This document shows, one piece after another, positions 1 through 64,000 of a stretch of 64,000 nt of DNA; positions within the stretch are counted from its first letter, which is position 1, and each line of letters begins with the position of its first letter. The position numbers were made by a program, and so were the translations under genes. Under the pieces are notes generated by a model. It made no database searches. It saw only the letters and a list, made by a program, of their open reading frames with translations, and was not told the DNA's origin. Origin of the DNA: Prevotellaceae bacterium (lineage in GTDB: Bacteria; Bacteroidota; Bacteroidia; Bacteroidales; UBA932); contig JAISBU010000058.1 in NCBI GenBank assembly GCA_031266015.1, positions 1 to 64,000 on the forward strand, written 5' to 3'.

Positions 1-66
1 AAGACGAATTATCTCTCGAGTTTTACGCTCAGCAATGTGCGCAACTTTTATATACTTATTTCTCAT
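1..66 (-). CDS. N-terminus of IS transposase (IS1595-like), cut by window edge
   Basis: ATG at 66 read leftward gives 22 residues up to the window edge, beginning MRNKYIKVAHIAERKTREII. This resembles the short N-terminal helix that precedes the HTH of IS1595-family transposases in Bacteroidota (consensus roughly NKYxKxAHISExKFREI). The family comes from memory of that N-terminal pattern; no catalytic residue is visible. The gene is too short for an ORF search but has a good promoter box 18 bases upstream of its ATG. It could also be another small HTH protein. Confidence 0.4.
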   Translation of the reverse strand, partial: MRNKYIKVAHIAERKTREIIRL

Positions 67-83
67 TGTTCAACAACAACTTA

Positions 84-91
84 CAAAGATA
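84..91 (-). promoter_or_regulatory. -7 promoter box TATCTTTG
   Basis: A perfect match, on the minus strand, to the Bacteroidota -7 element TAnnTTTG. It lies about 18 bases upstream of the transposase ATG at 66 and inside the putative IS end, as expected for a transposase promoter. Confidence 0.5.
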
Positions 92-133
92 ATAATCTTC
101 TAAAGTTGTCTTGAACCAAAAAATAACTTAACA

Positions 134-1768
134 ATGGAGTTTACCGATCGTAAAGACGAATTGTGGGCTAAATATTTTGGTAATACCGCAGAGGTGGGAT
201 TAAAACACCCCAACTTTGAAAATTTCATGAGTGATCTTAACAGAAATGAGCTGCTAAGAATAGCCACAGAGCCTACCACCACCGCTAACCAACTAAAGTA
301 TATAGTAGCAAGTTATCCTACCGTCTTTGCTCTCGCAAATGATGATAAATATCGCAGTATAGCAGTCGCTATAATGCAGCATGCCAATACCCCTAAAGAA
401 ATCAAAGAAACTTTACAAACCATTATTAATCCCCAAAAAAACATCATTATGGAAAACAAAATGGAAAATAAAAAAGTGGAAAATCCAGTACAACAACCGG
501 CTGGTGACGCAGAGCTGAATCATCCTGCGCCTGACAATGCTGTTTCGGTATCCGCAGACAGTAGCCCGGCGCAGCCCGAAGGCTTGCAGGACGACCCGGA
601 ACTTACCTCTCCCGGTAAAAAAATCAAAGGGGAAAACGGCTCTATCGAAATACAAAAGGGGAGCAATCTTGCGGAGGCTTTTGTTGGCAATACCATCCGC
701 AACGCTGTCAAGGCTGCCAACGCTACGCCTGACCATGAGGGCAAACCTTATGAAGGTATCGATCCCAAAGTGGTCAACTGGGATGAGCTCAGTAAGTGGG
801 GTGTAAGCAGGCAAGACCTCGAAAAAAGCGGCGCTTTGAAAGATATGCTGCAAGGCAAAAAGTCCGGCCTGGTAAACATGAACTTTACTAGCAATAAAGA
901 TGGCTTGAGTGTTCATGAGCAAGTGCTAGCGCGTCTGTCGTTCAGAAAGAACAATGACAACACGTGGGGCTTTCGCTACAATCTAAGAAAGCCCAAGAAG
1001 AGCTTGAACAACCTAAACGGATATTATGGTTACAAGTTTACAGAGGAAGACCGCTCAAAGCTCGCCATTACTGGCAACCTGGGTAAGATCATTATGGTAA
1101 ATCTGCCCTCGCTCAATCCTAATGAAAAAACGCCTGTTTTGCTGTCCTTGGACAGGTTAACCAACGAGTTAATCGTTCGCGAGGCCAGCAAGGTAAACGT
1201 ACCCCAAAGTATTTTAGGTGTGGAACTCACGCCAGAGCAGCAAGCTGACCTTAAGAACGGTAGGGCAGTTAAGGTAGAAGGTATGCTAAAAAAGGACGGT
1301 TCTGCCTTCGATGCTGAATTGCAGTACAATACGGTAAACAGAAGGTTCGACTTCGTAAGAAATGAGCTGGCGAATGGCATTAAAAAAGAGCTTACGGTTG
1401 ACCAGCAAGTTGACTTGCTGATAAACAGGGTGGCTGTCGAAATCAAAAACGGAACAGACAGGTCGGGACAACCGTACAGCGCGTGGATAAAATATACGCC
1501 TAATCGTGTGGATAAGAAAAGCATTTCGTTTTACAAGGATAATCCTGACGAAAAAAAAGTTGTTGCCCCCACGATCGAAAGCTCCGTGCAAGCACAAGCA
1601 AACAATGACGGTCATAAACCCGAAGCCTTGAAAAATGTACCTGATGCAGTGGAGCAAAAGCAGCCGGCTACGCCCACCGCCAAGCAAACCGAGAAAACCA
1701 ACCAACGGCAACAGGCGAAGCAGGGTACAAGCCAAAAGTCCGCAAAAAAGCCGGGAATGAAAAGGTAA
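134..1768 (+). CDS. DUF4099/DUF3945-type mobile-element protein
   Basis: A 544-residue hydrophilic protein without signal peptide or membrane segment. Residues about 213-240 (VNWDELSKWGVSRQDL) look like DUF4099, and the following region with repeated blocks such as VELTPEQQADLKNGRAVKVE (about 365-385) looks like DUF3945. Known context: these domains are carried by Bacteroidota conjugative transposons and plasmids, often near topoisomerase genes; the biochemical function is unknown. The tail is Lys/Gln/Ala-rich. Residues 1-105 are a separate-looking helical segment, and an internal Met at about residue 106 (MENKMENKK) could be the ancestral start, the upstream part being an in-frame fusion. 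A strong terminator follows. The IS edge lies immediately upstream. Confidence 0.75.
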   Translation: MEFTDRKDELWAKYFGNTAEVGLKHPNFENFMSDLNRNELLRIATEPTTTANQLKYIVASYPTVFALANDDKYRSIAVAIMQHANTPKEIKETLQTIINPQKNIIMENKMENKKVENPVQQPAGDAELNHPAPDNAVSVSADSSPAQPEGLQDDPELTSPGKKIKGENGSIEIQKGSNLAEAFVGNTIRNAVKAANATPDHEGKPYEGIDPKVVNWDELSKWGVSRQDLEKSGALKDMLQGKKSGLVNMNFTSNKDGLSVHEQVLARLSFRKNNDNTWGFRYNLRKPKKSLNNLNGYYGYKFTEEDRSKLAITGNLGKIIMVNLPSLNPNEKTPVLLSLDRLTNELIVREASKVNVPQSILGVELTPEQQADLKNGRAVKVEGMLKKDGSAFDAELQYNTVNRRFDFVRNELANGIKKELTVDQQVDLLINRVAVEIKNGTDRSGQPYSAWIKYTPNRVDKKSISFYKDNPDEKKVVAPTIESSVQAQANNDGHKPEALKNVPDAVEQKQPATPTAKQTEKTNQRQQAKQGTSQKSAKKPGMKR

Positions 1769-1785
1769 TTCTGTGCAAACTCAAG

Positions 1786-1826
1786 AAGAAAGAAGCCCAC
1801 TTTACAGGGTGGGACTTCTTTCTTTT
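1786..1826 (+). terminator. Intrinsic terminator after the DUF3945 gene
   Basis: The stem AGAAAGAAGCCCAC pairs with GTGGGACTTCTTTCTT (one-base bulge) across a short TTACAG loop and ends in a T-rich run. It separates the DUF3945 gene from the next frame, so the two are probably separate transcripts. Confidence 0.8.
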
Positions 1827-1846
1827 GTTAGGTAAAACAGTAAAGT

Positions 1847-2449
1847 ATGACAACGAATTACAGCAACGCAAACGAGCAGTTTAACGCCGAGCTTGACAAC
1901 TTCAAAGCGGGAACACACAAAGGCGTTTTACATCTTGGGAAACCACTTGAAATCTTGAAAGCAGCAGGCTTAAAAGAGGGCGAAATAAGTATCACTCAAA
2001 ATACGTTAACGGAGCATTTAAAAGGCCACAATATTACGGTTGATAATTTAAAAGGACTTGCAGAGGAAATACAACGTCCGATGTTGGGGTATAATTGGGG
2101 AAAAAACTACCCTGCTACTACCATTCTTACCGAGTTAACGCTTGATGATGATAGAAAAATAGCCGTAGGAATACGTTTAAACAATAAGAGCAACAACTTA
2201 TCTGTGAATGAAATAGCAACCATTCATGGAAAAACAAATAACCGGTTTTTAGAGGATTTTTTTAAAACAACCCCAGAAGAATTACAAAACGAAAAATTAA
2301 AGTGGGTAGAAAACGAAAAAATGTTGAATCGGTTAGGTATGGTCCCACCGAAGGGGACAACGCAAACCAATTCAACACATTTTTCCATCGCTTTGTGTGC
2401 AAATTGTGTGCAAATCAAAACCAACTCAGCCACCTACAATTCCTTGTAA
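1847..2449 (+). CDS. MuF_C-type polyvalent-protein domain, C-terminus replaced
   Basis: A 200-residue protein. Residues about 28-165 (LGKPLEILKAAGLKEGEISI, then ITQNTLTEHLKGH, TILTELTL, NEIATIHGK) match my memory of the phage MuF C-terminal domain found at the ends of polyvalent proteins of phages and conjugative elements; a toxin or immunity role has been proposed for such domains but is not shown here. The conserved-looking part ends around LNRLGMVPPKG and NSTHFSIA (residue about 182). The last 18 residues are encoded by an 11-bp tandem repeat and a hairpin and look like readthrough into non-coding sequence. I infer that the natural 3' end was lost at about 2390. Confidence 0.55.
   Translation: MTTNYSNANEQFNAELDNFKAGTHKGVLHLGKPLEILKAAGLKEGEISITQNTLTEHLKGHNITVDNLKGLAEEIQRPMLGYNWGKNYPATTILTELTLDDDRKIAVGIRLNNKSNNLSVNEIATIHGKTNNRFLEDFFKTTPEELQNEKLKWVENEKMLNRLGMVPPKGTTQTNSTHFSIALCANCVQIKTNSATYNSL
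2393..2414. repeat. Two tandem 11-bp units TTGTGTGCAAA
   Basis: TTGTGTGCAAA occurs twice head to tail with no mismatch. It lies about 57 bases from the tRNA 3' end, where integrase arm-type or accessory sites of tRNA-targeting elements commonly lie, so it may belong to an attachment region. It interrupts the plausible coding part of the upstream frame. Confidence 0.4.
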
Positions 2450-2467
2450 GTGGCTGAGTTTCTTTTC
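2423..2467. terminator. Hairpin between mobile-element remnant and tRNA
   Basis: AACTCAGCCAC (2423-2433) and GTGGCTGAGTT (2450-2460) form an 11-bp perfect stem; a T-rich run follows on the plus strand and a weaker one on the minus strand. It can act as a terminator for the minus-strand tRNA or for the plus-strand frame, whose stop codon lies in the loop. It could also be part of an attachment site. Confidence 0.55.
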
Positions 2468-2470
2468 GTG

Positions 2471-2544
2471 GGCCCAACAGGGTTTGAACCTGTGACCCCC
2501 TGATTATGAGTCAGGTGCTACTAACCAACTGAGCTATGGGCCCA
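2471..2544 (-). tRNA. tRNA with CAU anticodon (elongator Met or Ile2)
   Basis: Read leftward, the sequence folds as a cloverleaf: acceptor GGGCCCA paired with TGGGCCC and discriminator A, D arm AGCTCAGTTGGTTAG, anticodon stem CCTGA/TCAGG with loop CTCATAA, and T arm containing GGTTCAAACC. CCA is not encoded. The CAU anticodon is shared by elongator Met and lysidine-modified Ile2; I cannot separate them by eye. It is not the initiator type, because the acceptor begins with a normal G-C pair. Its 3' end faces the mobile-element remnant at 134-2449, the usual geometry for an integration site. The 5' end may be off by one base. Confidence 0.9.
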
Positions 2545-2608
2545 AGCAAAATTTGCTTTTGAGAGAACAAAGTTACATCTTTGCCCTTGATTTTCCAAAT
2601 ATAGGTAA

Positions 2609-3259
2609 ATGAAAAAAATGAGCTATCCCTTTCTCAGCCAATTCTCAAATCCGGTTAAGAATATAATTTTTGACCTTGGCGGCGTGCTGCTTGATATAGA
2701 TTACCAGGCTTCCGTACAGGCATTCGTAGAGCTTGGCTTTACAGACTTCTCCTCTACCTTTTCGCAGGCAAAACAAACCACGCTATTTGATGCCTTTGAG
2801 ACAGGTTCGATTTCCGCCGCAGAATTTAGGGCTGAGCTGCGCAAGCTGGCTCCATATGAAATTACTGATATACAGATTGATAATGCTTGGAATGCTATGC
2901 TGGGTAGCTACCGTTTGTCGAGCCTTAGTAAGGTGCTGGAGTTGGGAAAAAATTATCGTGTTTTTTTGTTGAGCAATACGAATGAGATTCATTACCCATA
3001 CATAGATAGCTTGCCGCCTCAAGGTAGCGGGCACGCCTCTTTGTCTGAATTTTTCGAAAAAGATTACTACTCGCACCTCATTCATGCTTGCAAACCTAAC
3101 GCCGATGCTTTTCAGCGCGTGTTGCAGGAAAATAACCTGCTGGCAGGCGAAACGCTTTTTATCGATGATACTTCAAGGCATATTGAGGGAGCAAAAAAAG
3201 TGGGGCTAAATGTTTTTCAGCTAACCCCGCCAGCTACTATTGCTGCATTGTTTTCCTAA
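2609..3259 (+). CDS. HAD-superfamily hydrolase (YihX-like)
   Basis: A 216-residue cytosolic HAD phosphatase. Motif I is IIFDLGGVLLDID near residue 20 (nucleophile D in FDLGG, the variant typical of YihX-like members), motif II is FLLSNTNEIH, and the acidic motif IV is LFIDDTSRHIEGA near residue 190. The helical cap between motifs I and II fits the IA subfamily. The substrate is not predictable; sugar phosphates are typical for relatives. The start is the first of two nearby ATGs (the second begins MSYPF). The stop overlaps the convergent PBP gene by 4 bases. Confidence 0.85.
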   Translation: MKKMSYPFLSQFSNPVKNIIFDLGGVLLDIDYQASVQAFVELGFTDFSSTFSQAKQTTLFDAFETGSISAAEFRAELRKLAPYEITDIQIDNAWNAMLGSYRLSSLSKVLELGKNYRVFLLSNTNEIHYPYIDSLPPQGSGHASLSEFFEKDYYSHLIHACKPNADAFQRVLQENNLLAGETLFIDDTSRHIEGAKKVGLNVFQLTPPATIAALFS

Positions 3260-5652
3260 AAGAACTCATCCGACACATTTTTCTTACGCTTGCTCTTACT
3301 GAAAGCGTCAAGCTGGTCATCGCTCTTATTGGGGTCTTCGGCGGCATCGCAATCCAGGTTTATTTTGCGCAAATTCAGCGGAACTTCAAATTGTACGTCC
3401 TCACCGTAGGGTAGCGTTGGGTCGGCTAAGACCTTTTGCCAGAATAGACCGAAAATAGGTAGCGCTGCTCCGGCTCCACCGCCCATGCGCAAGCTCTCAA
3501 AGTGTACGGAGCGATCTTCACAGCCTACCCAAGCTCCTGCCGCAATATTCGGAGTAATGCCCGCGAACCATCCGTCGGATTGATTTTGCGTAGTACCCGT
3601 TTTACCTCCAATAGGACCTTGTAAGCTGTATGCACCGCGTAGCCTGTAGGCGGTACCATGATTTACCACGCTTTGCAGCAGGTTAGTCATAAGGTAGGCA
3701 GTTTGCTCGCTAATAGCTTCAGATTTCACGCTGTTGTTGAAGATGCTGAGTACGTTGCCGTTTTTATCTTCAATACGGGTAACCATTACCGGCATTACGT
3801 TTACACCCTTGTTGGCAAAGGTGCTGTAAGCGCTAACCAACTCATATAGAGACATTTCAGCTGTACCTAAGAAGATAGAGTTTACCGGAATTATTTTGCT
3901 GGTAATGCCCATCTTGTGACAAATATCTACCACGCTTTGCGGGTTGAATTGCTTAATAAGCCAAGCAGAAACATTGTTCACGCTTAGCGTCAAACCCCAC
4001 TTCAAAGTAACCATCTTGCCGTCCATAGAAGTTGGAGAAGCGTTTTTAGGAGTCCATGTAGAGTCGCCTTCCACAAACGTTTGTGGCACATTGGGCACTT
4101 TGTGGCAGGGATGGTAGCCCTCCTGCATGGCCAGCGTGTACACAAATGGCTTAATGGTAGAACCCACCTGACGTTTACTTTGCTTCACGCAGTCGTATTT
4201 AAAGTAGCGAAAGTTTGGACCTCCGACGTAAACTTTAATGTGCCCATTGTTCGGATCCAACGCCATGAAGCTGGCACGCAGAAATGACTTGTAGTACTTG
4301 AGAGAATCAAGCGGAGACATCTTAACATCCAGCTCGCCATGCCATGTGAAAATGGTCATGTCTATTGGCTTGTTGAAGTCCGCCATGATTTTATCCACAC
4401 TCCAGCCGGCATTGCGTAAAACACGGTAGCGCTCGGTTTGCTTAATGGCCATCAGCGTAAGCTCTTTTTCCTGCTCTGGGGAAACAGAGGATCCCCAAAT
4501 GCGTCCGCCCTTGTTTTTTATCTCCGCATTTAACGCTGGTTGCAGCTCATTTTTAAGATGACTTTCTAACGCTTGCTCTGCGTACGTTTGCATTCTGGAG
4601 TTGATGGTCGTGTAAATTTTTAGACCATCCCTGTTTACATCATACGGGTCTCCGTTTGGCTTTCTGTTTTTGTGACACCAACCGTATAGCGGGTTGCGCT
4701 CCCACTCTGTAGAATCTACCTGATAATCGTAAAGTGTTGCGTAGCGCTTCCTTTCCGGCTTCTTCACGCTCATGGTTTGGCGTACACGCTCTCTAAAGTA
4801 GGTGGCAATACCGGTGTTGTGGTCTTCCTGCTGAAAGCGTAGCTCAATTGGTTTTGCGCTAAGCATATCATAGCTGGCTTGACTTAGGTAGTCGGCCTTC
4901 ACCATTTGGCGCATTACAAAATTGCGGCGGGCTAAAGCGTTATAGTAGTTGCGTACAGGGCTAAAGCGAGTAGGAGCGTTTACTATTCCGGCAAGTAGCG
5001 CAGCTTCTTCTACCTGTAGCTGTGATGGATGCTTGTTGAAAAAAGTATAGGATGCGGCGCGAATCCCGTAAGCATTGCTGCCAAAAGGTACCACATTCAA
5101 ATACATCGCTATGATTTCATTTTTGGTATAGTTGCGCTCCAGCCTTACAGCTACAATCCACTCCTTAAGCTTTGCTACAATTACGTTTGCCATTTTTTTC
5201 AACGGATTGCGAGTGTCACTTATATCACGGGGAAATAAGTTTTTTGCCAGCTGCTGCGTAAGCGTGCTGCCCCCACCTTGACTGCGGTCGCCCATTGCAA
5301 CGGTGCGTACGGCCACCCGCGCAAGCCCTACAAGATCTATACCCGAGTGGTCGGCAAAGCGGGCATCCTCAGTCGCTATTAAAGCACGAATGAGATTTGG
5401 GGGTATTTCTTCGAATGAAACGAATGAACGGTTTTCAATGTGAAAAGTTCCGATTAACCTGTGGTCGGCGGAGTATACCTCCGATGCCACGTTGCTCTTA
5501 GGATTTTCCAGCTCCTCAAAAGAGGGCAGCTCGCCAAATCTTTCCGGATCTGATGCCACCCAAATGAGCATGGTAGCCAGCAACACCACGGGGCCAACGA
5601 TAGCGCCCCAGAGTATGGCGGCAAAGATTGTCTTTTTTGTTTTACTCGTCAT
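3256..5652 (-). CDS. mrcA: Class A penicillin-binding protein (PBP1A-like)
   Basis: A 798-residue bifunctional peptidoglycan synthase anchored by one N-terminal membrane segment (about residues 8-32). The GT51 glycosyltransferase domain follows, with the catalytic Glu in ATEDARF (E95) and the signature GGSTLTQQLAKNLF near 127-140. The transpeptidase domain carries STIK (Ser498, Lys501), SVN and KTGTT motifs. It polymerises lipid II and cross-links the wall at the outer face of the inner membrane. The tail is charged (KSKRKKN). Length fits the family. It is monocistronic as far as seen and divergent from topA. Confidence 0.93.
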   Translation of the reverse strand: MTSKTKKTIFAAILWGAIVGPVVLLATMLIWVASDPERFGELPSFEELENPKSNVASEVYSADHRLIGTFHIENRSFVSFEEIPPNLIRALIATEDARFADHSGIDLVGLARVAVRTVAMGDRSQGGGSTLTQQLAKNLFPRDISDTRNPLKKMANVIVAKLKEWIVAVRLERNYTKNEIIAMYLNVVPFGSNAYGIRAASYTFFNKHPSQLQVEEAALLAGIVNAPTRFSPVRNYYNALARRNFVMRQMVKADYLSQASYDMLSAKPIELRFQQEDHNTGIATYFRERVRQTMSVKKPERKRYATLYDYQVDSTEWERNPLYGWCHKNRKPNGDPYDVNRDGLKIYTTINSRMQTYAEQALESHLKNELQPALNAEIKNKGGRIWGSSVSPEQEKELTLMAIKQTERYRVLRNAGWSVDKIMADFNKPIDMTIFTWHGELDVKMSPLDSLKYYKSFLRASFMALDPNNGHIKVYVGGPNFRYFKYDCVKQSKRQVGSTIKPFVYTLAMQEGYHPCHKVPNVPQTFVEGDSTWTPKNASPTSMDGKMVTLKWGLTLSVNNVSAWLIKQFNPQSVVDICHKMGITSKIIPVNSIFLGTAEMSLYELVSAYSTFANKGVNVMPVMVTRIEDKNGNVLSIFNNSVKSEAISEQTAYLMTNLLQSVVNHGTAYRLRGAYSLQGPIGGKTGTTQNQSDGWFAGITPNIAAGAWVGCEDRSVHFESLRMGGGAGAALPIFGLFWQKVLADPTLPYGEDVQFEVPLNLRKINLDCDAAEDPNKSDDQLDAFSKSKRKKNVSDEFF

Positions 5653-5803
5653 TTCTTACTTTTTGACCGAAAAATGCAACCTTAAAAATACCTTTTAATT
5701 GCCTATATTAGATGCAAAATAGTTAAAAAATTGTTAAAATTTTGAGCGGACACACTTTAATGTTTTACTTTGCGACATTTTTAATCACAAAAACAATCAC
5801 ACA

Positions 5804-8251
5804 ATGCAGGATAACCTGGTTATTGTTGAGTCTCCCGCAAAGGCCAAAACCATCGAAAAGTTCTTAGGTTCAGACTATTTGGTAAAATCCAGCTTTGGGC
5901 ATATTCGTGATTTGGCGAAAAAGGATTTCGGGGTAGACTTGGAGCACGGCTACGAACCTCAGTATGTTATTTCCGAAGGTAAGGAAAAAGTTGTTGCCGA
6001 GCTCAAAAAATTAGCCAAATCTGCCAAAACCGTGTGGCTGGCATCCGATGAAGACCGCGAAGGAGAAGCCATTGCATGGCACTTGTTTGAAGCGCTTAAG
6101 CTTGACCCTAAAAAAACAAAACGCATTGTATTTCATGAAATTACCAAGGATGCCATTCTCAACGCAGTAAAAAATCCGCGTAACATTGACATCAGCTTGG
6201 TAGACGCTCAGCAGGCCCGTCGTGTGCTGGACAGGCTTGTGGGATTTGAGCTGTCGCCTTTGCTGTGGAAAAAGGTAAAGTCACAGCTTTCGGCAGGTCG
6301 TGTGCAATCCGTAACCGTAAAGCTAGTTGTAGAGCGTGAGCGTGAGATCCTGAATTTCCAGTCCGAAAGCTTCTTTAAGGTAATCGGCAACTTTTTTGCC
6401 GAAAGCTCTAAAAATCTTGTTAAGGCTGAAGTTTCTCACAAGTTTAAAGATCAAAAAGCGGCAAGTGCGCTGCTTGAAAAATGTCGTGGAGCCAGGTTTA
6501 CAGTTTCTGCTATTGAGAAAAAGCCGGCTAAGAAATCCCCTGCCGCACCCTTTACTACCTCTACCTTACAGCAGGAGGCCAGTCGTAAGCTGGGCTTCTC
6601 GGTAAGCCAAACGATGACCGTTGCGCAGCGTTTGTACGAGGCCGGATTCATTACTTACATGAGAACAGACTCGGTAACCCTGTCCGAAACTGCTATTGCT
6701 GCGGCTAAGGCTGCCATTGAAAAAAATTACGGGGCAAAATATTTGCAAACCCGTCGTTTTGCCACCAAGACCAAAGGAGCGCAAGAGGCGCATGAGGCAA
6801 TTCGTCCGTCATACATGGAGAATGCTTCCATTGAAGCATCTGTACCGGAGAAGCGTTTATATGAGCTTATTTGGAAGCGTACCATTGCTTCACAAATGAG
6901 TGATGCGGAGCTGGAGCGTACCGTTGTAGACATTGTTACACCAAGTACTCCGGATAAATTTACGGCTACCGGAGAAGTCCTTTTATTTGATGGCTTCCTT
7001 CATGTTTACATGGAGTCCAAATACGATGATGATGCCGAAGGAGAAGCCGGAATGTTACCTCCAATGCAGGTAGGACAAGCCATGCAGGTGAGCAGTATAG
7101 CCGCTACCGAGCGTTTTACACAGCGTCCTCCACGATATACGGAAGCCAGCTTGGTAAAGAAGCTGGAAGAGCTGGGTATTGGCCGTCCATCAACTTATGC
7201 GCCTACAATTTCTACGGTTATCAACCGGGGCTACGTACTCAAAGAAGATCGCCCCGGGGTGGAGCGCATATATGTACAGCTTACTTTGGCTGATGATAGT
7301 ATTGTAGAGAAAAAGCTCAAAGAAAATACCGGGGCGGAAAAGGCAAAACTTTTTCCAAGCGATGTGGGCATGGTGGTTACCGACTACCTATCGGAGTACT
7401 TCCCAAAGGTAATGGACTACAGCTTCACGGCTAAAGTTGAGGAGGAGTTTGACGAAATTGCAGAAGGCGCAATTAAGTGGAACAAAATGATTGACGAGTT
7501 CTATAAGCCCTTCCACACAACGGTGGATAACGCCATGGAGAACTCGCAACGCGCTAATGCAGAGAGAGTTATCGGAAAAGATCCAAAAACGGGAAAGCCG
7601 GTTATAGTACGTATCGGACGTTTTGGGCCATTAGCACAAATTGGTGAGAGCGAAGGAGATGAAAAACCACAATTTGCTAATTTGCAGAAAGGTCAGCTCA
7701 TTGAAACCATTACGCTGGAGGAGGCGCTCAAGCTGTTCGAGCTTCCACGTACACTTGGCGAATACGAGGGTAAAACCGTAGTGGCTGCCGTTGGTCGATT
7801 TGGACCTTACGTACGCCACGATGGTAAGTTTGTTTCACTGAAACGTGGAATTGATGATCCCATGACCGTTACCGTAGAGCGAGCAGTTGAGCTTATAGAA
7901 GAAAAGCGTAAAGCAGAGCGGGAAAAGTTGATAAAAACTTTCAAAGAAAACGAATCACTTCAGGTACTGAATGGTCGCTACGGACCTTATCTTACCTGCG
8001 ATGGTATCAACTATAAGCTGCCCAAAGATGCGGTTCCGGCGCTGCTGACGTATGAAGATTGCTTAGCCATAATGGAGTCGCAAAAAGATACTGCAAGACC
8101 CTCACGTTTTGCACGAAAGAGCAAGGGAGCAACCACCACTAAAGCCGCTGCCGCAAAGAAAACCACAGGCAGGAAAACCGCGACAAAAAAGGCTTCAACT
8201 GCAGCTAGGAAGACTACAGCAAAAGCTGCTGCAACAAAAAAGAAGTCGTAA
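5804..8251 (+). CDS. topA: DNA topoisomerase I
   Basis: An 815-residue type IA topoisomerase that relaxes negative supercoils. The Toprim domain opens with NLVIVESPAKAKTIEKFLG and has the acidic DEDREGEAIAWH motif. The catalytic tyrosine is Y285 in FITYMRTDS. The C-terminus has cysteine-free topoisomerase repeats (GRFGPLAQIG, GRFGPYVRHDG, GRYGPYLTCDG) instead of zinc fingers, as is usual in this phylum. The last ~50 residues are an Ala/Lys/Thr-rich histone-H1-like tail that probably binds DNA non-specifically. The start follows a short AT-rich leader. Confidence 0.97.
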   Translation: MQDNLVIVESPAKAKTIEKFLGSDYLVKSSFGHIRDLAKKDFGVDLEHGYEPQYVISEGKEKVVAELKKLAKSAKTVWLASDEDREGEAIAWHLFEALKLDPKKTKRIVFHEITKDAILNAVKNPRNIDISLVDAQQARRVLDRLVGFELSPLLWKKVKSQLSAGRVQSVTVKLVVEREREILNFQSESFFKVIGNFFAESSKNLVKAEVSHKFKDQKAASALLEKCRGARFTVSAIEKKPAKKSPAAPFTTSTLQQEASRKLGFSVSQTMTVAQRLYEAGFITYMRTDSVTLSETAIAAAKAAIEKNYGAKYLQTRRFATKTKGAQEAHEAIRPSYMENASIEASVPEKRLYELIWKRTIASQMSDAELERTVVDIVTPSTPDKFTATGEVLLFDGFLHVYMESKYDDDAEGEAGMLPPMQVGQAMQVSSIAATERFTQRPPRYTEASLVKKLEELGIGRPSTYAPTISTVINRGYVLKEDRPGVERIYVQLTLADDSIVEKKLKENTGAEKAKLFPSDVGMVVTDYLSEYFPKVMDYSFTAKVEEEFDEIAEGAIKWNKMIDEFYKPFHTTVDNAMENSQRANAERVIGKDPKTGKPVIVRIGRFGPLAQIGESEGDEKPQFANLQKGQLIETITLEEALKLFELPRTLGEYEGKTVVAAVGRFGPYVRHDGKFVSLKRGIDDPMTVTVERAVELIEEKRKAEREKLIKTFKENESLQVLNGRYGPYLTCDGINYKLPKDAVPALLTYEDCLAIMESQKDTARPSRFARKSKGATTTKAAAAKKTTGRKTATKKASTAARKTTAKAAATKKKS

Positions 8252-8425
8252 CTTGTAAATATTGCTGCGTGACAAAAATTCAGCTATCAAGTTTGCTTCG
8301 TTTCATCCCCTCGGTATTAGCATTTCTTAAGCACACCCAAACAGGATATGGTACGAAGCAATCTACTTTTATGCTATCTTTAAGCTCTATCATCACTTTT
8401 GCGAAATAGTCAATTCTAGTTATTC

Positions 8426-9568
8426 ATGGAGTATAGCGATATTTTTATTCCCGTTAGCGAACATACCCAAGCTACCTATGCTGCGCGTTCATCAAAAGTG
8501 TTTGGCAATAGCATAAGGTTTGCCGTCAAAGAATTTGAGTGGGCTTGGTTACAAGGATTTAAAGTAGCCTTAATTGGTCTTCGTCGTCAGGGATCGCCCA
8601 ATAGTTTTCCACCCCTTCGTGAAGCCTTTTACTCTCTCTATCAACCGACAAAAGGCGTTGATATTATTGATCTTGGCGATGTTGAGATGGCAGGTCCGGG
8701 ATGTGGCGAAAAGGTAGAGTTTGCTCTTTACAAGCTGCTGGAGCAAGGAGTTTTTCCTTTGGTATTCTCAGAAAGTATGCGCTACTCGTACCTGCTTTAC
8801 TGCGCGCTAAAGGCATATCAAAAAACAGCTGCAGCCTCCTATATTCTTTCTGCTGCAAACCTTGGAGCAGTGCACGAGCCGCTGTCAGATGATAATTTTT
8901 TGGCGCACGCCCTGGTCGATTATGGAAAAGAGCTCTCGCACCTTTCAGTGCTAGGATACCAAAGCTACTTGACCTCTCCGGACGATATTCGTCAGCTTAC
9001 GGCATTGTATTGCGAAACCCTGCGGCTTGGCCTTATCCGTGACGAAAATCGATTAGCAGAACCCCTGTTGCGCGATGCAGATATGCTATGCGCCGCGGTA
9101 AGTGCTGTGCGTCAAAGCGATGCGCCTGCTGCCACAGAGGCGTCTCCCAATGGATTTTATGCTGAGGAAATGTGTCGCCTGCTACGTTTTGCAGGCTTTT
9201 CGGACAAAATGAAAGGCTTTTACCTCGGGGGCTTTAACCTGACCCGGGATGTAAACTCACAGACAGCCAAGTTGTTGGCGCAAATGATATGGCATGTTGT
9301 TGATGGTATAGCCCATCGTGTGAATGAATATCCGGGGGATGAGGCTAAAAGTTGTCGGCGCTTGCAGGTGGAGTTGGGTGAGCAGCAGGATCAGCAGCTC
9401 GTGTTCTACCAAAGCAAAATTACCGACCGCTGGTGGATAGAAGTACCCATTGATGGCTCCGATCGAAAGCAGCTAATAGCCTGTTTGAAAGAAGATTATG
9501 ACCAAGCCTCGCATTTTGAGATTCCCGATCGGTGGCTTTGGTTTCTCAAAAAATCAACGCTGTGCTAG
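8426..9568 (+). CDS. Arginase/formimidoylglutamase-fold protein with degenerate metal site
   Basis: A 380-residue protein related to the Bacteroidota proteins annotated as formimidoylglutamase in the ureohydrolase superfamily. The fold-typical blocks are recognisable (VALIGLRRQGSP near 50; FPLVFSESMRYSY near 110; SYILSAANLGAV near 138; FYLGGFNLTRDVNS near 270), but the metal ligands of true ureohydrolases (GGxHS, DAHxD and SxDxD motifs) are absent at these positions. I therefore infer a non-catalytic homologue. It sits between topA and the T9SS operon; I recall a similar order in other Bacteroidota, which would suggest an envelope or T9SS link, but no function is known. Confidence 0.7.
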   Translation: MEYSDIFIPVSEHTQATYAARSSKVFGNSIRFAVKEFEWAWLQGFKVALIGLRRQGSPNSFPPLREAFYSLYQPTKGVDIIDLGDVEMAGPGCGEKVEFALYKLLEQGVFPLVFSESMRYSYLLYCALKAYQKTAAASYILSAANLGAVHEPLSDDNFLAHALVDYGKELSHLSVLGYQSYLTSPDDIRQLTALYCETLRLGLIRDENRLAEPLLRDADMLCAAVSAVRQSDAPAATEASPNGFYAEEMCRLLRFAGFSDKMKGFYLGGFNLTRDVNSQTAKLLAQMIWHVVDGIAHRVNEYPGDEAKSCRRLQVELGEQQDQQLVFYQSKITDRWWIEVPIDGSDRKQLIACLKEDYDQASHFEIPDRWLWFLKKSTLC

Positions 9569-9689
9569 ATGAAACGAGCATTAGTTGTATTTACTGGCAG
9601 CGGTGTTAAAAATAACTAAAAGCAACGAGGTAGTTTTATATTCCTCAAAAACAAGATTTTTGAACAAGCCCTGTTTATAAACTTTATAG

Positions 9690-9697
9690 TACCTTTG
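9690..9697 (+). promoter_or_regulatory. -7 promoter box TACCTTTG of the T9SS operon
   Basis: A perfect TAnnTTTG match 49 bases upstream of the porP ATG. All five genes downstream are co-directional with gaps of 16-50 bases, so this is the likely main promoter of the porP-gldKLMN operon. Confidence 0.6.
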
Positions 9698-9745
9698 CCC
9701 GTAAGCCAAGTAGGCAACGTGGCTACCTGTGAAACTGATTTTTAC

Positions 9746-10687
9746 ATGAAGAAAACTATCTGCACAGGTCTTTTGCTGCTGTGCACCCATGTTTTGTTCG
9801 CTCAGCACGATTCGCAGATTAGTCAGTACGTGTTCAATCAAGTTCTAATAAATCCTGCGTACGCCGGCAGCACAAATATGATGGAAGCGTCAATGCTGCA
9901 ACGCACGCAGTACATGGGGTTCAAAGGGGCTCCTACTACGTGGAGGCTGGCTGTAGCCTCTCCATTTCGGTTGTTGGACGCGGATCATGGCGCTGCATTT
10001 ACCATGATGAGCGATAAGATAGGGTACTTTGACAAGATGGACTTTAACTTTAGCTACGCTTACTGGTTTGATTTGAAGGATCAAAGTGCCAAGTTGGGTG
10101 TGGGAATATCGCTGGGTGGTACATCGTACAAGATAAGCCCCCCGGCAGATTGGGCAGGTCTCAACGATGAGGCTATTCCCACGCAGGCCGAGTCGTCATC
10201 GGTGGGGTTTGATATGGGGTTGGGCGTGTACTACAAGCATGAGAGTTACTTCGGGAGCTTATCTTGTTTACACTTGAACCAGCCAAAAGTGTTGAAGCTG
10301 GAAAGCGGAGGCAAGGCTCTGCAAGTTGATAGGACGTTCTATTTAAGCGGTGGCTATACCTGGCAAACCACTGAAGAGTTTGAAGTGCAACCTACTGGTT
10401 TGCTTATGGTTAGCACATTTACAAGACCACAATTCGGACTTGGGGTCAACGTGTACTACATGCAAAAGTACAATGTGGGACTTGCATACAGGGTGATGGA
10501 TGCGATTACGGTGTCCTTTGGTCTGGCAATAGACGAGTCGTTTAGATTCGGTGCGGCGTATGAGTACCCGCTCTCAAAATTACTGGGTTCAAATGGCGGT
10601 ACGTTTGAGGTTTTTGCCAATTACGCATTTGAAATAAAACTTCCGAAGAGGAAAGAAAAGAGATACAAGAGCATAAGATTTTTATAA
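9746..10687 (+). CDS. porP: Type IX secretion outer-membrane protein PorP/SprF family
   Basis: A 313-residue predicted outer-membrane beta-barrel. The start chosen is ATG 9746, which gives a clean signal peptide (KKTICTGLLLLCTHVLFAQ) followed by the family hallmark QISQYVFNQVLINPAYAGS; an upstream in-frame start would add 17 non-signal residues. Repeated amphipathic strands rich in Tyr, Phe and Gly follow and the C-terminus is basic. SprF/PorP proteins work with the GldKLMN core; several paralogues occur per genome and some attach effectors to the surface or motor. Here it is first in the operon and 16 bases before gldK, which argues for the core PorP. Confidence 0.92.
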   Translation: MKKTICTGLLLLCTHVLFAQHDSQISQYVFNQVLINPAYAGSTNMMEASMLQRTQYMGFKGAPTTWRLAVASPFRLLDADHGAAFTMMSDKIGYFDKMDFNFSYAYWFDLKDQSAKLGVGISLGGTSYKISPPADWAGLNDEAIPTQAESSSVGFDMGLGVYYKHESYFGSLSCLHLNQPKVLKLESGGKALQVDRTFYLSGGYTWQTTEEFEVQPTGLLMVSTFTRPQFGLGVNVYYMQKYNVGLAYRVMDAITVSFGLAIDESFRFGAAYEYPLSKLLGSNGGTFEVFANYAFEIKLPKRKEKRYKSIRFL

Positions 10688-10703
10688 ACACATACACTAC
10701 ACC

Positions 10704-12011
10704 ATGTGCTTTAAAAAACACAAATTTACATTGATGGTTGGCGCCCTTGTGGTGGTGCTGCTGGTTTGTTCTTCTGCCGATTTGGGAGGCGAGCTCATCG
10801 GAGTGCAAGGTAGGCAGGTTACCAAGAAGGAAATTCCTCCTTACGGTATGGTGCTTATCCCTCAGGGTAGCTTTAACATGGGCTTGAATGACCAGGACGC
10901 TATTACGGCAATGAATGCAATCACCACAACGACTTCGTTAGATGCATTCTGGATAGATCAAACCGAGATCACCAATAACGAGTATCGTCAGTTTATAAAG
11001 TATGTTTACGACTCCGTTTCCCGTCGTCTTTTGGGTGAGCAGTTTGATGAGTTTTTGATTATTGAGGATGCGTTGGGCAACCCGCTTGACCCACCCATGG
11101 TAAACTGGAAAACTCCGATTAATCCAAAAAATTCCGATTACATGGAGGTGCTGAATGCACTTTACATTCCACCCAGCCAAGGTTTGGGCTACAAGACCCT
11201 TAATACAGCCAAGCTGGTTTACGAGTATAAGTGGATTAACTATGATATTATACTTGGCAAGGGTCGTAATGCCGGAGTGGAAATAATGGAAAATGGGACA
11301 ACAGACGTGACGAAAGCCATTGTAGCAGAGCGAATTCCGGTATATCCTGATACCCTAGTGTGGTTGCGTGACTTTGACTTTTCTTACAACGATCCGTTTG
11401 CATTTCGCTACTACATACACCCTGCCTATGACGATTATCCTGTAGTGGGCGTAGACTGGAAGCAGGCTAAAGCCTTTGCCCACTGGCGTACAAAAACAAT
11501 GGAGGCTCACTGCGCCAAGAATGGTTTGTTTACTCCTCACGAGTACAGGCTTCCAACCGAGGCAGAGTGGGAGTATGCCGCACGTGGCGGTCTTGATCAG
11601 CAAATGTACCCCTGGGGCGGTCCGTATACTTACAACAAACAAGGTTGCTACTTGGCCAACTTTTTGCCACAGCGGGCCCGTTACGGTATAGATGGTGGTG
11701 CAAGAACTTTGCCGGTAGGTAGTTATCCTCCAAATGATTATGGTTTGTATGATATGGCCGGTAACGTGGCCGAATGGACTATTACCGCTTACGATGAGCA
11801 ATCCTACAAGTTTGTGAGCGCCATGAACCCTAACTACCAGTACAACGTGCAAGAAGGTGATCCAATCGCTATGAGGCGTAAGGTTATCAGAGGCGGCTCG
11901 TGGAAAGATATCGCCTACTTCCTGCAATGTGGCGCCAGAACATTCGAATATCAGGATACCACTAAGTCGTACATCGGTTTCAGGTGTGTACGTTCATACC
12001 TGGGCAAGTAA
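10704..12011 (+). CDS. gldK: T9SS ring lipoprotein GldK/PorK
   Basis: A 435-residue protein with an N-terminal hydrophobic segment ending in a lipobox-like LLVCSS (acylated Cys at about 22) and a formylglycine-generating-enzyme-like (SUMF1) fold: MVLIPQGSFNMG near 50, YRLPTEAEWEYAARGG near 285, GNVAEWT, KVIRGGSW and IGFRCVRSYLG at the end. GldK/PorK forms the periplasmic ring with GldN/PorN under the outer membrane. The fold is used structurally here and catalysis is not expected. Second gene of the operon. Confidence 0.95.
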   Translation: MCFKKHKFTLMVGALVVVLLVCSSADLGGELIGVQGRQVTKKEIPPYGMVLIPQGSFNMGLNDQDAITAMNAITTTTSLDAFWIDQTEITNNEYRQFIKYVYDSVSRRLLGEQFDEFLIIEDALGNPLDPPMVNWKTPINPKNSDYMEVLNALYIPPSQGLGYKTLNTAKLVYEYKWINYDIILGKGRNAGVEIMENGTTDVTKAIVAERIPVYPDTLVWLRDFDFSYNDPFAFRYYIHPAYDDYPVVGVDWKQAKAFAHWRTKTMEAHCAKNGLFTPHEYRLPTEAEWEYAARGGLDQQMYPWGGPYTYNKQGCYLANFLPQRARYGIDGGARTLPVGSYPPNDYGLYDMAGNVAEWTITAYDEQSYKFVSAMNPNYQYNVQEGDPIAMRRKVIRGGSWKDIAYFLQCGARTFEYQDTTKSYIGFRCVRSYLGK

Positions 12012-12046
12012 GAGAAGCTAGTTCGGTAATTTTTAAATGCTACCAA

Positions 12047-13078
12047 ATGGGAAACTTTACACAAAGTAAGGGTTGGAAAAATTTCATGGGAAAGCTGTAC
12101 GGATTTGGTGCGGCAATCGTAATTGTAGGCGCTCTGTTTAAGCTTATGCACTGGCAGGGAGCCGGTGTCATGCTTACCTTGGGTATGTCTATTGAGGCAA
12201 TCATATTTGTGTTCTCAGCATTTGATCCCCCTCCCCACGAAACAGACTGGACTATTGTATTTCCCGAGCTGGGCAAAGGACATGCTGCTGAGGCAGCAGA
12301 AAACTCAAATGAGGAGGGAGGTTCATCATCATCTCGTAGAAAAAAAGGCGGCGCTACATCCGATTCGAATTTGGCTGTGGCAGCCGCTGCTGATGCTGCC
12401 ACGATAGATTTGAGTAGTATTGATACAAAGAAGCTTGCCGATGGCATAAATAAGCTGGGGCAGACTGCAAATGAGTTGAGTGACTTGTCTGTTACAGTTG
12501 CCGCGGCAAGTGTGCTTTCGGAAAAAATACAGCAAGCTTCAACCTCTGTGGCGAGCTTCTCGGATTTCTACGAGCAATCATCACAGGTGCTGTCAGAGTC
12601 GGTAAATATACTTTCGGGCAGCTACCAAAAGGCTGCGGAAACAGTGCTTGCTTCCAGCAAGCAGGCCGGCGATAAGATTATAGATTCTACAAAGCAGGTT
12701 GCCCGGGCTGCAGAGTCTGCCGCAGATAGCTTTGCAGCGACATTTACTTCTATTGACCAGCAAGTAAAGATAACTTTGGATGAATTGAAGCATGGTAATG
12801 CCGGATACAGCAAGCATTTGGAGTCATTGAATAAAAATATAACGGCGTTGAATACGGTGTACGAAATACAGGCACACGAAGCTGTGAAGTACCAAAAAAA
12901 TAGCGTGGAAATGGGTAAGCAGCTGGAGTCTTTTGTTACGGATTTGCATAAGTCGGCAGAAGAGAATCAGGCATTCCGTAAGGGTATTGCTCATCTTAAT
13001 GAGAACATTGTGGAGTTGAACTCTATTTATGGAAATATGCTTTCTGCAGTTCATTCAGCAACGACTAAGAAAAAGTAA
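12047..13078 (+). CDS. gldL: T9SS motor protein GldL/PorL
   Basis: A 343-residue inner-membrane protein. The start is ATG 12047 (MGNFTQSKGWKNFMGKLYGF); an upstream in-frame start is not credible. Two transmembrane helices (about 17-35 and 41-59) are followed by a long cytoplasmic region with Ala/Ser-rich coiled-coil sequence. E50 in the second helix (LGMSIEAIIF) corresponds to the membrane-embedded glutamate required for proton-driven rotation in characterised GldL proteins. With GldM it forms the proton-powered motor of the T9SS. Confidence 0.95.
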   Translation: MGNFTQSKGWKNFMGKLYGFGAAIVIVGALFKLMHWQGAGVMLTLGMSIEAIIFVFSAFDPPPHETDWTIVFPELGKGHAAEAAENSNEEGGSSSSRRKKGGATSDSNLAVAAAADAATIDLSSIDTKKLADGINKLGQTANELSDLSVTVAAASVLSEKIQQASTSVASFSDFYEQSSQVLSESVNILSGSYQKAAETVLASSKQAGDKIIDSTKQVARAAESAADSFAATFTSIDQQVKITLDELKHGNAGYSKHLESLNKNITALNTVYEIQAHEAVKYQKNSVEMGKQLESFVTDLHKSAEENQAFRKGIAHLNENIVELNSIYGNMLSAVHSATTKKK

Positions 13079-13128
13079 AGGGGACCACTGGAGTAATTTT
13101 TAATTTGACAAAATAGAAATTCTAGACT

Positions 13129-14664
13129 ATGGCAGGTGGTGCAAAGGAAACCCCAAGGCAGAAAATGATTGGTGTGATGTATTTGGTGCTTACGGCAATG
13201 TTGGCATTGAATGTATCAGCTGAAGTTTTGAACGCCTTTAGACAGTTTGAAGAACGTCTTTCGCAAACGGTAAAGGTGTTTGGTGAGAAGAATGATGCCT
13301 TGGAAGTTACTTTTCGCGCGGCCAATGCTGAGAATAAAGACCGTGTAGGCCCTTGGCTTAATAAAGCTTTGAGTGTGAGAGAGTTATCCAGACAGATGGT
13401 GCGCTACATGGAAGATATTAAGGTGGAGCTGGTAAGAGCGGGAGATGGACCTGATGCTCCTGCGGTTGTAAACAATGAGGTTGTAGGTAATCTTATAGTA
13501 AATCTTTCTAATACCGATGCCAGCAGCCACGTTATGATAAATAATGGACGCGGCAAGGAGTTAAGGGCTAAGATTGCAAGCTGTAAAAACGATTTACTTA
13601 AGCTGGTACACCCTTCGGCAAAGGGAGTAATAGCAAACTTGGAGGAAACCTTGGCTACTCCGGATATTGTTTCGGATAATACGCCTAAATCATGGGAAGT
13701 TGCCAACTTTTCGGATTTACCTTTAGTTGCGGCAGTGCCTATTTTGACAAAGCTGCAGCTGGATATTATAAATTGTGAGGAAGATGTGATGTCATACTTG
13801 CTTAGCCAGGCCGATGTTGGTACAGTTAAGATTGATAATTTTGATCCCGTTGTTCAACCCGTTTCTGACTACGTGATTAGAGGTGGTGAGTTTGAAGCAA
13901 AAATATTTTTGGCAGCATCCGATAGGTCACTTAAGCCAACGATTGTGGTGAACAATCAAACGCTTAAAACAGTTGATGGGAAGGCGCAGTATAGAGTGTC
14001 GGCTAACAACGTTGGAGAGCAGCAGCTAAGGGGTACAATTACGCTGAATGGAAAGCCTTATCCGTTTACATACAAGTACATGGTGGCTGAGCCAAATGTG
14101 GTTGTTTCTCCCGCTAAAATGAACGTTCTTTATCGTGGAGTTGAAAACCCGATTGATATTTCGGCAGCAGGTATTCCGGATAACAAAATCAGCATAAATA
14201 TTAGCAACGGAACGCTGGCCCGTCAAGGTGGACAGTATATTATTAAGCCGGGCGCCGGTAACACCTGCGAGGTAATGGTAACGGCTGAAATCAACGGCAT
14301 TAGAAATAATATGGGGAAAAAAATATTCCGTATTAAGAATGTACCAGTGCCTGTGCCGGAGCTGGATGGTATTAGCGGAAAAATTGCAAGCCGCGGGCAG
14401 CTGATGTCTTCACAGGGCATCAGAGCATCTATGCCACCCGATTTTGATTTTGATTTGAAATTTACCGTGAGGTCGTTTATTGTTTCTGCTACGATTGACG
14501 GTTATGTCCGAGAGGCAGAGTCCAACGGACAAATGTTCTCTGAAAGGCAAAAGCAAATTGTAAGCAAATTGCAGCCCGGACAACGGTTGACTGTTACGGA
14601 AATAAAAGCGCAAGGGCCGGCAGGCGTAGTTGATTTGCCGGACTTGAGCATTAAGGTAAGATAG
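13129..14664 (+). CDS. gldM: T9SS motor protein GldM/PorM
   Basis: A 511-residue protein with one N-terminal membrane helix (MIGVMYLVLTAMLALNVSAE, about residues 12-31) and a long periplasmic part that in known structures forms a dimeric rod of four domains. The N-terminus MAGGAKETPRQKMIGVMYL is highly typical. The helix pairs with GldL in the motor, and the C-terminal domains (from about residue 400, PVPELDGISGKIAS) reach the GldK/GldN ring. It lies 50 bases after gldL and 28 before gldN. Confidence 0.96.
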   Translation: MAGGAKETPRQKMIGVMYLVLTAMLALNVSAEVLNAFRQFEERLSQTVKVFGEKNDALEVTFRAANAENKDRVGPWLNKALSVRELSRQMVRYMEDIKVELVRAGDGPDAPAVVNNEVVGNLIVNLSNTDASSHVMINNGRGKELRAKIASCKNDLLKLVHPSAKGVIANLEETLATPDIVSDNTPKSWEVANFSDLPLVAAVPILTKLQLDIINCEEDVMSYLLSQADVGTVKIDNFDPVVQPVSDYVIRGGEFEAKIFLAASDRSLKPTIVVNNQTLKTVDGKAQYRVSANNVGEQQLRGTITLNGKPYPFTYKYMVAEPNVVVSPAKMNVLYRGVENPIDISAAGIPDNKISINISNGTLARQGGQYIIKPGAGNTCEVMVTAEINGIRNNMGKKIFRIKNVPVPVPELDGISGKIASRGQLMSSQGIRASMPPDFDFDLKFTVRSFIVSATIDGYVREAESNGQMFSERQKQIVSKLQPGQRLTVTEIKAQGPAGVVDLPDLSIKVR

Positions 14665-14692
14665 GAACTTTTATACAAGAATATATTTTCTT

Positions 14693-15667
14693 ATGAAAAG
14701 AATTTCAATAGCTATTTGTTGCTTGTCGGCCCTGCTATTGGGTTTGGCGGTAACAGCAAAAGCTCAGTCCAACATAGGTAGGACGGCGACTCCCGGAGAT
14801 AGACAACCGCAGGCCTCTCAGGGCGGTAGCGCTACAGCGTCAAAACCGGGAGAGCATAAGCGCAGCTTGGCTACTGATGGTTTGTTCAACAGGCAGACTA
14901 TCGCAACCAAGGAGCCTATGCCTTACCCCCGTATTCGTGAGGCAGACGTAATTTGGTCTAAGCGAATTTGGCGTGTAATTGACTTGCGTGAGAAGTTGAA
15001 CCTTCCGCTGTACTACCCAACAATGGAAATGGCTTTGCGTAAGAGTTTGATTCAGACTTTGGTTGAGGCTGTTCGTTCCGGAGAACTTCGTGCTTTTGAT
15101 CCGGACGAGGATGATGAGTTTACAACGTTGATTACTCCCGAAGACCTGAGCAAGAAGTTTGACGCTATAGATAAGACGGTAAAGCGTGCCAAAATGGACG
15201 GTACGGGAGACACCACCATTGTTGAGCGTGGGGAGTATAACTGGGAGCAGGTACGTGAAATCTTGATAAAAGAAGACTGGTTTTTTGATAAGCACTACTC
15301 AAAAATGTTTGTGCGCATAGTGGGTATTTGCCCCATACGCGTATACAAGAAACCCTTGCAGGGCGCCGGCAATGAGGATGATGAAGGCGAAGAGCAAAAG
15401 AAGCAGCTGTTTTGGGTAAGCTATGATGAGGCGCGTCCGGTGTTGGCCCGTACTCCATCGTATGTTCCTAATAACGATGCTACGAACCTGTCTTTTGATG
15501 ACGTTTTTAATGCCCGCAGATTCTCATCTTACATTCAGAAAGAGTCTAACGCGCATAACAACCGCAGCGTTGCTACCTATACCCCGAATGGTTACGCAGC
15601 CTTGCTGGAATCTGAAAGAATTAAGAACTCTATCATGACTTGGGAGCACGATCTTTGGGAGTATTAA
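14693..15667 (+). CDS. gldN: T9SS ring protein GldN/PorN
   Basis: A 324-residue periplasmic protein with a signal peptide (KRISIAICCLSALLLGLAV, cleavage after AKAQ) and a Gly/Ser-rich linker. The typical GldN core follows: DVIWSKRIWRVIDLREKLN near 83, FDPEDEFTTL-like block near 140, REILIKEDWFFDKHYSKMFV near 190. It pairs with GldK in the outer-membrane-associated ring. Last gene of the operon, closed by a terminator at 15692. Confidence 0.95.
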   Translation: MKRISIAICCLSALLLGLAVTAKAQSNIGRTATPGDRQPQASQGGSATASKPGEHKRSLATDGLFNRQTIATKEPMPYPRIREADVIWSKRIWRVIDLREKLNLPLYYPTMEMALRKSLIQTLVEAVRSGELRAFDPDEDDEFTTLITPEDLSKKFDAIDKTVKRAKMDGTGDTTIVERGEYNWEQVREILIKEDWFFDKHYSKMFVRIVGICPIRVYKKPLQGAGNEDDEGEEQKKQLFWVSYDEARPVLARTPSYVPNNDATNLSFDDVFNARRFSSYIQKESNAHNNRSVATYTPNGYAALLESERIKNSIMTWEHDLWEY

Positions 15668-15691
15668 GGTTGAGATTTAAAGATTTAGCAT

Positions 15692-15726
15692 AAAAATCCG
15701 AGAGCGAATTGCCCTCGGATTTTTTA
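15692..15726 (+). terminator. Terminator of the porP-gldKLMN operon
   Basis: AAAATCCGAG and CTCGGATTTTTT form a strong stem around AGCGAATTGCC, followed by a T run. Because the stem is flanked by A and T runs it can also serve the convergent proB transcript. Confidence 0.85.
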
Positions 15727-15758
15727 TGGACTTTTTGGCTCATTTTTAAGTGGCAAAT

Positions 15759-16832
15759 TTATAGAAGGTAGAGGTAGTTGTAGTGAATTAGCTCCTTTTC
15801 GCCTTTTTTGCCCATAATTTGCCTGGCTTTGATGCTGTCGCAAGTTACCTTGCCTATGCCGACGCTCGTTCCTTTTTCGTCAAGAATTTGCACTACGTCG
15901 TCTTTCATAAACTCCCCCTCTATACCTACTACTCCTACCGGTAGTAGGCTAACGGCGAATTTTTGAAGTGCATTCTTAGCGCCTTCGTTAATAATTATTG
16001 AGCCGCGGGCGAAGGTTTGTGAGTTGCCTATCCATTTTTTTACGCTTGATGGATGTTTTGCCGAAGGAATAAATTGTGTGCAAATTGGTTTTTCGGGCGA
16101 TAGCATTAAGTCAACCAGCATGTTTGGTTTTTTACCATTGGCAATAAATACCGCTGTGCCATTGCCGGCAACCTTCTGTGCTATAGCTGTTTTAGTAAGC
16201 ATGCCGCCGCGTCCGAATTCGGATTTGGCCGCTTGAATATAGGTAGATAAGTCTTCTTTTGCGCTATGAATTTCTCGAATTACCTGTGCGCTGGGGTCGC
16301 CGGGCGAACCGTTGAAAATACCGTCAATATTGCTGAGCATGATTAAGGCTTCGGCGTTCATCATTTCGCTGATAAGCCCCGATAGCTCATCGTTGTCAGT
16401 AAACATAAGCTCGGTTACCGATACGGTGTCGTTCTCGTTTACAATGGGAATTACCTTGTAGTCGAGCATGGTGGCCATGCAATCGTACATGGTGAGGTAG
16501 TGGCGGCGCGAACGGAAATTCTCCTTGGTGGTAAGCACTTGTCCGCAAAATATATCGTGCTTGCGGAACTGGTCGTAGTAGTGGTTTATGAGCTTGGCTT
16601 GTCCTACGGCGGAAAATAGCTGTCGTGCTGCTACCGTATCCAGCTTTTTCCCCGGCTTAATTTCGCTACGACCGGAAGCCACTGCTCCGGAGGAAACCAG
16701 TATAACCTCTACGCCTTTTTTGTGGAGAGTTGCAACTTGTTCTACTAAACTTTCGAGCTGCTTGACATCAAGTGTGCCATTGGGCTGGGCGAGCACATTG
16801 CTGCCTATTTTTACAGTGATGCGTGAATACAT
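15759..16832 (-). CDS. proB: Glutamate 5-kinase
   Basis: A 357-residue enzyme that phosphorylates glutamate in the first step of proline synthesis. The amino-acid-kinase domain shows ITVKIGSNVL at the N-terminus, VILVSSGAVASG near 45, VIPIVNENDTVSV near 130 and GRGGMLTKTAIA near 208. A C-terminal PUA domain (about 275-357, ARGSIIINEGAKNAL) is present as in E. coli-type ProB. proC lies 120 bases upstream on the same strand; proA is not in the window. Confidence 0.95.
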   Translation of the reverse strand: MYSRITVKIGSNVLAQPNGTLDVKQLESLVEQVATLHKKGVEVILVSSGAVASGRSEIKPGKKLDTVAARQLFSAVGQAKLINHYYDQFRKHDIFCGQVLTTKENFRSRRHYLTMYDCMATMLDYKVIPIVNENDTVSVTELMFTDNDELSGLISEMMNAEALIMLSNIDGIFNGSPGDPSAQVIREIHSAKEDLSTYIQAAKSEFGRGGMLTKTAIAQKVAGNGTAVFIANGKKPNMLVDLMLSPEKPICTQFIPSAKHPSSVKKWIGNSQTFARGSIIINEGAKNALQKFAVSLLPVGVVGIEGEFMKDDVVQILDEKGTSVGIGKVTCDSIKARQIMGKKGEKELIHYNYLYLL

Positions 16833-16952
16833 TATCGGCTACTATTCAAGGTTCAAGATAATTTAGGGGGATTTGATAACTTTTGTCTTTCCCGACCCGG
16901 GAATGAACAACGGCTGCCGTGGTGTAGTTTTATTCTGTATTTTTTGAGCCTC

Positions 16953-17723
16953 TTACATGGAAGTTTTAAGCGCTTTGATAATTGAGCTGCTAAAACCAGC
17001 GTGCTCCAACTCGTTTAATCCTTTTATTGTTAAGCCATTAGGGGTTGTTACTTTGTCTATTTCTACCTCCGGATGTTGTCCGGATTGTTGTAGTAGCAAG
17101 GCTGCACCGAGTAACGTTTGTAGCACAACTTCTTTGGCAGAATCCGGCGTGAAGCCCAGCTCAACTCCTGCGCGCATTGACGCGCTGATGTAGCGCATGG
17201 CGTAAGCAATGCCGCATGATGCCAGCGATGTTGCTGCTGACATTTGCTTTTCGGGTATTTGCAGCACCTTGCCTGATGCCGAGAATAAGTCGGCTACCAT
17301 TTGCTCTTGCTCTTTGCTGGCGTTAAGTGAGCTGATGAAGGTCATGCTTTGCTCTATGGCAATGGCTGTGTTGGGCATAATACGAAACAACGAGCGTCCG
17401 GCGCCGCACTCCGTGTCGAGCGTGTCAAGGGTCAATCCTGCCACCACAGAGGCAAGCATGGTTGCGGGCTTCATGGAGGTGCGCACTTTGTGCAGCACCT
17501 CCTGCGCAAGCCAGGGCTTTACGGCAAGAATGAGCAGGTCGGCAGCTTGGGCGGCTTCAACGTTGCTGTTGGTGGTTTTTACTCCTAAATCCGCGCATGT
17601 TGCTAAGGCTTTTTCGTTGGGATCGGCAACAAAAATGTTTGCCGGCTCCTGCTGTTTGCTTTGTATTAGCCCACGTACGATGGCGCCTCCCATGTTTCCT
17701 GCGCCGATGATTCCGACTATCAT
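16953..17723 (-). CDS. proC: Pyrroline-5-carboxylate reductase
   Basis: A 256-residue enzyme for the last step of proline synthesis (P5C to proline with NAD(P)H). The start is ATG 17723 (MIVGIIGAGNMGGAIV); a longer frame starts with TTG at 17741 but the Rossmann GxGxxG should lie near the N-terminus. Other blocks are LLILAVKPWL, FRIMPNTAIAI and the dimerisation region LASCGIAYAMRY. It probably forms an operon with proB downstream. Confidence 0.93.
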   Translation of the reverse strand: MIVGIIGAGNMGGAIVRGLIQSKQQEPANIFVADPNEKALATCADLGVKTTNSNVEAAQAADLLILAVKPWLAQEVLHKVRTSMKPATMLASVVAGLTLDTLDTECGAGRSLFRIMPNTAIAIEQSMTFISSLNASKEQEQMVADLFSASGKVLQIPEKQMSAATSLASCGIAYAMRYISASMRAGVELGFTPDSAKEVVLQTLLGAALLLQQSGQHPEVEIDKVTTPNGLTIKGLNELEHAGFSSSIIKALKTSM

Positions 17724-18004
17724 AATACTGTTATTTTGCAAAAGAAAACGTTAGAATAATCCGGTGGTACTACCGTCGCTGTCAATGTCCTCAGAAGTTG
17801 ACGCTTCGGGAAGCCCCGGCATGCGCTATTTGTATATCGGCTGGCATAAACAGAGTTGTAGTAGTATGCTGGCAAAGATACGCAAATTAGCCTCTTGTCA
17901 GCGATTTTTGGTTAAAAACATTTTACTCGTTTATTAGTCAACTATTTTATTTTCAGAAAGTTATCGTTATTTGTATGGAGCGCTGATAATTCTGAAATCC
18001 TTAC

Positions 18005-18012
18005 TACCTTTG
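18005..18012 (+). promoter_or_regulatory. -7 promoter box TACCTTTG very close to a start codon
   Basis: A perfect TAnnTTTG match that ends only 6 bases before the ATG at 18019. Transcription would start at or just before the ATG, implying a leaderless or nearly leaderless mRNA for the methyltransferase gene. Confidence 0.5.
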
Positions 18013-18018
18013 TGTTTG

Positions 18019-18801
18019 ATGGAAAAAATAACCTCGCTGCAGAATGTCCGTGTGAAAAATGTGGTGTTGCTCATGGAAAAAGTACGTGAACGACGCAGCA
18101 GTGGTTTATTTGTGGTGGAGGGCGCGCGCGAAATGGGGTTGGCCAAGCAGGGTGGGTATTCCTTGCAAACGCTTTTTGTTTGTCCGGAAATTTGGAATGA
18201 CAGAGATAAGCTGCCCGAGGCTGAGCAAGCATTTGAGGTTGCGCCTGCTGTTTTTGAGAAACTGGCATATCGCTCAAGAAGCGATGGCTTACTTGCTGTG
18301 GCAAGGCAAAACGATTTGCGATTGGAAAACCTGAAGTTGTCAGCGAATCCTTTTGTAGTTGTGCTGGAGGCGGTTGAAAAACCCGGAAATTTGGGCGCCA
18401 TTTTGCGTACGGCAGATGCCGCTAAGGTAGATGCTGTAATTGTGTGCGATCCCCAGTGTGACGTGTACAACCCTAATGCAGTTCGCTCCGGTGTGGGATG
18501 TCTGTTTACCAACCAGGTGGCATGTTGCACATCAAAAGAGGCTTTGGATTTTTTGCAGGAGCGGGGAATAAAAACTTTTGCAACGGAGCTGCAGGCTTCT
18601 ACCTGGTACCATGAAACAGACCTGCGTCAACCTTGCGCCATTGTAGTGGGTACCGAAGCTGACGGGCTCACCGGTTTTTGGTTGGAAAACGCCGATGGAA
18701 GAATAAAGATCCCGATGCGCGGCGCTATTGACTCGCTTAATGTATCGGTTTCCGTTGCGGTTATTACCTTTGAGGCTATGCGCCAGAGAGATTTTAAGTA
18801 G
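18019..18801 (+). CDS. SpoU/TrmH-family RNA 2'-O-methyltransferase
   Basis: A 260-residue SAM-dependent RNA ribose methyltransferase. The start is ATG 18019 (MEKITSLQNVRVKN), since the 16 extra residues possible upstream are not family-like. An N-terminal RNA-binding SpoU_sub_bind-type domain (VVEGAREMGLA) is followed by the knotted SPOUT domain with motifs NLGAILRTADA, IVVGTEADGLT and SLNVSVSVAV. The length and two-domain form suggest a 23S rRNA or tRNA guanosine methyltransferase; the exact target cannot be told. Confidence 0.88.
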   Translation: MEKITSLQNVRVKNVVLLMEKVRERRSSGLFVVEGAREMGLAKQGGYSLQTLFVCPEIWNDRDKLPEAEQAFEVAPAVFEKLAYRSRSDGLLAVARQNDLRLENLKLSANPFVVVLEAVEKPGNLGAILRTADAAKVDAVIVCDPQCDVYNPNAVRSGVGCLFTNQVACCTSKEALDFLQERGIKTFATELQASTWYHETDLRQPCAIVVGTEADGLTGFWLENADGRIKIPMRGAIDSLNVSVSVAVITFEAMRQRDFK

Positions 18802-18826
18802 CAATTTTTACTGAATTTTTATAGCT

Positions 18827-19330
18827 ATGAAAAAAATTATTGTTGTAGCAATGGCAGCTTTGACGCTTGCTTCTTGCGGAAAAAAGCCTCGTCCAGATGC
18901 GAAAGTTGGCGATACTATGCCAACCCTTGCGGTAACAACGCTTGATGGCGCAATAGATTCTGTTTTGAATAGCGGAAAGGTAACTATGGTGTTGTTTTTT
19001 GCAACCTGGTGTCCTTATTGCGTAGTAGAATTGCCGAAAATTCAAGAAATTTATAATGAGCTGAAGGATAGCTCACGCTTTGCGCTTGCTGTTATATCTC
19101 GTGAGCAACCTGCTGAGGATGTGAAGAAATTTTGGGAAGATAGTGAGTACACCATGCCGGTTTACTTGGACAAGAAGCGTGAGGCGTATTCTCTTTTTGC
19201 CCAAAAAAGTATCCCTCGCCTGTACCTTATAGATGAGAATAGAAAGGTGGCTTATGAAGCTCTTGGCAGCTTTGAGACGCAAGGTGCGCTGGATACAATG
19301 AAGATGTGCCTGTACGATTTGCTTAAGTAA
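18827..19330 (+). CDS. TlpA/ResA-like thioredoxin-fold lipoprotein
   Basis: A 167-residue predicted periplasm-facing lipoprotein. The signal peptide ends in LASC (acylated Cys17). A thioredoxin fold follows with the redox pair in WCPYC (C62, C65), preceded by VLFFAT, and the cis-proline loop in KSIPRLYLID. CPYC suggests a disulfide exchange role, perhaps reduction of periplasmic cysteines or cytochrome maturation, but no partner gene is adjacent. It ends 5 bases before the Nudix gene and is probably co-transcribed. Confidence 0.88.
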   Translation: MKKIIVVAMAALTLASCGKKPRPDAKVGDTMPTLAVTTLDGAIDSVLNSGKVTMVLFFATWCPYCVVELPKIQEIYNELKDSSRFALAVISREQPAEDVKKFWEDSEYTMPVYLDKKREAYSLFAQKSIPRLYLIDENRKVAYEALGSFETQGALDTMKMCLYDLLK

Positions 19331-19335
19331 TCTGC

Positions 19336-19881
19336 ATGGAAGTATGTCCGGAATACGCGAATTTTCATCCCTCAAAAACATTTCAATTTTGCCCCTTTTG
19401 TGGAGCAAAATCTTTTAAATGGGATGGTGAAAAATCCCATAAATGCAGCGCCTGCGGTAAGAGATTGTACACCAATGAATCCGCTGCAACGGTTGCTCTT
19501 ATTACCAATAGCAAAGGGGAGTTGCTTTTTGTCCGTCGCAAATTTGACCCTGCAAAAGGAATGCTTGATTTGCCGGGTGGCTTTGTAGATTTGGGCGAAA
19601 CCGGTGAGCGCGCAATAATTCGTGAGGTAAAAGAAGAGCTGAACTTGGAGGTTGATGAGCTGCAGTTCTGCGGTTCTTTCCCCAATCAATACCTTTTTGG
19701 AGGAATAATTTATTTTACGCTGGATCTCACGTTTATTTGTAAGGTGAATGATTTTACTCTGCTTCGTGCTGCGGATGATGCGGAGGAATGCTTGTTTATT
19801 GCTCCTGAAAAAGTGAATCTTGATGAAATTGGCTTAGGCTCTATAAAGGAGATTGTGAAGCAAGTTGTAAAATCTAAGTAA
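19336..19881 (+). CDS. Nudix hydrolase with N-terminal zinc ribbon
   Basis: A 181-residue protein. A zinc ribbon with C19/C22 and C37/C40 precedes the Nudix domain, whose box runs GGFVDLGETGERAII then REVKEELNLEV (about 82-105) with all consensus acidic residues. The ribbon-plus-Nudix layout recalls NudC-like NADH pyrophosphatases and related zinc-ribbon Nudix proteins, but the NudC substrate motif SQPWPFPxS is absent, so the substrate is open. It follows the thioredoxin lipoprotein by 5 bases. Confidence 0.85.
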   Translation: MEVCPEYANFHPSKTFQFCPFCGAKSFKWDGEKSHKCSACGKRLYTNESAATVALITNSKGELLFVRRKFDPAKGMLDLPGGFVDLGETGERAIIREVKEELNLEVDELQFCGSFPNQYLFGGIIYFTLDLTFICKVNDFTLLRAADDAEECLFIAPEKVNLDEIGLGSIKEIVKQVVKSK

Positions 19882-19988
19882 AACGGAAAATAGAGTTTGT
19901 ACTAATTGTGAAGCGGATAATGGGGCGCTGCTCGATGCTGTATGTCTTGCGGACGTGAGTTGCCAAAAGCAAAAAAAGCATTTTCTTT

Positions 19989-21281
19989 TTACTCCGCCTT
20001 TACAATAAAGTAGTTTTTCTTTCCTTTTTGCACAAGCAAATACTTTCCGTTAAGCAGCATATCCGCAGAAATTTCTGCTTCGGCATCTGATAGTTTTTTC
20101 TTGTTTACGCTTACTCCGCCGCTTTGTACCAGCTTGCGGAATTCTCCTTTGGATGGAAATACCTGAACTTCTACTGCCAGCAATTCCCCTGCTTTTATGG
20201 GCAGCTTATTCTTGCTCACCGCAAATGTCGGCACACCTTCAAATACGGAGAGGAACGTTTCCTCGTCAATCTTTTTCAATACGTCAGAAGTGGCATTGCC
20301 GAACAAAACTTCGGATGCTTCAACTGCTTTGTTGTACCTCTCCATTGAATGAACCATGCAGGTAACTTCCTTTGCCAGAGATCTTTGCAAAGGTCTCTGG
20401 TGTGGTGTGGCGGCTTGCTCTTCTGCCAGCTTGGCGATTTCTTTTTGCGATAGCGTAGTAAAGATTTTGATGTACTTTTCCGCATCGGCATCACTCACGT
20501 TGAGCCAAAATTGGTAGAATTTGTAAGGTGATGTGTAGCGTGCGTCGAGCCAGATATTACCGCTTTCGGTTTTGCCGAACTTACCACCATCTGCTTTGGT
20601 AATGAGCGGACAAACAAGGGCGAAAGCCTCTGCCTCCGATCCCATTTTGCGGCGGATTAATTCTGTTCCCGTAGTAATGTTGCCCCACTGGTCGGAGCCT
20701 CCCATTTGCAAGCGGCAGCTCTCATTTTCGTATAAGTATAGAAAATCGTAACCCTGCAGCAGCTGGTATGAAAATTCTGTAAAAGACATTCCGACATTTG
20801 AATCGCCGCTCAATCGTTTTTTTACAGAATCCTTTGCCATCATATAGTTTACGGTGATGTGCTTACCGATATCCCGAATGAAATTCAGGAAGCTGTAATC
20901 TTTCATCCAATCGTAGTTGTTTACCAGCTTGGCGGCATTGGGAGCATCGGAGTCAAAATCAAGAAACTTTGCCAGCTGTTTTTTTATGCTTTCCTGATTG
21001 TGGCGAAGAGTTGCCTCATCCAGCAGGTTACGCTCGGCTGATTTCATTGATGGGTCGCCAATCATACCTGTAGCGCCGCCTACCAATGCGATGGGGCGGT
21101 GTCCGGAGCGCTGAAAATGTTTGAGCATCATTACGCTTACAAGGTGGCCAATGTGTAGCGAGTCGGCGGTTGGATCAATCCCTACGTAGGCAGAGGTCAT
21201 TTCCTTGTTCAGCTGTTCTTCTACACCCGGCATCATATCGTGAATCATGCCGCGCCACTTGAGTTCTTCTACAAAGTTCAT
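19989..21281 (-). CDS. tyrS: Tyrosyl-tRNA synthetase
   Basis: A 430-residue class I aminoacyl-tRNA synthetase. HIGH is at residues 43-46 (SLHIGHLVS), the second signature is KFGKTESGN at about 230, and [11 protein letters not shown] binds tyrosine. A C-terminal S4 RNA-binding domain ([17 protein letters not shown]) is present. Length and architecture are those of the bacterial TyrS type. Transcription ends at the bidirectional hairpin or runs in isolation; no partner gene. Confidence 0.97.
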
Positions 21282-21375
21282 TACCGTAAATGTTTAGTCA
21301 CAAAATGTTGTGCTTCGTGCTGGTTATTTTTTATAGGGTACAAATTTACCAATTTCTTTTGGCTTTGCCACAAAT

Positions 21376-21410
21376 AAAAAAGGCGCGAAAGTCAACTTCG
21401 CGCCTTTTTA
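21376..21410. terminator. Bidirectional terminator hairpin upstream of tyrS
   Basis: AAAAAAGGCGCGAA and TTCGCGCCTTTTT form a perfect stem around GTCAAC, with A and T tracts on both sides. It follows the small sorting-domain-like gene (minus strand, ends 21430 leftward) and thus terminates it upstream of tyrS. Confidence 0.85.
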
Positions 21411-21429
21411 TGGTTGTAAAATTTCTCAA

Positions 21430-21786
21430 CTAACTTTTTTGAAATCGCTTTACCACAGTTTGCATGTCGGTTTCTACCTTTACGTAGTAGCTACCGGCCT
21501 TATAATTCTTGGTGTTGATTAAGGTGCTGGCAGAACGCGGACGTTGGCTAACCAACGTTTGTCCTTTTTCGTTGATAAGCGTAACTTGCTTTATCTCACC
21601 TTGCGAAACCGAAATGCTGAGGTAGCCCGAGGAGTTGGGAACAACTTGTACGGTGTTTGTTTCCATACCTTGCCTGTTTTCCTGTGATTGCTTGGCAATA
21701 CCGGGAAGCACGCTCAGTAGTATTAGCGTTGCCAGCGCTAGTACTATGGCAATGATTTTTTTGACGTCGGCAGAATAATCTTCCAT
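21430..21786 (-). CDS. Small anchored protein resembling a T9SS C-terminal sorting domain
   Basis: A 118-residue protein; the start chosen is ATG 21786 (MEDYSADVKKIIAIVL) because the longer frame overlaps argH. A single hydrophobic helix (about residues 10-30) is followed by a ~70-residue beta-rich domain: VQVVPNSSGYLSISVS, then TLINEKGQTLVSQ, LINTKNYKAGSYYVKVET and a Lys-rich end VVKRFQKS. The order matches type A T9SS sorting domains (VxPNP...G-x-V...GxYxVKV...K), but the NP is NS and there is no passenger. It could be a stand-alone secreted domain or a membrane protein that mimics it. It ends in a strong terminator. Confidence 0.5.
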   Translation of the reverse strand: MEDYSADVKKIIAIVLALATLILLSVLPGIAKQSQENRQGMETNTVQVVPNSSGYLSISVSQGEIKQVTLINEKGQTLVSQRPRSASTLINTKNYKAGSYYVKVETDMQTVVKRFQKS

Positions 21787-21872
21787 AGTCCTGAGTTTTA
21801 GGGAAATGTCTAAACTAAAACGCAGGGTATGGTATTCTAGTGTGTTTTTTAACAGTTGAGCGTTGGCAACCG

Positions 21873-23168
21873 TTAACCGGTTATCCCGCTTAGGGCTTTT
21901 TGCATTTTCCCGACTATTTTGTCGTTGCAAAGATTGCCAACGCTGCCTTCGTGAGTGTGATTTACTTCTTTTGTAGGCGTATAATTACCGTTGTGCACCT
22001 GCCCCCCAATTTGACGATAGGCGTCACGAAAAGGAACCCCGCTTAGTACAAGGCGGTTGACATCCTCCACCGTAAAAATGTAGCTGTACCTGTCGTCATT
22101 CATAATGTTCTCATTTACAACAATATACTGTAGCATGAAGTCGGCGATCTCAAGGCAGGATAGCAATTCTTGAATGGCGGGAAACATGATTTCTTTGAGC
22201 AGCTGCATATCCCGGTGGTAACCTCCGGGCAAGTTGGCGCATAGCAGCGCCACCTCGTTGGGTACGGCTTGCAGGCGGTTACACTTTCCTCTGATTAGCT
22301 CGAAGACATCGGGATTTTTCTTGTGAGGCATAATGCTGGAGCCGGTTGTAAGCGTATCGGGGAATGATACAAACCTGAAATTTTGGCTCATGTACAGGCA
22401 TACATCCATAGCGAATCGACCCATTGTGGCCGCTATAGATGACATTGCAGCGCTAAGCGTGCGCTCGGTTTTGCCCCGGCTCATTTGTGCCGCAATCACG
22501 TTGTAGTGTAAAGTTTCAAAACCTAACAGCTCCGTGGTCATGGTGCGGTTGAGCGGAAATGAGCTGCCGTAGCCTGCTGCCGAACCCAACGGATTTTGGT
22601 TGGTGATTTTATGCGCCGCTGCCAGCTGTTGTACGTCATCCACCAGGGCTTCGGCGTATGCGCCAAACCATAATCCGAAAGAGGACGGCATGGCTATTTG
22701 CAGGTGCGTGTAGCCGGGCATTAGCACCTCTTTGTGCTTTTCACTTAGCGAGATGAGCGTGTTGAAAAGCGTTTCTGTTCCGTGCGCGATATGTCGGATT
22801 TTTTCTCGGAAGAATAGCTTTAAATCCACCAGCACCTGGTCATTGCGGGAGCGACCGGAGTGTATTTTTTTACCGACTTCACCCAAACGTTTTGTGAGCA
22901 GCAGCTCTACCTGCGAGTGCACATCTTCTACACCCGGCTCAATGGTAAACTTTCCTTCGGCAATTTCTTCACCAATCTTTTCAAGTCCGCCGAGTAATAT
23001 TTTCAACTCCTCAGCCGTAAGTAACCCAATGCTTTGCAGCATTTTAATGTGCGCCATGCTGCCTTGCACGTCATGTTTTGCCAGCTGTAAATCCAGCTCT
23101 TGATCTTTACCTACGGTGAAGTTTTCGACTAGCTTATCAGGCTCAAGACCTTTGCTCCAGAGTTTCAT
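21873..23168 (-). CDS. argH: Argininosuccinate lyase
   Basis: A 431-residue enzyme of the fumarase/aspartase superfamily that splits argininosuccinate into arginine and fumarate. The superfamily signature is GSSIMPHKKNP at about 280; other blocks are DVHSQVELLLT, HSGRSRNDQV and PGYTHLQIAMPSS. The length is slightly short against typical ArgH (about 450-460), with a compact C-terminus. No other arg gene is in the window. Confidence 0.95.
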   Translation of the reverse strand: MKLWSKGLEPDKLVENFTVGKDQELDLQLAKHDVQGSMAHIKMLQSIGLLTAEELKILLGGLEKIGEEIAEGKFTIEPGVEDVHSQVELLLTKRLGEVGKKIHSGRSRNDQVLVDLKLFFREKIRHIAHGTETLFNTLISLSEKHKEVLMPGYTHLQIAMPSSFGLWFGAYAEALVDDVQQLAAAHKITNQNPLGSAAGYGSSFPLNRTMTTELLGFETLHYNVIAAQMSRGKTERTLSAAMSSIAATMGRFAMDVCLYMSQNFRFVSFPDTLTTGSSIMPHKKNPDVFELIRGKCNRLQAVPNEVALLCANLPGGYHRDMQLLKEIMFPAIQELLSCLEIADFMLQYIVVNENIMNDDRYSYIFTVEDVNRLVLSGVPFRDAYRQIGGQVHNGNYTPTKEVNHTHEGSVGNLCNDKIVGKMQKALSGITG

Positions 23169-23198
23169 ATGATTTCAAATTCCAAGTTTCAAATTCTA

Positions 23199-23282
23199 AT
23201 TAACCACGGAGACACGTGAAACACAAAAGAAATACGATTCAAAATTTTTTCTTCTTTGTGATCTCCGTGTATCCGTGGTTAA
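23199..23282. repeat. Intergenic inverted repeat (AACCACGGA type)
   Basis: TTAACCACGGAGACAC at the left is matched by GTGTATCCGTGGTTAA at the right with one inserted base, separated by an AT-rich centre. This is a dispersed type of intergenic repeat seen in many Bacteroidota; a weakly related sequence (AATTAACCACTAAGC) lies near 60160. It lies between tadA and argH on the same strand. Confidence 0.65.
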
Positions 23283-23283
23283 T

Positions 23284-23715
23284 TTAATGTCTTTTTCTCC
23301 GGAAAAATTCCGTCATCAGCTCCCTGCATTCCTCTGCCAGTATACCGCTTGTAACCTTGGTTTTCGGATGCAGCAGATTTTCCTTCAGCAACGAGTAGCC
23401 TCGTTTGGGATCGGCTGCACCGTATACAACTTCGCCTACTTGCGACCAGTAGCAAGCTCCTGCGCACATGGGGCACATTTCTACCGTAACATATAATACG
23501 CTGTAAATCAAATATTTACTACCAATGCAGTTTGCTGCTGAAGTAATAGCCTGCATTTCCGCATGAGCCGTGGCATCATTGAGAGTTTCGGTAAGGTTAT
23601 GCGCACGCGCAATGATTCGTCCGCCATGCACCACAACGGCGCCCACCGGAACCTCACCTTTATCGAACGCCAGCTGCGCTTCTTTTAGCGCCTCGCGCAT
23701 GTATTTTTCGTGCAT
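23284..23715 (-). CDS. tadA: tRNA-specific adenosine-34 deaminase
   Basis: A 143-residue cytidine-deaminase-fold enzyme that converts A34 of tRNA-Arg(ACG) to inosine. The zinc and catalytic residues are HAE (H51, E53) and CPMC (C81, C84), and the N-terminus MREALKEAQLAFDKGEVPVG is typical of TadA. The usual Pro before the first cysteine is Met here (EMCPMCAGA), a mild variation. A guanine-deaminase-type relative is the alternative, less likely given GEVPVGAVVV and length. Confidence 0.88.
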   Translation of the reverse strand: MHEKYMREALKEAQLAFDKGEVPVGAVVVHGGRIIARAHNLTETLNDATAHAEMQAITSAANCIGSKYLIYSVLYVTVEMCPMCAGACYWSQVGEVVYGAADPKRGYSLLKENLLHPKTKVTSGILAEECRELMTEFFRRKRH

Positions 23716-23875
23716 ACTTTCTGTTTATGACTATTTAACGCGCTAAAAAGCCGGTTTTATTAGCTATTGCGATGTTTGATGTTTATTTTTGTTGCCGTAT
23801 TTAACGTTGAACAGAAAGCGCAACGCCGCTTGGTAAAGGTAGGAATTTTCATTCACAAATCACTCAGCTTGTAAA

Positions 23876-26659
23876 ATGCAAAAGCTCATCGGTTTTTTTA
23901 GTAACAAATTTGTCCTGGCAGCGCTGGCTATTCTCGCAGCATGTCTGCTGGTGTGGTTTTATTTTTTTGTGCGTGAAGGCGAAAAGAAAAACAGCATGGA
24001 TGCCATCCGCGCGGTGCCGGCCGATGCCGTATTTGCACTACGCGTGAATGACCTGAATAAGCTGCACATGAAGCTATGTTCGGAAGGTGAGCTGTTTACA
24101 CTTTTGGCGCAAGAAAGGGCGGTGGTGGACATAAAGAAAACGCTTGATTTTGTGCTCAATACATTAGCATCGCAAAATTCGGTTGTGGGAGATTTTTCCA
24201 TGCAGCCCATGTGGATTTCGGCGCACGTTTTCGGTAGAGATTTAGCATTTTTGTTCGCCCAAAATTTGCCGGATAATTTATACCTCAACAACGTTAGGCA
24301 GCTGCTTCCGTTGCTCACGGAGCGTGGATTTTCAGTGTCGGAATTGCCGTACGATAGCGAGAAGATTTCAACGTTTAAGAAAGGTGATTTAGAAGTTTTT
24401 CATGCAGCGGTTGTTCGTCGCGTGTTGGTAATCAGCTCATCACGCGTATTGGTTGAAATGGCTGTACGTCAAGCACATGTAGAATCTTCGCTGGCGGACA
24501 ATGAGCAGTTTATGTCTGCCTCTAAAACGGCGGGAGCGCATGTGGATTTCAACTTGTACGTTAACCATGCGCAGCTACCCAAGCTTATGCCGCTGGTGCT
24601 GAGCGGCCGCTATGCCCGCAGTGTGGACTTGTTGTCAAAGCTGGGTAATTTCACCGTGCTGGATGCTTCGCTGAAGCAGGAGGCTTTGCAGCTGAGCGGA
24701 TTCCTGTTTACCGACAACATGCAAGCTTCATACTTCTCCGCCTTTCGTAATCAAAAAAATTACAAGCTGACAGTATTTGATATTTTGCCTCGTGTAACGG
24801 ATGGTGTGATGTCGGTGGGTATATCGGATGCGGCGCAGCTGCTGAAAGATTATACGGCATTTTGTGACCGGCAAATGGGCGCCGATGCCACAAGAAAAAG
24901 GCAGCATGCCGAGCTGAAGAAATTGTTGGGGCAAGAACCGGCAAAGTTCTATGAAGCATTATTCCCGGTAGAGCTGAGCCTTGCGCATGTACCTATCACC
25001 GGATTGGAGGCAAAGGACACGTGGTTTACCATTGTAAAATCTTCTAAGGTGGATGCTGCAAAGAAGGAGATAACAGAGGCGATAGCAAAAGTTGCGAATG
25101 GGAAAAAAAAGAAAGAGCGTGACTACGTGAAGACCGAAGTTATGTCGAATAATGAGCCGCTTTCGGTGTTTCAAAATCCTGCACCGGGTATTACAGCCAG
25201 TTTGTTTGGCAGTGTGTTTGCCCGTTGTCCGGATGACTTCTTAACCATTGTGGGCGACTACCTTATTTTCTCCTCATCCCGTGCTGCCCTTAAGGAGTTT
25301 GCGCTTGCAGCGCTGTTGAAAAAAACGCTTGCGCAAACGGTCAACATAGCTAACTACGCTGCTTCGGAGGCCAACGTTATGGTTTACTTGAATCCTGCGA
25401 AGCCTGATGCGGACTACTTCAATGTGCTTAAACCGGCTATAGTTACTGAGCTGAAGAGGTCGGAACTGTTGGCTTCATCAGGTGGTATGTGCTTGCAGAT
25501 GAGGGTTGTGAATAGTAGAGCTTACTGCAATGTCTTTTACAAAATGCAGGATAAACCAGGCGGAAAACAGTCGTCCGGCGCGCAGGCAGAGTTTGAGGTA
25601 AAGCTTGATGCACCTTTGGTCTTTGCCCCGTGGGTGGTAAAAAATCACAAGACCGGACAAAATGAAATACTGGCTCAGGATGCAAAAAACAACATTTACC
25701 TCATCGATAACCAGGGTACGCTGCTTTGGAAGCGTACTCTGGATGACCCTATTATGGGCGATGTGCAGCAGATTGATTATCTGAAAAACAAGAAGTTGCA
25801 GCTAGTGTTTAGCACCAAGAGCAAGCTGTATGTAGTAGATCGCTTAGGGCGCGACGTTGAGAAGTATCCGGTAAAATTTGCCGCGCAAGCCACATCGCCT
25901 GTGGCGATTTTTGACTACGATAAATCTCGTGATTACCGCTTCTTTGTAGCTTGTGCAGATGGCAAGATTTACGCTTATGAGCGCAACGGCAAGCGCCTGG
26001 CAGGATTTTCGCCCGCTCTGAATTTTGGAACGGTAACCCTGCCTCCCATGCACGTTCGTTCTCAGGATAAAGATTTTATTGTAATTGCGGATAACCGTAG
26101 AGTACACATACTCAACCGCAGGGGAGAGGAGCGCGTGCATGTACGTGAGGCGGTGGCTCCGGCTTACAACAGCACGCTTGCCTGCGAGTACGGGCTAAAA
26201 GGAAAGGTGGTGCGTCTGGTTACTACAAGTTCTGCCGGAGAGCTGGTGTTCATTTACTTTGATGGAAATGTAGAGCATATAGCTCTGTCACCCAAACCCA
26301 CTGAAAATCACTTTTTTACCTACAGCGATCATAACGCCTACGTAATTTTGGACGGTAAAGACCTCCGGGTGTATGAGAGCAACCTGCGCCAGCGCTACCA
26401 TAAATCGTTCAAGTATGCGGCAAAAGATGCGCCAGCGCTGTACGTGTCGCGGGCTTTAGGCGCTCAGTGCGGCGTGTACTGCGCCGAAGAGGGCAAGGCT
26501 TACCTGGTAGACAATAATGGCGATGTGCTGCCGAACTTTCCGGTTAAAGCGGCTGCCCCGCTGCTCATGGCCAACCTTAAGGACGGCGATAAAATTTACA
26601 ACGTGGTGGTGGGCGATGAAAACGGTTTTATGACCTGCTATAATCTGATAGCAAAATAA
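23876..26659 (+). CDS. Large anchored protein, unknown N-domain plus propeller-like C-domain
   Basis: A 927-residue protein of unknown function. One N-terminal membrane helix (about 10-30) is followed by a predicted periplasmic region. Residues about 40-550 start AIRAVPADAVFALRVNDLNK, the pattern of DUF3352-like proteins. From about 580 on, repeated short strands of the type NNIYLIDNQGTLLWKRTL, KLYVVDRLGRDVEKYPV, GKIYAYERNGKRLAGF and YLVDNNGDVLPNFPV indicate a PQQ/WD-like beta-propeller. Such proteins may act as envelope scaffolds, but this is inference. The gene appears to stand alone; DUF4834 follows 85 bases later. Confidence 0.65.
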   Translation: MQKLIGFFSNKFVLAALAILAACLLVWFYFFVREGEKKNSMDAIRAVPADAVFALRVNDLNKLHMKLCSEGELFTLLAQERAVVDIKKTLDFVLNTLASQNSVVGDFSMQPMWISAHVFGRDLAFLFAQNLPDNLYLNNVRQLLPLLTERGFSVSELPYDSEKISTFKKGDLEVFHAAVVRRVLVISSSRVLVEMAVRQAHVESSLADNEQFMSASKTAGAHVDFNLYVNHAQLPKLMPLVLSGRYARSVDLLSKLGNFTVLDASLKQEALQLSGFLFTDNMQASYFSAFRNQKNYKLTVFDILPRVTDGVMSVGISDAAQLLKDYTAFCDRQMGADATRKRQHAELKKLLGQEPAKFYEALFPVELSLAHVPITGLEAKDTWFTIVKSSKVDAAKKEITEAIAKVANGKKKKERDYVKTEVMSNNEPLSVFQNPAPGITASLFGSVFARCPDDFLTIVGDYLIFSSSRAALKEFALAALLKKTLAQTVNIANYAASEANVMVYLNPAKPDADYFNVLKPAIVTELKRSELLASSGGMCLQMRVVNSRAYCNVFYKMQDKPGGKQSSGAQAEFEVKLDAPLVFAPWVVKNHKTGQNEILAQDAKNNIYLIDNQGTLLWKRTLDDPIMGDVQQIDYLKNKKLQLVFSTKSKLYVVDRLGRDVEKYPVKFAAQATSPVAIFDYDKSRDYRFFVACADGKIYAYERNGKRLAGFSPALNFGTVTLPPMHVRSQDKDFIVIADNRRVHILNRRGEERVHVREAVAPAYNSTLACEYGLKGKVVRLVTTSSAGELVFIYFDGNVEHIALSPKPTENHFFTYSDHNAYVILDGKDLRVYESNLRQRYHKSFKYAAKDAPALYVSRALGAQCGVYCAEEGKAYLVDNNGDVLPNFPVKAAAPLLMANLKDGDKIYNVVVGDENGFMTCYNLIAK

Positions 26660-26744
26660 GTTGTAATTTTAGCCTTGTGATGGACAGGCGGCCCCCCTTT
26701 TAAGGGAGTTTTGCCGGTGTTGGATGTATAATTTACGAGCTCGC

Positions 26745-26990
26745 ATGGATACTCTTCTCAGCATACTTTTCGTTTTTGCCTGTATTTGGCTTTTCTTTCG
26801 TCTTTTTGGCCGGTATATTTTGCTGTTCGTGGTCAGCCGTTTTGCCAAACGATTCGGTATAGATCCCAAGCAATTTTCCGGAGACAGGAAGCAGAGGCAG
26901 ACCCCCTCAAATGATAGCCATTCGTCTGATACTAAGGGGGTTGTTCCCGATGACATGGGCGAATATGTTGATTTTGAGGATGTTGAATAG
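26745..26990 (+). CDS. DUF4834 family membrane protein
   Basis: An 81-residue protein starting at ATG 26745 (MDTLLSILFVFACIWLFFRL); an upstream in-frame start would add 7 unlikely residues. One or two closely spaced membrane segments (about 2-32) are followed by a polar tail ending in GEYVDFEDVE, the conserved acidic end of DUF4834 proteins of Bacteroidota. Function is unknown. Confidence 0.75.
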   Translation: MDTLLSILFVFACIWLFFRLFGRYILLFVVSRFAKRFGIDPKQFSGDRKQRQTPSNDSHSSDTKGVVPDDMGEYVDFEDVE

Positions 26991-27261
26991 TATTCCTGCC
27001 GTTGGTGTGCTTATATTTTATAGGTTAAGCTATTTACTTATTTAATTTGTTGATTATCAATATTTAATTTAAAATTTTTGTTTTTTTAAAGCCACGTTAA
27101 CTTGTGTTTATATTATTGATTATAAGTTGTTTATTTTAAATGAAAATGTTGAGATCAACAGGGGTACTCTAAATTTTGCTTTTTGTACATTTTCGTAGTA
27201 TATACCTATGTTTTACTACGAGACTTTTTTAAAGATATATTTGAATCTTAATGTAATTATA
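26991..27261. other. AT-rich intergenic region
   Basis: Strongly AT-rich, with runs such as TTTAATTTAAAATTTTTG and no convincing frame, hairpin or repeat. It precedes the broken acetyltransferase gene and may contain its former promoter; no TAnnTTTG box was located with confidence. Confidence 0.4.
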
Positions 27262-27606
27262 ATGAAGCAGCTGGTAGATATTGAAACATGGGAAAGAAAA
27301 AATCACTTTAAATTTTTTGCCTCCTTCTTTAATCCGAATTTTTCCGTTACCACCGATGTAGAATGTGGCAATGCTAAGGAAAATGCCAAAAGCAAAGGCC
27401 ACTCCTTTTTTATTTACTACCTGTATGCAATTTTAAGGGCTGCCAATGAAATTAAAGAGTTGCGTTACCGAATGGAAAATGAAAAAGTTGTGCTGTACGA
27501 TCGTTTGGGCTTAGAAACACCCGTAAAGACAGGTGATAATTGGATGGATTTCATGTCTCAGCATTTTTCAAAAAAACGGAGGAGTACTTAAAGGCATTAC
27601 ATTAGT
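27262..27606 (+). pseudogene. Chloramphenicol-acetyltransferase-like gene, frameshifted and truncated
   Basis: ATG 27262 starts MKQLVDIETWERKNHFKFF, the typical start of type A CAT-family trimeric acyltransferases, with further blocks VTTDVECGN and SFFIYYLYAILRAANEI and the strand KVVLYDRLGLETPV. The frame then changes at an A-run near 27574: the main frame ends in KKRRST, while another frame continues FFKKTEEYLKALH and then stops. Family proteins are about 210 residues and carry the catalytic HHxxxDG motif near their C-terminus, which is missing. The gene is therefore broken. Confidence 0.7.
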
Positions 27607-27834
27607 AAAAAGACTACTTTCTTCGTCTGTTTAGCTCCGTGATGAGCTATGAACCTTGAGTTAAACTCTGAATACAAGCCCGTAAGCGATGAGCCGCTGT
27701 TGGTAAAGAGGGGATAAGTGTTTTGATTTCAAGTGTTTGAGAAAAAAATGTGCGAAAAGCATGATTTTTTTTGCAGGGTAAAAAAATAAGCGCTACTTTT
27801 ATATCCATTTTTGTGCAAAACGAAAGAAAGATAT

Positions 27835-27908
27835 TCCTCAATAGCTCAGTTGGTTAGAGCACATGACTGTTAATCATGGGGTCCCAGGTTCAAGTCCTGG
27901 TTGAGGAG
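27835..27908 (+). tRNA. tRNA-Asn (GTT)
   Basis: Acceptor TCCTCAA pairs with TTGAGGA (discriminator G); the D arm is AGCTCAGTTGGTTAGAGC, the anticodon stem CATGA/TCATG with loop CTGTTAA gives anticodon GTT, and the T arm contains GGTTCAAGTCC. CCA is not encoded. A terminator follows 8 bases later. Confidence 0.95.
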
Positions 27909-27916
27909 CAAAAGTA

Positions 27917-27955
27917 ACGGACAACTCGTATAAAATCGGGTTGTCCGTTTTTTTT
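27917..27955 (+). terminator. Terminator after tRNA-Asn
   Basis: ACGGACAACTCG pairs with CGGGTTGTCCGT (one mismatch) around TATAAAAT and is followed by eight T residues. Confidence 0.85.
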
Positions 27956-28012
27956 GAGGTAATTTTACCTTATTTTTTGCCCTCTGAGCGGGGTTTATTC
28001 AACAAAAAAGCG

Positions 28013-28020
28013 TAAATTTG
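28013..28020 (+). promoter_or_regulatory. -7 promoter box TAAATTTG of secDF
   Basis: A perfect TAnnTTTG match 60 bases upstream of the secDF ATG; the leader between them is A-rich. Confidence 0.5.
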
Positions 28021-28080
28021 CGCCCTTGACTGTCTATAAGCCAACAAAAAAGTAAAAATAATACAAAACTAAAAAGTAAA

Positions 28081-31000
28081 ATGCAAGGAAAAGGAGCAAT
28101 TAGATTTTTAGCTGTTATACTGGTTTTGGTTTGCGTATTCGAACTTTCGTTTACGCTTGTAACCTATCGTGTGGGCGAAAAAGCTGCCGCATACGCCACA
28201 GACGCCAGCGGAAATTTTGACCCTGCAAAAGAGTCGGCCTACCTGGACTCTATGGCTGCCGAAGTGGTATACAACCTGGGCTTTGCCAAGTACACCTACA
28301 AGGAGTGCAAGGAGAAGGAGATTAACCTGGGTCTTGACCTAAAGGGCGGTATGAACGTTATGCTGGAGGTATCTGTTCCGGATATCGTAACGGGCATGGC
28401 TAACAGCAGCAGCGATGAAATTTTCAAGAAAGCCATGGAGCTGGCAAGGGCTAACCAGCAAGCTGCCTCTGATGATTTTATCGGATTGTTTGCAAAGGCA
28501 TTCAAAGAAGTTGCTCCGGGCGATAAGCTCAACCGGGTTTTCGGTACTTATGAGCTGCGCGATAAAATCAACGCTAACACCAGCGATGAGGATGTAATGA
28601 AGGTGCTGCGTGGTCAGGTTGATGCTGCCGTTGCTAACTCATACAACGTGCTTCGTAGCCGTATTGACCGTTTTGGTGTTACTCAACCCAACTTGCAACG
28701 TCTCGGTAACTCAGGCCGTATTTTGGTGGAGCTGCCCGGCGTTAAGGAGCCGGAGCGCGTACGTAAGCTTTTGCAAGGTACGGCTAACTTGGAGTTCTGG
28801 GAAACCTATGAGAACGCAGAACTTTTTGGCGCTTTGAGCGAGGCTAACAATAAGATTCGTGAAATTGAAGAGCAATCTGCCCCTAAGCCTGAGGCTAAAA
28901 CCGACAGTAAAAAAGTTGAACCCGAAAAGACGGATAGCGATGATAACATTGCAGACCTGCTGTCTCAGCTGGATAGCAAGGCGGATTCTTCTGCCGCCAG
29001 CGAGGAGGAGCTGAATTTTGCCAAGCAAAATCCCTTGTTCCACCTGTTGATGCCTTCGGTTGACCAATCTAACGGACAACCTGCTCCGGGCGCTCGCGTG
29101 GGTATTGCTCACTATCGTGATACCAGCAAGATTCGTCGTTGGCTGCAAATGCCGCAAATCCGTTCGCTGTTTCCCCGCGATGTTGAGTTCATGTGGTCTA
29201 TTAAGGCTATTGACAAGGGTAACACCTACTATGAGCTTATCGCCATTAAGAATACGCGTGACGGCAAACCTCGTCTTGACGGTTCTGCTGTGGTAGATGC
29301 CCACAAGGGTTTTAGCGGCACCGACGCTTACGCTGACGTATCTATGTCAATGAACTCTGAAGGGGCCAAAGTTTGGGCTCGCCTTACAGCGGATAATATT
29401 GGCAAGTGTGTTGCCATTGTTTTGGATGGCTACGTTTACTCTTATCCTCGTGTAAATCAAGAAATTAAAGGCGGTCAATCTTCTATTACGGGTACCTTTT
29501 CTCCGGAAGAAGCGGACGACTTGGCCAACGTGCTTAAGTCGGGTAAGCTGCCAACGCCTGCACGTATTATTCAGGAGGCAGTTGTAGGTCCGTCTTTGGG
29601 ACAGGCTTCTATTAACGCCGGTATGATGTCATTTGTGTTGGCATTCTGCTGTGTGCTTATTTACATGTTCATTTTCTACAATGGCGCCGGTTTGGTTGCA
29701 AATATTGCGTTGTTAACCAACCTGTTGCTGCTGTTCGGAGTGCTTGCATCGTTACGTGCGGTGCTTACGCTGCCCGGTATTTGCGGTATTGTGCTTACTA
29801 TGGGTATGGCGGTGGATGCCAATGTAATTATTTACGAACGCATCAAAGAGGAGCTGAAGGCGGGCAAGGGTGTACGGCTGGCTATAAGCGATGGGTTCAA
29901 AAATGCCTACTCTGCTATTATCGACGGTAACGTTACCACCATGATTACCGGTGTTATGCTGTTGTTGTTCGGCTCCGGTCCGGTGCAAGGCTTTGCTACT
30001 ACACTTATTATTGGTATTTTAACCTCCCTGTTCTCGGCCATCTTTATCTCTCGTTTGATTTTCTTGGCATTGCTGGATAAAGAAAAGAAAATCAGCTTCA
30101 GCAACAAGTACACCGAAAACTTCTTGAGCAACGTACACATTAACTTCATCGGGTTGAGAAAGTATGCCTATGTATTCTCAATTGTTATTACCGTTTTGGG
30201 TTGCATCTCATTAGGTGTGCGCGGGTTGAGCTACGGTGTGGACTTTGCCGGAGGTCGCAGCTATGTGGTTCGTTTTGATCAAAAGGTTGCTGCTGAAGAT
30301 GTTAGAGCATCTATGCGGGAGCATATTGAAGTTGAAAAGGGCGCCTCGGTTGAGGTTAAAACTTACGGACAGGGCGGTAACCAGCTTAAGATTACTACCG
30401 ACTACATGATTAAAGATCAATCTCAACGTGTAGATAGTATCGTTGACGAATTGCTGTATGCCGCGACTAAGGAATTTTTTGCTTCGGATATTTCATTCCC
30501 TGAGTTTATCTCTACAATGGTGAACCCCAATGGTATTATCCAGTCGGAAAAAGTTGGCCCCACTGTGGCTGACGATATTAAGCGCGATGCAGTAGTTGCG
30601 CTGGTTTTGGCGGTACTTGCCATGTTCCTCTATATTGCTGTCCGGTTCAAAAAGTGGCAGTGGGGTTTTGGCGCAGCGGTATCACAGGCCCACGATGCAC
30701 TTATTGTAATATTCTTGTTCTCAGTATTTTCCGGCATTATGCCTTTTACCCTGGATATCGATCAGTCATTTATTGCGGCCTTGCTAACCATTATCGGTTA
30801 CTCTATTAACGACACCGTGATTATCTTTGACCGTATTCGTGAGAACATCCATAACCACCCGAAGGTGGAGCTGGGCAGCAACATCAACAACGCTATCAAT
30901 AGCGTGCTGGCGCGTACGGTGAACACCGGATTTACTACCTTGATTGTGCTTATTGCAATTTTCTTGCTTGGTGGCGAGGCTATTCAAGGATTTACCTTTG

Positions 31001-31116
31001 CGCTTATTGTTGGTATTGTTTTCGGTACCTACTCTTCGAATTTTGTGGCTACTCCTGTTGCCTACGAGCTGTTGAAGCGTAAGCAAAAGAAAGAGGCTGC
31101 TTTGGCTAAAAAGTAG
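28081..31116 (+). CDS. secDF: Protein translocase SecDF fusion
   Basis: A 1011-residue fusion of SecD and SecF, the RND-like subunits that use proton flow to pull proteins through SecYEG. The SecD half starts with a membrane helix (about 7-27), followed by the periplasmic P1 domain (DLKGGMNVMLEV; SFTYEL-like region, with a Lys/Glu-rich insertion at about 255-325) and the helices starting LGQASINAGMMSFVLAF. MAVDANVIIYERIKEEL is the conserved TM4 region with its functional Asp. The SecF half starts near 680 (VHINFIGLRKYAYVFS), with SINDTVIIFDRIREN as its signature. The fused form is normal in Bacteroidota. Confidence 0.97.
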   Translation: MQGKGAIRFLAVILVLVCVFELSFTLVTYRVGEKAAAYATDASGNFDPAKESAYLDSMAAEVVYNLGFAKYTYKECKEKEINLGLDLKGGMNVMLEVSVPDIVTGMANSSSDEIFKKAMELARANQQAASDDFIGLFAKAFKEVAPGDKLNRVFGTYELRDKINANTSDEDVMKVLRGQVDAAVANSYNVLRSRIDRFGVTQPNLQRLGNSGRILVELPGVKEPERVRKLLQGTANLEFWETYENAELFGALSEANNKIREIEEQSAPKPEAKTDSKKVEPEKTDSDDNIADLLSQLDSKADSSAASEEELNFAKQNPLFHLLMPSVDQSNGQPAPGARVGIAHYRDTSKIRRWLQMPQIRSLFPRDVEFMWSIKAIDKGNTYYELIAIKNTRDGKPRLDGSAVVDAHKGFSGTDAYADVSMSMNSEGAKVWARLTADNIGKCVAIVLDGYVYSYPRVNQEIKGGQSSITGTFSPEEADDLANVLKSGKLPTPARIIQEAVVGPSLGQASINAGMMSFVLAFCCVLIYMFIFYNGAGLVANIALLTNLLLLFGVLASLRAVLTLPGICGIVLTMGMAVDANVIIYERIKEELKAGKGVRLAISDGFKNAYSAIIDGNVTTMITGVMLLLFGSGPVQGFATTLIIGILTSLFSAIFISRLIFLALLDKEKKISFSNKYTENFLSNVHINFIGLRKYAYVFSIVITVLGCISLGVRGLSYGVDFAGGRSYVVRFDQKVAAEDVRASMREHIEVEKGASVEVKTYGQGGNQLKITTDYMIKDQSQRVDSIVDELLYAATKEFFASDISFPEFISTMVNPNGIIQSEKVGPTVADDIKRDAVVALVLAVLAMFLYIAVRFKKWQWGFGAAVSQAHDALIVIFLFSVFSGIMPFTLDIDQSFIAALLTIIGYSINDTVIIFDRIRENIHNHPKVELGSNINNAINSVLARTVNTGFTTLIVLIAIFLLGGEAIQGFTFALIVGIVFGTYSSNFVATPVAYELLKRKQKKEAALAKK

Positions 31117-31136
31117 GCTGTTATGCTCATTTTCTT

Positions 31137-31174
31137 AATCAAAAAAAGCTGCCGCGAGGTGGCTTTTTTGATTA
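31137..31174 (+). terminator. Terminator after secDF
   Basis: AATCAAAAAAAGCTGCC pairs with GGTGGCTTTTTTGATT around GCGA; the stem is long and ends in a T-rich strand. Confidence 0.8.
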
Positions 31175-31214
31175 GAAGGAAGGAAATAGGGAGAAAAAGA
31201 ACAAGTAGTGTGAT

Positions 31215-31976
31215 GTGAACTTCGCTCACAATGGTGATAAAACTTTAAATTTGAAATTTTCATTTCATAAGCTGCGTCTTCTTTGGAAGGAATATCAAAC
31301 GGGAGTGTATCTTACCGTAATATTCCACCTGTGCATTCTTATCGCCTTTTTTGGTCTTAAGATTCATGCTGTAAAGTACGAGCAACAGCTGGAGATTGCA
31401 ATGGACTTTACGCAGGAAGAGAAAGAGGAAGAGTTGGAAAAGTTGGCCAGGCTGGAGCGGGAGAAGCAAAATTTGGAGCGAGAGGTTAATCAAATGCTTT
31501 CACAGGTTCGAAATGAGCTGCGCAACGTGGCGGTAAATGAGGAGCTGGCGGCACAACAGAGTAAGGAGCAAAATCAAGTGTTGCACGAAAACGATGAGCT
31601 GCAAAGGCGTATTGACGCAACGCGCAGAATGATGCAGGAGCGGCCTTCGGATGAAGGAAATATTCCGGCCGAACCAGTCAAAAAGAGTGATACGTATACG
31701 GGCCCTTCGGTAATGTCGTACAAGCTGGACGGACGCACTGCTTACAGGCTTCCGGTGCCGGTGTATAAGTGCGAAGGTGGCGGAATGGTGGTGGTAAACA
31801 TAATGGTCGCACAACGTGGAAACGTAGTTGGCGCGCTTGTAGATGTGGCAGCTTCTGCTAAAGATCCTTGCTTGCAGGATATGGCCATTAAAGCTGCTGA
31901 AATGTCTAAGTTTAGCGCCTCTACCTCATCCAAAAATCAGCTGGGAACCATTACCTATCGATTTGTGGGGCAGTAG
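31215..31976 (+). CDS. TonB-like energy-transducer family protein
   Basis: About 253 residues; one N-terminal membrane helix (about 27-47, VYLTVIFHLCILIAFF), a charged coiled coil (about 65-145, rich in Glu/Lys/Gln), and a C-terminal domain (about 175-253) with the TonB-like pattern YRLPVPVYKCEGGG, VVVNIMVAQRGNVV, SKFSASTSSKNQLGTITYRF. TonB-type proteins couple the proton gradient to outer-membrane receptors; here no receptor or ExbBD is nearby, so the partner is open. No ATG fits well: GTG at 31215 is used, TTG at 31251 is an alternative. Confidence 0.7.
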   Translation: MNFAHNGDKTLNLKFSFHKLRLLWKEYQTGVYLTVIFHLCILIAFFGLKIHAVKYEQQLEIAMDFTQEEKEEELEKLARLEREKQNLEREVNQMLSQVRNELRNVAVNEELAAQQSKEQNQVLHENDELQRRIDATRRMMQERPSDEGNIPAEPVKKSDTYTGPSVMSYKLDGRTAYRLPVPVYKCEGGGMVVVNIMVAQRGNVVGALVDVAASAKDPCLQDMAIKAAEMSKFSASTSSKNQLGTITYRFVGQ

Positions 31977-32097
31977 AATATTTACGATTGACAATTTATG
32001 GGTCGCGAAAGTCAACAGCTGCTTTTTTTGCCATGTAGCACTTGTCGAAGCGTCTCAACGTAGCAAACGCCAGTGCTGCAAGTTTTAATTTGAAATT

Positions 32098-32601
32098 TTG
32101 AAGTTGGAAACCTCCTATATTCTTCTTGGTAGCAACCAGGGCAACAGCATGTTGCTGCTACAACAGGCTTGTGAGCTGCTGCAAAAGTCGGTTGGCGGCA
32201 TTATTAAAAAATCTTCTGTTTACGAATCCATCCCTTGGGGATTTGAGGCTGAGCAGAATTTCCTGAACCAAGTATTGGCTACTGAAACGGAGTTCTCTCC
32301 CAAGCAGCTGCTATTGGCTACTCAGCAGGTTGAGCAACAGTTAGGGCGTATAATAAAAACCTACAAACCAGGTGTTTACGCCTCAAGGCTTATTGACGTT
32401 GATATCCTTTTTTATGGCGAGCAGCTTATTCAAACGTCGGCCTTAGCTATTCCTCACCCACGCTTGCACCTGCGTAAATTTACGCTTCTTCCTCTGGTAG
32501 AAATTGCTCCGGATTTTGTTCATCCCGTACTGAAAAAAACAATGAAGCAGCTGCTGCAAAAATGTGAAGATAAAGGCGAAGTTTCTATTTTACCATCCTG
32601 A
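32098..32601 (+). CDS. folK: 6-hydroxymethyl-7,8-dihydropterin pyrophosphokinase
   Basis: A 167-residue enzyme of folate synthesis. YILLGSNQGN at the start, VYESIPWGFEAEQNFLNQV, RLIDVDILFYGEQ and HPRLHLRKFTLLPLVEI are the family motifs, including the two Asp of DVDIL that hold magnesium. There is no ATG: the start is TTG 32098 or TTG 32104. Its product feeds FolP, encoded 3.6 kb away at 36184. Confidence 0.93.
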   Translation: MKLETSYILLGSNQGNSMLLLQQACELLQKSVGGIIKKSSVYESIPWGFEAEQNFLNQVLATETEFSPKQLLLATQQVEQQLGRIIKTYKPGVYASRLIDVDILFYGEQLIQTSALAIPHPRLHLRKFTLLPLVEIAPDFVHPVLKKTMKQLLQKCEDKGEVSILPS

Positions 32602-32882
32602 TTTACTAACGTAAAAATAAAAAAAATCCTTCGGATAACCTACCAGCGCCGGAAGTTTTGCAATGCCATGCGAACAGGTAAATCAGCCAAAGGATTTTAA
32701 GAAACAAGAGCGCTAAGTTATAAGATTGCTCTTTAAAAGGCCCCCAATTCTTTTCCTTCACAATCTCTAAGCATGCGCTCTATAGAAACATGGGGCGTGA
32801 GTTTTCCCCTTCGTCGCACTCTTCGACAGGCGCAGGGTGACAACGGTTCCGCACCAGTAAATCGTCAATTTGTCCGTTGATG
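32602..32882. other. Intergenic region with a large stem and one REP-like copy
   Basis: Two convergent genes flank this region. At about 32626-32698 AAATCCTT and AAGGATTT close a ~70-base structure; read on the minus strand it ends in a run of eight T, so it could terminate the upstream AAA-ATPase transcript or form a small structured RNA. At about 32807-32845 (CTTCGACAGGCGCAGGGTGACA) lies a degenerate copy of the dispersed TGTCATGCTGAGC repeat family. Confidence 0.45.
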
Positions 32883-34037
32883 TTAGCAGCTTACAAATCC
32901 GTCTACGCTTCGCTTGAGCTCTACAATCTCGCAGGGCTCAAACATAGCCTGTACGATGGGTGAATGGGTGGAAACAAAAAGTTGGGCGTCGCTGATGCAT
33001 GGTATAGCGTCTAGCGCTTTCTGTATCAAGTCGGGATGCACGTTGTTTTCAATACCGTCTATCAGAAGAAAACCTCGCTGCACGTTGAAGTTGTAAAACA
33101 GTGCGTAGATGTGCCCGAGCGTAAAGAGCAGTCGACGCGTACCGGCGCTTAGCTGGTTCAACGCCATTTTTTTTGCGTTGAATGTTTTACTTAAGCGCAG
33201 CTCCATTCCTTGTCCCAGATGGGTTGGAACAGCCATGTCCGGTTCCAGGCGTAATCCCTGCGGTGTCAGGAAATCAGACCAGCGTACAGCCAGCTTTTTC
33301 AAAAATCGAGGATTGTTCTGCTCAAAATCGGACTTAATGCAGCTGACTTTTTTATCCTGATTTTGCGGTAGATCCAAACAGGCGCGAAACTGCCTGTCGC
33401 GGCTGCACTCTTGATAAATAGCGGTTTTCCAAAACTGTCCGCGAGTTTTTTCAGCTACTAAATGGTAGAATGGAAAGTTTGAAAACAGCTCTTCGGCGTC
33501 GCGCAGCGTTGTTGCTGCAATATCTTCCAAATCGTTGGCGGTGTCCAGCTCAGAAGGCGAGTATATCAACCTGTCGGTTAATCCGTTTTTGAGTGGCAGC
33601 TCCTGCACCAGCTGGTTGTACCGATGCCCTTGCAGCAGGTACCGGCTATACAGGTATTGTTGGAGCGTAAAATTTTCGGTGTTCAAAAAGGTGGACATGA
33701 GTTTGTCTAACCAGCGTTCTTCCTGCTCTATTTCGGTCTTAAACATAAGAACCTTGGGCATGGTTGAAGTATGGACAGTGTAGAGAAGTTGATTACCGAC
33801 CTTCAATTTTAGCGCCAGCATGTCTATTTCACGGTAGTGGATAAGGTCCAGCAATACATCTCGCAGAATTTGTAGCAAAGAAGATTTGCCGGTGCCGTTT
33901 ATGCCTACAAAGCACACCTTTTGCAAGGGTTCGCCCTCCATGGGATGTCCCTGCGGATAGGCCATATTGATGTATACATCGTCCAGCTGGCCGTGCTTTT
34001 TTATGTGCACGCCGCAAATCCTTAGGCTGCTATGCAT
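32883..34037 (-). CDS. AAA family ATPase (RecF/SMC-like, AAA_21 type)
   Basis: A 384-residue ABC-class ATPase. Walker A is GINGTGKSSLLQ near residue 45, the signature region is NQLSAGTRRLLFTLG near 300, Walker B is GFLLIDGIENNVHPDL near 325 (Gly-Ile where Glu-Glu is usual next to Asp), and the His switch is VSTHSPIVQ near 365. Relatives act in DNA repair, phage defence or toxin-like modules (AAA_21), but no nuclease or effector gene accompanies it. It overlaps the DoxX gene upstream by 8 bases, implying translational coupling. Confidence 0.8.
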   Translation of the reverse strand: MHSSLRICGVHIKKHGQLDDVYINMAYPQGHPMEGEPLQKVCFVGINGTGKSSLLQILRDVLLDLIHYREIDMLALKLKVGNQLLYTVHTSTMPKVLMFKTEIEQEERWLDKLMSTFLNTENFTLQQYLYSRYLLQGHRYNQLVQELPLKNGLTDRLIYSPSELDTANDLEDIAATTLRDAEELFSNFPFYHLVAEKTRGQFWKTAIYQECSRDRQFRACLDLPQNQDKKVSCIKSDFEQNNPRFLKKLAVRWSDFLTPQGLRLEPDMAVPTHLGQGMELRLSKTFNAKKMALNQLSAGTRRLLFTLGHIYALFYNFNVQRGFLLIDGIENNVHPDLIQKALDAIPCISDAQLFVSTHSPIVQAMFEPCEIVELKRSVDGFVSC

Positions 34038-35292
34038 ATCTTCCTATCTTTTTGCGGCCGGTTTTGTTGTTTATAATGACCATCAACAGCATGGCAACTA
34101 GCGTAGCGAAAATGAATGCCCACTTAAGGTTGGTGTTGCCATCCTGACGCAGCGCGTTGATGTCTGCAGCCAACGGTTGCCTGCTGAAGAATCCGGTAGA
34201 AGGAAGATCGTTGGCATTCCATTTGCCAACTACGGTTCCGTGGTATAGCAACATTACTCCCGGATGAGCGCGCACCATAGATTTCAGCGTAGTTTCATCT
34301 GTGCTGCAAATATCGAAGTTTATGTGGTGTTGTGCCGAAAAATCAGCGGTAGCGCCTTGTGTTGAGGCTGTTAGCCCAACGAAAGTGTAGCCTTTGTCTT
34401 TGGCAAAGGTTGCCAGCTGTTTTATTTGCTCTATATGCTCAACGCTTGATTTCTCTAACTTTGGAGCAACAAACAGAAATGCGTATTCTTCTTCCAGAAT
34501 ACTTTCTGTAATATCTCCCTCAATCGGATGTGTGATGGAGAAGTTGTACACAGGCGGCGTGTATCCTTGATTTACCAGCACAGATTTGCTGTCTATAAAG
34601 CGCCATGTGGTGTCTTGCCATGGATAATCAGCATCGGTGAACTCATGCTGCTTGCCATCTTTTTCGTAAATCAACATGGTGCGATATTCGTCACGTGGCG
34701 CACCTTCGGGGATGGCCATTGCCTCCGGAATGTTTTGTCCTACGTGGTAGGGCATAAAATCGAATACAGGTAAATGGTGCATGCAGTGTGCCGAAAGTGC
34801 GAAGCTGGCGAAGAAAAATAGAGCCACGTAGAACCACTCCAACGCAGCGCGGGTAAAGTTTTTGTACTGTCCTCTGCAGAAGAAAATGAGGAGCACAAAT
34901 GGGAACATGGCTAAGTTTTTGAAGAACGTTTGCCAGTTGGTCAGCTTAATGGCATCGCCGAAGCAGCCGCAGTCTGATACCGGGTTGAAGATAGCCAGGA
35001 AGAATGTGAGCACTGTGAAAAATGACATGAAAAGCAGCAGCGCCCATCCCGTAACTTTCATGCGTACGCCCATAATGAGACAAAGTCCTATAACTAGCTC
35101 CGCTGCTGCCATTAGTATGCCTAAGTACAGCGCCAACGGCGCTAATCCCGACATCCCGAACGCCTCAAAATAATCAATAAATTTGTAGTTGGAACCTAGT
35201 GGATCCAGCGCTTTTACAAATCCGGAAAAGATGAATACCAATCCCATCAACAAGCGACTTACTATGAGTAGTGTTCTAAGTAATGGCTGCAT
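34030..35292 (-). CDS. DoxX-family membrane protein, BT_3928-like
   Basis: A 420-residue protein starting at ATG 35292 (MQPLLRTLLIVSRLLMGLVF); the longer frame is not credible. Four membrane helices of the DoxX/MauE type (about 1-140) include VSDCGCFGDAI, a conserved CxC pair in this family. Another helix (about 155-175) and a periplasmic/extracytoplasmic beta-rich domain (about 180-390) with a thioredoxin-like LFVAPKLEKSS, DICSTDETTLKSMVRAHPG follow, and the C-terminus has one more helix (WAFIFATLVAMLLMVI). A role in envelope redox is inferred. The tmk gene lies 59 bases upstream and the AAA ATPase overlaps downstream. Confidence 0.78.
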   Translation of the reverse strand: MQPLLRTLLIVSRLLMGLVFIFSGFVKALDPLGSNYKFIDYFEAFGMSGLAPLALYLGILMAAAELVIGLCLIMGVRMKVTGWALLLFMSFFTVLTFFLAIFNPVSDCGCFGDAIKLTNWQTFFKNLAMFPFVLLIFFCRGQYKNFTRAALEWFYVALFFFASFALSAHCMHHLPVFDFMPYHVGQNIPEAMAIPEGAPRDEYRTMLIYEKDGKQHEFTDADYPWQDTTWRFIDSKSVLVNQGYTPPVYNFSITHPIEGDITESILEEEYAFLFVAPKLEKSSVEHIEQIKQLATFAKDKGYTFVGLTASTQGATADFSAQHHINFDICSTDETTLKSMVRAHPGVMLLYHGTVVGKWNANDLPSTGFFSRQPLAADINALRQDGNTNLKWAFIFATLVAMLLMVIINNKTGRKKIGRYA

Positions 35293-35351
35293 AATAGCGT
35301 AAAAATTTTTATGAGTTATATTAAGGGTGATTATTTTTTTACTATATTTTA

Positions 35352-36032
35352 CTACAACGTTTCGAGCAGCAGCTTTATTTTTTCGAAGGTGCTTGCCGGC
35401 TGCATCATGCACCCGTTTTCGTTGGCGCAAGCTACCACTCTGAATGTGCTATCCAACGGCTGCTGCTCCAAATATCCCTTTCGTACAAGTTGTTGAAAGT
35501 CCAGGCTGGCCTCGTGTATATCCTGCTTCCCTTCTAAGTATTCGCGAGATGTTCCGCTGCGGTGCTCTGTAAGCCGCGCGGTAATGAACTCAAAGGGAAC
35601 GTCTAGAAATAAGCTGAGCTGTGGCTGTGGAATTTTAAATACTTCATACTCCAGCTTCAAAATCCAATTACGCAGGGCACGCCGTTCCGCCTCGTTGCCT
35701 TGAATTTTGGCGCACTGAAACGCAATGTTGGAATATACGTAACGGTCTACTACTACAAAATATCCTTCGCGTAGCCACGTTTTGATTTGCTCCGCTGCAA
35801 CCCTTCTGTCCTCGGCGAAAATCAGCGCAACGAGGTAAGGATTAACCTCATTTATTTTTCCTAAATCGCCACGCAAAAAGCGAGCAATGAGGTCGCCGAA
35901 AACACCGGTATCCACTCGCGGAAAGTGCATATACTTTGTTCGTATACCCTGTCCCATCAAATGTTTTTCCAGCAGGCTTACTTGTGTGGATTTTCCTGCC
36001 CCGTCAAGGCCCTCTATGGCTAAAAAGTTCAT
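35352..36032 (-). CDS. tmk: Thymidylate kinase-family enzyme
   Basis: A 226-residue P-loop nucleoside monophosphate kinase. The start is ATG 36032 (MNFLAIEGLDGAGKSTQ), which places the P-loop at the N-terminus; 18 extra upstream residues are not family-like. The DR(Y) motif is VVVDRYVYSNIAFQ near 95, and the LID region carries EHRSGTSREYLE. It converts dTMP to dTDP. The core is standard; the LID sequence differs from E. coli Tmk. Confidence 0.9.
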   Translation of the reverse strand: MNFLAIEGLDGAGKSTQVSLLEKHLMGQGIRTKYMHFPRVDTGVFGDLIARFLRGDLGKINEVNPYLVALIFAEDRRVAAEQIKTWLREGYFVVVDRYVYSNIAFQCAKIQGNEAERRALRNWILKLEYEVFKIPQPQLSLFLDVPFEFITARLTEHRSGTSREYLEGKQDIHEASLDFQQLVRKGYLEQQPLDSTFRVVACANENGCMMQPASTFEKIKLLLETL

Positions 36033-36141
36033 GAAAACTTGCTCTGAGTAAAGTGTGTGATTTGGCTTTTTGCCGGTTGCTTTCACAATGTTGCCAACCC
36101 CAAAGTTGATCGGAATTTAACCGAATTATACTAATAATACG

Positions 36142-36149
36142 TAACTTTG
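36142..36149 (+). promoter_or_regulatory. -7 promoter box TAACTTTG of folP
   Basis: A perfect TAnnTTTG match 35 bases upstream of the folP ATG, divergent from tmk. It probably serves folP and cdaA. Confidence 0.55.
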
Positions 36150-36183
36150 TTGTTGCAAATTTAGCAAATAAAGCCAGCTAGCC

Positions 36184-37050
36184 ATGAATACCAGCCAATC
36201 TTTTTCAAAAAATAACACTACCATGCGTGTTGGAGAACAGCTGGTTGATTTGAGCGCTCCCCTGGTGATGGGTATTGTGAATGTGACGCCGGACTCTTTT
36301 TTTGCCGAAAGTCGCAGCTATACTGCTGATACAGTTGCCGCTCGCGTATGTCAGGTTTTGCAGGAAGGTGGACGAATTGTTGACCTTGGCGCGTACTCGT
36401 CGCGCCCCGGTGCAGCGGAGGTTTCGGAGCAGGAGGAGTTGAGGAGGTTGAGCATGGGAATGGAGATCATACGGAGTAAATTTCCGCAGGCGATAGCTTC
36501 TATAGATAGCTTCAGAAGTAGCGTAATTGCTGAAGTTGTGCGCAGGTTTGGCGCTGTTGTTGTCAACGATATTTCGGGTGGCGAGCTGGATGCCAAGATG
36601 TTTGAAACTGTTGCGAAGCTTGGCCTGCCATACATTTTGATGCACATGCGGGGCAACCCGAAAACTATGCAGCAGCTGACCAGTTATGAAAATTTGTTGG
36701 CGGAGATGATGCAATATTTCTCGGGTAAAATTCGGGCGCTGCATCAAATGGGTGTTGCGGATATTATTCTTGATCCGGGTTTTGGTTTTGCTAAAACAGC
36801 TGAACAAAATTTTGAGCTGATGCGCCAATTGAATGAGTTTAAGATTTTTGAGCTACCTTTACTTGTTGGCGTATCCCGTAAGGCAATGATTTATAGAACT
36901 TTAGGAGTTGCTCCGGAAGAATCGCTAAACGGAACTACCGTGCTGAATACCATAGCGTTGGGTAAAGGTGCAAAGATTTTGCGAGTGCACGACGTAAAGG
37001 CGGCGGTAGAGGCAACGCAGCTGCATAAATTCATAAGTCATAATTCATAA
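36184..37050 (+). CDS. folP: Dihydropteroate synthase
   Basis: A 288-residue TIM-barrel enzyme that joins 7,8-dihydropterin pyrophosphate to p-aminobenzoate. Motifs are MGIVNVTPDSFF near 30, DLGAYSSRPGA near 65 (Gly-Ala instead of Gly-Gly), SIDSFRSSV, HMRGNPKTMQ near 155, DPGFGFAKT near 200 and VGVSRKAMI near 232. Length is as expected. The downstream cdaA starts 11 bases after the stop, so the two are probably co-transcribed. Confidence 0.95.
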   Translation: MNTSQSFSKNNTTMRVGEQLVDLSAPLVMGIVNVTPDSFFAESRSYTADTVAARVCQVLQEGGRIVDLGAYSSRPGAAEVSEQEELRRLSMGMEIIRSKFPQAIASIDSFRSSVIAEVVRRFGAVVVNDISGGELDAKMFETVAKLGLPYILMHMRGNPKTMQQLTSYENLLAEMMQYFSGKIRALHQMGVADIILDPGFGFAKTAEQNFELMRQLNEFKIFELPLLVGVSRKAMIYRTLGVAPEESLNGTTVLNTIALGKGAKILRVHDVKAAVEATQLHKFISHNS

Positions 37051-37060
37051 TTGGGTGCCC

Positions 37061-37840
37061 ATGTTTTTCAATATTCGCCTGCTCGATATACTTGATATTC
37101 TGCTTGTAGCCATTCTGTTTTATCAGGTCTACAAGCTTATACGGGGTACTGTTGCCATCAATATTTTTATCGGCATTTTCTCCATTTACGTGGTGTGGAT
37201 TGTGGTGCGTGCGCTCAACATGGAGCTGCTCAGCAGCATTCTGGGACAGGTTTTGGGAGTGGGGGTGCTGGCGCTGTTTATTGTTTTTCAGCAAGAAATT
37301 CGAAAGTTTTTACTTTTTATAGGAACCCAGTATTTCTCTCACCGGCGCTTTTCATTTAAAAATCTCTTTTCTAAAAACAGCAGCTTAAAGCAGCATAGAG
37401 TTGATATAGAGGCCATTGTAAAAGCTTGCCGCAATATGGCCGACAGCAAAACCGGCGCGCTCATTGTAATACAGCGCAGAACTTCTCTTCGGCCGTACGA
37501 GGATACGGGTGATATTTTGGATGCAATAACCAGTAACCGTTTACTCGAGAATATCTTTTTCAAGAACACTCCTTTGCACGATGGCGCTGTGATTATAGTG
37601 CGTAATAAAATAAAAGCGGCCCGCTGCGTTCTTCCTTCAACTGAAAACCAGAATTTGCCGCCGGAGTATGGTATGCGGCATCGTGCGGCTCTTGGTATTA
37701 CGGAAAATAGCGACGCGCTGGTAGCGGTGGTTTCTGAGGAAACCGGAAAGGTATCCTTTGTAGAAGGCGGGAAAATAAAGAGCAACATCAGCGCTATGGA
37801 GCTGCGCGGCTTGCTGGAAGATGCGCTTAATGAGCGGTAA
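37061..37840 (+). CDS. cdaA: Diadenylate cyclase CdaA
   Basis: A 259-residue membrane enzyme that makes c-di-AMP from two ATP. ATG 37061 is preferred over GTG 37055. Three N-terminal membrane helices (about 10-75) precede the DAC domain, which has the DGAVIIV and RHRAALGIT motifs of the active site and GALIVIQR at its start. The lineage regulates potassium or envelope tension with c-di-AMP, but the receptor is not in the window. Order folP-cdaA is typical of several Bacteroidota. Confidence 0.93.
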   Translation: MFFNIRLLDILDILLVAILFYQVYKLIRGTVAINIFIGIFSIYVVWIVVRALNMELLSSILGQVLGVGVLALFIVFQQEIRKFLLFIGTQYFSHRRFSFKNLFSKNSSLKQHRVDIEAIVKACRNMADSKTGALIVIQRRTSLRPYEDTGDILDAITSNRLLENIFFKNTPLHDGAVIIVRNKIKAARCVLPSTENQNLPPEYGMRHRAALGITENSDALVAVVSEETGKVSFVEGGKIKSNISAMELRGLLEDALNER

Positions 37841-37940
37841 AAAAGCCTTTCGGATTGCAATAAAGAAATAAGAAAGCGCCTCGCTTCGGGGAGTTTTCTT
37901 ATTTATTATCAGTATATTTTGTGAATTACAATTTATTACT

Positions 37941-37948
37941 TAATTTTG
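37941..37948 (+). promoter_or_regulatory. -7 promoter box TAATTTTG of the Lrp gene
   Basis: TAATTTTG fits TAnnTTTG and lies 30 bases before the ATG of the Lrp-type regulator, in an AT-rich leader. Confidence 0.5.
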
Positions 37949-37978
37949 TAAATTCATAATACGTTATACTGTTGCGCC

Positions 37979-38479
37979 ATGCTTGAGAAAATACACCTGG
38001 ATAGTATTGACTACAAAATTTTGACGTTGTTGTTGAAAAATGCTCGTACTCCGTTTTTGGAAATAGCCAGAGAGTGTGGAATTTCCGGCGCTGCTATCCA
38101 TCAGCGTGTGAGGAAGCTGGAGGAAAATGGCGTTATCGAGGGATCTCGTATTTTAATTAAGCCTCGTGCCGTAGGACTTGATGTGTGCGCATTTGTAAAT
38201 ATTAAAATTTCACAATCCAATAACGTATTTGGCCCAATTTTGGATGCGCTTAAGACTCTTCCGGAAATTGTAGAATGCCATTGTATCGTTGGAGAGTATT
38301 CTCTTTTGGTAAAGGCCTACTGTCGTGATAATGACCACCTTATGGATTTGTTGGTAAACAGGTTGCCTAGCCTTCCAGGGGTGTCAAGTACTTCGTCTTT
38401 CATATCTGTGTCGCAGCCTATTGAGCGCGCGGTACCGGTTAACTCCAACAGTAAAAAGAAAAAAGCAAGCTACGAGTAA
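37979..38479 (+). CDS. Lrp/AsnC-family transcriptional regulator
   Basis: A 166-residue DNA-binding protein: the N-terminal winged HTH (LDSIDYKILTLLLKNARTPF to QRVRKLEENGVIEGSR, about 5-55) is followed by a RAM/AsnC ligand-binding domain (FVNIKISQ; VECHCIVGEYSLLVKAYC; about 70-150). These proteins respond to amino acids and often autoregulate. The tail is basic (SNSKKKKAS). It ends in a strong terminator. Confidence 0.92.
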   Translation: MLEKIHLDSIDYKILTLLLKNARTPFLEIARECGISGAAIHQRVRKLEENGVIEGSRILIKPRAVGLDVCAFVNIKISQSNNVFGPILDALKTLPEIVECHCIVGEYSLLVKAYCRDNDHLMDLLVNRLPSLPGVSSTSSFISVSQPIERAVPVNSNSKKKKASYE

Positions 38480-38496
38480 GGGAGTTTTAAAAAAAG

Positions 38497-38535
38497 AAAT
38501 CGCCGTTATTTACAAAATAACGGCGATTTGCTTTT
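38497..38535. terminator. Bidirectional terminator between lrp and dnaB
   Basis: AAATCGCCGTTATT and AATAACGGCGATTT form a perfect stem around TACA, with A and T tracts; it serves the convergent Lrp and dnaB transcripts. Confidence 0.88.
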
Positions 38536-40078
38536 AGAACGGAGCGTCTTCAACCGCGGCGCCCATTCCGGCAAAGGGATCAACATCTTTGGAGGTTGGC
38601 GGCGGAACATCTGAGTTCATTTTTGAGCTTAGCGTTTGCGAATTTAAGTGCGCGCCAATTACCTGATCCATCAACGAATCATCCAAATCCTCAAACTTGG
38701 CTTGCTCGGCACGGAAACGCAGGCGAACGTTACCTATGGCGCCGTTACGATGTTTTGCCACAATAATTTCGGCCAGTCCGCGCAAATCATTTCCCTCATC
38801 ATCCTCCGTAGTTCCGTAGTATTCCGGACGGTGAATGAAGGCGATAATGTCCGCATCCTGCTCAATAGCGCCGGACTCACGAAGGTCGCTCATTTGCGGG
38901 CGCTTGTTGCCTCCACGAGATTCTACGCTCCGGTTCAGCTGCGATAGCGCTATGACCGGAATGTTCAGCTCCTTTGCAATGGCCTTTAGCGAGCGTGATA
39001 TAGCCGACACCTCCTGCTCACGGAATCCACGGGTTTCGGGAGGTCCGGTCATAAGCTGCAGGTAGTCTATTATTACACACTGAATGTGATGCGTAGTGTA
39101 CAGACGGCGTATTTTTGAGCGAAACTCGAATATGCCCAACCCGGGCGTGTCATCAATAAACATGGGAGCGCTTATAAGCGGCTGTATGCCTTGGCTGAGC
39201 CGGTTAAGCTCATCCGCATCCAGCTTTCCGCTGCGCAGCTTACTACCGCTAAGGCCGGACTCGCTCATGAATAAGCGAGTTACCAGCTGCTCGCTGGACA
39301 TTTCAAGGGAGAAGAATGCTACGGGGCGCTTGTGGTCAACCGCCATGTTGCGAGCCATGCTGAGTACGAGCGCCGTTTTACCCATTGCCGGACGTGCCGC
39401 AACAATGATTAAGTCCGAGGGTTGCCAGCCCTGCGTCATTCTATCCAGCTGGCTGAATCCTGTGGGCACACCGCTAAATCCGTCCTCACGTTTCCCGGCT
39501 TCTTCAATTATTTTGAGCACATCGTCCACCACATCGGCAATGTGGCGAGTGTCCTTTCTAATGCTGGTTTCCGCCAGGGTGAGAATTTCGTTTTGCGCCG
39601 CATCCAGCAAATCCTCCACGTCCATGGAGTCGTCAAAAGACTTGCGCTGAATATCGCTGGAAATACGAATCAGCTCTCGTTGAAGGAACTTCTGGGCAAC
39701 GATCTTGGCGTGGTAGTCAATGTTGGCAGCCGAGCCGACTTTTAGCGTAAGCGATGATAGGTACTGCGCTCCACCAATTTCCTCTAGCTGCTCGTTTTTC
39801 TTAAGCTCCTGCGTAACCGTATATATATCAACAGGTTCGTTACGCTGAGACAAGCTAACGATGGCTCTGAAGATTTTCTGGTGAGCATCTTTGTAAAAGC
39901 TTTCGGGACGCAGTATGTCCATTACGTCCGTTACCACACCCTTCTCCAGCATGGAGGCGCCCAGTACCGCGGCCTCCAAATCCAGCGCCTGCGGTGGTAC
40001 TTTTCCCAGCTCCAAGCCCACTGCTCCAACATTTACCTCCGGCTTCTTTCGTTTAGGACGGTAATTTTCTTCTGCCAT
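38534..40078 (-). CDS. dnaB: Replicative DNA helicase DnaB
   Basis: A 514-residue hexameric replicative helicase. The N-terminal domain (VPPQALDLEAAVLGASML near 23) is followed by a linker and the RecA-like domain: SDLIIVAARPAMGKTALVL (Walker A, about 230), PVAFFSLEMSSEQLV, VIIDYLQLMTG (Walker B) and LSQLNRSVESR with SGAIEQDADII. No intein insertion is visible. The C-terminal tail is Pro/Ser/Asp-rich. Start at ATG 40078. Confidence 0.97.
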   Translation of the reverse strand: MAEENYRPKRKKPEVNVGAVGLELGKVPPQALDLEAAVLGASMLEKGVVTDVMDILRPESFYKDAHQKIFRAIVSLSQRNEPVDIYTVTQELKKNEQLEEIGGAQYLSSLTLKVGSAANIDYHAKIVAQKFLQRELIRISSDIQRKSFDDSMDVEDLLDAAQNEILTLAETSIRKDTRHIADVVDDVLKIIEEAGKREDGFSGVPTGFSQLDRMTQGWQPSDLIIVAARPAMGKTALVLSMARNMAVDHKRPVAFFSLEMSSEQLVTRLFMSESGLSGSKLRSGKLDADELNRLSQGIQPLISAPMFIDDTPGLGIFEFRSKIRRLYTTHHIQCVIIDYLQLMTGPPETRGFREQEVSAISRSLKAIAKELNIPVIALSQLNRSVESRGGNKRPQMSDLRESGAIEQDADIIAFIHRPEYYGTTEDDEGNDLRGLAEIIVAKHRNGAIGNVRLRFRAEQAKFEDLDDSLMDQVIGAHLNSQTLSSKMNSDVPPPTSKDVDPFAGMGAAVEDAPF

Positions 40079-40306
40079 GTATCTGATTATAAACTGTTTA
40101 CGAGACGATTCGCCTTTTGGGTTGGTTTGTGTAAACCGCTTTTTGACAGCAACTTAAGGCTGTGTTTTGTGTCGGCGATATTAAGTCATTTCGTTCCAAA
40201 GGTAGCTCCCAAGGGCCAAAATTTCAGCTAAAGCCGCTGGTTATAGTTACCCGCTCTTAATTGTTGAAAAAATGTTGAAAACCATTTAAAACCCCGCAGA
40301 ATTTAG

Positions 40307-40314
40307 TATTTTTG
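40307..40314 (+). promoter_or_regulatory. -7 promoter box TATTTTTG
   Basis: TATTTTTG fits TAnnTTTG and lies 52 bases before the ATG at 40366. Repeats of TTGTTGAAAA or GTTGAAAA flank it on both sides. Confidence 0.4.
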
Positions 40315-40365
40315 CAGGATAAACATTTGTTGAAAACTTATTAATTTATTGTTACTTAATTAGCT

Positions 40366-41436
40366 ATGAATGAGTTGAGGGTAATGGTAAAGGGGGCTGC
40401 CCGTGGCCGGCTCGCCTTAGGCATTGTTACCGCCTACGTTAAGCTATTTCCGGAGTTGACCTATAAGGAGTTAAAGGTAATGTTTCCGGATATTATTTAT
40501 CCGAAAGCGCCCTCACAGTTTAAAACTATTGAGCCGCTGGGTGTATTTCAGCAGCTGCATGTTGTGCAATTGTTGCCCGACCGAGGCCTTACTATCGCGC
40601 ATTTTGTGAAGCCCGAGGAAATAATTTTACTTCCAGATGGGCAGCGTATATGTGTAACTCGTACCTGGAATAAAGCGGCATTTGATACGCTGGCAGAAAC
40701 TGCGGAGCTTTACGGCATACAGGTGGAGCAGGTAAACGAAGGTGATGCGGCGTTTCAGCATGCGGGATTTTCGCTACAATTTTTTCCCCCCTTTGAAAAG
40801 CTGAATGTCGAATCATTGGATGAAAAAATGAAGCGCAAGCCATATTTTAAATGGTTGCTTCCTGTTCTGAGTGCGTTTCAGCGAAGAGTGGACGGCTTTG
40901 GCTTTTTCTTGAAAAAAACAGGGCAAGCCATAAAGTTTAAGCCTGTGCAAAATCGATATGAACGCGCCAAGCGGAGACTGATTTATACCATTGGCATAGT
41001 GGCTTTGCTTTTGCTGCTATCCATTTTGTTTGCGCCGAAGTCAAAAATTCATTCCTCAAAAGCAACAGTACATGCCGATAGTGTCGGGCTGCAACCTGTG
41101 GTTGTAAAAGCGCTATCGACCATTCCTGTGTATCTGCAATCAACAGATACTGTGCTGATGGATTACTCCAACGCTGCTCTTGAAAAATTATCCGAATTTC
41201 TTGTTAGGCAAAAAACGCTTAAGGTAATTGCTGTAGGGTATTCCGGTGGAAAGATTGAAGAACATGTGGTAAATGAAGCCATGCAGCGAGCTGGTGTTGC
41301 AGTTGAAAAATTAATAGAGCTGGGTATAGACTCCGCGCGGCTTTTGGGCGAAGGGCGGTTTGTACCTGATACAACAGAGAACGCGGCATCATTTATGCAT
41401 AAGGTAGACCTTACCTTTTGGGAATCAGTAAGATAA
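40366..41436 (+). CDS. Unknown single-pass protein with an OmpA-like C-terminal segment
   Basis: A 356-residue protein I do not recognise. The N-terminal part (about 1-150) is cytosol-like: VTAYVKLFPELTYKELKVMF, then GLTIAHFVKPEEIILL and GQRICVTRTWNKAAF, reminiscent of a compact DNA-binding or nuclease-associated fold but not assignable. A basic stretch (KFKPVQNRYERAKRR) precedes one membrane helix (about 206-223, LIYTIGIVALLLLLSILF). The C-terminal ~110 residues resemble an OmpA-type domain (LEKLSEFLVRQKTLKVIAVG; NEAMQRAGVAVEKLIELGID). It could link a cytosolic domain to the wall. Confidence 0.55.
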   Translation: MNELRVMVKGAARGRLALGIVTAYVKLFPELTYKELKVMFPDIIYPKAPSQFKTIEPLGVFQQLHVVQLLPDRGLTIAHFVKPEEIILLPDGQRICVTRTWNKAAFDTLAETAELYGIQVEQVNEGDAAFQHAGFSLQFFPPFEKLNVESLDEKMKRKPYFKWLLPVLSAFQRRVDGFGFFLKKTGQAIKFKPVQNRYERAKRRLIYTIGIVALLLLLSILFAPKSKIHSSKATVHADSVGLQPVVVKALSTIPVYLQSTDTVLMDYSNAALEKLSEFLVRQKTLKVIAVGYSGGKIEEHVVNEAMQRAGVAVEKLIELGIDSARLLGEGRFVPDTTENAASFMHKVDLTFWESVR

Positions 41437-41483
41437 CATCATTACGGGCGGTGGGATGCTTCGCTTGCAATGACGTGCGAGTG

Positions 41484-41574
41484 CGTTGTCATGCTGAGCC
41501 TGTCGGAGGGTACGGCACAGGTAGTAATTGGAAAAAATCTACCCCACATGCTTCTACAGGCTCAGCATGACAAC
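41484..41574. repeat. Palindromic repeat, TGTCATGCTGAGC family
   Basis: GTTGTCATGCTGAGCCTGT at the left is matched by ACAGGCTCAGCATGACAAC at the right, with a mixed centre. It is one of at least six copies of a dispersed family in this window (others near 32040, 32810, 43600, 47790, 60024). It sits between the unknown gene and ispD. Confidence 0.7.
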
Positions 41575-41617
41575 TCCGCAGGTATAAAATTTGGATAATT
41601 CTGAAAAAGATAAAATT

Positions 41618-42280
41618 ATGGAACATCTGATAGCAGTTGCCGGAGGTAGCGGTACCCGCATGGGAGGCGGTACTCCTAAGCAATTTCTGTTGCTCAACGG
41701 AAAGCCTGTTTTGCTGCACACCCTCGAAAAATTTTATGCTTATAACCCCAAGGTAAACATAGTGTTAGCATTGCCGGAGGCGGAGATAGAAACGTGGAAA
41801 CAGATTGTTAAAAATCATACTATAACCATACCCCATGCGTTTGTAAAGGGCGGGCAAAGTCGAAGCCAGTCTGTGAGAAATGCGCTGAATGTTTTGGGTG
41901 ATAGTGGACTAGTGGCGATTCACGATGGAGTAAGACCTCTGGTAAGCATTGAAACCATCACGCGTTGTTTTGAGGAAGCGCGAAAGACAGGAGCGGCAAT
42001 TCCTGTGATGCCTTTGACTGATTCTCTGCGCCGCTACACCGGTACAGGCAGCGTGGCGGAGGATAGAGCAAAGTTTTGTGCTGTACAGACTCCGCAGGTT
42101 TTTGATGTGGCGCTTTTGAAAAAGGCCTATGAAAAAGCAGGAAGTAAAGATTTTACCGATGACGCTGCGGTAGTGGAGGCCGCCGGACACCGTGTTTCGC
42201 CGGTGGATGGCAACGTTGAAAATATAAAAATAACGGCTCCTTTTGATGTGAAAGTTGCGGAGGTAGTTATGAATTTATAA
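41618..42280 (+). CDS. ispD: 2-C-methyl-D-erythritol 4-phosphate cytidylyltransferase
   Basis: A 220-residue MEP-pathway enzyme. ATG 41618 (MEHLIAVAGGSGTRMGGG) is preferred to an upstream TTG at 41592. Motifs are GGSGTRMGGGTPKQFLL, VKGGQSRSQSVRNAL, IHDGVRPLVS and FTDDAAVVEAAG. It activates MEP with CTP on the way to isoprenoids; the polyprenyl synthase at 52394 uses the end products. Confidence 0.93.
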   Translation: MEHLIAVAGGSGTRMGGGTPKQFLLLNGKPVLLHTLEKFYAYNPKVNIVLALPEAEIETWKQIVKNHTITIPHAFVKGGQSRSQSVRNALNVLGDSGLVAIHDGVRPLVSIETITRCFEEARKTGAAIPVMPLTDSLRRYTGTGSVAEDRAKFCAVQTPQVFDVALLKKAYEKAGSKDFTDDAAVVEAAGHRVSPVDGNVENIKITAPFDVKVAEVVMNL

Positions 42281-42352
42281 AAGTGCAATTCATAATTCGA
42301 AGCCGCTGCGCAATATGAGCTATGAGTACGAATTGTGAATGGAGATAACACA

Positions 42353-43525
42353 ATGGCCAAATTTAAGTTTATTGATCTGTTTTGTGGGCTGGGAGGCTTT
42401 CACGTGGCGTTGGCAAAGTTAGGTGGAGAGTGCGTTTTTGCATCGGACATAGACCCCGATTGCAGGAGAATATACGAGGATAACCACGGAGTGAAGCCTG
42501 AGGGAGACATTACCAAAATTCACGAAAAAGATATTCCCGCGCACGATGTGCTTTGTGCCGGATTCCCTTGTCAGGCCTTCTCAAAGGCTGGAAAGCGTGA
42601 GGGGATGGCAGATTCAAGAGGCACGCTGTTTTTTGATATTGTGCGCATTGTAAAAGAGCACAAGCCCTCCTACCTTATGCTCGAAAACGTGCGCAACCTT
42701 ATTGGGCACGATGATGGCAATACTTGGCGTGTAATAAAAGAAACCCTGCAGCGGCTGGGGTACTCATTTCCGGAAGAGCCAATTATTTTCAGCCCGCACC
42801 TGTTAGGCATTCCACAATTTCGTGAGCGAGTGTTTATCCTTTGCCAGCGTAAAGATTTGGCAGAGCGCATTACCATAGAAACGCCAAGTAAAAAACCGGA
42901 GTGCGATCCGGGTAAAATTCTGTTGGACGATGAGAAGAAAGTTCCCAACATCTCACGGTATACCATTTCAGAAAAAGAAAATAACGTGCTGAAGCTGTGG
43001 AATGAGTTTATACAGGGCATTCAAGGCCCAATTCCGGCCTTCCCTGTTTGGTCGGATGAGTTTAAGGAAAAAAATCTGAAGGCTAATCTGGATAATTTAC
43101 CCGATTGGAAGCGCACCATCATTCTACGAAACCGTGCGCTGTATGAGCAAAATAAAAAGTTCATAGGCACATGGATGCGCCGTTGTGCACAGAATGAATT
43201 TTTTATGGGGTCAAAAGCAAAGCTGGAGTGGCAGGCGGGAGAAGATGCCACGCCCGATATATTTGAGCACATCTTGCAATTCCGTCCTTCGGGAGTTCGC
43301 GTAAAGCGTCCTACCTACTTCCCTGCCTTGGTGGCTATAACACAAACATCCATTGTAGGCAAGCTGCGTCGCAGGCTTACGCCGCGTGAAACTGCGCGCT
43401 TGCAAAGCTTTCCCGATGACTTTAAGCTGCACCCGAATGACCGTATAGCGTATAAGCAGCTTGGCAACTCGGTAAATGTGGATGTTGTACACTACTTTGC
43501 AAAGCAGCTGCTTACAAAGGCGTAG
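42353..43525 (+). CDS. DNA (cytosine-5-)-methyltransferase, orphan
   Basis: A 390-residue C5-cytosine DNA methyltransferase starting at ATG 42353 (MAKFKFIDLFCGLGGFHVAL; upstream start adds 6 residues). Motif I is DLFCGLGGF, motif IV is AGFPCQAFSKAG with the catalytic Cys, motif VI is LENVRNL, motif VIII is IPQFRERVFIL and motif X is QLGNSVNVDV. The recognition domain (about 215-340) is not one I can assign to a target. No restriction endonuclease, Vsr or specificity gene is nearby, so it is either orphan or the remnant of a lost R-M system; the next region is decayed. Confidence 0.9.
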   Translation: MAKFKFIDLFCGLGGFHVALAKLGGECVFASDIDPDCRRIYEDNHGVKPEGDITKIHEKDIPAHDVLCAGFPCQAFSKAGKREGMADSRGTLFFDIVRIVKEHKPSYLMLENVRNLIGHDDGNTWRVIKETLQRLGYSFPEEPIIFSPHLLGIPQFRERVFILCQRKDLAERITIETPSKKPECDPGKILLDDEKKVPNISRYTISEKENNVLKLWNEFIQGIQGPIPAFPVWSDEFKEKNLKANLDNLPDWKRTIILRNRALYEQNKKFIGTWMRRCAQNEFFMGSKAKLEWQAGEDATPDIFEHILQFRPSGVRVKRPTYFPALVAITQTSIVGKLRRRLTPRETARLQSFPDDFKLHPNDRIAYKQLGNSVNVDVVHYFAKQLLTKA

Positions 43526-43533
43526 CTGTGCGC

Positions 43534-43622
43534 TTGTCGAACCGAAGGTGGGCAAAGCCAATGGCGCGGCGAGGGGAGAGAAAAGTTCACGCCCCTGCTT
43601 CGGCAGGCTCAGCATGATACCC
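43534..43622. repeat. Degenerate TGTCATGCTGAGC-family repeat
   Basis: GCTTGTCGAACCGAAGG at the left and CTTCGGCAGGCTCAGCATGAT at the right are degenerate arms of the same dispersed family seen at 41484 and 60024, located between the methyltransferase and the decayed region. Confidence 0.5.
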
Positions 43623-43671
43623 ACAGGTGCTCTACGCACCAATTAAATGGTAATTGTAAATAGTAAATTAT

Positions 43672-44022
43672 AAAATGGCTTCCAGCCACTTTTTCAGCAG
43701 CTCCCTCCACTTCTTGCCGTACTCAAACTCCTCCTTCATTCCCCAACCATGACCTCCGCTGGAGAAATATACATGGCCGCAGGAACATTATTTTTCTTTA
43801 GCGCAGCGTAAAAATCTACGCTGTTGCAAACGGGAACAGCCTTATCGTCATCGCTATGGAAAAGCAGGGTAGGGGAAACCTTTGATTCGCCGTCCTGGGT
43901 ATGTTGTAGTCACGGTAACGGTGCAGGCGTGGCAGTTGGCGCCGCCGCCAGCGCTTGGATTATCATTGCTTTCGTCCTTTTTACAAGAGGCGACAGTAAG
44001 GAATAAAATTGCTGTTGAAAAC
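43672..44022 (-). pseudogene. Decayed lipoprotein N-terminus joined to alpha/beta-hydrolase C-terminus
   Basis: Read leftward from 44022, one frame gives a lipoprotein signal without a start codon (FSTAILFLTVASC, then KKDESNDNPSAGGG and CHACTVTVTT) up to about 43920. A second frame then carries the last ~30% of a carboxylesterase-like alpha/beta hydrolase: SPTLLFHSDDDKAVPVCNS (catalytic Asp region) and, after another frame change near 43770, SSGGHGWGMKEEFEYGKKWR (catalytic His) to a stop near 43672. So an internal deletion fused two genes and two frameshifts followed. It is non-functional as read. It lies immediately downstream of the HTH regulator. Confidence 0.65.
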
Positions 44023-44027
44023 AGTAC

Positions 44028-44480
44028 TTATTTTTTCCTGCCATGCTCCCCAAGTAAATCCCCCAAGCGTCTCATCATTTCTTGAGTAGCCTGCAGCGCC
44101 TCTTGCGTGGCTTTGGCAAGTAAAGCATTGATTTCCAATAGTTTATGATTGTTCTTTATCAAAATTTCGAGGCTGCTTTCATCATTGGTTGGCTCGTTGT
44201 TGCGCGTGTCCCTGCGACCGTTGCGAGGGGCCTTGTAGGCGGCCGTTGGCTTCCTCATGATATCCGGCGAGGTCATGGAGCTAACGCCGTCCATCAGCCA
44301 GCTGTAGCTGATTCCGAAAACGATGCAGATTTTTCGGATGAGCGCCGGCTTTGGTTGAGTGTTGTTTCTGTAGTTTCGAATATTTGCCTCGCTGGTGCCT
44401 ACCTTTTTGGCAAATTTCGAGTTATTGCCATCGCAATACTCAAGCACTATCTTGTTGATTCTCTGATTTATAGATTCCAT
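44028..44480 (-). CDS. Small HTH transcriptional regulator with C-terminal coiled coil
   Basis: A 150-residue protein. An XRE-like HTH (about 5-65: GNNSKFAKKVGTSEANIRNY, then RKICIVFGISYSWLMDG) resembles phage and element repressors of Bacteroidota. A polar linker (about 70-100) leads to a helical coiled coil (NNHKLLEINALLAKATQEAL) likely to oligomerise. It is divergent from a 66-residue HTH gene, with TTCGAA half-sites between them. No phage genes are in the window. Confidence 0.8.
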   Translation of the reverse strand: MESINQRINKIVLEYCDGNNSKFAKKVGTSEANIRNYRNNTQPKPALIRKICIVFGISYSWLMDGVSSMTSPDIMRKPTAAYKAPRNGRRDTRNNEPTNDESSLEILIKNNHKLLEINALLAKATQEALQATQEMMRRLGDLLGEHGRKK

Positions 44481-44491
44481 GTAAATAGCCC

Positions 44492-44538
44492 GCTCGAAAA
44501 TTTATTCGAAATATTCGCATAATTCGAAACTTGTTTCG
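44492..44538. promoter_or_regulatory. Candidate operator: repeated TTCGAA half-sites
   Basis: CTCGAAAA, TTCGAAAT, ATTCGC, ATTCGAAAC and TTTCG follow one another within 47 bases of the divergent intergenic region. The spacing is roughly 11 bases, about one helical turn, which suits several bound HTH dimers. A TAnnTTTG box begins immediately after. Confidence 0.5.
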
Positions 44539-44546
44539 TAACTTTG
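44539..44546 (+). promoter_or_regulatory. -7 promoter box TAACTTTG in the HTH intergenic region
   Basis: A perfect TAnnTTTG match directly downstream of the TTCGAA cluster, reading toward the 66-residue HTH gene with a ~130-base leader. Confidence 0.5.
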
Positions 44547-44675
44547 TCAAAGTTGGCTTTATATGCTTCAGGTTGTCATGCTTCGATGTAGATTGTTGGC
44601 ATATAGCATATTGTACAAGCCTAAAAAAGAGTAGTTCCGGTAAAAATTCCGCTGTCGGAAATCGCTATAAAGGTA

Positions 44676-44876
44676 ATGAAAAAAGAAATAGTGGTTAAAG
44701 TTGGAATGGTGCAGGAAATTGCCAAAGCGTTAGACGTTACGGAACGCACTGTGTATAACGCACTTCGCTATATTACCAACGGTAAAAAAAGCGCTGCGGT
44801 ACGGCAGCTGGCAAAGGAAAAAATGAAAGACTACGGCTCCCCCTCCAACACCGACCAAAATCCTATTAAGGCGTAA
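44676..44876 (+). CDS. Very small HTH protein
   Basis: A 66-residue protein that is essentially one helix-turn-helix: MVQEIAKALDVTERTVYNAL (about 11-30), followed by RQLAKEKMKDYG. It lacks any effector domain, like Cro/excisionase-type proteins. It is divergent from the repressor at 44028. A RBS-like GGTAATG precedes the start weakly. Confidence 0.7.
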   Translation: MKKEIVVKVGMVQEIAKALDVTERTVYNALRYITNGKKSAAVRQLAKEKMKDYGSPSNTDQNPIKA

Positions 44877-45188
44877 GCGCTTACATACAGTACCTTCACC
44901 AGATTATTTACTACTCCGCTCTCTCGCTATCTCCCCATTCCGTTTGAGCTGAAGTTGACGTTAATTTGTTGGAGGTGCCTTTGTTTTCATACGAGTATAC
45001 GTTTTTTATTACCCGGAGCAACGTAAAGGATAAACAAGCATTATATATTTGATAATGAGATAGTTATGTTAGCTTGATGGTGCTCTTAAATAGGCTCGCC
45101 GACAAAGTTTACCTTTCCCTTCTTCCGTTTCACCCCTTATTTTTCCCGTTTCGCTATCTTTTTGTTGGCTAGGGTTTTCAGATTATCG
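44877..45188. other. Intergenic region upstream of the efflux operon
   Basis: About 310 bases without a credible gene. It is mixed AT-rich and Pro/Ser-like composition without frame. No hairpin or repeat of note was seen, except the promoter at its right end. Confidence 0.4.
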
Positions 45189-45196
45189 TAACTTTG
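45189..45196 (+). promoter_or_regulatory. -7 promoter box TAACTTTG of the efflux operon
   Basis: A perfect TAnnTTTG match 25 bases before the TolC-family ATG; TTTTTGTTGG about 25 bases further up could be the -33 element. Confidence 0.6.
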
Positions 45197-45220
45197 TTTT
45201 TAGTAAAAAACGGAAAAGTT

Positions 45221-46525
45221 ATGAAAAAGGTTATCCTGGCTCTTACCATAGGTTTTGCAAGCTCCTTGGGCTTTGCTCAAAACCCGGATACTTCAGCGGC
45301 AGTGCGTAGGTTTTCTCTGGAAAATTGCTTGAGTTACGCTTTTGGAAACAGCTACACTCGCCAGAGCATGAAGCTGTCCGAAGATGCTATGGGCGTTGTT
45401 TACGATCAGTCAAAAATGGAGCGGTTGCCCAACGTGAGCGCTTCGGCTAAGGAGAGTTTTACCCATACCGGGAGTCGCTCTTCGTGGGACGGGACGTATG
45501 GCGTAAGCGCCTCGCTTCCTCTATATCAGGGAGGTAGCATTAGTAACGCCATTGAGCAGAACAAGCTGGCCATGGAGCAAGCTGCCTACCAAACCTCGCA
45601 GTACGAGAATACGCTCGTCATTCAGATTTTGCAGGCTTTTTTGAACGTTTTAGGTAATGAGGAGCTGCTTAAATACCAGCATGTTGTAGTTGAGGCTAGC
45701 GAAGAGCAGCTGAAGCAGGGGCGGGAGCAGTTTCGTGTGGGAGCTATTTTGGAAAGCGACTACCTGCTGCTTGAGGCGCAGTATGCCAACGATATAAATA
45801 ACATAGCCGACACTCAAATTGCACGGGATAACAGCGTGCTTACGCTAAAAAGTTTGCTGTCCATGGCCCCTACCGAGGAGCTGCAAGTTATATACCCCGA
45901 TACGGCCGCTCTTACCAACATGAGCGAAATGCCAACGTTGGACAACGTATTAAACCGCGCGGTAAATACGCTGCCCGATCTCAAAATCAGCGAGTATAAT
46001 GTGAGCATTGCCAACCTTAACATTAAGCTGGCCAAGTCCGGCTACATGCCGTCGCTTAGCTTATACGGCAGCATTGGGACAGGGCATCCGGATGGCTACA
46101 ACAGCTTTGGCACACAGCTGTCCAACAGCCTTAACGAGCAAATCGGATTATCGCTGAGTATTCCTATTTACAACAACAGCCGGACAAAATCGAAAGTTAA
46201 GCGGGGGCAAATAGCGTTGCAGCAGGCTGAGCTGGAGAAGAAGCAAACCGAGCTGGATGTGATGCAGAACGTGGCGGTAGAGTACCAGGACGTGGTGTCG
46301 TCCTACAATAAGTACAAAACCACCAACATCAGACAACATGCTTACCTCAAGACTTTTGAGGCCTACCGCGTGCAGTTCAACGCCGGCGCCATTACGGCGG
46401 TTGATTTACTGCAGCAGCAAAACAACTATATCAGCGCGCTTAATGACTTCATACAAAGCAAGTATAGTTTTATGCTAAAGCGTAAAATTCTGGATGTGTA
46501 CATGGCCGTTCCAATAACCATGTAG
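45221..46525 (+). CDS. TolC-family outer-membrane efflux protein
   Basis: A 434-residue protein with a signal peptide (MKKVILALTIGFASSLGFAQ) from ATG 45221; the longer frame begins at a TTG inside the promoter spacer. It shows two TolC-like repeats: SLENCLSYAFGNSYTRQSMK near the start and KISEYNVSIANLNIKLAKSG near 262, with long alpha-barrel helices rich in Gln and Leu. It forms the outer-membrane channel for the adaptor and ABC pump encoded next; the gap to the adaptor is 62 bases. Confidence 0.92.
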   Translation: MKKVILALTIGFASSLGFAQNPDTSAAVRRFSLENCLSYAFGNSYTRQSMKLSEDAMGVVYDQSKMERLPNVSASAKESFTHTGSRSSWDGTYGVSASLPLYQGGSISNAIEQNKLAMEQAAYQTSQYENTLVIQILQAFLNVLGNEELLKYQHVVVEASEEQLKQGREQFRVGAILESDYLLLEAQYANDINNIADTQIARDNSVLTLKSLLSMAPTEELQVIYPDTAALTNMSEMPTLDNVLNRAVNTLPDLKISEYNVSIANLNIKLAKSGYMPSLSLYGSIGTGHPDGYNSFGTQLSNSLNEQIGLSLSIPIYNNSRTKSKVKRGQIALQQAELEKKQTELDVMQNVAVEYQDVVSSYNKYKTTNIRQHAYLKTFEAYRVQFNAGAITAVDLLQQQNNYISALNDFIQSKYSFMLKRKILDVYMAVPITM

Positions 46526-46587
46526 CTGTTGGAGTACTTTGAAGTTGTACATATCTGCAAGTAAAAATTAAAAAATCAACCTACGAA

Positions 46588-47766
46588 ATGAAAAAGAAAA
46601 CATTGATAGCGCTGAGCTTGATTGCCCTTGTGGCGGTTGTTGTCGTGATTATTGCCATGGGCTCCGGCAAAAAAGAGATGCGTTTCAACACCGCTGTAGT
46701 GCAAAAGGAAGTGGTGCAAACCGTGGTTACGGCTACCGGCTACGTGCAGCCTGTAGATAAGGTAGACGTGGGAACGCAGGTGTCCGGTGTAATTGAAAAA
46801 ATTTATGTGGACTTTAACTCACAGGTGAAAAAGGGGCAGCTGCTGGCAGAGCTGGACAAGTCTACGTTGAATGAGATGGTCGCCCAAGCCGGCGCAAAGC
46901 TGCTTAGCGCCGAGAGCGATCTTACCTACGCGCAGCAAAACTACGATCGCACCAAGCAACTATTTGATTCAAAGGCCGCTACGCAAACCGCATATGAGCA
47001 GGTTACCAACGCGCTGGCGCAGTCAAAAACTAACGTGGCCAACGCTAAAGCTAACTTGCAGCAGGCGGATGTTAACCTGTCGTATGCCGATATTTACTCC
47101 CCGATTAATGGCGTGGTGCTTAACCGTGCCGTAGATCAAGGGCAAACCGTGGCCGCGTCTTTTAATACGCCTACGCTGTTTACTATTGCAAACGACCTTA
47201 AGAAAATGCAGGTGGAGGCGGATGTTGACGAGGCCGATATAGGTCAGGTAAGATTGGGACAAAAGGTAACCTTTACCGTTGACTCTTACAGCGACGATAC
47301 ATTTGATGGTACGGTTTCGCAAATTCGCTTACAGCCAACGGTTACCAACAATGTGGTAACCTACACCGTAATTATTGAAGCTCCGAATCCTGACGAAAAA
47401 TTATTTCCGGGTATGACCGCCAGCGTTACCATAGTAACACGTAGCGAGGAGGGGCTGGCTATAACCGCTGAGGCGTTGAATTTTAGGCCTACCGAGGAGA
47501 TGCTGGCGCACTCCAAAGGTAAACCTGCACCCGTGCCTGCTCCCGGACAAGCTCCTACCGGTAAGCAGAGAGGCGTATGGCTACAAACGGCGCTGGGGTT
47601 GGAGCATAGAGATGTTAAAACAGGATTGAGCGATGGTGTTCATGTACTTGTTTCCGAAGGTTTGAATGAGGGTGATACGGTAGTTGTTTCCGTTTCGTTA
47701 GAGAGAAAAGCCGGAAAAGGTGGCGCTACTGCAAATCCATTGATGCCAAGACCTCCAAGGCGATAG
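46588..47766 (+). CDS. Periplasmic adaptor of ABC efflux pump (MacA/HlyD type)
   Basis: A 392-residue protein with an N-terminal membrane anchor (about 5-24) and the MacA layout: a lipoyl half (VEKI-like GYVQPVDKVDVGTQVSGVIE near 52), an alpha-hairpin (about 95-160, AKLLSAESDLTYAQQNYDRT), the second lipoyl half (DIYSPINGVVLNRAVDQGQT) and a beta-barrel (VEADVDEADIGQVRLGQ). The C-terminal Pro-rich segment and membrane-proximal domain follow (VLVSEGLNEGDTVVV). Second gene of the efflux operon. Confidence 0.92.
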   Translation: MKKKTLIALSLIALVAVVVVIIAMGSGKKEMRFNTAVVQKEVVQTVVTATGYVQPVDKVDVGTQVSGVIEKIYVDFNSQVKKGQLLAELDKSTLNEMVAQAGAKLLSAESDLTYAQQNYDRTKQLFDSKAATQTAYEQVTNALAQSKTNVANAKANLQQADVNLSYADIYSPINGVVLNRAVDQGQTVAASFNTPTLFTIANDLKKMQVEADVDEADIGQVRLGQKVTFTVDSYSDDTFDGTVSQIRLQPTVTNNVVTYTVIIEAPNPDEKLFPGMTASVTIVTRSEEGLAITAEALNFRPTEEMLAHSKGKPAPVPAPGQAPTGKQRGVWLQTALGLEHRDVKTGLSDGVHVLVSEGLNEGDTVVVSVSLERKAGKGGATANPLMPRPPRR

Positions 47767-47784
47767 CGTGTTGTGTGATGTCAC

Positions 47785-47862
47785 CTTAAGCTTGTCGAAG
47801 GGTACACGAAAGCGCTAATCAGGAAAGCCACTCCGCCTGCTTCGACATTGGGTGGCGTATTA
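47785..47862. repeat. Degenerate TGTCATGCTGAGC-family repeat
   Basis: TGTCACCTTAAGCTTGTCGAAGG and CCTGCTTCGACATTGGGTGG are imperfect inverted arms of the dispersed family. It lies between the adaptor gene and the ABC ATPase inside the efflux operon, so the operon transcript should contain it. Confidence 0.5.
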
Positions 47863-47872
47863 ATTAGATATC

Positions 47873-48613
47873 ATGAACAGGATTATAGAAATACAGGAGC
47901 TGCGCCGCACGTTTCAGGTGGGAAGTGAGCAGGTGCATGCGCTTAAGGGAATTTCATTTTTTATAAACGAAGGTGAGTTCGTAAGCATCATGGGTACCAG
48001 CGGGAGCGGAAAGTCAACGCTGTTAAATATTTTGGGCTGCCTGGATCGTCCTACCTCCGGCGAGTATTTTATTGATGGAACAGCCGCAAGCAAGCGTACC
48101 AAAGATGAGCTGTCGACGTTGCGCAACCGTAAAATTGGCTTTGTGTTTCAGTCGTACAACTTGCTGGCACGCACATCCGCTTTAGAGAATGTGGAGCTGC
48201 CGCTGCTTTACAACAGCGCTATTCCCAGCAAGGAGCGTAGGGAACGTGCGTTGCATGCGCTGGAGCAGGTGGGCTTGCAGGATAGGTTGCATCATATGCC
48301 CAACCAGCTGTCGGGAGGTCAACAGCAACGTGTGGCTATTGCCCGTGCGCTGGTTAATGATCCTGTGATTTTGCTGGCAGATGAGGCTACGGGAAACCTG
48401 GATACTCGTACCTCCTACGAAATTATGAGCCTTTTCCAAAAGCTGAACGCCGAAGGAAAAACAATTGCCTTTGTGACGCACGAACCCGATATCGCCATAT
48501 TTACCTCTCGTACTGTGCAGCTGCGTGATGGGCATATAGTAAGGGATGCGCCTGTTACTCCTAAAGCTGCTGCCGAGTCGTTGGCGGCATTACCGGTAGA
48601 TGTTGATTTCTAA
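47873..48613 (+). CDS. ABC transporter ATP-binding protein (MacB-type)
   Basis: A 246-residue ATPase: Walker A is GTSGSGKSTLLNILG near 42, the Q loop is FVFQSYNLLART, the signature is LSGGQQQRVAIARAL near 143, Walker B is VILLADEATGNLD, and the H loop is VTHEPDI. The type is the lipoprotein/macrolide exporter ATPase that pairs with a separate FtsX-like permease, here the next gene. In E. coli MacB the two are one chain. Confidence 0.95.
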   Translation: MNRIIEIQELRRTFQVGSEQVHALKGISFFINEGEFVSIMGTSGSGKSTLLNILGCLDRPTSGEYFIDGTAASKRTKDELSTLRNRKIGFVFQSYNLLARTSALENVELPLLYNSAIPSKERRERALHALEQVGLQDRLHHMPNQLSGGQQQRVAIARALVNDPVILLADEATGNLDTRTSYEIMSLFQKLNAEGKTIAFVTHEPDIAIFTSRTVQLRDGHIVRDAPVTPKAAAESLAALPVDVDF

Positions 48614-48652
48614 GATGTTATGTGTTTTCCATCGAAATAAAATTCCAACGTT

Positions 48653-49873
48653 ATGAATCTTTTCAATCTCCTCAGAATAGCCTACAGGGCGCTGATACGC
48701 AATAAAACACGGGCGCTGCTTACCATGCTGGGTATTATCATTGGCATTGCCTCGGTTATTGCAATGGTAAGCCTTGGTCAGAGTTCATCAAAAAGCATTA
48801 ACGACCAGATCTCGAGCACGGGTACCAACCTTATTATGGTAATGCGCCAGAATCAGCGTCAGGGCGGGGTGAATATTGGTTCGGCTAACGTGCAGTCGCT
48901 AAAAGAAGAAGATGTAACCGCTATAATGAGAAAAGCGAAGTACATAAGCATGGCTTCGCCGGTAATAAGCGCTAGCGGACAGCTGGTGAGCGGTTCCAAT
49001 AACTGGCCGGGCACCATTCAGGGTGGAAATACGAGCTTGCTTGTCATTCGAAAGTATGAGGTAGCATCAGGAACCATGTTTACGGAGCCGGATGTGAGGG
49101 CCGCAGCAAAGGTTTGTCTTGTAGGGCAAACGGTGGCCGATAATTTGTTTTCTAATGGTGAAAACCCTGTGGGACAGACCATTCGCTTCGGTCGTATTCC
49201 GTTCAAAATTATTGGAGTGCTGGCCTCCAAAGGGCAAAATCAAATGGGGCAAGATCAGGATGATATTGTGGTGGCGCCGTATACTACAGTGCAAAAGCGT
49301 ATATTGGCCATCACCTACATTCATATGATAATGGCTTCTGCCATGTCTGAAGATGTTGCCCCGCAAGCGTTGAATGAGGTCGAAGGTATTATGCGTGAGC
49401 AGCATAAGCTCAAGGCGGGACAAGATAACGACTTCCAAGTTCGCTCGCAACAGGAGATGTTGAAAATGATGAATTCCGTTACCGGATTTCTCACCGTACT
49501 GCTGGCGGCTATTGCTTCTATATCATTGGTGGTTGGCGGTATTGGTATTATGAATATTATGTACGTAACGGTGACGGAACGTACCAAGGAGATAGGATTG
49601 CGCATGTCTATTGGCGCTCATAATAAGGATATTTTGTTGCAGTTTTTGTGCGAAAGTATCATCCTTAGCCTGGTTGGCGGTGTTATAGGTATTATCTTTG
49701 GGCTTATTTTGTCGTATGCGGCATCGGCTGCGCTTGGCTGGCCGTACATGGTAAGTACCACAGCGGTAGGATTGTCGTTTGTGGTGTGCGCCGCTACCGG
49801 AATTTTCTTTGGCTGGTATCCGGCCAAGAAAGCGGCTGCGCTGGACCCTATAAATGCCTTGAGGTACGAGTAA
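48653..49873 (+). CDS. ABC transporter permease (MacB-type, FtsX family)
   Basis: A 406-residue protein with one N-terminal helix (about 21-42, TRALLTMLGIIIGIASVIAM), a long periplasmic MacB_PCD domain (about 45-280) and three C-terminal helices (VLLAAIASISLVVGGIGIMN; LSLVGGVIGIIFGLIL; FVVCAATGIFFGWYP). EIGLRMSIGAHNKDILLQFL is the coupling loop. It probably exports macrolide-like or lipid-like substrates by mechanotransmission; the substrate is unknown. The kinase gene starts 6 bases later. Confidence 0.94.
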   Translation: MNLFNLLRIAYRALIRNKTRALLTMLGIIIGIASVIAMVSLGQSSSKSINDQISSTGTNLIMVMRQNQRQGGVNIGSANVQSLKEEDVTAIMRKAKYISMASPVISASGQLVSGSNNWPGTIQGGNTSLLVIRKYEVASGTMFTEPDVRAAAKVCLVGQTVADNLFSNGENPVGQTIRFGRIPFKIIGVLASKGQNQMGQDQDDIVVAPYTTVQKRILAITYIHMIMASAMSEDVAPQALNEVEGIMREQHKLKAGQDNDFQVRSQQEMLKMMNSVTGFLTVLLAAIASISLVVGGIGIMNIMYVTVTERTKEIGLRMSIGAHNKDILLQFLCESIILSLVGGVIGIIFGLILSYAASAALGWPYMVSTTAVGLSFVVCAATGIFFGWYPAKKAAALDPINALRYE

Positions 49874-49878
49874 AAGCT

Positions 49879-50922
49879 ATGAAGGCAACATCTCTCAACT
49901 GCCGCACCGCGCTGGTGCTATCCGCAGCCATTAGCTTGCTGATGAATCTGCTCTTTCTGGTAATGTTTGTTTACGGAAGAGATGCGGTGATGCCGGAGGA
50001 TGTGGACCGTGCCAGAAAAACGTTACGTTTGGGTAATATGCTGATGCATATTCTTGCCAACTTTTTGGTAGCGTTTACGTTGTACATGCTCAACTTTTGG
50101 CTGCTAAAAGTTAACCTTAGCGCTGAAAGAAAGTGGTTGCTGATAGTGGGACTGACCATTGTGGGGACGGCGGTTGTGAGCTACCTCATCTCTTCTCTTC
50201 AGCTGCAATTTCAAAACTTTGGTCCTCATCCTGAAAGGTTTATCCGTGGTGGAATGTTTCGCGACTCCTTTATTGCGGTGATGGTAGTGCTATCGTCTCA
50301 AGTGCTGTACCTGTCGCAAAAGCAGCAGCAAACGGCGCTGGAGAATGAGAGCCTGCTGGCGGAGAATATGCGCACTCGTTTTACGGCGCTCAAAAATCAA
50401 GTTGACCCGCATTTTTTATTCAACTCGCTCAATACGCTGAACTCGCTCATCAAAGTGGATACAGGTAAGGCGCAGGAATATGTGCAGCAGCTGTCATACG
50501 TTTTTCGTTATACACTTCAAAGCAAGGAAATTATTACCTTAGAGGAAGAGTTGAAGTATACAAAAGCCTACTGCAACTTGATGCAAATTCGCTACGGCGA
50601 AAGCTTGCAATTTATGTTTGATATTAATGAAGAGCACAACCTGTGCTCAGTAGTACCGCTGTGTTTGCAGACCCTGGTGGAGAATGCCATAAAGCATAAT
50701 GTGGTAAGCAACCGTCAGCCGCTTACCATTACTATTGCTACACATGGCAATGAAACCATAAGTGTGGCTAATGCCGTGCAGCTAAAGAAAGAGCCGGAAT
50801 CCGGCGAAGGCATTGGGTTAAGTAATTTAGCAGAGCGCTACAGGCTTATGTGGGAAAAGGAAATTATGATTAACCGTGTCGGCGACAGGTTTGAGGTTAT
50901 AATTCCGTTGATAAAAAGGTAG
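49879..50922 (+). CDS. LytS/YehU-type sensor histidine kinase
   Basis: A 347-residue kinase from ATG 49879; a longer frame overlaps the permease and is rejected. Four membrane helices (about 10-30, 55-77, 86-107, 128-145 with QVLYLSQKQQQ after the last) precede the His_kinase domain with the phosphorylated His in NQVDPHFLFNSLNTLNSLI near 185 and an HATPase domain with LVENAIKHNVV and GEGIGLSNLAERY. It pairs with the LytTR regulator next door and likely senses efflux-pump substrates or membrane stress. Confidence 0.92.
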   Translation: MKATSLNCRTALVLSAAISLLMNLLFLVMFVYGRDAVMPEDVDRARKTLRLGNMLMHILANFLVAFTLYMLNFWLLKVNLSAERKWLLIVGLTIVGTAVVSYLISSLQLQFQNFGPHPERFIRGGMFRDSFIAVMVVLSSQVLYLSQKQQQTALENESLLAENMRTRFTALKNQVDPHFLFNSLNTLNSLIKVDTGKAQEYVQQLSYVFRYTLQSKEIITLEEELKYTKAYCNLMQIRYGESLQFMFDINEEHNLCSVVPLCLQTLVENAIKHNVVSNRQPLTITIATHGNETISVANAVQLKKEPESGEGIGLSNLAERYRLMWEKEIMINRVGDRFEVIIPLIKR

Positions 50923-50956
50923 CGTTGTTCGGCAGTAAGTATACTTTTGAGCTGGA

Positions 50957-51727
50957 ATGAAAATAATGAAAGCGCTTATTATAGAGGACGAAGCGGTTGC
51001 CGCACAGGCTTTGCAATCTCTTGTAAAAGAGGTTATTACGGAAGTAGAAATCCTTGCCGTACTGCAATCCATTGATGAAAGCGCGGAGTGGTTTAAATCA
51101 CACGCCATGCCGGATTTGGTGTTCATGGATATTCATCTTGCCGACGGTTCTTCCTTTGCAATTTTTGAGGAGGTAAAAATAGCATGCCCCATTATTTTTA
51201 CCACCGCTTACGATGAGTATGCCCTTAAAGCCTTCGAAGTCAATAGTATAGATTATCTGCTAAAGCCTATCTGCAAGTCAGATTTGGAGCGCGCTATTGG
51301 AAAGTATAAAAGTTTTTCCGCTCGTCCCGATGAAAATTCTGACATAATTGTGCGGCTACTGGCGAGCGTTAAGCAAAATACTCATTCATATAAAAGCTAC
51401 TTTCTGGTAGCAGAGAAAGATAAGCTGATTCCGCTGAATACTGCCGACATTGCCTGTGTTTACATTAATACCGGCATGGTAAAAGCAATTACGCGTGGCG
51501 GAAAGATCTTTTATCTGGATCAAACGCTGGATGAGCTTATGCAGCATTTGAATCCGGAAAAATTTTTCCGTGCCAATCGACAGTACATTATTTCTCGTGA
51601 GGCTGTGAAGGATATGTCTACCTGGTTTGGTAGCAAGCTGTCGGTAAACTTGAAGGTGTCTACACCGGATCGTATACTGGTAAGTAAGGCTAAGGTGTCG
51701 GAGTTTAAAACCTGGATGGCCAGCTGA
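50957..51727 (+). CDS. LytTR-family response regulator
   Basis: A 256-residue regulator: a receiver domain (ALIIEDEAVAAQ; phosphorylatable Asp in LVFMDIHLADG near 57; FTTAYDEYALKAFEVNSIDY and LLKPI) and a C-terminal LytTR DNA-binding domain (about 155-256, FFRANRQYIISREAV). It has two in-frame ATGs at the start (MKIMKALIIED). A TAnnTTTG-like box (TACTTTTG, 50942-50949) lies 8 bases before the ATG. A strong terminator follows, closing the operon. Confidence 0.92.
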   Translation: MKIMKALIIEDEAVAAQALQSLVKEVITEVEILAVLQSIDESAEWFKSHAMPDLVFMDIHLADGSSFAIFEEVKIACPIIFTTAYDEYALKAFEVNSIDYLLKPICKSDLERAIGKYKSFSARPDENSDIIVRLLASVKQNTHSYKSYFLVAEKDKLIPLNTADIACVYINTGMVKAITRGGKIFYLDQTLDELMQHLNPEKFFRANRQYIISREAVKDMSTWFGSKLSVNLKVSTPDRILVSKAKVSEFKTWMAS

Positions 51728-51737
51728 GCTTGCAAAA

Positions 51738-51773
51738 ATATCGCGGATTTAATCAAGAATTAAATCCGCGATA
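51738..51773. terminator. Bidirectional terminator hairpin
   Basis: ATCGCGGATTTAAT and ATTAAATCCGCGAT form a perfect 14-bp stem around CAAGA. Flanking A/T tracts suit both the regulator gene and the convergent barrel gene. Confidence 0.8.
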
Positions 51774-51793
51774 GTCAAAACGGTAAAACGCTG

Positions 51794-52375
51794 CTAGAAA
51801 ATATAGCCTAGCGATAGCGTGTAACCTTGAATTTTGTAGCTGCCTTTGTCTACCAGGTTGTTAAGCCCCCAGCTATATCGTCCCATAAGTTGCAGTGTTT
51901 CAAAAAGTTCCAGTCCCGCTCCCAGCCCAATACCGTAGTCGAAGTTGTTTACATCGGTGGGGTCAAATGCGCTGCTGCCATCGCTTACCCATGTTTTTAC
52001 GTTGGTAAATGAGTAGCGTACATACGGTGTAAGCGCCAAAAACGGGCGAACGATTTTCAGATCGATTCCCCAGGTAAGGTTTACCGGAATCTCAAGAAAT
52101 GAAGCATTTTTTGTAGCGCTGCTTCTGTTATTGTTGATGTAAGGCACTTTTTGCCAAAGGTATAGCAGTTCGGGCTGCACCCCCAGCCCGATGACCGGAA
52201 TGTTGATCTGTCCGAAAAGTCCGGCATGAAATCCGGCGTTAGAGCTTGATTTGATGTCCAAATTGGTTGAAAGCGAAGGTACGTTGACACCTCCCTTAAC
52301 GCCAAGCGCGAATATTTTTGCCTGGGCAACGCTGCAAATACAGCATACAAGTGTGATGAGCGCTAGTTTTTTCAT
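51794..52375 (-). CDS. Outer-membrane beta-barrel protein (PorT/PF13568-like)
   Basis: A 193-residue protein with a signal peptide (MKKLALITLVCCICSVAQA) and alternating amphipathic strands typical of eight-stranded OMP_b-brl_2 barrels: FALGVKGGVNVPSLS, GFHAGLFGQINIPV, LGVQPELLYLWQ, GLGAGLELFETLQLMGRY and the terminal GYTLSLGYIF. This family includes the T9SS accessory PorT but many members are unrelated. Function unknown. Confidence 0.8.
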   Translation of the reverse strand: MKKLALITLVCCICSVAQAKIFALGVKGGVNVPSLSTNLDIKSSSNAGFHAGLFGQINIPVIGLGVQPELLYLWQKVPYINNNRSSATKNASFLEIPVNLTWGIDLKIVRPFLALTPYVRYSFTNVKTWVSDGSSAFDPTDVNNFDYGIGLGAGLELFETLQLMGRYSWGLNNLVDKGSYKIQGYTLSLGYIF

Positions 52376-52393
52376 AGTTTGATTTTATCGTGG

Positions 52394-53368
52394 TTACTTT
52401 TCTCGACTGCCAATATAATCTGTGAGCATTAGTAGCGCTGTTTTTGCTTCTGATTCCGGAAAATTCGCAAGGCAACTTTTTGCTTTGAAGCAGTAATCTT
52501 GCGTAATTTTTTCAGCGTATTCAATGCCCTTATGTTGTTGCACAAAGTTTATTACCTGTGCTATGTTTTTGCGTTTTTGCTTTGCTCCAAGCACCAATGA
52601 AATAATCTGCCCTTGCCCTTTCATGTTTACCTGACTTAACGCGTGAATGAGCGGTAGCGTAACTTTTTTTTCCTTAATATCGTTGCCGGCGGTTTTTCCG
52701 GTGAGCAGGTTGCTGTGGTAGTCCAGCACATCATCGCGCAGCTGAAATGCCATGCCGAGCGCTTGCCCGAACTCCTGCATGGCTTGCAGGTGCTCCTGCG
52801 CAGCGCCCACCGATGCCGCGCCAACCTCTGCGCAAGCCTGTATGAGAGCGGCCGTTTTTTTGTGAATAATTTCAAAATATAATTCCTCGGAACAATCCAA
52901 CCGCTGAGCCTTGTCCATTTGCTGCAGCTCCCCCTCGCTCATGCTGCGTATAGCGTTGGATACTATACGCAACAAATCCTCCGAATTGTTTTCCAGCGCG
53001 ACCAAAAGCCCTTGCGATAGCAAAAAATCTCCGGCAAGTACTGCCGCTTTTGATCGCCACAGTGCGTTTATGGAAAAAGCGCCACGCCGTTCGTAGGCCT
53101 CATCTACCACGTCATCGTGCATGAGCGTGGCCGAGTGCAGCAGCTCTACCATGGTGGCTCCAACGTGAGTTTTTTTACCTACTCGGCCGTTGAGCTGCGC
53201 ACATAAGAACACCGTAAGCGGCCTTAGCTGCTTACCCTTGCGGCGGTATATGTAGTTGGTAATGGAGCGTAGGAGCGGTACGGGGGATTTCAGCTGCTGC
53301 TCGAAGAAAAAGTCAAACTGTGCCAGATGACTTTTTACAACGTTTTGTATATCAGCAATATTGGACAT
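52394..53368 (-). CDS. Polyprenyl diphosphate synthase (octaprenyl-type)
   Basis: A 324-residue trans-isoprenyl diphosphate synthase. The first Asp-rich motif is LMHDDVVDEAYERRG near 85 and the second is QLRDDVLDYHSN near 210; GKQLRPLTVFLCAQ binds isopentenyl diphosphate. Residues before the first DDxxD are small, suggesting a long-chain product such as the side chain of menaquinone. It is placed between the barrel gene and DUF4294 on the opposite strand. Confidence 0.93.
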   Translation of the reverse strand: MSNIADIQNVVKSHLAQFDFFFEQQLKSPVPLLRSITNYIYRRKGKQLRPLTVFLCAQLNGRVGKKTHVGATMVELLHSATLMHDDVVDEAYERRGAFSINALWRSKAAVLAGDFLLSQGLLVALENNSEDLLRIVSNAIRSMSEGELQQMDKAQRLDCSEELYFEIIHKKTAALIQACAEVGAASVGAAQEHLQAMQEFGQALGMAFQLRDDVLDYHSNLLTGKTAGNDIKEKKVTLPLIHALSQVNMKGQGQIISLVLGAKQKRKNIAQVINFVQQHKGIEYAEKITQDYCFKAKSCLANFPESEAKTALLMLTDYIGSREK

Positions 53369-53452
53369 TTGTAGTGGTGTAATTGCGGATAAAGTTACAC
53401 AAACTTTTGTAAAGTTTTTTTAAAAGCAAATTAAAAAGCATGGTTTTTGGCT

Positions 53453-53460
53453 TAACTTTG
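53453..53460 (+). promoter_or_regulatory. -7 promoter box TAACTTTG of the DUF4294 gene
   Basis: A perfect TAnnTTTG match 16 bases before the ATG at 53477. It is divergent from the polyprenyl synthase gene and probably also serves ddl. Confidence 0.55.
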
Positions 53461-53476
53461 TTTGCGGGGCGATTTT

Positions 53477-54079
53477 ATGAAAACCTTTTGTATCAACGTA
53501 TTTGTCTTGCTTATGAGCATGATTGCCGCTGCTTCAACCAGAGTTGATGGGGTGGTGCTGGCTCGTATGGCGATAGATGAGCATGGCGATACCATTCCGC
53601 ATATTGTATTGCGCCCCGTGTACAAGTTTGCAAAACCGATCTTCAAAAACGCTAAAGCGGAAAGAAAATACTACGCCAGCTACTCGCGCATGGCGTACAA
53701 CTTGAAAAAGGTTTACCCGTACTCGAAAATTATAAAGCACAAGCTGGCGGAAATGGACGCCGAATACGCCACTATTAAAACGGAAAAAGAGCGCAAGGCA
53801 TACATTAAGCAGGTGGAGAAGGAGCTGTTTGCTGAATTTGAAAAACCTCTGCGCGGGCTTACCATTTCGCAGGGACGTATTCTGATAAAGCTGGTGGATC
53901 GGGAAACAGGGAGAACGGGATATCAAATTATTAAGGAGCTGAAAGGTGGAGTATCGGCGTTCTTTTGGCAGGCGGTGGCCGTAATGTTCAGCTCCAGCCT
54001 CAAAATGGAGTTCAACGCAGAGGGTGATGACAAGATGCTGAACGAGCTGATAATTCTATATGAAAATGGGCTGCTGTAG
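53477..54079 (+). CDS. DUF4294 family protein
   Basis: A 200-residue secreted protein from ATG 53477 with a signal peptide (MKTFCINVFVLLMSMIAAAS). The family blocks AKPIFKNAKAERKYYASYSR, RMAYNLKKVYPYSKIIKHKL and GRILIKLVDRETGRTGYQII fit DUF4294 of Bacteroidota, whose function is unknown. It ends 49 bases before ddl and may be co-transcribed. Confidence 0.8.
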   Translation: MKTFCINVFVLLMSMIAAASTRVDGVVLARMAIDEHGDTIPHIVLRPVYKFAKPIFKNAKAERKYYASYSRMAYNLKKVYPYSKIIKHKLAEMDAEYATIKTEKERKAYIKQVEKELFAEFEKPLRGLTISQGRILIKLVDRETGRTGYQIIKELKGGVSAFFWQAVAVMFSSSLKMEFNAEGDDKMLNELIILYENGLL

Positions 54080-54128
54080 TGGTTGATGATTAACGGTTAG
54101 CGGTTAAAAATAAACAATAATAAATTTC

Positions 54129-55115
54129 ATGAGCAAAAAAAACATTGCCATTTTGTGTGGTGGAGATTCTTCGGAATCAATAATTTCTGTGAAGAGCGCT
54201 TACAACGTAGCGGGCTGGGTAGATAAGGAGAAGTATAACCCCTACAAGATTTTCATGAAAGGTGCGGATTGGCATTTGCAGGAGGATGGAAAGCTGGAAG
54301 TGGCGGTCGATAAGAATGATTTCAGCATTACGCTTGACGGTAAGAAAATAAAGTTTGACTGCGCTCTTATCATCATTCATGGTGCGCCGGGAGAGAACGG
54401 TGTTTTGCAATCATACTTTGATATTTTAGGCGTGCCGTATTCTACCTGCAACGCTTTTGTGTCGGCGCTTACGTTTAATAAGTTTGCGTGTAAAGCGTTT
54501 TTGTCAGATCAAAAAATCAATATGGCAAAGGCGGTGCTTGTTCGCAGGGATGATAAAATGAATCCTGATGAGCTGGTGAACTATTTGGGGCTGCCAATGT
54601 TTGCCAAGCCTAACAATGGCGGCAGCAGCTTTGGCGTTACCAAAATAAAATCCGCACAAGACTTGCAATGCGCTATGGATGAGGCGTTTAAAGAAGATGA
54701 CGAAATTATTATTGAGGAATTTATTGCGGGCACAGAGGTTACGTGTGGAGTAATGATTTTGAACGGCCAAGAAGTTGTACTTCCAGTTACCGAAGTGGTA
54801 AGCAAGAATGAAATTTTTGATTTTGGGGCCAAGTATGCAGGACAATCGGAAGAAATAACCCCTGCCCGTATCAGTCCGGAGCTAACGACTTTGGTGCAAT
54901 CTACCACTCTTGAAATATACAAGCGCTTGGGTTGTAACGGTATTGCCCGTGCAGATTATATTTTGAGTAGTAATACTCCTTACTTTTTGGAAATAAATAC
55001 GGTGCCGGGGATGACGGGTACCAGCTTTATTCCTCAGCAAGTAGCGGCTGCCGGCGGTGCAATGCCACAAGTTTTGACTGCTGTAATTGAAGATACCTGC
55101 GCTCGAAAGCGGTAG
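54129..55115 (+). CDS. ddl: D-alanine--D-alanine ligase
   Basis: A 328-residue ATP-grasp enzyme that makes the D-Ala-D-Ala end of peptidoglycan precursors. IAILCGGDSSESIISVKSAY at the start has the acidic-Ser loop, NGGSSFGVTKI is the lid, EEFIAGTEVTCGVM and FLEINTVPGMT are the metal and D-Ala sites. Length is usual. A bidirectional hairpin follows. Confidence 0.94.
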   Translation: MSKKNIAILCGGDSSESIISVKSAYNVAGWVDKEKYNPYKIFMKGADWHLQEDGKLEVAVDKNDFSITLDGKKIKFDCALIIIHGAPGENGVLQSYFDILGVPYSTCNAFVSALTFNKFACKAFLSDQKINMAKAVLVRRDDKMNPDELVNYLGLPMFAKPNNGGSSFGVTKIKSAQDLQCAMDEAFKEDDEIIIEEFIAGTEVTCGVMILNGQEVVLPVTEVVSKNEIFDFGAKYAGQSEEITPARISPELTTLVQSTTLEIYKRLGCNGIARADYILSSNTPYFLEINTVPGMTGTSFIPQQVAAAGGAMPQVLTAVIEDTCARKR

Positions 55116-55133
55116 CGAAAACTTTATAAGGAT

Positions 55134-55182
55134 AAAAAAAGAGAATGGCATGGTATACTTTACCATGCCATTCTCTTTTTTA
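55134..55182. terminator. Bidirectional terminator after ddl
   Basis: AAAAAAAGAGAATGGCATGGTA pairs with TTACCATGCCATTCTCTTTTTT around TACT, with one small offset; it is a very long stem ending in T and A runs, and also suits the convergent small repeat gene. Confidence 0.88.
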
Positions 55183-55208
55183 TTCACTAAAAACTTAATA
55201 AGCAAAAT

Positions 55209-55508
55209 TTATACAAGCTGTGCAGGCTTTGCGGTTGTATCAGCCGGAGCTGGAGTTTCTTCTGCTCTTAGGTTCATTTGCTCAGGCTTTGCGGTTGTGT
55301 CAGCCGGAGCTGGAGTTTCTTCTGCTCTTAGGTTCATTTGCTCAGGCTTTGCAGTTGTGTCAGCCGGAGTTTCTTCAGCGTAAAGAAACATGCTAGACGT
55401 TGTAGTGTCGGCAGGGGTCGAAGTTGTTTCGGTTGTCTCTGCTGCGCGAGCGCTGCTCAGCGCTAATACAACTGCCACAGCTGCTACAGATAGTAATGCT
55501 TTTTTCAT
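55209..55508 (-). CDS. Small secreted protein with 20-residue tandem repeats
   Basis: A 99-residue protein: a signal peptide (MKKALLSVAAVAVVLALSS, cleavage after ARA), then a Thr/Ser-rich part and two and a half copies of a 20-residue unit of the type RAEETPAPADTTAKPEQMNL. It is very rich in Ala, Pro, Thr and Glu and lacks cysteine. Mature protein would be small and disordered. Function is unknown. The repeats are identical at the DNA level over most of 60 bp, so copy number may vary between strains. Confidence 0.65.
   Translation of the reverse strand: MKKALLSVAAVAVVLALSSARAAETTETTSTPADTTTSSMFLYAEETPADTTAKPEQMNLRAEETPAPADTTAKPEQMNLRAEETPAPADTTAKPAQLV
55223..55380 (-). repeat. 60-bp tandem repeat (2.6 copies)
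   Basis: Units starting with CAGGCTTTG at 55223, 55283 and 55343 differ at one or two positions; the third copy is truncated. The period is exactly 60 bases, so it stays in frame with the small secreted protein. Confidence 0.85.
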
Positions 55509-55776
55509 GTTGTTGTGATAATTAAATTAGTTAATGGTTTTTTTTGAATGGCTTTTCGGAAACATCATTCAATTATATTAGTTGCAATATGCGTGCCAAA
55601 TAGTAACCATTGCTTCTAAATAGTTGATAATTATTTGATATACAAGTATTTGTTATTTATCCGTGCAATTATTGAATATATAAAAATTTGTGGAAATTTG
55701 TGGAAATTTTCCACATGCGGGTTGTGGAAATTTTGTGGAAACGAAAAAATAAGTAAGTACGCGTATGGCGCTTAAA
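55509..55776. other. Intergenic region with TTTGTGGAAA cluster (55687-55741)
   Basis: AT-rich and without a gene. At 55687, 55697, 55722 (as TTGTGGAAA) and 55732 the motif TTTGTGGAAA recurs, and its reverse complement TTTTCCACA is at 55707. The cluster lies 36 bases upstream of the kinase promoter and looks like an array of binding sites. TTTTCCACA also fits a DnaA box (TTWTNCACA) by one copy; the other copies miss it. Confidence 0.5.
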
Positions 55777-55784
55777 TACTTTTG
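55777..55784 (+). promoter_or_regulatory. -7 promoter box TACTTTTG of the hybrid kinase
   Basis: TACTTTTG fits TAnnTTTG and lies 29 bases before the ATG, just downstream of the TTTGTGGAAA cluster. Confidence 0.5.
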
Positions 55785-55812
55785 CCGAAAGAATTTTGTA
55801 ATTTCGCTCTAA

Positions 55813-58260
55813 ATGATGAGAAACAACCTTGAAAATAAAATCCGTCTTAATGCAGTACTGATCTATTTTATAGTGGCGGCTGCATGTGGAGGAATAATTC
55901 TGTACATCTACAACCTTAATGAGCGTGCCGCTCAGCAAAAGGAGAATATTGAGCAGTACAACATGACGCTGGTGCTGACCAACGATTTGATATCCTCTGT
56001 GCAAAAGGCGCAATCCGTAGCCAACCTTTACCTTTTCTCCAATAAGCGCAGCTATCTTCTACAGTTTCAAGCGCTTGCCACCTCCATAGATCAACGGGTT
56101 GATTCACTCGTGGCCATACTTTCCGAGCAAACATTGCAGTATGCCACACTTGAAGATGTTGTTCCGCTGCTGCATAAAAAAGAGGCAACCATTGCTGAAC
56201 TTGCAAAGCAATTTGACGAGTACAGCGCGCTGGATACGGTTGATTACACCTTTTTGCGCTACGAGCCAATCGTAAAAACAGATTCTATGATAGTAATCAC
56301 CACCCAACAGGATACCATTGTACCGGAGGAATCCAAGACGGGTTTTTGGAAAAAGCTGGGCAGCCTATTTTCTTCTTCGCCCTCAAAAGAGCTGGGCTAT
56401 AGCGTTGTTACCACTACGCAGATAAATACGCTTACAAGCGTGGCGCTGGATACAACGGCTATACTGTCCGATGTGCGCAAAATGTCGGAAAAAACCAGCA
56501 AGTCATACTCACGAAAAATAAAATCCATAGAGCAGCAGCTGGCTATGCTCATAGTGGCAGACCAGTCACTGTCCGAAGAAATTTCACTGCTGCTTATTAA
56601 GCTGCATCAGCAAACCCTTGATTCCACGCTTGAGGAGGTGCAAAAAAGCGAGCTGCTTTTAAGAAAAAACTACAGGCTTTCGCTCGTGTTTGCGGCCATA
56701 GCCATGCTGCTTGTGCTGTTTTTTATCTTCCTGATAATAAGCGATGTAGGTAGGGGACGTGCCACTCGCGAGGCGCTTGAAGTAGCGAAAAAGCGTACCG
56801 AAGATTTAATGAATAGCAGGCATGAGCTGTTACTGTCGGTTTCTCATGATATAAAAGCCCCGTTGACTTCTATACTTGGCTATCTGGATTTATGGGGAAA
56901 AGAGGAGTATGCCGTGGCGCCAAAGCAGCAACGGTGGCTGGCCTCAATGCAAAACTCCGGAGAGCATATTCTTTCCCTGTTGGCTAATCTGCTGGATTTT
57001 TCCAGGCTTGAACGGAGAAAGCTGCAAATTAGCAAAAGCAATTTTGATGTTGATTTGTTGTGCAAAGAGGTGGCAGAAATGTTTGCTCCGCTGGCGCAAC
57101 AAAAAGGTTTGGCATTTGAGTATAAGTGCGCTGTAGGCAAGCTGCGCAATGTGTATTCGGATAGACTTAAGTTTAAGCAAATTGCTATCAACCTGATATC
57201 CAATGCAATAAAGTATACTCATCAAGGAAAAGTAAGCGTAGAGCTTACGGAGCAGAACGATAGCTTATCTCTTCGAATTTCGGACACGGGAGTGGGGATG
57301 GGCAAAGATTTTGTGGAGAGCATTTTTGCACCTTTTGCCCGGGCAGAAAATGTAGCTACAGTTGAAGGCAGCGGTTTGGGGTTGTATGTTGTAAAAGGGC
57401 TGGCTGATATTTTACAGGGCGAGATTGTAATTCATTCGGAGCTGAATGTTGGTACAACCGTGGAGCTAGCTTTACCGGTAGAAGCTGCCGTAGAAAATGC
57501 TGTGGGTGCGGAATGTGAAAAGCAGGAGCTGCCGGTTTGTGACCACTGCAAAGTATTGGCAGTGGACGATGATAGTACGCTGCTTGCCATGCTTGGCGAG
57601 ATGTTGCAGAGTATGGGAGGCACAGCGACCCTGTGCAGAAACCGGCAGGAGTTTAAGGAGCAAATTGCACGCCTGCCCTCTTTTGATTTGGTGCTCACAG
57701 ATATGCATATGGGCGCAATTTCCGGAAAAGATATTTTGCGAATGACCCGCGAAAAATCCTCGTCTATTCCCGTACTGATAATGACGGCTTATGGCGATTA
57801 CTCTTTAGATAAGGCAACCGCTGACGGCTTTTCCGGCTACCTGGCAAAACCGTTTTCACTTCACACCCTGGCGAGCCTGCTAGGGAAACCATCGGATTGT
57901 AACGACGCTGCGGTGGCTTCCAACGGCAATTTTGCGGATTTACTGGCCATGTTTGATAATGACAGGGCAGCCGTGCAGAATATCTTAAACGTCTTTGCCG
58001 AAGACACCTTGAAGCACGTTGGCTTGCTGCGGAAATATGTTGAAGATAATGACTTTGGAGCGGCTCAGGCGTTGTGCCATAAAATGCATCCTATGTTTGT
58101 ACAGCTGGGCGAGAACGATTTAGCGAGCGTACTAAGGAAAATGGATGCGCTTCGTGGAAAGAGCGCAGGGCATTATCCGCAGTGGAAGGAGGAGCTGACA
58201 AAATTTATCGGTAAAACGGCCAACCTGCTGAAAAAAATTAAGGAGTTTTTGAAACGTTAA
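55813..58260 (+). CDS. Hybrid histidine kinase with receiver and Hpt domains
   Basis: An 815-residue sensor. Two membrane helices (about 13-35 and 293-315) bracket a ~255-residue periplasmic sensor with coiled-coil content. HisKA has the phosphorylated His345 in LSVSHDIKAPLTS, HATPase has NLISNAIKYTHQ, SDTGVGMG and GSGLGLYVVKG, the receiver has Asp630 in LVLTDMHMGAISG and the Lys in LAKPFS, and the C-terminal Hpt has His756 in ALCHKMHPMFVQLG. It is a complete phosphorelay in one chain, so phosphate should leave from the Hpt to a partner regulator, possibly the one at 62414 (no own partner adjacent). Confidence 0.92.
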   Translation: MMRNNLENKIRLNAVLIYFIVAAACGGIILYIYNLNERAAQQKENIEQYNMTLVLTNDLISSVQKAQSVANLYLFSNKRSYLLQFQALATSIDQRVDSLVAILSEQTLQYATLEDVVPLLHKKEATIAELAKQFDEYSALDTVDYTFLRYEPIVKTDSMIVITTQQDTIVPEESKTGFWKKLGSLFSSSPSKELGYSVVTTTQINTLTSVALDTTAILSDVRKMSEKTSKSYSRKIKSIEQQLAMLIVADQSLSEEISLLLIKLHQQTLDSTLEEVQKSELLLRKNYRLSLVFAAIAMLLVLFFIFLIISDVGRGRATREALEVAKKRTEDLMNSRHELLLSVSHDIKAPLTSILGYLDLWGKEEYAVAPKQQRWLASMQNSGEHILSLLANLLDFSRLERRKLQISKSNFDVDLLCKEVAEMFAPLAQQKGLAFEYKCAVGKLRNVYSDRLKFKQIAINLISNAIKYTHQGKVSVELTEQNDSLSLRISDTGVGMGKDFVESIFAPFARAENVATVEGSGLGLYVVKGLADILQGEIVIHSELNVGTTVELALPVEAAVENAVGAECEKQELPVCDHCKVLAVDDDSTLLAMLGEMLQSMGGTATLCRNRQEFKEQIARLPSFDLVLTDMHMGAISGKDILRMTREKSSSIPVLIMTAYGDYSLDKATADGFSGYLAKPFSLHTLASLLGKPSDCNDAAVASNGNFADLLAMFDNDRAAVQNILNVFAEDTLKHVGLLRKYVEDNDFGAAQALCHKMHPMFVQLGENDLASVLRKMDALRGKSAGHYPQWKEELTKFIGKTANLLKKIKEFLKR

Positions 58261-58288
58261 AAAATAGCTGTTTTAGTGAAAAAAATAC

Positions 58289-58296
58289 TACCTTTG
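58289..58296 (+). promoter_or_regulatory. -7 promoter box TACCTTTG of the radical SAM cluster
   Basis: A perfect TAnnTTTG match 29 bases after the kinase stop and 78 bases before the lipoprotein ATG, so the lipoprotein/radical SAM pair has its own promoter and a leader of about 75 bases. Confidence 0.6.
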
Positions 58297-58374
58297 ATAC
58301 GAGTAACAGCAGGCATAAAACCGTATTGATGTAATTATTTGATTTGCAGTTAATTAACCTCATGAAATTTTGCT

Positions 58375-58839
58375 ATGAAGCCACGAAAAATCTACATCAA
58401 GTGCCTGTTCTTTTTGTTAACGCTGCTGGGGTTTTCGGCCTGTATCCCTGAGGCTGAGATTGGTTTATGCGCGTATGGTACTCCCACTGCCTCGTATAAG
58501 GTAAAAGGTACAGCTGTTTCTGCGCAAACAAAATCTCCCCTCCCAAACATTCGGGTAGCTATGCGGGAGCCCGGATTTTATGTTGATACGATAGCGTACG
58601 CTGGCCATCTTTTCGATACGGCCTACACCGACAGTAACGGCTCATTCAACGTAGAAGCTATAGATTTTCCTTACGAAAAAGTTGTATTTTATTTGGATTT
58701 TACCGACCCGAGTGGCAGCTACTCCGCAAAACGGGATTCTGCTGTATTTGAAAATCCTCAGTTCAAGAATGGGGACGGTTGGCATGAAGGCGAGGCGGAG
58801 CAAGATGTGGGAGCGGTGGAGTTAGACCCGGCAGAGTAA
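58375..58839 (+). CDS. Radical SAM-associated lipoprotein (TIGR04134-like)
   Basis: A 154-residue lipoprotein with lipobox GFSAC (Cys23). The mature part starts LCAYGTPTASYKVKG and continues SPLPNIRVAMREPGF, DTAYTDSNGSFNVEA, FPYEKVVFYLDFTDPSG and the end GDGWHEGEAEQDVGAVELD. This is the pattern I recall for the lipoprotein family always paired with the radical SAM enzymes of TIGR04133, and it is likely the substrate. The carboxypeptidase-regulatory-like (beta-sandwich) fold is expected. The radical SAM gene starts two bases after its stop. Confidence 0.8.
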   Translation: MKPRKIYIKCLFFLLTLLGFSACIPEAEIGLCAYGTPTASYKVKGTAVSAQTKSPLPNIRVAMREPGFYVDTIAYAGHLFDTAYTDSNGSFNVEAIDFPYEKVVFYLDFTDPSGSYSAKRDSAVFENPQFKNGDGWHEGEAEQDVGAVELDPAE

Positions 58840-58841
58840 AA

Positions 58842-59942
58842 ATGAGCGTTGATACCCTTTCTTTTCGCAAGCGCTTGGGGCTAAATCTTTACCGGCGCTT
58901 CAAAAACAGCATGGCTGCGCAGCATCCGCTGCGCTACCTGTTTTGGGAATGTACGTTGCGCTGCAACCTTGCTTGCAGGCACTGCGGAAGCGATTGCCGG
59001 AAAAACATGCAGCACAAGGATATGCCTCTGTCCGATTTTCTCAAGGTGATAGACAACATTCGTCCACATGTAGACCCGCACCAAACTATGGTGGTGCTTA
59101 CGGGCGGCGAGCCGCTGCTGCGGACCGACCTTGAGCAGTGCGGCATGGAGCTTTACAGGCGAGAATTTCCGTGGGGATTCGTAACCAACGGCTTTGCCGT
59201 AACCCAAGAGCGCATTGCTCAGCTCATGAGCGCAGGTCTGCGGGCGGTAACCGTAAGCCTCGACGGGTTGGAGGATTCGCACAACCGGCTAAGGGGTAAT
59301 TCGCTCAGCTTTCGAAACGCATGCAACGCTATTCGTATTTTTATTGCTAGGGGTAAGGAGCTGGAGTTTGATGTGGTTACCTGCGCTTGCCAAAACAACT
59401 TTCACGAGCTGCCGGCCATAAAGGAGCTGCTGATAGGTATGGGGCTAAAGAGTTGGCGCATTTTTACTATTTTTCCCATTGGACGGGCAGCAAAGCATGA
59501 AGACTTGCAGCTGCAACCTGTGCAGCTGAAGCAGCTGTTCGATTTCATAAAGCAGACCCGTCGCGAGGGATGCATACGCGTTGACTACGGCTGCGAGGGA
59601 TTTCTTGGTGCGTACGAGGCGGAGGTGCGCGACAGCTTTTTCTTCTGCCGTGCGGGCGTTACCGTTGGCTCGGTGCTGGTTGACGGCTCTATTTCCGCCT
59701 GCCCCAACTTGCGCTCAAACTTTGTGCAGGGAAATATTTACAAAGATAGCTTTATGGACGTGTGGAATAGCCGCTATCAGGTTTTCCGCAACCGCTCATG
59801 GGCAAAAACAGGCGAGTGTGCGCGGTGCAAGCACTTTAAATTTTGTCAGGGTAACGGCATGCACCTGCGCAACGAAAACGGCGACCTGCTGCTCTGCCAT
59901 TTGAATAAGATTAAGCGGGGAGAGGAGCTGTTGAACGCATAA
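58842..59942 (+). CDS. Radical SAM/SPASM protein (TIGR04133-like)
   Basis: A 366-residue radical SAM enzyme. The cluster motif CX3CX2C is C41-N-L-A-C45-R-H-C48 in WECTLRCNLACRHCGSDC, followed by VVLTGGEPLLRTD and SLDGLEDSHNRLRG. A SPASM domain with auxiliary cysteines (FFCRAG, ISACPN, GECARCKHFKFCQGN, LLLCHL) lies at the C-terminus. It resembles peptide-modifying SPASM enzymes. Known family context pairs it with the preceding lipoprotein; the modification is unknown, perhaps of that lipoprotein. Spacing of 2 bases implies translational coupling. Confidence 0.85.
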   Translation: MSVDTLSFRKRLGLNLYRRFKNSMAAQHPLRYLFWECTLRCNLACRHCGSDCRKNMQHKDMPLSDFLKVIDNIRPHVDPHQTMVVLTGGEPLLRTDLEQCGMELYRREFPWGFVTNGFAVTQERIAQLMSAGLRAVTVSLDGLEDSHNRLRGNSLSFRNACNAIRIFIARGKELEFDVVTCACQNNFHELPAIKELLIGMGLKSWRIFTIFPIGRAAKHEDLQLQPVQLKQLFDFIKQTRREGCIRVDYGCEGFLGAYEAEVRDSFFFCRAGVTVGSVLVDGSISACPNLRSNFVQGNIYKDSFMDVWNSRYQVFRNRSWAKTGECARCKHFKFCQGNGMHLRNENGDLLLCHLNKIKRGEELLNA

Positions 59943-60023
59943 CATGTGCACCATGCTTTTATGTTATCATCCTGAATTTGTCGATTTACCATTTACTATT
60001 GACAATTTGCCGGTGCGTGTGCG

Positions 60024-60115
60024 TTGTCATGCTGAGCGAAGCGAAGCATCTCATGTCGTGGTAACGTATCATCATGGTGCAAGCTTGAGATGCTTCGCTT
60101 CGCTCAGCATGACAA
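60024..60115. repeat. Perfect palindromic repeat, 30-bp arms (TGTCATGCTGAGC family)
   Basis: TTGTCATGCTGAGCGAAGCG and ten further bases (60024-60053) are exactly the reverse complement of 60086-60115, with a 32-base centre. It is the best preserved of a dispersed family. Such stems occur between genes in many Bacteroidota genomes. It falls between the radical SAM gene and the LTA-synthase-like gene. A remnant resembling the AACCACGGA repeat lies just after it (about 60160). Confidence 0.85.
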
Positions 60116-60295
60116 TCAAATTATAAATGAAAAATTACCGGCTGCCAACCATCGACTGTGAATTAACCACTAAGCTTCGCAAAGGTTGTCACAACGTAGC
60201 ACGAAGTATTTTTTTGTCGCAAGCTGCAAGTCGGTAATTTGGTAGCTGGTCAATCGTCAATCGTACATATATATACTGTCGCCTAAAAATTTAGC

Positions 60296-60303
60296 TACCT
60301 TTG
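60296..60303 (+). promoter_or_regulatory. -7 promoter box TACCTTTG of the LTA-synthase-like gene
   Basis: A perfect TAnnTTTG match 22 bases before the ATG at 60326. Confidence 0.6.
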
Positions 60304-60325
60304 CGCAAGCTAAAACAATAAGAGA

Positions 60326-62350
60326 ATGAGAAATTTTTCCAACAAGGTTGTTTACATAATCTGCTCTTACGTGGCGTATGCTCTGCTGTACGCTATCTAT
60401 CGGGTTACTTTTTTACTCGTTTACGCCAACCCCGATGTCTGGAGCAACAAGCAGGATATTTTCAGAGCTTTTTTAACTGGCTTTCGGTTTGATGCTAAAG
60501 TCATAACCATCTGTTTACTTCCCCTCTTTCTTATCGCCATAGCCCATTCGCTATTGGTTAAATATGGGCATTGGGGAGGGCGGTGGAGGAAGGGCTATAC
60601 CATTACCAATACGGTCTTATTTGTGGCAACGGCAGTAGCCCTTGCGGTTGACTTTTACTACTACTCATTTTATCAGTCCCACATTGATGTGCTTGTTTTT
60701 GGTCTGATAGACGATGACACAAAAGAAGTGCTGGTTTCGGTGTGGAAAGATTTTCCGGTGGTTAGGGTTGTCATTGCGCTGGCCTTGCTGGGCTTTGGCG
60801 CGTATAAGCTGTTCGACCGTCTGCTCAGGTTTGAGCCTTTCAGCAAGGTGAAGCTGGGCATAACGGGCTTTGCGCCGGGCCTCCTGCTCTTTCTGACCGT
60901 TTACTTTTATGGTATGTGGGGAACTTTTTCAACTTTCCCGTTGCAGATAGACGATTCCACCATAAGCAAAAATTCGTTCATCAACCAGCTAACGTTGAAC
61001 GGGGCATATACCTTTGAGCAGGCGTATAAGCAGCATAAAAGAAATCAAGTCGCGGGCAACCCCTCTGCGTACTTGCAGACAATGAGCTTGCGGCAGCTGG
61101 TGGCCGACTTCCTGCAGCTGGACGTGGCGGAGGTGGACGAGCAGCAGCCGCTTCGCCATCTTTACGTAACCACGCCGTCCAACCCTTTTTTGAAAGAAAA
61201 CCCTCCGCACGTGGTAGTCCTCCAAATGGAGAGCATGGGGACTATTTACTTTGCCAAGCACACAAAGCAGCTCAACTTGCTGGGTGCGCTGGAGGATGCG
61301 CTTAAGCACTGCTACCTGCTTAAAAACTTCATGCCCGCAACTAACGGAACTATCTCAACGCTGGAGGCGCTTACCACGCAAACGCCCATTGCCTCGGTGG
61401 CGCAATCACCGTTTTACGCACAGTACTTCTCCACGGCAACCACGCGCCCCTTTCTACAGAGTGGCTACCAAACCAGCTTTGTAACCGCAGGAAAGTTGGG
61501 CTGGCGCAACATTAACAGCTACCTGTCGGCGCAGGGGTTTCAGTCGGTTGAGGGGAGGGAGCTGATTTTAGCTGATGACCCTCATGCGCAGGAAAGCGGG
61601 TGGGGCGTTTTTGACGAGTTTATGTTTGACCGAATATTCAAGAAAATAGAAAAAAGCAGCGCACCTCAGTATATTTATGGCATGAGCGTTACCAACCACA
61701 CGCCGTACGAGATACCGAAAAATTATAATCTCCTGCCTGTTACGGTGGACGATTCGCTTGCCGGCATCATTCGCTCAACGGTAGATATCAACGACGTAGC
61801 GGTAAAAAATTTTCAAAGCTACCAGTACGCCTGTGATGCATTGGGTAAGTTTATCGAAAAAATCAGGAAATCCCCCTTTTCCGAGAATACCATCATTGTT
61901 GCCACGGGAGACCATAACTGTCGGCAACTTTTTAACTTCGACGATAACCAAATGTACTGGACGTACTCCGTGCCTTTGGTTGCATATATTCCTCCAAAAT
62001 ATCTGGCAAAGGAAACGTTCAACACTCAGCAGTGGGCGTGGCATAGCGACATTTTCCCCACCTTGTACGAGATGGCCTTGTCCGAGGCTTCCTACATCAA
62101 GCTGGGACGGGATTTGGTAAACGACAAAACAATACCCTACGCAGTTAATGCCGACGACAGAGTATTCTCAGAATCGGGTGCGTTTAGTATGTCTTCAAGC
62201 TTGTATTTTGGTTGGGGTGCGTCAAGCTATTTATTTTCTGCGCCCGGCTTGGCAGATAATCCCGAACTGCAAAAGGTATATCGCTCAGCTAAGGCTGCGC
62301 ACCACTTGAAGGTTTACTTGCAGTACGAAAACACAAGCAGGCAAGAGTAG
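60326..62350 (+). CDS. LTA synthase family protein (sulfatase-like phosphotransferase)
   Basis: A 674-residue membrane enzyme. Five hydrophobic helices (about 8-30, 47-70, 90-110, 140-158, 180-200) precede an extracytoplasmic sulfatase-like domain. The nucleophile is Thr342 in ATNGTISTLEAL, the metal site starts VVLQMESMG (Glu near 298), and VATGDHNCRQLF near 530 is the second metal region. The fold transfers phosphoglycerol or phosphoethanolamine in other bacteria. Gram-negative members modify glycans or lipids; the substrate here is unknown. Confidence 0.88.
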   Translation: MRNFSNKVVYIICSYVAYALLYAIYRVTFLLVYANPDVWSNKQDIFRAFLTGFRFDAKVITICLLPLFLIAIAHSLLVKYGHWGGRWRKGYTITNTVLFVATAVALAVDFYYYSFYQSHIDVLVFGLIDDDTKEVLVSVWKDFPVVRVVIALALLGFGAYKLFDRLLRFEPFSKVKLGITGFAPGLLLFLTVYFYGMWGTFSTFPLQIDDSTISKNSFINQLTLNGAYTFEQAYKQHKRNQVAGNPSAYLQTMSLRQLVADFLQLDVAEVDEQQPLRHLYVTTPSNPFLKENPPHVVVLQMESMGTIYFAKHTKQLNLLGALEDALKHCYLLKNFMPATNGTISTLEALTTQTPIASVAQSPFYAQYFSTATTRPFLQSGYQTSFVTAGKLGWRNINSYLSAQGFQSVEGRELILADDPHAQESGWGVFDEFMFDRIFKKIEKSSAPQYIYGMSVTNHTPYEIPKNYNLLPVTVDDSLAGIIRSTVDINDVAVKNFQSYQYACDALGKFIEKIRKSPFSENTIIVATGDHNCRQLFNFDDNQMYWTYSVPLVAYIPPKYLAKETFNTQQWAWHSDIFPTLYEMALSEASYIKLGRDLVNDKTIPYAVNADDRVFSESGAFSMSSSLYFGWGASSYLFSAPGLADNPELQKVYRSAKAAHHLKVYLQYENTSRQE

Positions 62351-62413
62351 AAAAACGCCGTCGGCGAATTTTGAGTAAAATTGCAGATAACCATTGAGCT
62401 GAATTAACCGGCT

Positions 62414-63751
62414 CTACAGCTCTATTCCGTACAGATGCATTTTGTTGTAGAGCGTTTTCCTGTCAACCTGTAGCAGCTGTGCGGCAAGGGTTTTGTTGCC
62501 GTTTGATTTTCTCAACGCTTCTTCAATTTGCTCTCTTTCATTTTGGTTGCGTAGCGATAGCTGGGGTTCTTCTACATTTTTTTGTGGAGAAGAAAGTATG
62601 GGTAGATTTTCCGGAACAATCTCGTTGCCTTGTGCAAAAAGTACCGCACGCCGAACCACGTTTCTCAGCTCACGCAAATTCCCGCTCCAACGCTGTTGCT
62701 CCAGTATTTGCAGCGTTTCTTTTGTAAAATCCTTTACTTGTTTTCCCAACTCCTTATCCGCCTCCGTCAAAAAGTGACGGGCGAAAACGGGAATATCGTT
62801 TACCCTGTCCCGTAAAGGAGGTACGGTAATGGAGAACTCGTTGAGGCGATGGTACAAATCTTCCCGGAATTTTCCGCTGGCAATAGCCGTTTCCAAATTC
62901 TCATTGGTGGCTGCCAGCATCCGTACATCTACGGTAATATCTGTAGCGGAGCCTACGGGGCGCACCTTGCGCTCCTGTAAAACACGAAGCAGCTGTATTT
63001 GTACCTCGTAGGAAAGATTTCCTACCTCATCTAAAAATACAGTACCGCCTTTTGCTTGCTCAAATACGCCTTTTTTGTCGGCAATAGCTGAGGTAAAAGA
63101 CCCCTTAAGGTGACCAAATAACTCACTGGGAGCCAAATCTTTAGATAAGCCGCCGCAGTCTACCGCTAAAAATGGAGCATAGCTCCGGCTGCTGCTCTCA
63201 TGTATTTGTCGCGCGGCGTATTCTTTGCCCGTACCGCTTTCGCCAAGAATCAGTACAGACATTTGCGTAGGCGCTACCAGCCCGATATGCTCGTACATTT
63301 GCTGCATAACCGGGCTCGTACTTTTTACTACCGTCGAATCCTTTTTTTCAGGCTTAACGGCTGTTGGCGCTGCCGCTTCCGTTTGCTTTCCGCCGGATAA
63401 TACCTGCTCGATTTTCTCCTTTAGAATGCTTGGGTTTAGCGGTTTTTCGAGGAAATCAAAGGCGCCTAACTTTATGGCCAGCACAGCATTTTGAACTTCA
63501 GCGTAGCCAGTCATAATGATGACAGGAGTGCTGTTTTTTTGCTCCCTTAGCCAAGCCAAAAACATAATGCCATCACCGTCGGGCAAACGCAGGTCAGATA
63601 GAATAAGGTGGAAGTTGTTAGCGATAGTTTCCTTTTTTGCACGCTCAACGCCGGAGCATAAGGTTGGCTCAAAATTGTTCTTGGTAAACCAGCTTTGCAG
63701 CATTGACCCGAAAGAAATATCGTCCTCCAGTATTAATATTTTGTGCCTCAT
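62414..63751 (-). CDS. Sigma-54-type response regulator with altered GAFTGA loop
   Basis: A 445-residue NtrC-family regulator. The receiver has Asp53 in LILSDLRLPDGDG and Lys103 in DFLEKPL. The AAA+ domain has GESGTGKE (170-177), FLDEVGNLSYEVQIQLLR and NLRELRNVVRRAVLF; the sigma-54 contact loop reads GSFTSA (217-222) instead of GAFTGA. The Fis-type HTH is NGNKTLAAQLLQVDRKTLYNKM. It is a plausible receiver of the orphan hybrid kinase at 55813, but they are 4 kb apart. Confidence 0.92.
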   Translation of the reverse strand: MRHKILILEDDISFGSMLQSWFTKNNFEPTLCSGVERAKKETIANNFHLILSDLRLPDGDGIMFLAWLREQKNSTPVIIMTGYAEVQNAVLAIKLGAFDFLEKPLNPSILKEKIEQVLSGGKQTEAAAPTAVKPEKKDSTVVKSTSPVMQQMYEHIGLVAPTQMSVLILGESGTGKEYAARQIHESSSRSYAPFLAVDCGGLSKDLAPSELFGHLKGSFTSAIADKKGVFEQAKGGTVFLDEVGNLSYEVQIQLLRVLQERKVRPVGSATDITVDVRMLAATNENLETAIASGKFREDLYHRLNEFSITVPPLRDRVNDIPVFARHFLTEADKELGKQVKDFTKETLQILEQQRWSGNLRELRNVVRRAVLFAQGNEIVPENLPILSSPQKNVEEPQLSLRNQNEREQIEEALRKSNGNKTLAAQLLQVDRKTLYNKMHLYGIEL

Positions 63752-63811
63752 CGCATTCCCCTTAGATGAGCAAAGATAGCGATTTTAATTTTTCGGTTGC
63801 TTAAAAAGCAC

Positions 63812-63819
63812 TACCTTTG
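63812..63819 (+). promoter_or_regulatory. -7 promoter box TACCTTTG at the right edge
   Basis: A perfect TAnnTTTG match reading right, 42 bases before a GTG at 63854, divergent from the sigma-54 regulator. Confidence 0.45.
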
Positions 63820-63835
63820 TTTAAGGATTGGTTGC

Positions 63836-64000
63836 CTGATAAAGAAGCTCGTTGTGCGCTCCGATACTGAAAAAAATATTTTTGCCTTTTCGCAGCTGGG
63901 TTTTCTTATAGAAGGATTCTTGCAGCGCCTGGGGCTTACACAGGTAATCAAGAATAATTTTTTTACGGCAATAAAGCAAAGTGTTGGGCAGAATCCGTGG
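63836..64000 (+). CDS. Start of an unknown gene, cut by the window edge
   Basis: From about 63836 one plus-strand frame stays open to the edge, reading LIKKLVVRSDTEKNIFAFSQ and then an amphipathic helix (FLIEGFLQRLGLTQVI). The likely start is a non-ATG codon (CTG 63836, ATA 63839 or GTG 63854), since no ATG is in frame. A promoter box lies just upstream. An opposite-strand frame is also open, so the assignment is not firm. No family recognised. Confidence 0.4.
   Translation, partial: MIKKLVVRSDTEKNIFAFSQLGFLIEGFLQRLGLTQVIKNNFFTAIKQSVGQNPW

Follow-up and report, generated by a model that had tools for sequence, protein, structure and literature searches.

What does a radical SAM/SPASM enzyme act on when its gene starts 2 nt after the stop codon of a lipoprotein gene on the same strand? 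This question is raised by one locus in the window, by which we mean the whole 64,000-nucleotide stretch of Prevotellaceae DNA that was analysed (Table 1). An earlier note, made from the sequence alone, had described the two neighbouring ORFs with C41, C45, C48 and several SPASM cysteines, and had named them as the TIGR04134/TIGR04133 pair, for which no reaction was reported. It had also proposed that the enzyme modifies the lipoprotein or something held by it, and had named profile searches and co-occurrence as ways to check these ideas.

The gene pair and its distribution

The description of the two ORFs, lipoprotein first, and of their cysteines held, and so did the proposed identity, since both proteins exceeded the curated cut-offs of their families in the NCBIfam profile search. 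The lipoprotein scored 89.6 bits against TIGR04134 (cut-off 39.8; model positions 6-144 of 150) and the enzyme scored 573.4 bits against TIGR04133 (cut-off 425; model positions 1-349 of 350). The enzyme also matched PF04055 and PF13186, which represent the radical SAM and SPASM domains, and no Pfam match was obtained for the lipoprotein at an E-value of 0.01. The claim that no reaction has been reported agrees with the family models, which carry none, and with the literature that was searched, in which TIGR04133, TIGR04134 and lipoprotein spliceases were not mentioned. The survey by Scott et al. 2022 (10.1016/j.chempr.2022.09.017), which reportedly lists 939 predicted splicease systems, was not covered and may include the family.

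Table 1 Features of the lipoprotein/radical SAM locus in the window.
Feature	Positions	Strand	Basis
Promoter-like TAnnTTTG box TACCTTTG, 79 nt upstream of the lipoprotein start	58289-58296	+	Sequence
TIGR04134 lipoprotein, 154 aa, predicted substrate protein	58375-58839	+	ORF; profile match
Signal peptide and lipobox GFSA-C23 (Cys23 codon 58441-58443)	58375-58443	+	Sequence
xYGxP motif A33-Y34-G35-T36-P37, predicted modification site	58471-58485	+	Motif statistics across partners
Transthyretin/CarboxypepD-like beta-sandwich, residues 39-154	58489-58836	+	AlphaFold model; structure matches
TIGR04133 radical SAM/SPASM enzyme, 366 aa, predicted modifying enzyme	58842-59942	+	ORF; profile match
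Radical SAM cluster motif C41-X3-C45-X2-C48 with invariant G49, S50 and fourth Cys52	58962-58997	+	53-enzyme alignment
SPASM region with invariant C269, C287, C326, C329, C335 and C352	59646-59897	+	53-enzyme alignment; SPASM domain match

The AlphaFold model of the lipoprotein (pLDDT 91.6) consisted of a signal helix (residues 3-22) and a transthyretin (TTR)/CarboxypepD-like beta-sandwich. It matched the N-terminal extension of SusC (9hfj; Z 9.9, 1.8 A over 77 residues) and a carboxypeptidase D domain (5aq0; Z 10.0, 2.2 A over 81 residues), and weak CarboxypepD_reg profile matches were found in 40 of 52 members. Cys23 is conserved in at least 90% of the aligned transthyretin-like partners. 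The xYGxP motif of the window protein is located between this cysteine and the folded domain, which starts at about residue 39, and the model predicts that the motif belongs to a linker outside the fold. The enzyme model (pLDDT 94.5) had its nearest solved folds among the SPASM peptide and protein modifiers ChlB, SuiB, CteB, anSME, SkfB and PqqE; the fold alone does not reveal which reaction is catalyzed. The plasmid-record row was left out of the alignments used for the structure models. Across 53 aligned enzymes, C41, C45, C48, C52, C251, C269, C287, C326, C329, C335 and C352 were invariant, and the canonical sixth SPASM cysteine was replaced by Gly339.

The earlier note had assigned the lipoprotein gene a TAnnTTTG promoter of its own. 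The box is present, and as promoter evidence it is weak, the motif being barely enriched in the window (78 occurrences vs 61 expected). The flanking phosphorelay kinase (a hybrid histidine kinase) and LTA-synthase-like enzyme (an LTA-synthase/sulfatase-type gene) are present as the note described; we rejected them as functional context, as other copies of the pair do not have them as conserved neighbours and they carry no information. No other gene recurred beside the pair among 924 neighbour genes of at least 120 aa at 124 loci. The gap between the enzyme and LTA-synthase-like genes contains, at 60031-60108, a perfect 22-nt inverted repeat (GCTGAGCGAAGCGAAGCATCTC and its complement) that resembles a mobile or REP-like element and occurs in just two copies in the window. 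On the minus strand, positions 55209-55508 encode an exported 99-aa protein built of AEETPAPADTTAKPEQMNLR repeats and without a family match.

The pair is widespread in Bacteroidales. Among 393 sampled genomes from this order, TIGR04134 was found above its cut-off in 58 genomes and TIGR04133 was matched at an E-value of 1e-60 in 97. Comparison of the two lists revealed that 55 of the 58 lipoprotein-bearing genomes also carry the enzyme, so that the co-occurrence check was favourable. Outside the order the pair is rare: among 395 genomes of the phylum, the enzyme was above its cut-off in three and the lipoprotein in three. The genome of the window carries a second pair on another contig (L002 1411-2859; G000:C64), where a 121-aa lipoprotein is followed without a gap by a TIGR04133 enzyme. 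This lipoprotein scores 26.5 bits, below the TIGR04134 cut-off, and reads FQAC-YGGPQDFGLD, the residue before Tyr-Gly being the lipobox cysteine. Gut occurrences of TIGR04133 were Parabacteroides distasonis and Phocaeicola massiliensis plasmids. The pair was also found on plasmid pTS1 of the spirochaete Treponema saccharophilum (L219), adjoining a gene annotated as an Mpi-family DNA invertase, suggesting horizontal transfer from Bacteroidota.

One motif in unrelated partner proteins

The surroundings of about 125 TIGR04133 enzyme genes were examined. The upstream ORF typically overlaps the enzyme start or sits a few nucleotides away, and Tyr-Gly was present in it at 107 of the 115 loci having one. 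Among upstream partners of at least 60 aa, 103 of 109 contained YG (shuffled sequences: mean 38.9, largest 51) and 92 of 109 contained YG.P (shuffled sequences: mean 2.0, largest 7). A small signal-bearing neighbour with YG.P accompanied 96 of 125 enzyme loci, compared with 6 of 336 other genes on these stretches of DNA. This last test used a looser signal criterion, and the preceding counts used no signal-peptide filter at all; a stricter filter missed real lipoproteins, among them that of the second pair in the genome of the window. Several of the 29 loci that failed the local test do have the motif or something close to it (CYGTL, EYGVR, AQYGSW) that missed the hydrophobicity filter or the exact pattern; others have truncated genes or a partner located downstream. 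Rows of two alignments (A2 and A4) were pre-selected for YG.P, and the invariance of Y34, G35 and P37 in them is therefore not independent evidence; the counts in upstream ORFs and the local test are.

The partners of the enzyme comprise more than one family, and a single motif is shared across unrelated scaffolds. When the signal peptide and the motif were masked, 79 partners clustered as transthyretin-like and 9 as coiled-coil proteins with RREGAAVYGSPE repeats. The remaining ones are low-complexity or very short lipoproteins, such as one with three motif copies (KTKYGVP...MMKYGVP...TKYGIP) or one with MGMVMYGTPTTMF. Some partners are secreted and non-lipidated, their signal peptide ending A-QYGAP. 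Thus the partners have little in common except a signal peptide and xYGxP, in up to three copies. The motif often comes directly after the signal peptide, Tyr immediately following the lipobox cysteine in 28 partners, and in others it is near the C-terminus. The residue after Gly varies freely and can itself be Gly (YGGP in the second pair). A glycine-hydrophobic signature of the signal peptide was found in 81% of the partners vs 27% of other lipoprotein-like ORFs, which shared ancestry may partly explain.

Secreted non-lipidated proteins that start with A-QYG after signal cleavage were seen at five loci (L208, L213, L216, L217 and L204). Those of L208, L213 and L204 carry at the C-terminus a domain similar to the sorting signals of type IX secretion (e.g. 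IEVYPNPTNTIIHI), and for those of L208, L213, L216 and L217 the enzyme is encoded elsewhere in the genome.

The motif is absent in most genomes that have the lipoprotein without the enzyme. There were four such genomes with an above-cut-off homologue, and YG was missing in three of them: the G696 homologue reads GNGSPYAKF, with Asn at the expected Tyr position, the G124 homologue reads TEYSEGG, and that of G758, a genome only 75% complete, reads DNKTPHADY. In the fourth genome (G618), YG was retained though no enzyme was detected. In enzyme-bearing genomes, homologues encoded elsewhere mostly retain YG; one has as many as three copies (G521:C149), and a single one is without it (G521:C146). 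The direction of this loss fits the reading of YG as a substrate site, although four genomes are few; when the control without the enzyme was widened to the family to which G696 belongs, it covered six genomes only. At another locus (L189; G636:C28) an in-frame insertion splits the enzyme match in two, and Tyr-Gly is lacking from the small lipoprotein next to it (ACYAPAPYDEEW). Enzyme and motif may be decaying together there.

Proposed modification of the motif and alternative explanations

We propose that the pair consists of a substrate protein and a dedicated enzyme that modifies xYGxP in the cytosol before export, probably through splicease chemistry. The evidence tilts toward this proposal without settling it, as the reaction was inferred in the absence of mass spectrometry. 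It is likely that the YG site is the target or the docking site of the enzyme. What the data establish is the pairing, the occurrence of the motif in unrelated scaffolds, its lack in most genomes without the enzyme and the position of the enzyme in the tree. That the motif is covalently changed is only inferred, and the same applies to tyramine excision as the nature of the change, which we favour by a modest margin, and to its purpose.

In the proposed mechanism, the lipoprotein precursor would be made in the cytosol with its signal peptide attached. The enzyme would recognise the xYGxP tag, possibly with a contribution from the signal peptide, and would modify Tyr-Gly in the cytosol ahead of Sec export. 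The exported protein would then be lipidated at Cys23, with the altered tag at the base of the transthyretin-like domain, and a reactive ketoamide could block a protease or trap a nucleophile on the surface of the cell. The earlier note had been concerned that the enzyme is cytosolic and the lipoprotein exported; this difficulty does not arise if modification of the precursor in the cytosol precedes export. Its claim that the enzyme modifies the lipoprotein or its cargo is supported, and action on the lipoprotein itself is now more specifically favoured because unrelated partner scaffolds share xYGxP, which matches the splicease site, although the modification is unproven without chemistry. 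Tandem copies of the motif, as expected for a modification site, also suggest that the modification takes place there. In the short-lipoprotein class, in which X is the lipobox cysteine, splicing would need to be compatible with lipidation. A bolder reading, which we would not quite back on the present evidence, is that TIGR04133 is a leader-free splicease that installs alpha-keto-beta-amino acids at xYGxP in exported Bacteroidota proteins of unrelated folds; as part of this same reading, the homologated residue of the short-lipoprotein class would be the lipidated cysteine and the signal peptide would double as the enzyme leader.

A different radical reaction at the same site, such as a cross-link of the Tyr side chain, epimerisation of an alpha-carbon or bond formation at glycine, remains possible. 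The motif evidence tells where the enzyme acts and not what it does, the structural neighbours with Z of 24-26 catalyze thioether formation, C-C cross-links or oxidation, and Pro at +3 and the invariant C52 and C251 are TIGR04133 features unseen in TIGR04103. However, the free variation after Gly (YGGP) argues against a cross-link to that residue, and the XYG match with known splicease substrates, together with the tree position of the enzyme, favours splicease chemistry. YGxP could also be a docking tag only, the enzyme modifying a different residue of the lipoprotein. A short conserved linker tag might just as well serve for recognition, and binding at a distance from the reaction site is common among RiPP enzymes, but the shortest partners amount to little more than a signal peptide, a linker and YGxP, leaving no other shared residue to modify, and tandem YG copies fit a reaction site better; we consider this explanation unlikely.

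Least probable of all, in our view, is that the lipoprotein is a carrier whose transthyretin-like domain holds a small molecule or cofactor made or altered by the enzyme. Transthyretin-like domains can bind ligands, and the AhbD/NirJ heme-pathway enzymes score close to TIGR04103 against the window enzyme. However, several partners are entirely without such a domain, some lacking any folded domain, and genes for transport or biosynthesis do not recur next to the pair. The carrier role is accordingly disfavoured.

We thus retain cytosolic modification of xYGxP, probably by splicease chemistry, as the preferred reading. Both families, and hence the pair itself, were already catalogued; new with respect to the literature searched are the site on the substrate, the motif that is independent of the scaffold and the link to spliceases, though the 2022 survey may list them. 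If the preferred reading is true, a Bacteroidales enzyme family that has been catalogued without explanation acquires a substrate, a site of action and a reaction that can be tested. Backbone editing is known from cyanobacterial peptides and is reported as widespread; its whole-protein form would then extend to lipoproteins that common anaerobes export, and would do without the customary RRE partner and leader. A short tag functional in unrelated scaffolds would further offer an obvious starting point for protein labelling that does not depend on a leader.

Comparison with spliceases and related systems

The PlpX splicease acts on Xaa-Tyr-Gly (PMC10533398). Tags derived from PlpX substrates include RPLYGLPI and, with an engineered Gly, AAGYGVVFP, and spliceotide products have been described as protease inhibitors (PMC11117315). 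We take TIGR04103 to be the PlpX family (IPR026482), and the gene architecture and motif agree with this. In Nostoc sp. C057, a TIGR04103 enzyme is encoded between a Nif11 precursor ending GSIALYGLPPELF and a 71-aa ORF. The precursor end, IALYGLPPELF, is close to the end of one TIGR04133 partner (EALYGVPVP) and to IIALYGVPSSKF of another. The window enzyme scored 136.8 bits against TIGR04103 (cut-off 725), showing that it is a relative and not a member, and TIGR04053 (138.8 bits) and AhbD (125.7 bits) were about as near.

In two trees, a split with 99% support placed TIGR04133, the Agathobacter and Chlorobium enzymes, TIGR04103 and TIGR03913 on one side and TIGR04053, MftC and PqqE on the other; in the second tree, an AhbD-like enzyme was also on the latter side. 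Branches inside the TIGR04133/TIGR04103/TIGR03913 group were weakly supported. Sampling of the other families was thin, with a single AhbD-like sequence that is below its family cut-off. In the alignment, G49 is common to TIGR04133 and TIGR04103/TIGR03913-type enzymes and is not found in TIGR04053, MftC and PqqE; A216 is likewise common to TIGR04133 and the splicease-like enzymes and not to the others. Some enzymes near TIGR04133 (Chlorobium, L006) are without an evident XYG peptide. On an Agathobacter rectalis plasmid (L222 3809-3998), an unannotated 35-aa ORF ending GPVMYGTGVRM is located directly upstream of a TIGR04133-related radical SAM gene and is possibly a splicease-type precursor.

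NCBIfam lists TIGR04133 and TIGR04134 as hypothetical equivalogs (rSAM_w_lipo and lipo_with_rSAM), with the same gene order and tight spacing as the window pair. These models give no reaction, and many TIGR04133 enzymes pair with short, coiled-coil, low-complexity or non-lipidated proteins outside TIGR04134. The mature domain of the window lipoprotein has the same fold as the SusC N-terminal extension and CarboxypepD-like transthyretin domains. However, the SusC extension is the front end of a TonB-dependent receptor, whereas the window lipoprotein is free-standing, with its YGxP linker outside the fold. MftC, PqqE, TIGR04053 and AhbD-like enzymes are SPASM radical SAM proteins with detectable sequence similarity to TIGR04133, but they are on the opposite side of the supported split and have different substrates. 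For MftC and PqqE, too, the residue acted on is a Tyr of a ribosomal peptide.

Enzymes of the TIGR03913 'GDL motif' maturases are related to TIGR04133, and several of the DUF1843 peptides that accompany them have PYG or AYG near the N-terminus. Unlike the TIGR04133 partners, these peptides are small, cytosolic-looking and without a signal peptide, and the enzyme is longer, with additional sequence at its C-terminus. At L221, L223 and L011, the DUF1843 peptides next to TIGR03913-type enzymes include PYG/AYG ones, and these may be XYG-modifying systems too.

PlpX systems use Nif11 or nitrile-hydratase-type leaders, whereas TIGR04133 partners are exported proteins with signal peptides; no leader-family match of either type was obtained for the window lipoprotein in NCBIfam. 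A PlpY-like RRE partner neither adjoins the window pair nor recurs among the 924 neighbour genes, a search limited to adjacent genes. TIGR04133 is about 30% identical to the Nostoc enzyme and has the invariant C52 and C251, which TIGR04103 lacks, and the Pro at +3 conserved in its partners is not required by PlpX, as seen in the GYGVVFP tag. TIGR04133 thus stays filed with TIGR04134, and its splicease activity is a prediction whose reaction is untested, resting on the substrate motif and the tree position. In these two respects it resembles a splicease: as in PlpX-type systems, a SPASM radical SAM enzyme is encoded beside an x-Tyr-Gly substrate, often with Pro two residues on, and TIGR04103 and TIGR04133 share one side of the enzyme tree and the CGS that follows the cluster motif.
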